A stretch of DNA of 32,242 nucleotides from Micromonosporaceae bacterium. Its GTDB lineage: Bacteria; Actinomycetota; Actinomycetes; Mycobacteriales; Micromonosporaceae. The stretch lies in contig JADGGF010000003.1 of NCBI GenBank assembly GCA_019690055.1, positions 1 to 32,242 on the forward strand, read 5' to 3'. The notes beneath the pieces are model-generated. The model did not search any database, was not told where the DNA came from, and saw only the letters and a program-made list of their open reading frames with translations. The translations under genes and the position numbers were made by a program. Shown one piece after another: positions 1 to 32,242 of the stretch (its first letter is position 1; every line of letters starts with the position of its first letter).

Positions 1-96
1 CCTCCGGCCCGCTCCGGTCCGGGTCGGCCCGGCCGGAGCCGTGGCCGTTCGGCCCGCCCGCGGTCCCGGGAGCCGAAGGAGGAGTCCGGGCCGGTC

Positions 97-906
97 GTGC
101 CGGTTCGGCGCATGCTCTCGCTGGCGATCGGCGGGTTCGCCCTGCTGCTCGCCTTCGGCATCGTGATCGGGTCTCAGGCGACGCAGACCGGGTTCACGCT
201 GGTCGTGTTCGGCGCCCAGATGCTGTTCGTGCTCGCCTGGACGGTGGCGAGCCGGCCCCCGAGCCCGGGGGTCGTTGCCGTGGTCGGCCTGCTCGCCGCC
301 GCCGGTTCGGGTATCGCGGTGAACCTGCCCGTCCAGGCCTCGCTGTACCCCATCGCGTACGTCATCGCCGGCGGCTTGTTCGCGGCCGTGATCGGTCAGC
401 TCGCCCTCCGCGGGGGCCGGGCCGGCGTGACCGAGTCGCTGGGCGTGACCGTGGTGGTCGTCGTCGGCGTGTGCGCCTTCGCCTGCCTGCCGGTGCTCTC
501 GCGCCAGCCGTTGGGTGACCAGGTCCTGCTCACGGCGATGGCGGCGGTCGGCGTCGGGATCGCCACCGCCCGCTGGTGCGACGTCATCGCCGCGGCGCCC
601 CGTATCTCTCCGCAGGTCCCGCGCGGATCGACGGGTGTCATAGCCGGCGCGATGACCGGCACCGCGGCGGGGGCGGTGGCGGGCGGCCTCGTCGATGGCC
701 TCAGCACCCTCAACGGCGCGCTCACCGGCATGGCGGTCGTGCTCGTCGCCGTGATCGTCGACCTCGGCACCGGCTACGCGGAGGCCGGGCGCCAGCTCGA
801 GGGCGATGCCCCGTTCATGTGGCTCGCCCGGCACCTGCAGGGCCCGCTCGGCGCGTTCGCCTTCGCCGCCCCGGTCACGTATGTGGTGACCGCGATCCTG
901 CGCTAG
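97..906 (+). CDS. Polytopic membrane protein of unknown function (5' boundary unresolved)
   Basis: 269-aa ORF with multiple hydrophobic segments. The frame stays open to base 1 with a basic/Pro-rich segment (PPARSGPGRPGRSRGRSARPRSREPKEESG), so the true start may lie outside the window. Confidence 0.7.
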   Translation: MPVRRMLSLAIGGFALLLAFGIVIGSQATQTGFTLVVFGAQMLFVLAWTVASRPPSPGVVAVVGLLAAAGSGIAVNLPVQASLYPIAYVIAGGLFAAVIGQLALRGGRAGVTESLGVTVVVVVGVCAFACLPVLSRQPLGDQVLLTAMAAVGVGIATARWCDVIAAAPRISPQVPRGSTGVIAGAMTGTAAGAVAGGLVDGLSTLNGALTGMAVVLVAVIVDLGTGYAEAGRQLEGDAPFMWLARHLQGPLGAFAFAAPVTYVVTAILR

Positions 907-912
907 GCGGCC

Positions 913-938
913 CGGCGCCCGTGCATCGTGGGGCGCCG
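913..938 (+). terminator. Candidate factor-independent terminator hairpin
   Basis: 8-bp stem CGGCGCCC / GGGCGCCG, 10-nt loop, 7 nt after the stop of the membrane-protein gene. No U tract. Confidence 0.45.
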
Positions 939-1067
939 CCGGATGGCGCCCGGCGTGCCCGGTACGACGCCCGGTGTGGCGCGGAACTCGTACGGTCGGC
1001 CCAACCGGGTGTGTGATGAAGCGTGGTGATCGACGCAGCCAGGGGAACACCGAGCCAGGGGGACACA

Positions 1068-1859
1068 GTGGCGGGACCGAGCGTGGGGCACCGGCGCCGG
1101 CCGGGCCGGTGGCAGGCCGTCCTCGGCATCGTCCTGATCCTGGCCGTGGTGCTGGTCGTCGCCGACCGGGCGGCCTCGGCGGTCGCGGCGAACCAGCTGC
1201 AGGCGCGGGTGGCCCAGGAGCTGCAGGCCCGGCAGGTCGGCTACGCCTCGCTGGACGTGACGGTAGCGGGCGTGCCGTTCCTGACGCAGGTCGCGCGGGG
1301 CCGTTTCGAGTCGATCAGCATCGACATGACCGATGTCCGGCTGCACTCCGGTGACCTCGAGGCGACGCTTCCGGCGCTACACGTGGTGGCCACGGAGGTG
1401 CAGGCCAACGCGGCGGCGGTGGCTCGTGGCGACGCCTCCGTCGTGGCCGAGCGGGTCGTCGGCCGGGCGGTCGTCTCGTACGCCGGGCTGACCGGCCTGG
1501 TCGACCTGCAGGAGTACTCCATCAGCGACGTGACGTTCGCCGAGAGCGCGGGCGCGTTGCGCGCGAGCGCGACCGTGAATGTCGTCGGGTTGAGCCTGCC
1601 CATCGAAGCGACGGCGGAGGTGTCGTTGCAGGACGGGCAGATCAACCTGCGGTTTCGGGACGCCGGGGCGGTGGGACTGGAGGTCCCGGAGGCCGCGTTG
1701 GGCATCCTGGACGCGCTGGCCAACGCGGTCATCGTCGTGGCCATGCCGCCCCTGCCCTTCGACATCACGCTCGACACGCTCGAGGTGACCCCGGGTGGGC
1801 TTCGCATCGGCGCCATCGGCCGCGACATCACGCTCGTCCAGCCGGCTCGCGCGGGGTGA
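1068..1859 (+). CDS. DUF2993 (LmeA-like) phospholipid-binding domain protein
   Basis: ORF 1023-1859; N-terminal TM followed by a DUF2993-like pattern. GTG at 1068 is preceded by AGGGGGA, so it is preferred over 1023. Confidence 0.75.
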   Translation: MAGPSVGHRRRPGRWQAVLGIVLILAVVLVVADRAASAVAANQLQARVAQELQARQVGYASLDVTVAGVPFLTQVARGRFESISIDMTDVRLHSGDLEATLPALHVVATEVQANAAAVARGDASVVAERVVGRAVVSYAGLTGLVDLQEYSISDVTFAESAGALRASATVNVVGLSLPIEATAEVSLQDGQINLRFRDAGAVGLEVPEAALGILDALANAVIVVAMPPLPFDITLDTLEVTPGGLRIGAIGRDITLVQPARAG

Positions 1860-2001
1860 CGGCGACCAACCCGCGCGGTGCCACCACCCGCTGGCGGCGC
1901 CCTCGGCCCGCCCGACCGGGGTCGTCACTCACCGTCGATGAGTTCTCACCATCCGGTCAGCTTGGTGGCCATGGTGGCGGGCGCTGGTAGCCTGCTCTGT
2001 C

Positions 2002-2076
2002 ATGGGCACCCTGCTCACCAAGCGGCGCGCGGTCGACCTGTGCCGTGTGGCCACGTGCCTGTGTCCCCGCCACTGA
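2002..2076 (+). CDS. Cys-rich putative leader peptide MGTLLTKRRAVDLCRVATCLCPRH
   Basis: 25-codon ORF read directly: ATGGGCACCCTGCTCACCAAG...TGTCCCCGCCACTGA. -10-like TAGCCT lies 8 nt before the ATG (leaderless configuration). It sits upstream of cysA and carries the actinobacterial leader motif VDLCRVAxCLC. Confidence 0.85.
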   Translation: MGTLLTKRRAVDLCRVATCLCPRH

Positions 2077-2085
2077 GGGCGGTGT

Positions 2086-2104
2086 CGCGCGGCTGAACCG
2101 CGCG
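2086..2104 (+). promoter_or_regulatory. Stem-loop immediately after the leader peptide, candidate attenuator element
   Basis: CGCGCGG-CTGAA-CCGCGCG: perfect 7-bp stem, 5-nt loop, 9 nt past the leader stop. Confidence 0.5.
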
Positions 2105-2276
2105 TGATCTCTATCCGACGATCGTTCGTCGTCTGTGCCCACGGAGATCCTCCCACTCGCCACGCTCAGCCTGATGCGGCTGGCCGTCCGCTCGGCTGCG
2201 TTCGTTCTGCAAATCCACGTTCATCCATCTCAATGACCATCCGTACCCGACCATCAGCACCAGCGAGGGAGTCAGC

Positions 2277-3125
2277 ATGAGCCGCGAGAACGCGCTCGTC
2301 AGCGCCGACTGGGCCGAGAAGAACCTCGGCGCGGCCGGCATCGTCTTCGTCGAGGTCGACGAGGACACCACCGCCTACGACGCCGGACACATCCCCGGCG
2401 CCGTGAAGCTCGACTGGAAGAAGGACCTGCAGGACCCGGTGCGCCGGGACTTCGTCAACAAGCAGCAGTTCGAGGCGCTGCTCTCGGCGCGGGGCATCAG
2501 CAACGACGACCTCGTGATCCTCTACGGCGGCAACAACAACTGGTTCGCCGCGTACGCGTACTGGTACTTCAAGCTCTACGGCCACGAGAAGGTGCGGCTG
2601 CTCGACGGTGGCCGCAAGAAGTGGGAGCTGGACAACCGTCCGCTGACCACGGAGGTGCCGACGCGGCCGGCCACCACGTACGTCGCCGCCGAGCCGGACC
2701 TGTCCATCCGCGCCTTCCGCGACGAGGTGGTGGCGGCCATCGGAACCAAGAACTTGGTCGATGTTCGCTCGCCCGACGAGTACGCCGGTCGACTGCTGGC
2801 CCCGGCGCACCTGCCGCAGGAGGTGGCGCAGCGGCCGGGCCACATCCCGACCGCGATCAACGTTCCCTGGTCGAAGGCCGCCAACGAGGACGGCACCTTC
2901 AAGTCCGACGAGGAACTGCGGGCCCTCTACGAGGCGGCCGGTCTCGACGGGTCCAAGCCGACCATCGCCTACTGCCGGATCGGTGAGCGCTCGTCGCACA
3001 CCTGGTTCGTGCTGCGGGAGCTGCTCGGCCACCAGGACGTGAAGAACTACGACGGTTCCTGGACCGAGTACGGCTCGCTCGTGGGCGTTCCCGTGGTGCT
3101 CGGCGACCAGCCCGGCACGGCCTGA
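2277..3125 (+). CDS. cysA: Thiosulfate sulfurtransferase / rhodanese (CysA type)
   Basis: 282 aa. Two rhodanese domains, active-site motif CRIGERSSHTWFVL, closely matches mycobacterial CysA2/3 by memory (ILYGGNNNWFAAYAYWYFKLYGHEKV). Confidence 0.95.
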   Translation: MSRENALVSADWAEKNLGAAGIVFVEVDEDTTAYDAGHIPGAVKLDWKKDLQDPVRRDFVNKQQFEALLSARGISNDDLVILYGGNNNWFAAYAYWYFKLYGHEKVRLLDGGRKKWELDNRPLTTEVPTRPATTYVAAEPDLSIRAFRDEVVAAIGTKNLVDVRSPDEYAGRLLAPAHLPQEVAQRPGHIPTAINVPWSKAANEDGTFKSDEELRALYEAAGLDGSKPTIAYCRIGERSSHTWFVLRELLGHQDVKNYDGSWTEYGSLVGVPVVLGDQPGTA

Positions 3126-3142
3126 ACTACTGGAGGATGTCC

Positions 3143-3499
3143 ATGTCTGTGAGCACGACCTCCCCCGCCGCGGGGCTCGCCTCCGCCGCCGACGCGAGCT
3201 GCGGCGCCCCGGCGCAGGACCTGCCCCTGCCGTCGAGCGTCGATCTGACCAAGGAGACGGTGATCAGCGGCGTGGTGACCGTGGGCGACCAGCCGGTCCC
3301 CGGCGCCTACGTGCGGCTCCTCGACGCGACCGGAGAGTTCGCGGCTGAGGTGGTCACCTCGGCCGCCGGCCAGTTCCGGTTCTTCGCGGCGCCGGGCACA
3401 TGGACGCTGCGGGCGCTGTCCCGCGCCGGCACCGGTGACATCCAGGTGACGGCCGACCGCGGCATCACCGAGGTGACGCTGGCCCTGGCCGCGGCCTGA
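3143..3499 (+). CDS. sseC: DUF1416 / SseC-like protein
   Basis: Motif GAYVRLLDATGEFAAEVVTSAAGQFRFFAAPGTWTLRALS. Start moved from 3137 to ATG 3143 because GGAGG at 3132-3136 abuts the 3137 ATG but is well spaced for 3143. Confidence 0.88.
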   Translation: MSVSTTSPAAGLASAADASCGAPAQDLPLPSSVDLTKETVISGVVTVGDQPVPGAYVRLLDATGEFAAEVVTSAAGQFRFFAAPGTWTLRALSRAGTGDIQVTADRGITEVTLALAAA

Positions 3500-3562
3500 C
3501 CGTACGGTCACATCCGGGCGCCGGCATCAGTCCGGGGGCTGGCACCGATCCGAGGGCTGGTT

Positions 3563-3599
3563 CGTGGGAGCCCGACGGTCCGCCGTCGCGGCTCCCACG
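3563..3599. terminator. Long GC-rich hairpin downstream of cysA-sseC
   Basis: CGTGGGAGCC-CGACGG-TCCG-CCGTCG-c-GGCTCCCACG: 16 bp with a single bulged C and a 4-nt loop. Confidence 0.75.
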
Positions 3600-3733
3600 A
3601 GCATGCCGGCCCGTCGCGGGCGTCCGCGACCGTACGCCGTACCCGTCGGGAGCTTCGGTGACGCCCGTCATGGCTGCGGTGCATGGCGCGTCGGCCCGCC
3701 CGGGGTCGGCGCAGCCCGTGGCAAGATGAGCGC

Positions 3734-4573
3734 GTGACGCCACCCGCCAGCGATTCGTGGACACCGCGCCCGTCCACGGATCGACGAGCATCGCGCGGGT
3801 GGCTCCGGGCCCTCGGTGTCGTCTGGTTGGTGGTGCTGCTGGTCAGCGGGTGGTGGGGGCTGACCCACCCCTCGCCCACCGACCGGGAGCAGACGACCGT
3901 GACGGCCGCGCGGCCGGTGGTGGACGAGGCGATCGCCCGGGTGGCCGCCGCCGCGACGACGAACGGCGGCGGGGTGGTGGCGGTCGCCGGCTTCGAGCGC
4001 ATCGGCACGTGCGACGTCAGCGTGTTCCGGGAGGGTGCGCGCTACCGGCGGGTGCTCGTGGCGGTGGTCCCCCCTGGTTCGGAGGCCGACCTGCTGGTCC
4101 GGGTCGCGGATGCCCTGCCGGCCAGCTACCGGGCGGTGGTCAGTCGCGGGGACAGCCCCCGGCTGACCGCCGACGCCGGGTTCTGGGTCCTGCTCACCGG
4201 CCGCGTGGTCGCGCCGGGCGAGGTCAGCTTCGTTGCCGACACCGGCGACTGCCGGCCCGCTGGTGACCCCGACACCGCCGACCCGGTCCCGTCCGTGCCG
4301 GCCGCGGCGATCACGCAGGTGCTGTCCCGGTTGGGTCTGGGGACCGGCACCCGGACGACCGCCTCGGTGGCCTGTGTGGACGGCGGGTCGTTCGGCACGG
4401 TCGAGGTGCGCGCCGACCCGTACGGCGGCAACCTCGTCGACGCGTTGGCCGACCTGGACGTCACGGTGGTCGTACGGTCGCCGCGCCTGTACGCCTTCCG
4501 CAGCGGGGACACCCAGGTCGCCATCCGCGCGCACGACAACGCCACCGTGGTCACCGCCACCACCGGGTGCTGA
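3734..4573 (+). CDS. Hypothetical protein with an N-terminal transmembrane helix
   Basis: ORF 3683-4573. In-frame GTG 3734 (VTPPASDSW...) precedes a single TM (GVVWLVVLLVSGWWGL). Confidence 0.65.
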   Translation: MTPPASDSWTPRPSTDRRASRGWLRALGVVWLVVLLVSGWWGLTHPSPTDREQTTVTAARPVVDEAIARVAAAATTNGGGVVAVAGFERIGTCDVSVFREGARYRRVLVAVVPPGSEADLLVRVADALPASYRAVVSRGDSPRLTADAGFWVLLTGRVVAPGEVSFVADTGDCRPAGDPDTADPVPSVPAAAITQVLSRLGLGTGTRTTASVACVDGGSFGTVEVRADPYGGNLVDALADLDVTVVVRSPRLYAFRSGDTQVAIRAHDNATVVTATTGC

Positions 4574-4629
4574 CCCTGACCCGAGTCCCCTGACCGGTCC
4601 CCCGACCGACGCTGTCGCCCGCCGGTGGC

Positions 4630-4995
4630 TCAGTACACCAGGGCCTGCGCGCCGTCGGCGGTGATCTCCTCAACGAACGTGGTCGATCCGGCGATCCGGA
4701 TGCCCGGGATCACGGCGTCCGCGGTGATCTGGCGTCGCGCCGCGCATTGCGTGCACAGCGTGACGGTGCCCGCCTCCAGTACGGCCGCGAGCAGATCCGG
4801 CAACGGCGCGGCGTGCGGGAGCGTGAACGTCTCGGCTCGACCGGGCAGCGCGAACCACGACGCCTCCCCGGTCAGCCACAGTGAGACGCTGATGCCCGAC
4901 GCGGCCGCCGTGGCGGCTACCGTGAACGCCTGGGAGCAGCGCTCGGGTGCGTCGGCACCGGCCGTCACCTTCACCACCAGGGACCGTGTCGCCAT
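4630..4995 (-). CDS. DsrE/DsrF-like family protein
   Basis: ORF 4630-5013. The MATRSLVVKVTAGADAPERCSQAFTVAATAAASG start fits a DsrE fold; CTQCAARR motif. TAGGCT-N7-ATG leaderless promoter on the minus strand. Confidence 0.8.
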   Translation of the reverse strand: MATRSLVVKVTAGADAPERCSQAFTVAATAAASGISVSLWLTGEASWFALPGRAETFTLPHAAPLPDLLAAVLEAGTVTLCTQCAARRQITADAVIPGIRIAGSTTFVEEITADGAQALVY

Positions 4996-5038
4996 GGGGT
5001 CCAGCCTAGGCAATGCCGGCCAGCCTAGACTCCTGCGT

Positions 5039-5068
5039 ATGACTGAGATCGGGCCTGTCCATGACTGA
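5039..5068 (+). CDS. Short leaderless uORF MTEIGPVHD
   Basis: TAGACT (5026-5031) - 7 nt - ATG 5039. The stop TGA 5066-5068 overlaps the next start, ATG 5061. The first 15 nt are identical to the start of the downstream ORF. Confidence 0.5.
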   Translation: MTEIGPVHD

Positions 5069-5210
5069 GATCGGGTTTGTCAGCCTGCTCGTGGCGGGGT
5101 TTGGCGCGCTGGCGGGCGCGCTGGCCTACCTCGGTGTCCGTTTCGCCACGCACTCGGCCGCGGGGCGGCCCGTCGGGCGGGCCCACGACGCCGGGCAGGG
5201 CCGGCCGTGA
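5061..5210 (+). CDS. Small single-TM membrane protein, 49 aa
   Basis: MTEIGFVSLLVAGFGALAGALAYLGVRFATHSAAGRPVGRAHDAGQGRP*; its TGA overlaps the GTG of the next gene. Below the ORF-track length cutoff. Confidence 0.65.
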   Translation: MTEIGFVSLLVAGFGALAGALAYLGVRFATHSAAGRPVGRAHDAGQGRP

Positions 5211-5791
5211 CCGGCGCTCCTCCGTCCTATTGGGATGCTCCCGATCCCGGCGACTACCCGTACCCGGACTCGCATGACCTGCGGGTCGGTCCACCGCTGC
5301 ACAAGGCGGTGCAGCGTCTGCTGCCGTTCATCGGCGTGTGGCGCGGTCGCGGTGGCGGGGAGTATCCAACGATCGAACCATTCGAGTATGCGCAGGAGAT
5401 TCGCATCAGTCACGACGGGCGGCCGTTCGTCGCCTACGAGTCGCGGGCCTGGCTCGTGACGCCGGACGGCGAAAAGATCCGACCCGCCGCGCGGGAGGTC
5501 GGCTGGTGGCGGCCGGTCCTGGACGCCAACGGCAACGCGACCAACGAGATCGAAGCTCTCTTCTGCACGCCGAACGGCATCATGGAGTTCTACATTGGAC
5601 GCATCGACGGTGTGAAGCTGGAGATGGCGACCGACGCCGTGATCCGCACGGCCACGGCCAAGGAGGTCACCGCCGGGCAGCGCCTGTACGGCATCGTCGA
5701 TCGGGATCTGCTCTACGCCCAGGACATGGCTGCCGTGGGCCAGCCCATGTCCACCCACCTGGCCGCCCGCCTGCGCCGCATCGCCGGCTGA
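5207..5791 (+). CDS. FABP-like / nitrobindin heme-binding domain protein
   Basis: FIGVWRGRGGGEYPTIEPFEYAQEIRISHDGRPFVAYESRAW pattern typical of actinobacterial FABP-like nitrobindins. 4-nt overlap (GTGA) with the upstream ORF. Confidence 0.88.
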   Translation: MTGAPPSYWDAPDPGDYPYPDSHDLRVGPPLHKAVQRLLPFIGVWRGRGGGEYPTIEPFEYAQEIRISHDGRPFVAYESRAWLVTPDGEKIRPAAREVGWWRPVLDANGNATNEIEALFCTPNGIMEFYIGRIDGVKLEMATDAVIRTATAKEVTAGQRLYGIVDRDLLYAQDMAAVGQPMSTHLAARLRRIAG

Positions 5792-5809
5792 CCCCGTCGG
5801 GGTGGTCAG
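5788..5809. terminator. Bidirectional hairpin between convergent genes
   Basis: CTGACC-ccgtcggggt-GGTCAG spans the plus-strand stop and ends 5 nt before the minus-strand stop. Confidence 0.45.
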
Positions 5810-5813
5810 GACG

Positions 5814-6674
5814 TCACTTGCGCTCGGCCTGGCCCTCCGGCCGGTTGGTGGCCGCCTGGGGCTGCCCCTCCGGCCGGGTGGTTGCCGCCTGGGGGCGCGC
5901 GTCGGACGGCATGGTCCGGCCGTACGCCGGCTGACCGAACTCGGCCGGTTCGTTGCGGTCCCGCTCGCTCGGGGGCGCCGACGGCCGGCGATTCGCGCGG
6001 ACCCGGCCGGTCGCCATTGACGTCTCCATCTCGGCACGGTTGAGCATTCGCTCCCATCGGTGCTGCATGGGTTTGATCAGGCCACCGCCGAGACCGACCA
6101 CGATCACGCCGACGATCGCGGCGAGCAGCGCCCAGAGTACGGGCGTGATCACCGCGTTCGCCACATCGATCTGGGTGAGCGCGGCGAAGAGGCCGAGAAC
6201 GATGACGGCCGCCTGGGCGGCCGTGGCGATCGCCCGACCGTAGCTGACGCCGCCCAGGACGCCGGAGATCGCGTCCTTGACCCAGCCGGCGATCGCGGCG
6301 GCGACTACCACGATCACGATGGCGACGAACAGTTTCGGCAGCCACTCGATCACGCGGGAGATGAGATTGCTGATGGGGTTCGGCCCGAAGATGCCGAAGG
6401 CGAGCTGGAGCACGAGCAGCAGGAAGGCGAGCATCACCAACTGGGCGGTGACGTCGCTGGCGGTCCGCTGGCCCAGCATCCGGTTCAGCCCGCCGCGCTC
6501 GGCTGCCCGGTCGTAGCCAACCCGACGCAGGAGGGCGCCGAGGAGCTTGCGGATCCACCGGGCAACGAGCCAGCCGAGCCCGATGATCGCCAGGAAGATG
6601 ACGACCTTGATGGCGACGTTGACCACGTTGTCGACGACGCCTGCGACCCCACCGCCGTCCGCTGCGTACACCAT
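5814..6674 (-). CDS. MscS/CmpX-like conserved TM-helix membrane protein
   Basis: Repeated TM segments (IIGLGWLVARWIRKLLGALLRRVGYDRAAERGGL; WLPKLFVAIVIVVVAAAIAGWV). TACGCT-N6-ATG leaderless signal. Confidence 0.75.
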   Translation of the reverse strand: MVYAADGGGVAGVVDNVVNVAIKVVIFLAIIGLGWLVARWIRKLLGALLRRVGYDRAAERGGLNRMLGQRTASDVTAQLVMLAFLLLVLQLAFGIFGPNPISNLISRVIEWLPKLFVAIVIVVVAAAIAGWVKDAISGVLGGVSYGRAIATAAQAAVIVLGLFAALTQIDVANAVITPVLWALLAAIVGVIVVGLGGGLIKPMQHRWERMLNRAEMETSMATGRVRANRRPSAPPSERDRNEPAEFGQPAYGRTMPSDARPQAATTRPEGQPQAATNRPEGQAERK

Positions 6675-6734
6675 GCGGTCAGCGTAGGGCCGATGGCCCG
6701 GGTTCAGGGGGGATTGCCCCTTATGAGGAGTTGG

Positions 6735-7613
6735 TCAGCTCGTGGCCGCGGGCTCGGGCGGAAGCGGGAAGCCGAGCAGCGTACGGATGCGGGCCGTGAC
6801 GTCGGGGTCGTACGGCAGTGGGGTGCCGTCCAGCGTCCGGATCGGCGCCGGCCCGCGGACCGACGAGGTGAGCCAGGCCCCGTCGGCCGACTGGAGCTCG
6901 GCCGGGGTGACGAGCGCCTCGTCGGCCGCCAGGCCGATCTCCCCGGCGTGGGCCAGCAGGTACGCCGCCGTGGTGCCGGCGAGGATCCCGGTCTGTTTCG
7001 CGGGCACCGTGTAGAGCGTCGACCCCTGGCGCCAGACGAGCGACGAGATCGGCCCCTCCAATGCGTACCCGTCCGAGGAGACCCACAGCACGTCGTCGGC
7101 CCCGCTGGCCTTCGCCCAGCGCAGCGAGGCCATGTTCGTCGCGTAGGACAGGGTCTTGGCCCCACCGAGCAGCCAGGGGGTGTCGGGGCGGAGCCGGGCC
7201 GGCAGGCCGAGGGTCGCGGTGAGCACGTGCAGCCCGTCGCGCCGGGCGCGGATGCTCTCGGGGGCGATGGCGAAAACAGTGGCGTAGACCGTCGGATCGC
7301 CGCCCGCCTCCGGACCGCGGGTGCAGACGAGACGCAGGGCGCCCTCGACGTGGGCCGGCCAGGCGGTGACCGCCTGATCGACCAACTCGACCAGGGCCGC
7401 GCGCGGGGGCACGGCGAGTTCCATGCGGGCGGCCGATCCGGCCAAGCGGTTGAGGTGCTCCTCGAGCAGCCACGGGCGCCCGGCACGGACGTGCATGACC
7501 TCGAAGATGCCGTCACCGCGCACGATACCCAGGTCGTCGCCCCGGACGAACGGGGTATCGGCCGGAACGACCCCCCGGCCGAGGACGGCCAGCACACGCG
7601 TCGGGTCGCTCAC
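6735..7613 (-). CDS. pabC: Aminodeoxychorismate lyase / class-IV aminotransferase
   Basis: VSDPTRVLAVLGRGVVPADTPFVRGDDLGIVRGDGIFEVMHV...; fold-type IV aminotransferase motifs. Start trimmed from 7814 to GTG 7613, with TAGGCT 8 nt upstream. Confidence 0.82.
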   Translation of the reverse strand: MSDPTRVLAVLGRGVVPADTPFVRGDDLGIVRGDGIFEVMHVRAGRPWLLEEHLNRLAGSAARMELAVPPRAALVELVDQAVTAWPAHVEGALRLVCTRGPEAGGDPTVYATVFAIAPESIRARRDGLHVLTATLGLPARLRPDTPWLLGGAKTLSYATNMASLRWAKASGADDVLWVSSDGYALEGPISSLVWRQGSTLYTVPAKQTGILAGTTAAYLLAHAGEIGLAADEALVTPAELQSADGAWLTSSVRGPAPIRTLDGTPLPYDPDVTARIRTLLGFPLPPEPAATS

Positions 7614-7672
7614 GCCCCGGGAGCCTACCCGCGGTCCGCGGCCGCAGCGGGGCCGGGTGCGCGCCCGCCGGT

Positions 7673-7742
7673 CCGGTCCCCGGGGGCTCGCGACGGCCGG
7701 TCTCCGCGGGCTCGTGACGACCTGTCTCGGGGCTCGTGACGG
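7673..7742. repeat. Imperfect 24-bp tandem repeat, about 3 copies
   Basis: CCGGTCCCCGGGGGCTCGCGACGG / CCGGTCTCCGCGGGCTCGTGACGA / CCTGTCTCGGGGCTCGTGACGG. Confidence 0.8.
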
Positions 7743-7821
7743 CCGTCGGCCAGTCCGGACCGCGTGGGCGTCGCCCGCACAGGAGCGGAGCGCGGGAAGC
7801 CGGCGAACTAGCATTGCAGCC

Positions 7822-8268
7822 GTGTCGCCGTCTGCCCGCCTGCACGCCAGCCAGCCGTCGCTGGCCGATACGTTGCGCGCCCGGGGGCTGCGCCTGACGG
7901 CCCAACGTCAGCTCGTGCTCGAGGCCGTCTACCGGCTCGGCCACGCGACGCCCGACCAGGTGCACAGCGAGGTGGCGCGGACAGCGGCAGGTATCAATAT
8001 TACAACGGTCTATCGTACGTTGGAGCTGCTCGAGGAGCTGGGTCTGGTGACCCACACCCACCTCTCGCACGGTGCGCCGACGTATCACGGGGTGTCCGAG
8101 GAGCAGCACGTGCACCTGGTCTGCCGCAGTTGCGGCGGGGTGGATGACGTCCCGGCCGGCGTGCTCGACGCGCTCGCGCAGACCCTGGAGAAGGAGAAGT
8201 CGTTCTTCGTCGACCGGGGGCACGTCGCGCTGTTCGGGGTCTGCGGTCTGTGCGGAGGCGAGGAGTGA
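7822..8268 (+). CDS. Fur-family metalloregulator
   Basis: LRLTAQRQLVLEAVYRLGHATPDQVHSEVARTAAGINITTVYRTLELLEELGLV, HVHLVCRSCGG and CGLCGG Cys pairs. GTG 7822 with TAGCAT-N7 upstream. Confidence 0.92.
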   Translation: MSPSARLHASQPSLADTLRARGLRLTAQRQLVLEAVYRLGHATPDQVHSEVARTAAGINITTVYRTLELLEELGLVTHTHLSHGAPTYHGVSEEQHVHLVCRSCGGVDDVPAGVLDALAQTLEKEKSFFVDRGHVALFGVCGLCGGEE

Positions 8269-9422
8269 TGTCGGCGGGCACGGCGGGTTCCGCCGCAGGG
8301 GGTGGAGCGGGCTTCGCCGTACCCGGGGCCGTCGCCGTCGAGGCGATCGACCCTGCCGACCTCGACCGTGGTGTGGCGGCGCACTACGGCGACCCGGTTC
8401 GGGAGCAACGGCAGCTGGCCGCGGCGGCCGGGGTGGTCGACCGGAGCAACCGGGGCGTGCTCGCCATCGCCGGCGAGGACCGGCTGACCTGGCTGCACAG
8501 CCTCACCACCCAGCACCTGTCGGGGCTGCCGCCGATGACCGGCACCGAGCTGCTGGTGCTCTCCCCGCACGGCCACGTCGAGCATCACGCGGTCGTGCTG
8601 GATGACGGCACGACCACGTTTCTCGATGTCGAGCCCGGTACCGCGGGGGCGCTGCTGGAGTTTCTGACCCGCATGCGGTTCCTGATGCGCGTCGAGCCGG
8701 CCGAGGTCACCGACGCCTGGGCCGTTCTGTCGGTGGTCGGGCCGGCCAGCGCCGAGGCGGTCGCCCGGCTGGGCGTGCCGTCGCTCGAACCCCCCGTGAT
8801 CGCGCCCGTTCCCGGTCCCAAGTTCGCCAGCGGCGCGGTGGCGAAGGCGGCGAGCGCCCGCTACGCCGTGGCCGCAGTTGCGTCCGGCGGGTACGCACGG
8901 CGGATGCCGTACGGCTTCGACCTCCTTGTGCCGCGGTCGACAGTGTCCACTGTGGTGGATTCCCTCGGCCTGCGGCCCGCCGGCCTGTGGGCGTTCGAGG
9001 CGCTGCGCGTCGCCGATCGCCGGCCCCGGCTCGGCAAGGAGACCGATCACCGGACGCTGCCGGCGGAGGTGGGCTGGCTCGCGGGAGCCGTGCACCTCGA
9101 CAAGGGCTGTTACCGGGGGCAGGAGACCGTGGCGCGGGTCCACAACCTGGGTCGACCGCCGCGCCGGCTGGTGCTGCTGCACCTGGACGGCATATCCACC
9201 GATGAGCTGCCGGCGCCCGGTACGCCGGTCACGACGGACGACGGCCGGGCGGTGGGTTTCGTCGGAACGGCGGCCCGCCACTACGAGCTCGGGCCGGTGG
9301 CGCTCGCGGTTGTGAAGCGTACGGTCCCCGACGACGCGACCCTGCGCGTGGGACCAGCGACCGCAGCCATCGATACGGAGCCGGACGGCGCCGCGGCGCC
9401 AGCGGTGGGGGAGGATGCATGA
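8268..9422 (+). CDS. ygfZ: Folate-binding YgfZ/GcvT-like protein
   Basis: K-GCYRGQETVAR signature (DKGCYRGQETVARVHNLGRPPRRLVLL). ATG overlaps the fur stop (TGATG). Confidence 0.9.
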   Translation: MSAGTAGSAAGGGAGFAVPGAVAVEAIDPADLDRGVAAHYGDPVREQRQLAAAAGVVDRSNRGVLAIAGEDRLTWLHSLTTQHLSGLPPMTGTELLVLSPHGHVEHHAVVLDDGTTTFLDVEPGTAGALLEFLTRMRFLMRVEPAEVTDAWAVLSVVGPASAEAVARLGVPSLEPPVIAPVPGPKFASGAVAKAASARYAVAAVASGGYARRMPYGFDLLVPRSTVSTVVDSLGLRPAGLWAFEALRVADRRPRLGKETDHRTLPAEVGWLAGAVHLDKGCYRGQETVARVHNLGRPPRRLVLLHLDGISTDELPAPGTPVTTDDGRAVGFVGTAARHYELGPVALAVVKRTVPDDATLRVGPATAAIDTEPDGAAAPAVGEDA

Positions 9423-10255
9423 CCGACGCGACGCTGATCACCGTGGCCCCCACCGGGGCCGAGGTCGACAAGGCGCAGGTTCCGGCGCTGCCGGTGACGC
9501 TGGCCGAGCTGGTGGCGACCGCCACGGAGTGCGAGTCGGTCGGCGCCAGCGTCATCCACGTACACATTCGTGACGATCAGACCCAGCCGACGCTGGACCT
9601 CGGCCGGCTGCGGGAGACCGTGGCGGCGTTGCGGGAGGCGACCGACCTCATCGTGCAGCTCTCCACCGGCGGCGCGGTCACCGACCCTGAGTCAGCCCGT
9701 CTGACCGTCCTCGAGGCCGCGCCCGAGATGGCCTCCTGCACGATGGGGACGGTCAACTTCGGCGACGACGTCTTCCTCAACCGGTGGGAGTTCATCGTCG
9801 AGCTGCACACGCGCATGCAGGAGCGCGGCATCGTGCCGGAGTACGAGATCTTCGATCTGGGCCACCTGGCGGCGTTGGAGCGCCTGCTCGACCGCTATGG
9901 CCTGCCGGTCGGCGGGCACGTCCACGTCGATCTCGTGATGGGCGTGCCCGGGGGCATGCCGGGCACGGCCGACGCGCTCGTGGCCTGCGTCAATGCCCTG
10001 CGCAACCTGCCGGCCGGGACGACGTTCTCGGCCACCGGCATCGGGCGGGCGACCCTGCCGGTCATGCTCGCCTCGCTGTCCGCGGGTGGGCATCTGCGGG
10101 TCGGCATGGAGGACACGATCACGTACGCCAAGGGCCAGCCGGTGGAGAGTAACGCGCAGCTCGTCGCCCGCGCCGCCGCGCTGGCCCGCCTCGCCCAGCG
10201 TCCGCCGATGACCCCGGCCCAGGCTCGCGAGCTGCTCGCCATCCCCGGTCGCTGA
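9419..10255 (+). CDS. BKACE (3-keto-5-aminohexanoate cleavage, DUF849) family enzyme
   Basis: APTGAEVDKAQVPALPVT..GASVIHVHIRDDQ..PTLDLGRLRETVAALREATDLIVQLSTGGA; ATGA overlap with ygfZ. Confidence 0.9.
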   Translation: MTDATLITVAPTGAEVDKAQVPALPVTLAELVATATECESVGASVIHVHIRDDQTQPTLDLGRLRETVAALREATDLIVQLSTGGAVTDPESARLTVLEAAPEMASCTMGTVNFGDDVFLNRWEFIVELHTRMQERGIVPEYEIFDLGHLAALERLLDRYGLPVGGHVHVDLVMGVPGGMPGTADALVACVNALRNLPAGTTFSATGIGRATLPVMLASLSAGGHLRVGMEDTITYAKGQPVESNAQLVARAAALARLAQRPPMTPAQARELLAIPGR

Positions 10256-10319
10256 CGGGTCGGCGAACCGGGAAGTGCCGCGACATCCGCACTCCCCGGT
10301 CGCCCTATGAATCGAGCCG

Positions 10320-10373
10320 GATCGACGAATTCGCCCTGATCGATAGATTCGTTCTGATCGACGCATTCCAGCC
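10320..10373. repeat. Intergenic 18-bp tandem repeat, 3 copies
   Basis: GATCGACGAATTCGCCCT / GATCGATAGATTCGTTCT / GATCGACGCATTCCAGCC. Confidence 0.8.
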
Positions 10374-10447
10374 GGATGACGCGTTATCCATCGACGCTTG
10401 CCGGCCCGTCCCACACCATCACCGCTGGCGACGGTGAGCAGACTCAC

Positions 10448-10487
10448 GCTTGCCGGTGTTAGCGCCGTGCTTGCAATTGTTAGCGCC
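10448..10487 (+). promoter_or_regulatory. Paired 19-bp direct-repeat operator candidate GCTTGC-N3-TGTTAGCGCC
   Basis: Copies at 10448-10466 and 10469-10487, 21-bp centre spacing, upstream of TAGCGT (10494-10499) and the XRE start codon. Confidence 0.7.
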
Positions 10488-10506
10488 CCGGCCTAGCGTG
10501 TGAGGT

Positions 10507-11055
10507 GTGCAGCGCCCGACCGACCTGCCCCGCGACATCGGCGGATTCATCCGCGACCTGCGTAACAACGCGCGCATCTCGCTGCGTGAGCTCGCGGCCC
10601 GGGCCGGCGTCTCCAATCCGTACCTGAGCCAGATCGAGCGCGGGCTGCGGCGGCCGTCCGCCGAGGTGCTGTCGCAGATCGCGGGCGCGCTGCGGGTGTC
10701 GACCGCGCTGATGTACCTGCGGGCCGGTCTGCTGCCGGACAAGGACGGTCACTCCGTGCTCGGGGCGATCGCCGCCGACCCCGATCTCACCGCCGCCCAG
10801 AAGCAGTCGTTGACCCAGATCTATGAGACGTTCCGTCGCGAGAACGCGCACGCGCGGGCCGCTACCGATCGCGCCGCTACCGATCGCGCCGCTACCGATC
10901 ACGCGGCGACCGATCACGCCGCCACCGATCACGCCAGCGTGGGCAGGGCTGCCCGCCGGGCGGTCCGAAGCGACCAGGCCGGTGCCCGCCCCCGGCGGGT
11001 CCGGCGCGAGACCGTGTCCTCGCCGCGGGGGCGCGCCAACCAGGGAGAGGAATAA
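10507..11055 (+). CDS. XRE-family helix-turn-helix regulator with repetitive C-terminal tail
   Basis: HTH: NARISLRELAARAGVSNPYLSQIERGLRRPSAEVLSQIAGALRVS. Leaderless TAGCGT-N7-GTG. Pentapeptide repeat in tail. Confidence 0.9.
   Translation: MQRPTDLPRDIGGFIRDLRNNARISLRELAARAGVSNPYLSQIERGLRRPSAEVLSQIAGALRVSTALMYLRAGLLPDKDGHSVLGAIAADPDLTAAQKQSLTQIYETFRRENAHARAATDRAATDRAATDHAATDHAATDHASVGRAARRAVRSDQAGARPRRVRRETVSSPRGRANQGEE
10861..10935 (+). repeat. 15-bp x5 coding minisatellite encoding ATD(R/H)A
   Basis: GCTACCGATCGCGCC x2, GCTACCGATCACGCG, GCGACCGATCACGCC, GCCACCGATCACGCC in frame. Confidence 0.95.
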
Positions 11056-11061
11056 ACGATC

Positions 11062-11493
11062 ATGACAACGACGGACGCTACTGACACCATCCGGCTGCCG
11101 AAGCCGATCTACGCCGTCGCCGGCGCGGGTGAGATCGCCTACCGCCGGCTGCGGGCGCTGCCCGAGCGGGTGGAGGCCCTGCGCGAGCTGGTCGTGCCCC
11201 GGGTGCGCACGCTGCGGGCTGAGCTGCCCGGCCGGGTCGAGACCCTGCGCACCCAGCTACCGGCGCGGGTCAGCATGCTCGTCACCGAGGCCCGTGAGGT
11301 CTACGGTGGCCTGGTCGCCCGTGGTGAGGAGGTTGTCGACGCGGCCCGCGCCCGCCGGCGCACCACCGCGTCACCCGTCGCCGCGTCGGCGAAGGTTGCG
11401 GCCGCTTCGGCGAAGGCCGCCGCTGTCTCCGCCAACGGCGTGCGGACCGTGGCCAAGAAGGCCGTGAAGAAGGCGGCACCGACGAAGGGCTGA
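11062..11493 (+). CDS. HbhA-like protein (coiled coil with Lys/Ala-rich tail)
   Basis: N-terminal helical region, C-terminal AKVAAASAKAAAVSANGVRTVAKKAVKKAAPTKG. Located directly after an XRE gene and before DUF2516. Confidence 0.75.
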   Translation: MTTTDATDTIRLPKPIYAVAGAGEIAYRRLRALPERVEALRELVVPRVRTLRAELPGRVETLRTQLPARVSMLVTEAREVYGGLVARGEEVVDAARARRRTTASPVAASAKVAAASAKAAAVSANGVRTVAKKAVKKAAPTKG

Positions 11494-11535
11494 CGCTACG
11501 GCTGACGGCCAGAGCCGTTGGCTAAGCTGGTGGCC

Positions 11536-11865
11536 GTGGCTCTGGCCGTGCTGTTCTTCCTCGACGTGCAGAAGTACCTCGACCTTGTCATCACGTACGC
11601 GCTGCTAGTAATTGAGGTCTTTGCATTGATAAATTGCCTGACGCAGCGGGCTGACGCGTTTCCGGTCGTGGGGAACCTGTCGAAGAACCAGTGGCTGGGT
11701 ATCCTGCTGGGCGCGGTGGTCGTGACCACCATGTGCGGCCTGCTCCTGCCGGTCTTCCTCTTCCGCATTGTCTTCCTGATGGCGGCGATCACGGCTGCGG
11801 CCGTCTACCTGCTGGACGTGCGGCCGGCGCTGCGAGACGTGACGAACGGACGCGGCGGCTGGTGA
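11536..11865 (+). CDS. DUF2516 family membrane protein
   Basis: VALAVLFFLDVQKYLDLVITYALLVIEVFALINCLTQRADAFP. GTG 11536 preferred over 11518 because of TAAGCT-N7-GTG. Confidence 0.85.
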   Translation: MALAVLFFLDVQKYLDLVITYALLVIEVFALINCLTQRADAFPVVGNLSKNQWLGILLGAVVVTTMCGLLLPVFLFRIVFLMAAITAAAVYLLDVRPALRDVTNGRGGW

Positions 11866-12749
11866 AGACATTTCGTTGGCCGCCGCCCCCCGAGGGCAAA
11901 TCGAAGCGGTGGCCCGCGCCGCGCGGCCGGGACGAACCCGGCCGGCCGCTGCTCAGCCTCATGCCGACCCAACGACGCCCGATGCCGCACGGCGCGACAC
12001 TGGAGTATCTGGTGGCGGGGGAGGGCGACCCGACCACCGCGTTCGCCCACGGTATCGCCGGCGGCATCGCCGACACCCGTCCGCTGGGTAGCGGCGTCGC
12101 CGGGCGCAAGGTGTTCTTCCAGTTCCGGGGCCACGGCCGCTCCGACCCGCCGGCGGGGGAGATCACGTACGCGGACCTGGCCGCCGACCTGCGGGCGGTG
12201 GCCGACGAGTTCGGCGCCACCCGCGCGCTGGGTGTGAGCCTCGGCGCCGGCGCGCTGTGCCGGCTGCTCGCCCAGACGCCCGACCGGTTCGAGAAGGTGG
12301 TCTTCTATCTGCCGGCCGTGCTCGACGAGGTGCGCCCCACCACCGCGGCCACCCGCACCAAGGCGCTGTTGGAGGCGGTGCAGGCCGAGGACGCGGCCGC
12401 GATCGCCACGCTTCTGTCGGCGGAGATTCCGGTCGCGCTGCGGGACCGGCCGGCCGCGTGGCGCTACATCCGCGAGCGCATGGACGCGCTGCTGCGCGAC
12501 GGTCTCGCGCCGGCGATCGCCGACCTGCCCGGCCAGGCCGCTCTGCCCGACCGCTCGGTGCTGGCCGGCGTCACCGCCCCGGCCCTGGTGATCGGCTGCC
12601 GGGGCGACGCGACCCACCCGCCCCAGGTCGCCGAGCAACTGGCCGAGGTGCTGCCCAACGCGACCCTGCACATCTACGATCAGCCGGCCGTGCTCTGGAC
12701 CAACCGCGCCGACCTCCGGCTCCGGATCAGCGAATTCCTCAACAGCTAG
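11862..12749 (+). CDS. Alpha/beta hydrolase
   Basis: In-frame GTG 11862 overlaps the preceding stop (GTGA). FFQFRGHGRSDPP and LGVSLGAGALCRLL nucleophile elbow. Confidence 0.85.
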   Translation: MKTFRWPPPPEGKSKRWPAPRGRDEPGRPLLSLMPTQRRPMPHGATLEYLVAGEGDPTTAFAHGIAGGIADTRPLGSGVAGRKVFFQFRGHGRSDPPAGEITYADLAADLRAVADEFGATRALGVSLGAGALCRLLAQTPDRFEKVVFYLPAVLDEVRPTTAATRTKALLEAVQAEDAAAIATLLSAEIPVALRDRPAAWRYIRERMDALLRDGLAPAIADLPGQAALPDRSVLAGVTAPALVIGCRGDATHPPQVAEQLAEVLPNATLHIYDQPAVLWTNRADLRLRISEFLNS

Positions 12750-12801
12750 GCGGGTCGGCCGGGCGCTGGGTCGGCCCCGCCCGGGCGGTAAGGTGGCCGC
12801 C

Positions 12802-13554
12802 GTGGGTGTCACGCACCATGGGCGCACCGAGCGCCTCGACCTCGTTGACCCGACCCTGCGCGAGTGGGAGTGCACGGTCGTCTGGTCCGACCCGGCCGAC
12901 CCCGAGGCGGGCATTGTGCTGGACCGGTCCGCCTTCTACCCCGGTGGTGGCGGACAGCCGCCCGACCATGGCGTGCTGCTGTGGGGCGGGGTGGAGACGC
13001 ACATCATCGGCACTCGCAAGGGCGACGATCTCTACCTGATCCCGGCGCCGGGCGACCCGGTGCCGCCGCCCGGCACGGCGGTGCGGGGTGCGGTCGCCGA
13101 CGAGCGGCGCAGCCTGCTCATGCGGACCCACTCGGGCCTGCATGTGCTGTGCGGGGTCGTGTTCCGCGACTTCGGGGCGCTGGTCACCGGCGGGAACATG
13201 GAGCCCGGCGAGGCCCGGATGGACTTCAACCTCCCGGAGATCCCGTCCGACTTCAAGACCCGGCTGGAAGAGGCGGTCAACGCGGAGGTCGTCGCCGACC
13301 GCCGCATCGACGTGCGAGTGCTGCCCCGCGAGGAGGCGCTCGCCCTGCCCGACATCATTCGGACCCAGGCCAACCTGATCCCCCCGGACGAGCAGGAGAT
13401 CCGCATCGTCGACATCGTTGGTCTCGATCAACAGGCCGACGGTGGTACCCACGTCGCCTCGACCCGCCAGATCGGCCGCGTCAGCGTGGTCAAGGTGGAG
13501 AGCAAGGGCAAGGCCAATCGCCGCGTACGGATCCGGCTCGCCGACGGGACCTGA
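12802..13554 (+). CDS. Alanyl-tRNA editing protein (AlaX-like)
   Basis: LDRSAFYPGGGGQPPDHG, RTHSGLHVL (HxxxH-type motif), GGTHVASTRQIG. GTG 12802 with TAAGGT-N7. Confidence 0.9.
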   Translation: MGVTHHGRTERLDLVDPTLREWECTVVWSDPADPEAGIVLDRSAFYPGGGGQPPDHGVLLWGGVETHIIGTRKGDDLYLIPAPGDPVPPPGTAVRGAVADERRSLLMRTHSGLHVLCGVVFRDFGALVTGGNMEPGEARMDFNLPEIPSDFKTRLEEAVNAEVVADRRIDVRVLPREEALALPDIIRTQANLIPPDEQEIRIVDIVGLDQQADGGTHVASTRQIGRVSVVKVESKGKANRRVRIRLADGT

Positions 13555-13599
13555 CACGTCGGCCGCGGTCGCGGGTGATGAAGCGGGAGGACCTCGCCG

Positions 13600-14181
13600 C
13601 TACGGCGTGGCGTGGTAGACGTTCTGGGTCGCATCGAGACCGACCCGGATCAGCGACTCGACGATGTCGGCGGCTCGGTCCACGAGGTAGTCGAGGTCCT
13701 TGCGCTCAGCCGCGGTGAAGTCGGACAGCACGTAGTCGGCCGGGTCCTGCCGGCCGGGGGGACGGCCGATGCCGAAGCGTACGCGCAGGTAGTCCCGGGT
13801 GGCCAGGGCCTGGCTGATGGAGCGGAGGCCGTTGTGACCGCCCTCGCCGCCCCCGATCTTGGTCCGCAGGACTCCGAACGGAAGATCCAGCTCGTCGTGC
13901 ACGGCGATGATCCGCTGCGCGGGCACCTTGTAGAAGTTCGCGAGCGAGGCCACCGGCCCGCCCGAGAGGTTCATGTACGACATCGGCTTGACCAGCACCA
14001 GCGCGGGCGCGTCGAGGCCGACCCCGAGTCGGGTCTCGGCGACCTCGGCCACGGCCCGCCGGTGCCGGCCAAACCGCGAACCCGTACGCCGGGCGAGCAG
14101 GTCCACGATCATGAACCCGACGTTGTGGCGGTTGTGCTCGTACGCGCGGCCGGGATTGCCCAACCCGGCCACGAGCCACAC
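13600..14181 (-). CDS. pth: Peptidyl-tRNA hydrolase
   Basis: [64 protein letters not shown]. Confidence 0.98.
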
Positions 14182-14196
14182 GGGCGTGACCCCCGA

Positions 14197-14862
14197 TCAG
14201 ACGCCGGCCTGGGCCTCGGCCAACGGGGCGCCCGCCTCGCCTTCGGCGGCCCGCTCCGCCTCCTCGGCCTCCTCCGCCTCGGAGGGCGCCGGGGCAACGG
14301 CGCCGAGCTGCTCGGCCGTCGGCTCCGCGGTGATCACCGCGAGGATCTGCTCCGGGTCCCCGGCGAGGGCCACGCCGGACGGCAGCTTCACGCTGCCCGC
14401 GGTCACGTGAGCCCCCACCTCGAGGCCCTCGATCGACGCCTCCAGCTGCTCGGGCAGGTGCATGGCCTCCGCGGTGACCGCGACCCGGTCGTGCTCCACC
14501 ACGACGAGCGTGCCCTTGGCCGCCTCGCCGACCAGCTGAACCGGCACCTCGACGGTGACCCGCTCGCCCCGCCGCACGACAACCAGGTCGACGTGCTCGA
14601 TGGTGTCCTTGACGGGGTTGCGTTGGATGGCCTTGGTCAGTGCGAGCGTCTGCGTGCCGTCGGCGAGGGCGATGTTGAAGATCTGGTTCATCCCGCCGTG
14701 GCGAATCGCCGCCGCGAACTCTCGGGTGGGCAACGCGATGTGCTTGGGTGGCTCACCGTGCCCGTACAGCACGGCCGGCACCTTTCCGGCCCGACGGGTA
14801 CGGCGGGCGCCGCCCTTGCCGAACTCGGTGCGCAGTTCGGCGCTGATCTTTACCTCGGACAC
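14197..14862 (-). CDS. rplY: 50S ribosomal protein L25/general stress protein Ctc
   Basis: SEVKISAELRTEFGKGGARRTRRAGKVPAVLYGHG..PKHIALPTREF. Start trimmed to GTG 14862 with GGAG upstream. Confidence 0.96.
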   Translation of the reverse strand: MSEVKISAELRTEFGKGGARRTRRAGKVPAVLYGHGEPPKHIALPTREFAAAIRHGGMNQIFNIALADGTQTLALTKAIQRNPVKDTIEHVDLVVVRRGERVTVEVPVQLVGEAAKGTLVVVEHDRVAVTAEAMHLPEQLEASIEGLEVGAHVTAGSVKLPSGVALAGDPEQILAVITAEPTAEQLGAVAPAPSEAEEAEEAERAAEGEAGAPLAEAQAGV

Positions 14863-15139
14863 GGGGTAACTCCTGCACGTTTCGTAGCTCGGTAGGTGGG
14901 CGGTGGCCCGGACGAGGGCGCGTCGGAGCGGTGTCCGGGGCACCGCGTCGAATCACGGCAGCTACCCACACGAGCCCCGCCCGGTGCGCGCGCAGGCGCT
15001 GCCCTCGCCGTGGCAACGCCGATCAGCTTACCGGAAGCCGACTGACCGCTTGACAGCCTCCCCCTCCCCCGAACCCGTCGAACGGCCGAGCGGCGTCGGC
15101 GGGTGGCGACTACGGATGGCCGGTCATGAAAGTGAGCTG

Positions 15140-15159
15140 GCCGGCTAGGCCTAGCCGGC
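15140..15159. repeat. Perfect 20-bp palindrome GCCGGCTAGGCCTAGCCGGC
   Basis: Reverse complement identical; extends to 28 bp (15136-15163) with two G.U pairs as RNA. Confidence 0.9.
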
Positions 15160-15230
15160 TGGCACCGTCGATGGAGGTCACCAGCCGGTGCGTTAGCCTG
15201 CGCTGGACGCCCGGGGCGGGGAGGTTATCG

Positions 15231-16860
<1,630 letters not shown>

Positions 16861-16934
16861 GCCCGCTTCGCCCGGGTTGAGCTGTCCCGCTCGTTTCGAC
16901 CGCACGGGCCGGGGCGGTGGGGCATGATCCGGGC

Positions 16935-17867
16935 GTGGACCTCGGCAGCGTGGCGGCCAGGTTCGGGCGCGCGGTGGCGACGGCGCGAGCGCGGTCGGGG
17001 CTCGCGGACCACGTGTGGCGGGCCGGTGAGCGGTTCAGCGAGGTGCTCGGCGGGCGCCTCGCCGCGGCGATCTCGTACTACGCGTTCTTCGCGGTGTTCT
17101 CGCTCGGCGTGCTGCTGTACTCGATCGTGGGGCGGCTGCTCCGACCCGCCGAGGCCGGCGCGGTCTCGGCGGTGAGCGACTACCTGCAGGCGAACCTGCC
17201 CTGGGTCGCGCCGACCGCCCGCGAGGTCGGCGGGGGCGGGGTGACCGTGCTGGCCAGCCTCGCGCTGCTGATCTCCGGGATCGGCTGGGTGGAGGCGCTG
17301 CGCTCCTCGCTGCGCGCCGTCTGGCTGGTCGACCAGCATCCCGGCCACTGGCTGCTGCGGCGCCTGGTGGATCTCGGGATGCTCGTGGGGCTGGGCCTGC
17401 TGCTCGGGGCCTCCCTGGCCACCACCAGCGCGATCGACGCGTTGGTGACGCGGCTGGCCCCCGGGTCCCGGGTCGTGACGGTGATCGTCGGTCCCGTGCT
17501 GGAGCTGATGATCAACCTGGCTCTGGCCGCCGCGATGCTCACCGGCGTCTCGCGGCTGCGGCTGAGCCCGCGGCGGCTGGTGCCGGCGGCGCTTCTCGTG
17601 GCCGTAGGTATCCAACTGCTCAACACGGTCGGGCGCCTGTTCATCGCCCGCGCCGAGCACCGGGCGGCGTACGCCGTGGTGACCGGCGCGGTCGGCCTGC
17701 TCGTCTACCTCTACGCGCTCAACCAGGTGATCCTCTTCGGGGCCGCGTTCGCGGCCACCGCCCGCTCAGGCGCCGCGGTCGACATCGGGCGGGGCCTCGC
17801 CGGCATCCGCCTGGCGGGCCGGGAGGTCGAGCCGGGCAGCCGCGTGGGCCGGAGCGACGTGCCGTAG
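16935..17867 (+). CDS. YihY/BrkB family inner membrane protein
   Basis: RLAAAISYYAFFAVFSLGVLLYSIVGRLL; 6-TM pattern. Start ambiguous (16917 or GTG 16935). Confidence 0.85.
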   Translation: MDLGSVAARFGRAVATARARSGLADHVWRAGERFSEVLGGRLAAAISYYAFFAVFSLGVLLYSIVGRLLRPAEAGAVSAVSDYLQANLPWVAPTAREVGGGGVTVLASLALLISGIGWVEALRSSLRAVWLVDQHPGHWLLRRLVDLGMLVGLGLLLGASLATTSAIDALVTRLAPGSRVVTVIVGPVLELMINLALAAAMLTGVSRLRLSPRRLVPAALLVAVGIQLLNTVGRLFIARAEHRAAYAVVTGAVGLLVYLYALNQVILFGAAFAATARSGAAVDIGRGLAGIRLAGREVEPGSRVGRSDVP

Positions 17868-17906
17868 GTTGCCAATACTTCGATAGCCGTCCAGGCGGCC
17901 GGGAAC

Positions 17907-17955
17907 GGGCCCGGTCCGATCCGGGGCGTGGCTGGTCCGGGATCGGACCGGGCCC
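17907..17955. terminator. Bidirectional terminator candidate, 16-bp perfect inverted repeat
   Basis: GGGCCCGGTCCGATCC (17907-17922) / GGATCGGACCGGGCCC (17940-17955), 17-nt loop, between convergent genes. Confidence 0.8.
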
Positions 17956-17982
17956 GGAAGGCCGGTTGTCGGACCGTGCGGG

Positions 17983-18417
17983 TCAGACGGCGGCGAGGCG
18001 GTTGGCGATGCGGACGAAGCCGGCCCGGATCTCGTCGGGCGACGGCGGCGGAGTGGCCTCCACGACGGGGATCTCCTCCTCGTCCGCCTCGAGCGAGATG
18101 TCGACCTCGCTCTCCTCGTCGTACGCGGCGTCGTCGGCCTCCAGATCGGCGGCCTCCAGCTCGTCGGCGTCCAGTTCGTCTTCCAGTTCCTCAATCTCCC
18201 GGGCCGCCGCGATCGACTCGTTGATCGCGGCGTGGATCTCGTCGACCGAGGCGTGGGGATAGACCGGCTCGACGACCGCCAGCAGGTCCTCGTCGGCGAC
18301 GACCGTCTCGGCGAGCGACAAGGCGTGCGCCCGCTCGTAGGGGCCGCATACCACGGGTTCCCAGGACTCGTCGTCGTGGAGAGGCTCGAACGTGATGATC
18401 CAGGGCATCGCCTGCAT
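17983..18417 (-). CDS. Acidic hypothetical protein
   Basis: MQAMPWIITFEPLHDDESWEPVVCGPYERAHALSLAE... with a Glu/Asp-rich middle. GGAGGA 7 nt before ATG 18417; a longer GTG start at 18459 is also possible. Confidence 0.65.
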   Translation of the reverse strand: MQAMPWIITFEPLHDDESWEPVVCGPYERAHALSLAETVVADEDLLAVVEPVYPHASVDEIHAAINESIAAAREIEELEDELDADELEAADLEADDAAYDEESEVDISLEADEEEIPVVEATPPPSPDEIRAGFVRIANRLAAV

Positions 18418-18614
18418 CGGAGAATCCTCCGGCAGGTCCAGGGTTACCACATCTCCCACGGGCGTACCTTTCGCTCGGCCTGCTTGGCTCGGCGTGCTAT
18501 CGCCGCGACGGCGGTTACCCGAGGTCACCGACGCCGTGCGCTCATCATCGCCGCAACGGGCGCCCGGACCCGTGCGGCTCGCCGATACCGGTCGTTGTGG
18601 CAGGATGCGGCGGC

Positions 18615-18956
18615 ATGGATACCCTCCGGCTGATCCTGCTCTACGCCCACCTGGTGGGTTTCGCGGTGCTGCTCGGTGCCGCGGTCGCGCAGTACGTCGT
18701 CAAGCCCGTGCGGATCAACGCGCCCATGATCTGGGGCGCTGGGGCTCAGCTCGTCACGGGCGTCGCGCTGAGCGCTCCGTTCCCGCGGCCGTACGAACTG
18801 GACCCGGCCAAGCTCGTGGTCAAGTTCGTGCTCGCCCTGGCGATCTTCGTGATGGTGTTCTTCTCCCGCAAGCGCGACGTGGTCAGCTCGGGCCACTTCC
18901 TCGCGATCATCGGACTCACGCTGGTCAACGCAGCGGTGGCGGTCTTCTGGCGGTAG
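18615..18956 (+). CDS. Small membrane protein (about 4 TM)
   Basis: MDTLRLILLYAHLVGFAVLLGAAVAQYVVKPVRINAPMIWGAGAQLVTGVAL...; in-frame ATG 18615. Confidence 0.7.
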   Translation: MDTLRLILLYAHLVGFAVLLGAAVAQYVVKPVRINAPMIWGAGAQLVTGVALSAPFPRPYELDPAKLVVKFVLALAIFVMVFFSRKRDVVSSGHFLAIIGLTLVNAAVAVFWR

Positions 18957-18991
18957 GTGGCCGTCGTCTGGCGGGACGGTCATCTGGCGGT
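18936..18991 (+). repeat. 21-bp tandem duplication of a gene 3' end including the stop codon
   Basis: GTGGCGGTCTTCTGGCGGTAG / GTGGCCGTCGTCTGGCGGGAC / partial GGTCATCTGGCGGTG. Confidence 0.85.
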
Positions 18992-19225
18992 GACGCTGCG
19001 TGATGGCCCGCCGGTCGAGGGTCGGTTGGTCTGACGGGTGGGTCCGAGCCCGCTGGTGCGTGCGGCTTGTGATCTCTGTCGCCCGCCCGGACACGGAAGG
19101 GTCACGACCGCATAACGCCGTGGCGCCGCCCTATTGCGCAAGGGTGGAGTGGCCATTTCCGCGGCGTAATCTGCCGACCGTGGCATCGCCGCGTGTGGTG
19201 CGGTGATGGGAGGAAGGAGATCATC

Positions 19226-20305
19226 TTGCGCACAGCGCGAGGGATGAAGGTTGTTGCTGTCGCGGTGGCCGGCGGGCTGGCGCTGGCCGCGTGCGGCGAG
19301 GCACCTCAAGAGACGCCGGGCAACCAGTCGTCGGCCGGTACCTATCAGGCCTGCATGGTGACCGACATCGGCGGTATTGATGACCGCTCATTCAACACGT
19401 CCGCGTTCAAGGGCCTGACCAACGCTGCGGCCGAGAGCGACCTGTTCGCCGAGCCGGTCAACACGTCGTCCGAGTCTGAGGCCGACTACGAGCCGAACCT
19501 CACCCAGTACGCGCAGGGTGACTGCGACTTCATCCTGGCGGTGGGTGGCCTCATGGGCGACGCCACCAACAAGGTCGCCGCGCAGTTCCCCGACAAGCAG
19601 TTCGCGATCGTGGACTTCAAGGCGACGCCGAACAACGTCTTCTCGATGCAGTTCGACACCGCTCAGGCCGCTTTCCTCGCGGGCTACCTCGCGGCTGGCT
19701 ACAGCAAGACCGGCAAGGTGGCGACCTACGGTGGCCTGAACATCGACCCGGTCACGATCTTCATGGACGGCTTCGTCGACGGCGTGGCCTACTACAACGA
19801 GCAGAAGGGCACCAACGTCGAGGTGCTCGGCTGGGACAAGGCGTCGCGGAGCGGCACGTTCGCGGAGAGCTTCATCGACCAGGCCCGCGGCAAGGCGATC
19901 TCTGACGCCTTCGTCGCCCAGGGCGCCGACGTGATCATGCCGGTTGCCGGTGGTACCGGCCTCGGCACGGCCGCCGCGGCCCAGGCCTCCAACGGCCAGT
20001 ACGTGGTCATCTGGGTCGACATTGACGGCTGCGAGAGCGCGCAGCAGTACTGCAACGTGTTCCTCAGCACGGTCGTGAAGAACATTCCGGACCTCGTGAA
20101 GGAGGCCGCGCTGAAGGCCTCGACCACGAACGGCCTGCTCACCGGCGGCACGATCGGCACGCTGGCGAACAACGGAGTCTCGCTCGCCCCGTACCACGAG
20201 TTCGACGACGACATCCCCGCCGAGCTCAAGTCCGAGATCGAGCAGCTCAAGCAGGACATCATCTCCGGCAAGGTCAAGGTCGAGTCTCCGGCGCAGCCGA
20301 AGTAG
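19226..20305 (+). CDS. BMP family ABC transporter substrate-binding lipoprotein (nucleoside)
   Basis: TTG start with GGAGGAAGGAG upstream; lipobox LALAAC; MVTDIGGIDDRSFNTSAFKGL motif. Confidence 0.93.
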   Translation: MRTARGMKVVAVAVAGGLALAACGEAPQETPGNQSSAGTYQACMVTDIGGIDDRSFNTSAFKGLTNAAAESDLFAEPVNTSSESEADYEPNLTQYAQGDCDFILAVGGLMGDATNKVAAQFPDKQFAIVDFKATPNNVFSMQFDTAQAAFLAGYLAAGYSKTGKVATYGGLNIDPVTIFMDGFVDGVAYYNEQKGTNVEVLGWDKASRSGTFAESFIDQARGKAISDAFVAQGADVIMPVAGGTGLGTAAAAQASNGQYVVIWVDIDGCESAQQYCNVFLSTVVKNIPDLVKEAALKASTTNGLLTGGTIGTLANNGVSLAPYHEFDDDIPAELKSEIEQLKQDIISGKVKVESPAQPK

Positions 20306-20333
20306 TCCTGACCGGCGGTAGGTAGTGACATTG

Positions 20334-20374
20334 GGCCGGCCCCCGTGGTGAGATCATCGCCGTGGGGGCCGGCC
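20334..20374 (+). terminator. Intercistronic hairpin after the substrate-binding protein gene
   Basis: GGCCGGCCCCCGTGG-tgagatcatcg-CCGTGGGGGCCGGCC, 15 bp with two G.U pairs. Confidence 0.75.
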
Positions 20375-20404
20375 TCTGTTGAGAAATGCCTCTGTTGAGA
20401 GGTG
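20373..20404 (+). repeat. 16-bp tandem repeat spanning the start codon of the ATPase gene
   Basis: CCTCTGTTGAGAAATG / CCTCTGTTGAGAGGTG. Confidence 0.9.
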
Positions 20405-21928
20405 ATTGCGCTGAGACTCGAACTGCGTGGCATCACCAAGCGCTTCGGGGACCTGGTGGCCAACGATCACATCGATCTCACCGTCGAGCCGGGCGAGATC
20501 CACGCCCTGCTCGGTGAGAACGGGGCCGGTAAGTCGACGCTCATGAACGTCCTCTACGGCCTGTACCAGCCTGACGAGGGCGAGATCCTGGTCAACGGCG
20601 AGGCGGTCCGCATCCGGAGCCCGCGCGACGCCATCGCCCACGGCATCGGCATGGTGCACCAGCACTTCATGCTCGTGCCGGTCTTCACGGTCGCCGAGAA
20701 CGTGATGCTCGGTCACGAGTCGACGCGCGGCGGTTTGCTCGGGATGCTCGACCGGCGCCGGGCCCGGCGCGAGGTCATTGAGGTGTCGGAGCGGTTCGGG
20801 CTCGCGGTCGACCCCGACGCCACGATCGAGGACCTGCCGGTCGGCGTGCAACAGCGCGTCGAGATCATCAAGGCGTTGACCCGCGACGTCGAGCTCCTCG
20901 TCCTCGACGAGCCGACCGCGGTGCTCACCCCCCAGGAGACCGACGAGCTGCTCGAGGTCATGCGCACTCTCCGGGCCGCCGGGAAGTCGATCATCTTCAT
21001 CACCCACAAGCTCAAGGAGGTCAAGGCGATCGCGGACCGGATCACGGTGCTGCGCCGCGGCCGCGCCGTCGGGACCGCCGAGCCGTCGGCCAGCGAGGCC
21101 GAGCTCGCCTCGATGATGGTGGGCCGCTCGGTGCTGCTGCGTGTGGACAAGCAGCCGGCCAAGCCCGGTGAGGTGGTCCTGGAGGTCGCCGGGCTCGTGG
21201 TCAACGACGAGCGGGGGCATCGGGCGGTCGACGGCGTGGACCTCAGCGTGCGCAGCGGGGAGGTCCTTGGCATCGCCGGCGTGCAGGGCAACGGCCAGAC
21301 CGAGCTGGTCGAGACGATCATGGGGCTCCGCCGGCCCATCGCCGGGTCCGTGACGCTGGCCGGGGAGTCCCTGGCCGGCCGCACCACCAAGCAGATCCTC
21401 GCGGCCGGCGTGGGTTACGTGCCCGAGGACCGCAGCGTCGACGGCCTGGTCAAGGACTTCACCGTCGCCGAGAACCTGGTGCTCGACCTGTACGACCGGC
21501 CACCCTTCGGGACCCGGTTCACGCGGGACCTCGCGGCGGTGGACCGGTCCGCGCGCGAGCGCATCGAGCAGTTTGATATCCGAACCCCGTCGCACGACGT
21601 TCCGGCGGCCACTCTCTCCGGGGGTAACCAGCAGAAGGTCATCGTGGCCCGCGAGTTCTCCCGGCCGCTCAAGCTCTTCGTGGCCGCCCAGCCGACGCGG
21701 GGCGTCGACGTGGGCTCGATCGAGTTCATCCACCGGCAGATCATTCACGAACGCGACATCGGAACGGCGGTGCTGTTGGTGACGAGCGAACTGGACGAGG
21801 TGGTCGCGCTGGCCGACCGGATCGCGGTGATGTACCGCGGCCGGATTCTGGCCATCGTGTCGCCGGAGACACCGCGCGACCAGCTGGGCCTGCTCATGGC
21901 CGGGGTGACCAGCGGAGTCGCGGCATGA
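20402..21928 (+). CDS. ABC transporter ATP-binding protein, two NBDs (BMP/nucleoside type)
   Basis: [38 protein letters not shown]; second [29 protein letters not shown]. Confidence 0.94.
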
Positions 21929-23238
21929 CCGCCGACGCTGTCCCGCCGACCCGCGGCCAGGCGGGCGACGCCCCCTCCGCGGCCGAGCCGTCCGGCCCTG
22001 CCGGGCCGGAGCCGTTCGCCGCCCGGTTCCTGCGAGGGCTGTGGCGCAGCAACACGGTCACGATCACCGTGCTGGCGATCGTGCTCGCCATGGTGGTCGG
22101 GGCGCTCCTGATCATCATCTCCGATGCCAAGATCCGCGCGATGTACGGCTACTTCTTCGCACGGCCGTCGGACGCGCTCTCGGCGAGTTGGCACAAGGTC
22201 AGCGACGCGTACGCCAACCTCTTCAAGGGATCGATCATCAACCCGGACACGGTGGCGCTGACCCTGCGCGGGCAGCCCGGCGGCGGCTGGGACCGCGTGT
22301 TCTTCCCGATCTCCGAGACTCTGACCTACGCGGCCCCCTTGGCCTTCACGGGTCTGGCGTTCGCGCTCGCCTTCCGTGGCGGTTTGTTCAACATCGGCGT
22401 CCAGGGCCAGGCGATCATGGGTGCGATCGGGGCCGGGCTCACGGGCTTCCTGCTCCCGCTGCCGGTCGGGGTGCACCTGGTGGTGGCGCTGCTCGCCGGG
22501 GCCTTCGGAGGTGCGTTGTGGGGCTTCATTCCGGGTTTCCTGAAGGCCCGGACGGGCGCCCACGAGGTCATCACCACGATCATGCTCAACTACGTGGCCC
22601 TGTACTTCCTGGGCTGGCTCATCATCCAGAACGGCATCCGGATGACCGGCCGCACTGACGCGATCAGCGAGCCGGTCGACCGCTCGGCGGCGTTGCCCCG
22701 CCTGCTCGAGCCGCTCGGCCCGAGCCTGCGGATGAACCTCGGCATCGTGGTCGCGGTCCTCGCCACCTGGGCCGTGGCCTGGCTGCTACGCCGCTCGACG
22801 TTCGGCTTCGAGCTGCGTGCGGTCGGGCTGAACCCTGACGCCTCCCGCACCGCCGGCATCAGCGTCGCCGTCACCACCACGCTGGTCATGACGGTCGCCG
22901 GTGCGCTCGCCGGGCTGGGTGGTTCGGCCATCGTGCTCGGCACCGCGTTCAGCCTGACCAACGCGGTCGTGGGCAGTGTCGGTTTCGACGGCCTGCTGGT
23001 CGGCCTGCTCGGCCGGGCCAAGCCGTGGGGGGTGCTGCTGGCCGCCCTGTTCTTCGGCGCCCTGCAGGCCGGCGGGAACCGGATGCAGTCGGTTTCCAAC
23101 ATCTCGCTGGAGCTGGTCAACGTGATCCAGGCGGTCATCGTGGTCTTCGTCGCGGCGCCCGCGCTGGTGAGCGCGGTCTTCCGCCTGCGCGCGGCAACGG
23201 CCGCGGACCTGCAGACCGGCATGGCGAAGGGCTGGTGA
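21925..23238 (+). CDS. ABC transporter permease (nucleoside type, NupP-like)
   Basis: [36 protein letters not shown] overlap with the ATPase gene. Confidence 0.93.
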
Positions 23239-23239
23239 C

Positions 23240-24523
23240 ATGACCTCGACGACGGTAGATGACCCGACGGTCGCCGAGCCGGTGCGGTTCTGGACCCGGC
23301 AGCGCCGCGTCGGGCTGGGCTTCGCGATCGCGGGCGTGCTCGCGGCGTCGATCTTCGGGCCGCTCGCGACCGAGCGGCAGGCCCGGATCACGTTGGCGGA
23401 GACCGTGGCGGGGACCTCGGTGGGCATCACGGGTACGGTCGGTGCCGTCCTGTTTGGACTGATCGCCGCAGCCGCCGGAGTGGCGATCTTCGTGGGTGTC
23501 CCGCGTCGCTGGTTCGCGGTGCTCGTCGGCCTGGGCATCGTGGCGGTGGTGCTGGCGTTCCTGTGCTGGCAGATCTCGCAGGCGCCCGAGGGTCGCAACA
23601 TCATGCCGCTGGGCGACGTGGCGCGCACGACGCTGTTGCTCGCCCTGCCGTTGATCCTCGGCTCGCTCGCCGGCGTGCTGTGCGAACGGTCGGGCGTCAT
23701 CAACGTGGCGATCGAAGGCCAGTTCCTCATGGGCGCCTTCGGCGCGGCGCTGGGCGCCACCGTGGCCGGGACGGTCTGGGTGGGCCTGATCGCGGCGGCC
23801 ATCGGCGGCCTGGTTATCGCCGCGATGCTCGCCGTGCTGGCGATCCGCTACCTGGTCGACCAGGTCGTGCTCGGCATCGTGCTCAACGTCTTCGCGCTCG
23901 GGCTCACGGGCTTCCTCTACAAGCAGATCATGGCCCACGACCAGACCGCCTACAACCAGCCGTCGCGGGTGCCGACGTGGGACATTCCGGTCCTGTCCGA
24001 CATCCCCCTTCTCGGCCCGGTGCTGTTCCGGGCCAACGTCTTCACGTACGGAGCGCTGGCCCTGGTCGTGATAGTCCACTTCGGACTGACTCGGACCCGG
24101 TGGGGCCTGCGGACGCGAGCGGTCGGGGAGCACCCGACCGCAGCCGACACGGTCGGCGTGAAGGTGCTCGCGCTGCGCTACCGCAACGTGCTGCTCGCTG
24201 GTCTGGTGGCGGGATTCGGCGGCGCCTACTTCACCCTGTGGTCGACGACGAACTTCAACCTCGGCATGACCAACGGCGCCGGGTTCATCGCGCTGGCGGC
24301 GATGATCTTCGGGCGGTGGACTCCGATCGGGGCCCTGCTGGCGTCGCTGTTCTTCGGCTTCAGCAGCGCGCTCGCGTTCTTCCTGGGCGCGATCGCGAGC
24401 CCGATCCCCAGCCAGTTCCTCAACATGCTGCCCTATGTCGCCACGATCATCGCGGTGGCCGGGCTGGTCGGACGGGTGCGCGCGCCGGCGGCCGACGGAC
24501 GACCGTACGTGAAGGGACAGTAG
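23240..24523 (+). CDS. ABC transporter permease (nucleoside type, NupQ-like)
   Basis: LAGVLCERSGVINVAIEGQFLMGAFGAALGATV; directly follows the first permease. Confidence 0.93.
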   Translation: MTSTTVDDPTVAEPVRFWTRQRRVGLGFAIAGVLAASIFGPLATERQARITLAETVAGTSVGITGTVGAVLFGLIAAAAGVAIFVGVPRRWFAVLVGLGIVAVVLAFLCWQISQAPEGRNIMPLGDVARTTLLLALPLILGSLAGVLCERSGVINVAIEGQFLMGAFGAALGATVAGTVWVGLIAAAIGGLVIAAMLAVLAIRYLVDQVVLGIVLNVFALGLTGFLYKQIMAHDQTAYNQPSRVPTWDIPVLSDIPLLGPVLFRANVFTYGALALVVIVHFGLTRTRWGLRTRAVGEHPTAADTVGVKVLALRYRNVLLAGLVAGFGGAYFTLWSTTNFNLGMTNGAGFIALAAMIFGRWTPIGALLASLFFGFSSALAFFLGAIASPIPSQFLNMLPYVATIIAVAGLVGRVRAPAADGRPYVKGQ

Positions 24524-24525
24524 GC

Positions 24526-25245
24526 GTGTCCTCAGTGGACTCGTCGGCGTCAGTGGACTGGTCCGCGTTGCGGGCCGCGGCGACCGAGGCGATGTCGCGG
24601 GCCTACGCGCCGTACTCGAATTTCCCGGTCGGCGTGGCCGGCCTGGTCGACGACGGCCGGGTCGTGGTCGGCTGCAACGTGGAGAACGCCTCCTACGGCG
24701 TGACGCTCTGCGCCGAGTGCGGGTTGGTCAGCTCCCTGATCGCCACGGGCGGCGGACGCCTCGTGGCGGTGGCCTGTGTGGACCGGACCGGCGCGCCGCT
24801 GATGCCGTGCGGCCGCTGTCGCCAGCTGCTCTGGGAGCACGGCGGCCCGCAGTGCCTGGTCGACCACCGGGACGGCCCGCTTCCCTTGTCGGCCCTGCTG
24901 CCGCACGCCTTCGGCCCGGACGACCTGCACGAGCCGCTGCACCCACCCGCCCTGCCGCCTCGGCTGCGCCAGTATCACGGCCAGGGCACCGTGTTCGTGC
25001 ACCCCGACGTCGACCGCGGGCAGCAGGTGTGGACGGCGTACTGGGAACGATCCGCCGGGCCGCAGGACGGCCGCGGCATCCTCGAGGAGGGTCCGATGTG
25101 GACTGACGTGGCGGACGGCGTGGCCTGGGGCCGGGCCCGCACGCCGCGCGTGATCGTGGTGGACGCCGATGGTGAGCTGGCCTGGGCCGGCACCGGTCCA
25201 GCTCCGGCCGAGATCGGTCGGGTCTGGTCGGAGGAGGGCGCATGA
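24526..25245 (+). CDS. cdd: Cytidine deaminase with C-terminal extension (239 aa)
   Basis: YAPYSNFPVGVAGL, CNVENASYGVTLCAECG, PCGRCRQLLWE. In-frame GTG 24526 within ORF 23563-25245. About 95 extra residues after the CDA domain. Confidence 0.92.
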   Translation: MSSVDSSASVDWSALRAAATEAMSRAYAPYSNFPVGVAGLVDDGRVVVGCNVENASYGVTLCAECGLVSSLIATGGGRLVAVACVDRTGAPLMPCGRCRQLLWEHGGPQCLVDHRDGPLPLSALLPHAFGPDDLHEPLHPPALPPRLRQYHGQGTVFVHPDVDRGQQVWTAYWERSAGPQDGRGILEEGPMWTDVADGVAWGRARTPRVIVVDADGELAWAGTGPAPAEIGRVWSEEGA

Positions 25246-26678
25246 CCGCGGATGGCCGTGGCACAGCCGGGCGGGCGGCCCAGACCGTACGGTCAGCCCA
25301 GACCGTACGGCCGACCACCGCGACGTCGCGGCGACGGCCGCGCGTTGAGCCGTTTGCCGCGGTCGATGTCATCGCCACCAAGCGGGACGGCGGGCGGCTG
25401 TCGGACGAGCAGATCGACTGGGTCATCGACGCCTACACCCGCGGCGTGGTGGCCGACGAGCAGATGTCGGCGCTGGCCATGGCGATCCTGCTGCGGGGGA
25501 TGACCGACGCCGAGGTGGCCCGGTGGACGGCCGCCATGGTGGCCTCCGGTGATCGGCTGGATCTGTCTGCTGTGGACCGACCGACCGTGGACAAGCACTC
25601 GACGGGGGGAGTGGGCGACAAGATCACCCTGCCACTGACCCCGCTGGTCGCGGCCTGCGGGGCGGCCGTGCCCCAGCTGTCGGGGCGGGGCCTCGGTCAC
25701 ACCGGTGGCACGCTGGACAAGCTGGAGTCGATCCCCGGCTTCCGGGTGGCGCTGACCAACCGGCAGTTCGTGCGACAGCTCCGCACCGTCGGGGCGGCGA
25801 TCTGCGCCGCTGGCGAGGGGCTGGCCCCGGCCGACCGCAAGCTCTACGCCCTGCGCGACGTCACCGCGACCGTCGAGTCGATACCGCTCATCGCCAGCTC
25901 GATCATGAGCAAGAAGATCGCCGAGGGCACGAGCGCGCTGGTGCTCGACGTCAAGGTGGGCACGGGCGCCTTCATGAAGTCCCTCGACGACGCCCGGGAG
26001 CTGGCCCGCACGATGGTGGACATCGGCACCGCGCAGGGCGTCCGGACGGTGGCCCTGCTCACCGGTATGTCCACCCCGCTCGGCCACGCCATCGGCAACG
26101 CGGTCAAGGTCGCCGAGTCGGTCGAGGTGCTCGCCGGCGGTGGACCGGCCGACGTCGTCGAGCTCGTGCTCACCCTGGCCCGCGAGATGCTGGGCTGCGT
26201 CGGACTGTCCCATGTGGACCCTGCGGACGTGCTGGCCTCGGGGAAGGCGATGGATACCTGGCGGGCGATGGTGCGCGCCCAGGGCGGTGACCCCGACGCG
26301 CCGCTGCCGGAGGCCCGCGAGCGCGAGCTGGTGCGGGCGACGAAGGCGGGGTTCGTGACGGCGGTCGACGCCTACGCGATGGGGGTGGCGGCGTGGCGGC
26401 TCGGCGCGGGCCGGGCGCGCAAGGAGGACCCGGTCAGCCCGGCTGCGGGCATGGTGCTGCACCGCCGCCCCGGCGATCGGGTCCGGCCGGGCGACGTGCT
26501 CTACGAGCTGCGGGCCGATGACGCGTCCCGCATTCCCGCCGCGGCGGAGGTCGCCGCGACGGCGGTGACGATCGGCCGGACCGCCCCGCCGCCCGCCCCG
26601 CTGGTGCTGGACCGGGTGGCCGCGCCGGAGCACCCGCGCGGCGGAGGTGGGCGTCGCCGGCGGGCCGGTTCGGGCTAG
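25242..26678 (+). CDS. deoA: Thymidine phosphorylase
   Basis: DKHSTGGVGDKITLPLTPLVAACGAAVPQLSGRGLGHTGGTLDKLESIPGF. ATGA overlap with cdd. Confidence 0.96.
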   Translation: MTADGRGTAGRAAQTVRSAQTVRPTTATSRRRPRVEPFAAVDVIATKRDGGRLSDEQIDWVIDAYTRGVVADEQMSALAMAILLRGMTDAEVARWTAAMVASGDRLDLSAVDRPTVDKHSTGGVGDKITLPLTPLVAACGAAVPQLSGRGLGHTGGTLDKLESIPGFRVALTNRQFVRQLRTVGAAICAAGEGLAPADRKLYALRDVTATVESIPLIASSIMSKKIAEGTSALVLDVKVGTGAFMKSLDDARELARTMVDIGTAQGVRTVALLTGMSTPLGHAIGNAVKVAESVEVLAGGGPADVVELVLTLAREMLGCVGLSHVDPADVLASGKAMDTWRAMVRAQGGDPDAPLPEARERELVRATKAGFVTAVDAYAMGVAAWRLGAGRARKEDPVSPAAGMVLHRRPGDRVRPGDVLYELRADDASRIPAAAEVAATAVTIGRTAPPPAPLVLDRVAAPEHPRGGGGRRRRAGSG

Positions 26679-26735
26679 AGTTCGCAGGCAGCCTGGAAGT
26701 TCGCAGGTCGCCTGGAGTTCGCACGCCGGGCGCCT
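26679..26735. repeat. 18-19-bp tandem repeat directly after the deoA stop
   Basis: AGTTCGCAGGCAGCCTGGA / AGTTCGCAGGTCGCCTGG / AGTTCGCACGCCGGGCGCC. Confidence 0.8.
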
Positions 26736-26786
26736 GTGGTGTCCTGTGAGGACGGGCCGCGACGACCACCACTGGGGGTGCCTTCC

Positions 26787-27479
26787 GTGACCGTTCCCGC
26801 ACCCGACCCGCATCGGGTTCGAGCCGCCAGCATCGAGACACTTCGCCAGCTCGACCTGCCGTCGCCGCCACCGCAGTTTCGGCTGCTCTGGCAACCGGGC
26901 GACCGCGTCGAGCTACGGCCGCCGAGCGAGATCGAAGGCCGTGCCGCGATCCTCAACGTCGTGTACGCCCGCTGCTACGGCATGCCCAGCCAGGCGGCGA
27001 TGAGCTGGCTGCTCGACGCGCACCTGCTGGACCACCTCACCAAGCCCGAGTGGAGCTTCCTCGCCGCCGAGGACAGCCCGGACGTGGTGCAGCACCCGTC
27101 GTTCACGCTGCACCTGGAGGCGATCTACGCACTGGCCTGGCTGCTGGGACTGGTGCCCGAGATCGACCCGCGGGAGCCGGCACCGAGCGAGTTGATCGAG
27201 AAGCTGCCGCACCTGCCGTCCAAGGAGTCGTTCTCGGACTGGCGCACCCGGGCCAACCCCACACTCGCCCCCGCGTCGGAGGCCGCCGCCGCGCTGGACC
27301 TGATCTACTGCCTGGACTGGGCCTACCTGGAGGCGGAGCGGCGCCGGATCCGACTGCCCGGGCTCGTGCACTCCAAGCTCATCGCCCAGCGCCGGTGGGC
27401 CCTGGCCTGGTCGGTGATCTTCCGCGGCCCCTACCAGGAACCCCCGCGGGGCTGGGAAGAGATCGACCTCGACGTGTAA
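26787..27479 (+). CDS. DUF4272-like protein
   Basis: GTG 26787; IEGRAAILNVVYARCYG..ALAWLLGLVPEIDP..LIYCLDWAYLEAE; fits DUF4272 by recall. Confidence 0.75.
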   Translation: MTVPAPDPHRVRAASIETLRQLDLPSPPPQFRLLWQPGDRVELRPPSEIEGRAAILNVVYARCYGMPSQAAMSWLLDAHLLDHLTKPEWSFLAAEDSPDVVQHPSFTLHLEAIYALAWLLGLVPEIDPREPAPSELIEKLPHLPSKESFSDWRTRANPTLAPASEAAAALDLIYCLDWAYLEAERRRIRLPGLVHSKLIAQRRWALAWSVIFRGPYQEPPRGWEEIDLDV

Positions 27480-27532
27480 CTCCTCGACGGCGACTCCTCG
27501 GCGGGCGATTCCTCAGCGGGTACGTGGCGGCG

Positions 27533-28375
27533 TCAGGCGTCGGCCGGGTGGGGACGCCAGGTGGTCACGTCGACGGAGATCGTCACGGTCACCGGTTCGC
27601 TCATCGCCGCGAGCCGGTCGCCGAGCTCGGCCTCGGTCGTGTGCCAGGCGCTGGGCCCCATCGCGACGAACCGGGCGACCTCGGGCCGGGCCAGGCGCAG
27701 GGCGTACGACACCTCGTGGTGCCGTACCGGGGCGAACCAGCGGCCGAGACGGCCCTGCAGGCGGTCGCGTTTGTCCGGGTCCACCGTGAGCAGCCCCAGC
27801 GGTGCGATCAGCTCGGCGAGGTGTCGCCGGGTCGGGGTCACCACGAGCAGCGTGCCGCCGGGGCGCAGGATGCGGTGGAACTCCGCCCCGTTGCGGGGAG
27901 CGAAGACGTCGAGGATGACGTCGGCGCAGGCGTCCGCCAGCGGCAGGCGTCGCCACACATCGGCCACGACCGAGCCGATGGCGGGGTGGGCCCGGGCGTT
28001 GCGGCGAGCCGCCGCCTTGGAGACGTCCACGGCGACGCCCACGCTGCCGGGGCGGGCCGCCAACACGGCGGCCAGGTGGTGTCCCGTGCCCGCCCCTACG
28101 TCAACCACGGTGGCGACGGTCGGCGGGAGCTGGGCCACGATCGCCGCGGTGAGCGGGGCGAGGTGACCGGCGTCGTGCAACTGCGACCGCGCCGCCACCA
28201 TCGCGGGAGTATCCGTGCCCGCGGGGACGCGGCCGACCAGCAGGTTCACGTACCCGTGCCGCGCCACGTCGAACGCATGGCCCGCCGGGCAGCGCAGCCC
28301 GCCCGGTGACCCGGCTCGCCCCAGCCTGGCCCCGCAGACCGGGCACGTGAGCAGGTCGAGCACCTCGTCGAGCAT
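27533..28375 (-). CDS. RlmA/TlrB-like rRNA (guanine-N1)-methyltransferase
   Basis: Zn-binding N-terminus LLTCPVCGARLGRAGSPGGLRCPAGHAFDVARHGYVNLL and SAM motif VVDVGAGTGHHLAAVL. GGAGG 10 nt before the ATG. Confidence 0.87.
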   Translation of the reverse strand: MLDEVLDLLTCPVCGARLGRAGSPGGLRCPAGHAFDVARHGYVNLLVGRVPAGTDTPAMVAARSQLHDAGHLAPLTAAIVAQLPPTVATVVDVGAGTGHHLAAVLAARPGSVGVAVDVSKAAARRNARAHPAIGSVVADVWRRLPLADACADVILDVFAPRNGAEFHRILRPGGTLLVVTPTRRHLAELIAPLGLLTVDPDKRDRLQGRLGRWFAPVRHHEVSYALRLARPEVARFVAMGPSAWHTTEAELGDRLAAMSEPVTVTISVDVTTWRPHPADA

Positions 28376-28387
28376 GGCCGCCGTTCC

Positions 28388-28452
28388 TCCGATCGTCCGG
28401 TTACGTCCGATCGTCCGGTTACCTCCGATCGCCAGTTCCCTCGGATCGTCGG
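28388..28452. repeat. 18-bp tandem repeat in a divergent promoter region, about 3.5 copies
   Basis: TCCGATCGTCCGGTTACG / TCCGATCGTCCGGTTACC / TCCGATCGCCAGTTCCC / TCGGATCGTCGG. Confidence 0.88.
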
Positions 28453-28478
28453 GGCCGTGATCTGACTAGTGTCGGCCC

Positions 28479-29600
28479 ATGACGATGTGGGGTTCGGAAT
28501 CTTCGCCCTCAGCCCGTACCGCGCCGACGCTCGACGAGATCCGGCGCGCGCCCAAGGCACTGCTGCACGACCACCTCGACGGAGGTCTGCGGCCGCAGAC
28601 GGTCCTCGAGCTCGCGGACGTCATCGGCCACCCTCTGCCCGCCTCCGACGAGCCGGCGCTGGGCGACTGGTTCCGCCAGGCGGCGACGTCGGGCTCGCTG
28701 GAGCGCTATTTGGAGACCTTCGCCCACACCGTGGCCGTGATGCAGACCGCCGAGGCGCTGCACCGGGTCGCGCGGGAGTGCGCGCTCGACCTCGCGGCCG
28801 ACGGGGTGGTCTACGCCGAGGTGCGGTTCGCCCCGGAGCTGCACGTGCGCCACGGGTTGGCGTTGCCGGAGGTGGTCGAGGCGGTGCTGGCCGGCCTGGC
28901 CGACGGGTCCGCGCAGGCCGCGGCCGCCGGCACCCCGATCCGTACGGCCGTGCTGCTCACGGCGATGCGGCACGCCGCCCGGTCGATGGAGATCGCGGAG
29001 CTGGCCGTGCGGTACCGGGACGTCGGCGTGGTGGGGTTCGACATCGCCGGGGCCGAGGCGGGCCACCCGCCGACCCGCCACCTCGACGCGTTCGAGTACC
29101 TGCAGCGGGAGAACTTCCACTTCACCATCCACGCGGGCGAGGCGTTCGGGCTGCCCTCGATCTGGCAGGCGATCCAGTGGTGCGGCGCGGACCGGTTGGG
29201 CCACGGGGTGCGCATCATCGACGACATCGACACCACGGACCCGAGCGCACCTCGGCTCGGCCGCCTCGCGGCCTACGTGCGGGACAAGCGTATCCCGCTG
29301 GAGATGTGCCCCTCGTCGAACGTGCAGACGGGGGCCGCCCCCTCGATCGCCGAACATCCCATCGGGCTGCTGCGCGACCTGCGGATGCGGGTCACGGTGA
29401 ACACCGACAACCGGCTGATGAGCGGTACCTCGATGTCGCGGGAGATGGCCCTGCTCGTCGACGCGTTCGGGTACGGCTGGGCGGACCTGCAGTGGTTCAC
29501 GATCAACGCGATGAAGAGCGCGTTCATCCCGTTCGATGAGCGGCTCGCCATCATCGACACCGTGATCAAGCCCGGTTACGCGGCGTTGATGACGTCGTGA
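28479..29600 (+). CDS. add: Adenosine deaminase
   Basis: [62 protein letters not shown]. Confidence 0.96.
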
Positions 29601-29904
29601 CGGGAGTTGCTTGGTTGGCTGACGGGCGTTGATGGCCGGGTGACGGGTCTGTACGATCCCACCGTTCCGGCTCCGGAGCGATCCATCGTGACGGCGGAGT
29701 GTCACAGTCTCGTTACGCATTGATACGGGACGTACCTGGGCTTTCTCTTTGCCACGTGGCGTGATGGAATCTGGCGTGGTCACGTTCGGCGACGCCCGCG
29801 GTGCCGGACTGACGTGACACTGCCGCGCGGTCACTCGGCGGCACGGTGACCGATGCCTCCAGGCGGCGATGCTGTCGGTGGGCACCGGTACGGAGGGTGG
29901 TGAG

Positions 29905-32242
29905 GTGAGCAAGAACCCCAGCGCGCCGGGCACGTCCTCACGGTTCGCCGGGCCCGCCCGGTTTATCCGGGATCTGCCCATCTGGACCAAGCTCGGCCTC
30001 ATCATGATCGTCCCGACCATCGCGACGATCGTGGTCGGTACGGCCGGGTTGCTGGACCAGGTCGAGCAGGCGAGCGCCGCCGAACGGGCACGCGCGCTCA
30101 CTGTCCTGTCAGGCGACGCTGGCGCACTCGTGCACGCCCTGCAGGCCGAGCGCGCCGCGGCGGTGACGCTGCTGTCCTCTCCGCAGGAGGCGATCCAGTC
30201 GGCCACGGCGGCCTACACGGCGCAGCATGAGGCCACCCAGCAGGCCCAGACCCGGTTCCTCACCACATGGTCCACGATCACCGATGTTCCGGCGAACTTC
30301 CGGTCGCACCTCGAACGCGTCGAGAACCAGCTGGGACAGCTCACGCCGCTGCGCCAGCAGGTCACGGCCCTCAACCAGGTGTCGATGAGCGTCGCCGAGG
30401 CCCGGTACGAGGAACTCATCAGCGACCTGTTGGAGATCCGCACCTTCTCGGCCCAGCTGACGGGCAACACCTCGCTCGGTGACCGTATCCGCGCCGCCCA
30501 TGCCGTGGCCATGCAGAAGGAGTTCCTGGCCCGGGAGACCGTGCTCGTCGCGAAGGCCCTGATCACGGGAGAGTTCTCCACGGCGGAGCGCAACGCGTAC
30601 GTGCTGGCCGTCCAGAATGCGCGACAGGCCGAGAACGAGTTCCGCTCGGTCGCCACCCCGACTCAGATCGACTACTACGAACGTGTGCTCACCGGCGCGA
30701 TCCTGCGCGACGTGCTGCAGCTGGAGGGTTCGCTCGACGGGCTTCAGCCGAACGAGCTCCCGGCGAACGTCATCAACCCGGCCGAGTGGCAGCGGGCGAC
30801 CAGCGGTCGGGCCGAGCTGCTCTACCAGATCGAGTCTGAGCTCAACAGCCAGGCCCTGAACGCCGCCGAGACGCAGGGCGCGGCCGTGCAGCGGCGCGTG
30901 CTCGTGGAGACCGGCGTCCTGCTGCTCACGCTGCTGGTCGGGGTGCTCTTCGCCTGGCTCGTGGCCCGCTCCATGGCCCGCTCGCTGCGTGACCTGCGGC
31001 AGGGTGCGCTGGCGGTCGCCAAGTTCGGCCTGCCCCAGGCCGTGGCAAAGCTGAAGGACCCGTCGCTGTCGGCGAACCTCTCGCCCGCCGGGGTGGCCCT
31101 GCAGATCGCCGAGCCCCTGCCCGTGCGCAGCAACGACGAGTTCGGCCAGGTGACGGAGGCGTTCAACGCCGTCCACCTCGAGGCCGTGCGGACGGCGGCC
31201 GAGCAGGCAGCGCTGCGGGCCTCGGTTGCGCAGATGTTCGTCAACCTGGCCCGCCGGAGCCAGATCCTGGTCGACCGGCTCATCGGTCACCTGGACCGCC
31301 TGGAGCGCGGCGAGCAGGACCCGGACCGGCTGTCGGAGCTGTTCCAGCTCGACCACCTGGCGACCCGGATGCGCCGCAACGACGAGAACCTGCTGGTGCT
31401 CGCGGGCGCCGACTCGACCCGGGTCCAGCGGGAGCCGGCCGCGCTCATCGACGTGCTGCGGGCCGCCCAGTCCGAGGTGGAGCAGTACACCCGGGTCGAG
31501 CTCACCGCGGTCGACCCGGACATCGAGATCGCTGCCCACGCGGTCAACGACCTGGTGCACATGATCGCGGAGCTGTTCGACAACGCGACCTCGTTCTCCC
31601 CGCCCGACACGGTGGTCCGGGTGGAGGCGCGCCGCAGCGGTGACCGAGTGCTGCTGCGGGTCGAGGACCGCGGTATCGGCATGACGGCCGAGCAGTACGC
31701 CGAGTTGAACGAGCGCCTGGCCACGCCGCCGGACGTGGACGTGACCGTGTCCCGGATGATGGGCCTGGTCGTGGTCGCCCGGCTGGCGAACCGGCACGGC
31801 GTCACGGTCACGCTGCAGCCGGCGCCGCAGGCCGGGCCGCAGCGGGGCACGCTCGCCGAGGTGGTGCTGCCCAGCGGTGTCCTGGTGCCGCGTGCTCTGG
31901 CCGGTCGCGCGCACACGCCGACCGGGTTCCCGGCCGTACGGCCCGAGCCGACCCCGGTCGGGGCCGGTTCGCGCTCGCCCTTCGGTCCGCCGCTGGCGCT
32001 GGAGAGCGGCCCGCGCGGTCCGTTGCCGGCTCCGAGCCTCGGCGCCACCGAACCGGCCACCGGCGGTGTCCCCGTCCCGGCCTTCGGCGGCGGTGGTGGG
32101 CCATCCGTCGGCGCCCCGCCTCCGTTCGGTCCTCCGTCGTACGAGGCCCCCTCGGCACCGGAGCCCGCGCCCGCGTTCGGCGCGGCCGCGGGCGGAGCCG
32201 TCGCGGGGGCCGCCGCCGGTGGTCTCGGTGCGGCCGTGACCA
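29905..32242 (+). CDS. Nitrate-sensor/CvnA-like histidine kinase, 3' truncated by window end
   Basis: GTG 29905 (MSKNPSAPGTSSRFAGPARFIRDLPIWTKLGLIMIVPTIATIVVG...); sensor region, TM, HAMP-like segment, LFDNATSFSPPDTVV...VEDRGIGM HATPase. Frame open to window end, hence missing from the ORF track. Confidence 0.88.
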   Translation, partial: MSKNPSAPGTSSRFAGPARFIRDLPIWTKLGLIMIVPTIATIVVGTAGLLDQVEQASAAERARALTVLSGDAGALVHALQAERAAAVTLLSSPQEAIQSATAAYTAQHEATQQAQTRFLTTWSTITDVPANFRSHLERVENQLGQLTPLRQQVTALNQVSMSVAEARYEELISDLLEIRTFSAQLTGNTSLGDRIRAAHAVAMQKEFLARETVLVAKALITGEFSTAERNAYVLAVQNARQAENEFRSVATPTQIDYYERVLTGAILRDVLQLEGSLDGLQPNELPANVINPAEWQRATSGRAELLYQIESELNSQALNAAETQGAAVQRRVLVETGVLLLTLLVGVLFAWLVARSMARSLRDLRQGALAVAKFGLPQAVAKLKDPSLSANLSPAGVALQIAEPLPVRSNDEFGQVTEAFNAVHLEAVRTAAEQAALRASVAQMFVNLARRSQILVDRLIGHLDRLERGEQDPDRLSELFQLDHLATRMRRNDENLLVLAGADSTRVQREPAALIDVLRAAQSEVEQYTRVELTAVDPDIEIAAHAVNDLVHMIAELFDNATSFSPPDTVVRVEARRSGDRVLLRVEDRGIGMTAEQYAELNERLATPPDVDVTVSRMMGLVVVARLANRHGVTVTLQPAPQAGPQRGTLAEVVLPSGVLVPRALAGRAHTPTGFPAVRPEPTPVGAGSRSPFGPPLALESGPRGPLPAPSLGATEPATGGVPVPAFGGGGGPSVGAPPPFGPPSYEAPSAPEPAPAFGAAAGGAVAGAAAGGLGAAVT

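Follow-up and report, generated by a model that had tools for sequence, protein, structure and literature searches.

The cysA and sseC genes of a Micromonosporaceae bacterium (contig JADGGF010000003.1, positions 1 to 32,242; this whole stretch of 32,242 nt is hereafter called the window) raise the question of what a 24-codon open reading frame (ORF) lying just in front of them is for. We consider it probable, at roughly 0.85, that cysA-sseC is under a cysteine-responsive, ribosome-mediated attenuator whose leader peptide this ORF encodes; the cysteine response, the direction of control and the release of the cysA ribosome-binding site as output are the parts of this reading that we infer. On the forward strand, the ORF (MGTLLTKRRAVDLCRVATCLCPRH) occupies positions 2002–2076, from an ATG at 2002 to a TGA stop codon at 2074–2076, and carries three Cys codons near its end, namely TGC at 2041–2043, TGC at 2056–2058 and TGT at 2062–2064. 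A -10 box of the TANNNT type, TAGCCT (1988–1993), ends exactly 8 nt before the ATG, which is the spacing of a leaderless promoter. The untranslated region that follows the leader stop (2077–2276; 142–246 nt in relatives of the same type) contains the cysA Shine-Dalgarno sequence GAGGGAG (2265–2271) and puts the rhodanese start 200 nt after the stop codon. It leads to cysA itself (2277–3125), which encodes a cysA/sseA-type thiosulfate sulfurtransferase with two rhodanese domains (Pfam PF00581, two stretches), and then to sseC (3137–3499; DUF1416, Pfam PF07210), all on the same strand. The short ORF with its three Cys codons, the TAGCCT box 8 nt before its ATG and a rhodanese gene about 200 nt downstream had been pointed out in an initial annotation of this DNA, and direct reading of the sequence bears out all three. 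The upstream neighbour, a gene on the same strand at 1023–1859, has a PF11209 match and is of the LmeA-like phospholipid-binding type.

The peptide belongs to a known family. It scores 53.6 bits (E 1.3e-14) against the NCBIfam model NF042933, "Ms5788A family Cys-rich leader peptide", whose cut-off is 45, and 39.8 bits against the broader model NF042934 ("putative leader peptide", cis_reg_atten), whose cut-off is 27. The earlier description of the ORF as unannotated therefore holds for the raw sequence only, because NCBI has a model for the peptide. No Pfam model matched the leader peptide, and the Rfam scan of the window returned no riboswitch or leader family at the gathering score. Of 60 Micromonosporaceae genomes (the window's own counted), 57 have an NF042933 match, as do 128 of 150 genomes of the order; NF042934 matches 15 of 199 genomes across the phylum, up to 11 times in a single genome. 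In the window's genome, where other Cys-rich leaders were sought by the NF042934 profile only, the one match is the window leader. With a profile score above the cut-off, C-terminal Cys codons and its place as the first ORF 5' of cysA-sseC, the leader ORF is, as judged from its sequence, a real and deeply conserved member of the Ms5788A family. One might take this one for a chance ORF, since GC-rich DNA is full of short ORFs (6 kb contained 70 that were 20 aa or longer), but the E value of the family match together with conservation over dozens of genera rules this out, leaving it a probability close to nil.

Loss of the frame among relatives had been set beforehand as the finding that would speak against the peptide; instead, the frame, the leaderless spacing, the C-terminal Cys codons and the place before cysA are all kept. 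A leader precedes 79 of the 80 cysA loci of named genomes, the nearest named relatives of the window's cysA being those of Phytohabitans, Micromonospora, Asanoa and Actinoplanes. Sixty-eight of the leaders came from a motif search, and the remaining 12 loci were searched by length and Cys content alone; 11 of these 12 still have a leader, in each case with RR[AP][VI]D and a TANNNT box. The one exception among the 80 is L109, from a Propionibacteriaceae MAG, in whose upstream 1 kb no leader is recognisable. The TANNNT box stands 6–8 nt 5' of the leader ATG or GTG in 68/68 motif-found leaders, where the start was picked with the aid of the box if several starts were possible, and in 11/11 further leaders.

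The Cys codons themselves were expected to be conserved in related genomes, and all three are indeed coded in 73 of 73 Micromonosporaceae loci, the last being TGT every time; elsewhere the number of Cys varies, with a minimum of two, the constant parts being RRx[VI]D and an end that contains Cys. Such ends read CCCLC in Nocardia, CRVGSCLC in Geodermatophilus and HCRVRSALCR in some Nocardioides, and Mycobacterium has runs of up to six Cys. In two loci (L155, L156), the first leader Cys is replaced by Gly (RPIDFG...CLC), so that, to go by these relatives' sequences, the first Cys is dispensable in some of them. Together with the presence of the last two in 73/73 loci, this is the pattern that a sensor consisting of the last two Cys codons would predict.

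Mycobacteria offer the closest precedents. Cys leader peptides lacking terminators were put forward as candidates in 2005 (PMC1262725), a conserved, ribosome-occupied Cys-rich ORF 5' of cysA2 was reported in 2015 (PMC4633059), and cysteine-responsive attenuation by Ms5788A-type leaders is attributed, for M. smegmatis, to Canestrari 2020 as quoted in PMC9094748, PMC9031893 and PMC13236596. A literature search for cysteine leader-peptide attenuation in Micromonospora found none, the match obtained being concerned with ermB. The initial annotation had placed cysA-sseC under the control of cysteine or Cys-tRNA availability through the peptide, and both homology (to the Ms5788A leader and to the reported mycobacterial attenuators) and conservation support this. 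The likeness to polycysteine leaders that it had drawn is a partial one: the Cys codons do lie near the C-terminus, but they are dispersed as C-x4-C-L-C and form no run. The window leader resembles the Ms5788A leader of mycobacterial cysA2 (NF042933) in its peptide core, leaderless promoter spacing, place before cysA-sseC and C-terminal Cys codons, whereas it differs in having dispersed Cys where mycobacteria have a Cys run, in starting with ATG where the Mycobacterium and Nocardia loci have GTG, and in lacking a DUF4395 gene between leader and cysA. A DUF4395-like gene, so called from its resemblance to DUF4395 proteins identified in other loci, occupies that position in Nocardia, Mycobacterium, Geodermatophilus and Lentzea loci (L074, L076, L084, L104); in the Micromonosporaceae the leader is usually directly 5' of cysA, and a separate DUF4395 gene can own a leader. 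With the NF042934 (cis_reg_atten) and Ms4527A (NF042936) leaders the window peptide shares the RRx[VI]D...C core; unlike the window genome with its single match, those leaders form a broader set found in front of other genes, and genomes of one genus of the class have several of them. If our reading holds, cysteine attenuation via leaderless leader ORFs extends well beyond mycobacteria, into the Micromonosporaceae, and contiguous Cys runs are not needed for it.

Selection appears to act on more than the Cys codons. Outside the Micromonosporaceae, the eleven-residue core has a pN/pS of 0.16 (19 distinct sequences; this set was chosen by motif, and the 11 leaders not chosen by motif show the same residues), and its Val uses all four codons and its Asp both. 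Since the residues are kept and the codons are free, the amino acids seem to matter, beyond the need of a plain codon-counting attenuator, and the persistence of RRx[VI]D...LCR amid free synonymous change suggests a nascent-peptide role. One alternative is nascent-peptide arrest, in which the conserved LTxRRx[VI]D...LCR residues would act in the ribosome exit tunnel and pausing at the final Cys codons would depend on the peptide as well as, or instead of, on Cys codon supply. Besides the low pN/pS, this alternative is favored by the motif's presence in 11/11 leaders found without requiring it and by single-Cys leaders with the same core before other genes, but mycobacterial leaders, with up to six Cys in a run, have Cys codons in a number and density that fit codon supply, and the conservation of residues could also stem from shared descent and short length; we rate arrest as possible yet unlikely. 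Codon supply and nascent-peptide arrest are thereby set apart as two hypotheses that simple recoding could separate.

Within the Micromonosporaceae, the codons too are constrained. The majority codon has a mean share of 0.92, whereas invariant residues of matching kinds in the rhodaneses of these genomes give an expectation of 0.84 (p 0.0014), and in 73/73 loci the Ala codon is GCG, the Leu codon CTG and the last Cys codon TGT. This synonymous constraint, along with the covarying cis hairpins described below and the leader's unvarying position (always first, with leaderless spacing and before sulfur genes), argues against the peptide being a small trans-acting protein whose place before cysA is mere operon membership, an explanation that residue-level conservation would suit but that we hold to be highly improbable.

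As for RNA structure, the window leader gains nothing in folding energy over its shuffles (z +1.0 and +0.9), and because single-sequence folding gave no support, comparative analysis was used. Inside the ORF, hairpin H1 (2026–2049, forward strand; 2026–2033 with 2042–2049) has eight pairs, three of them G-U, and covaries in the Micromonosporaceae. Across the 73 distinct loci, Val is replaced by Ile four times (GTC/GTT to ATC/ATT), each time with a TGC-to-TGT change at the pairing position, and by Met six times (GTG to ATG), each time with CGC to CGT. In the best rhodanese tree, an A at column 31 and an A at column 46 each arise four times; the independent H1 pairs on well-supported branches number three and one, and although each goes the way expected, they are too few to reach significance in this tree-based test. 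In alignment A1 (55 sequences), 99.8% of H1 cells are paired and 9 cells are doubly changed, compared with 1.0 in shuffles (0/500). H1 is not kept in most loci outside the Micromonosporaceae, and this covarying in-ORF hairpin is a further difference from the Ms5788A leader of mycobacterial cysA2. In the window, the 5' arm of H1 (2025–2033) has a second near-perfect partner of nine pairs past the stop codon, at 2097–2105 (ACCGCGCGT), which was not seen in relatives.

Hairpin H2 (2067–2082, forward strand; 2067–2071 with 2078–2082) holds the stop codon in its loop, has a probability of 0.78 in the window and shows compensating changes in relatives, where three of its pairs are changed on both sides; in Actinoplanes it is retained with the register shifted. 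H3 (GTCGCAC/GTGCGAC) and H4 (GCGCG/CGCGC), with two doubly changed pairs each, cross and are therefore alternatives or a pseudoknot; their counterparts are not evident in the window, whose downstream region is divergent when compared with relatives from other genera. H5 pairs UGACGG at the stop codon with CCGUCG; in relatives it reaches 99.7% pairing and is incompatible with H2 and H3, and, being nearly invariant, it has no covariation of its own. In the window, the candidate H5 partner of 2078–2083, and so the rival of H2, lies at 2183–2188 on the forward strand. A further segment on that strand, 2150–2160, is complementary to the cysA Shine-Dalgarno region (2263–2271), with nine pairs and a bulge in the MFE fold and an ensemble probability of 0.03–0.12. 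Counted jointly over H1, H2, H3, an inner helix and the anti-Shine-Dalgarno helix, doubly changed pairs number 10, where shuffles give 3.0 (0/500), a total that relatedness can inflate, as the tool itself warns. The two doubly changed pairs that the anti-Shine-Dalgarno helix contributes to it both come from the closely related loci L006 and L018, with a register-shifted segment, and hence are not independent support. Another candidate, H6 (leader columns 43–48 with a segment 5' of the Shine-Dalgarno sequence), was rejected, having one covarying pair but a probability of 0.00 in every modelled state.

We propose that the A of the ATG, or a position very close to it, would be the transcription start and that a ribosome would at once translate the leaderless 5' end. 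With ample Cys-tRNA, it would reach the stop codon and depart, H2 would form and the leader RNA would be in its off-state; with scarce Cys-tRNA, it would pause at the last two Cys codons, covering the left arm of H2, so that the freed right arm would pair with the distal segment as H5, the downstream leader would refold and cysA would be expressed. When a 30-nt ribosome footprint was forced at a chosen codon in alignment A1, the probability of H5, 0.09 in the free RNA, became 0.12 at Cys1, 0.65 at Cys2 and 0.67 at Cys3 (and, trivially, 0.00 at the stop codon, where the footprint covers the arm); at Cys3, H3 fell from 0.38 to 0.22 and H4 rose from 0.28 to 0.39. In this model, the H2/H5 competition is flipped in the predicted direction by a ribosome at Cys2 or Cys3, and only the last two Cys codons flip H5, which fits their full conservation. 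In the window alone, H1 is formable and H5, strong in relatives, reaches only 0.25 with the ribosome at Cys3; the RNA and peptide-level evidence rests more on relatives than on the window. A fuller reading, which we hold tentatively and at slightly below even odds, is that the Micromonosporaceae leader ORF is dual-coded: a peptide core selected across actinobacteria would share its bases with a multi-helix RNA relay, made up of the in-ORF hairpin, the stop-codon hairpin, the distal competitor and the downstream alternative helices, in which two CCGUC segments would vie for a single GACGG at the stop codon and so register a pause at the last two Cys codons. Comparative evidence for a conserved RNA switch in the same bases, together with the peptide-level evidence, may be new, and it provides a concrete model, open to testing, of a mechanism for which conserved attenuator structures had once been reported as lacking.

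Concerning the output, stalled ribosomes were reportedly proposed by Canestrari in 2020 to block structures masking the downstream ribosome-binding site. Across the 73 sequences, Shine-Dalgarno accessibility was unchanged by ribosome position (in alignment A1, closed in all states, 0.18–0.19), so the output step is without support from equilibrium folding. Rho-dependent termination would be another output: with the ribosome gone from the stop codon, Rho would load on the C-rich leader and stop transcription before cysA, which a paused ribosome and the refolding would prevent. The leader region has no intrinsic terminator of note and is C-rich and G-poor (C 0.40 and G 0.27 overall; mean C 23.6 and G 12.4 in the 58 nt before the Shine-Dalgarno sequence), figures taken for this region by itself, in genomes where C richness is a weak sign. 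Rho was proposed for mycobacterial cys leaders in 2005 (PMC1262725), but PMC13236596 has the M. smegmatis relatives acting by translation attenuation, and overall we find this output rather doubtful.

A classical transcription attenuator with an intrinsic terminator, in the style of the trp operon, is very unlikely here. The window has one terminator-like site, at 2181–2198 and followed by CGTTCGTTCT, but its hairpin has six pairs, four of them G-C, its T tract is broken, and such sites are within shuffle range (mean 0.3, sd 0.6); it is not kept in relatives, in which there is no conserved terminator hairpin with a U tract. The cysteine attenuator that we favor resembles the classical actinobacterial amino-acid attenuators (trp, leuS) in its leader ORF rich in the regulated amino acid and its competing hairpins, and differs from them in lacking a U-tract terminator. 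The cys leaders of Seliverstov 2005 (PMC1262725) likewise have a short ORF, Cys codons near the stop and no terminator; no conserved hairpins were reported for them, whereas the Micromonosporaceae studied here show covarying helices. The LEU element before leuA (PMC1262725), likened here by its description, also has a leader ORF, a proposed Shine-Dalgarno link and no clear terminator, but differs in its leucine codons and pseudoknot.

Five Micromonosporaceae loci (L139, L140, L141, L143, L145) contain more leader-motif ORFs, some of them single-Cys. The genes behind these leaders encode a PF03601 membrane protein, DUF4395, SBP_bac_5 oligopeptide-type binding proteins and a luciferase-like monooxygenase, and a wider set of genes may thus share this leader control.
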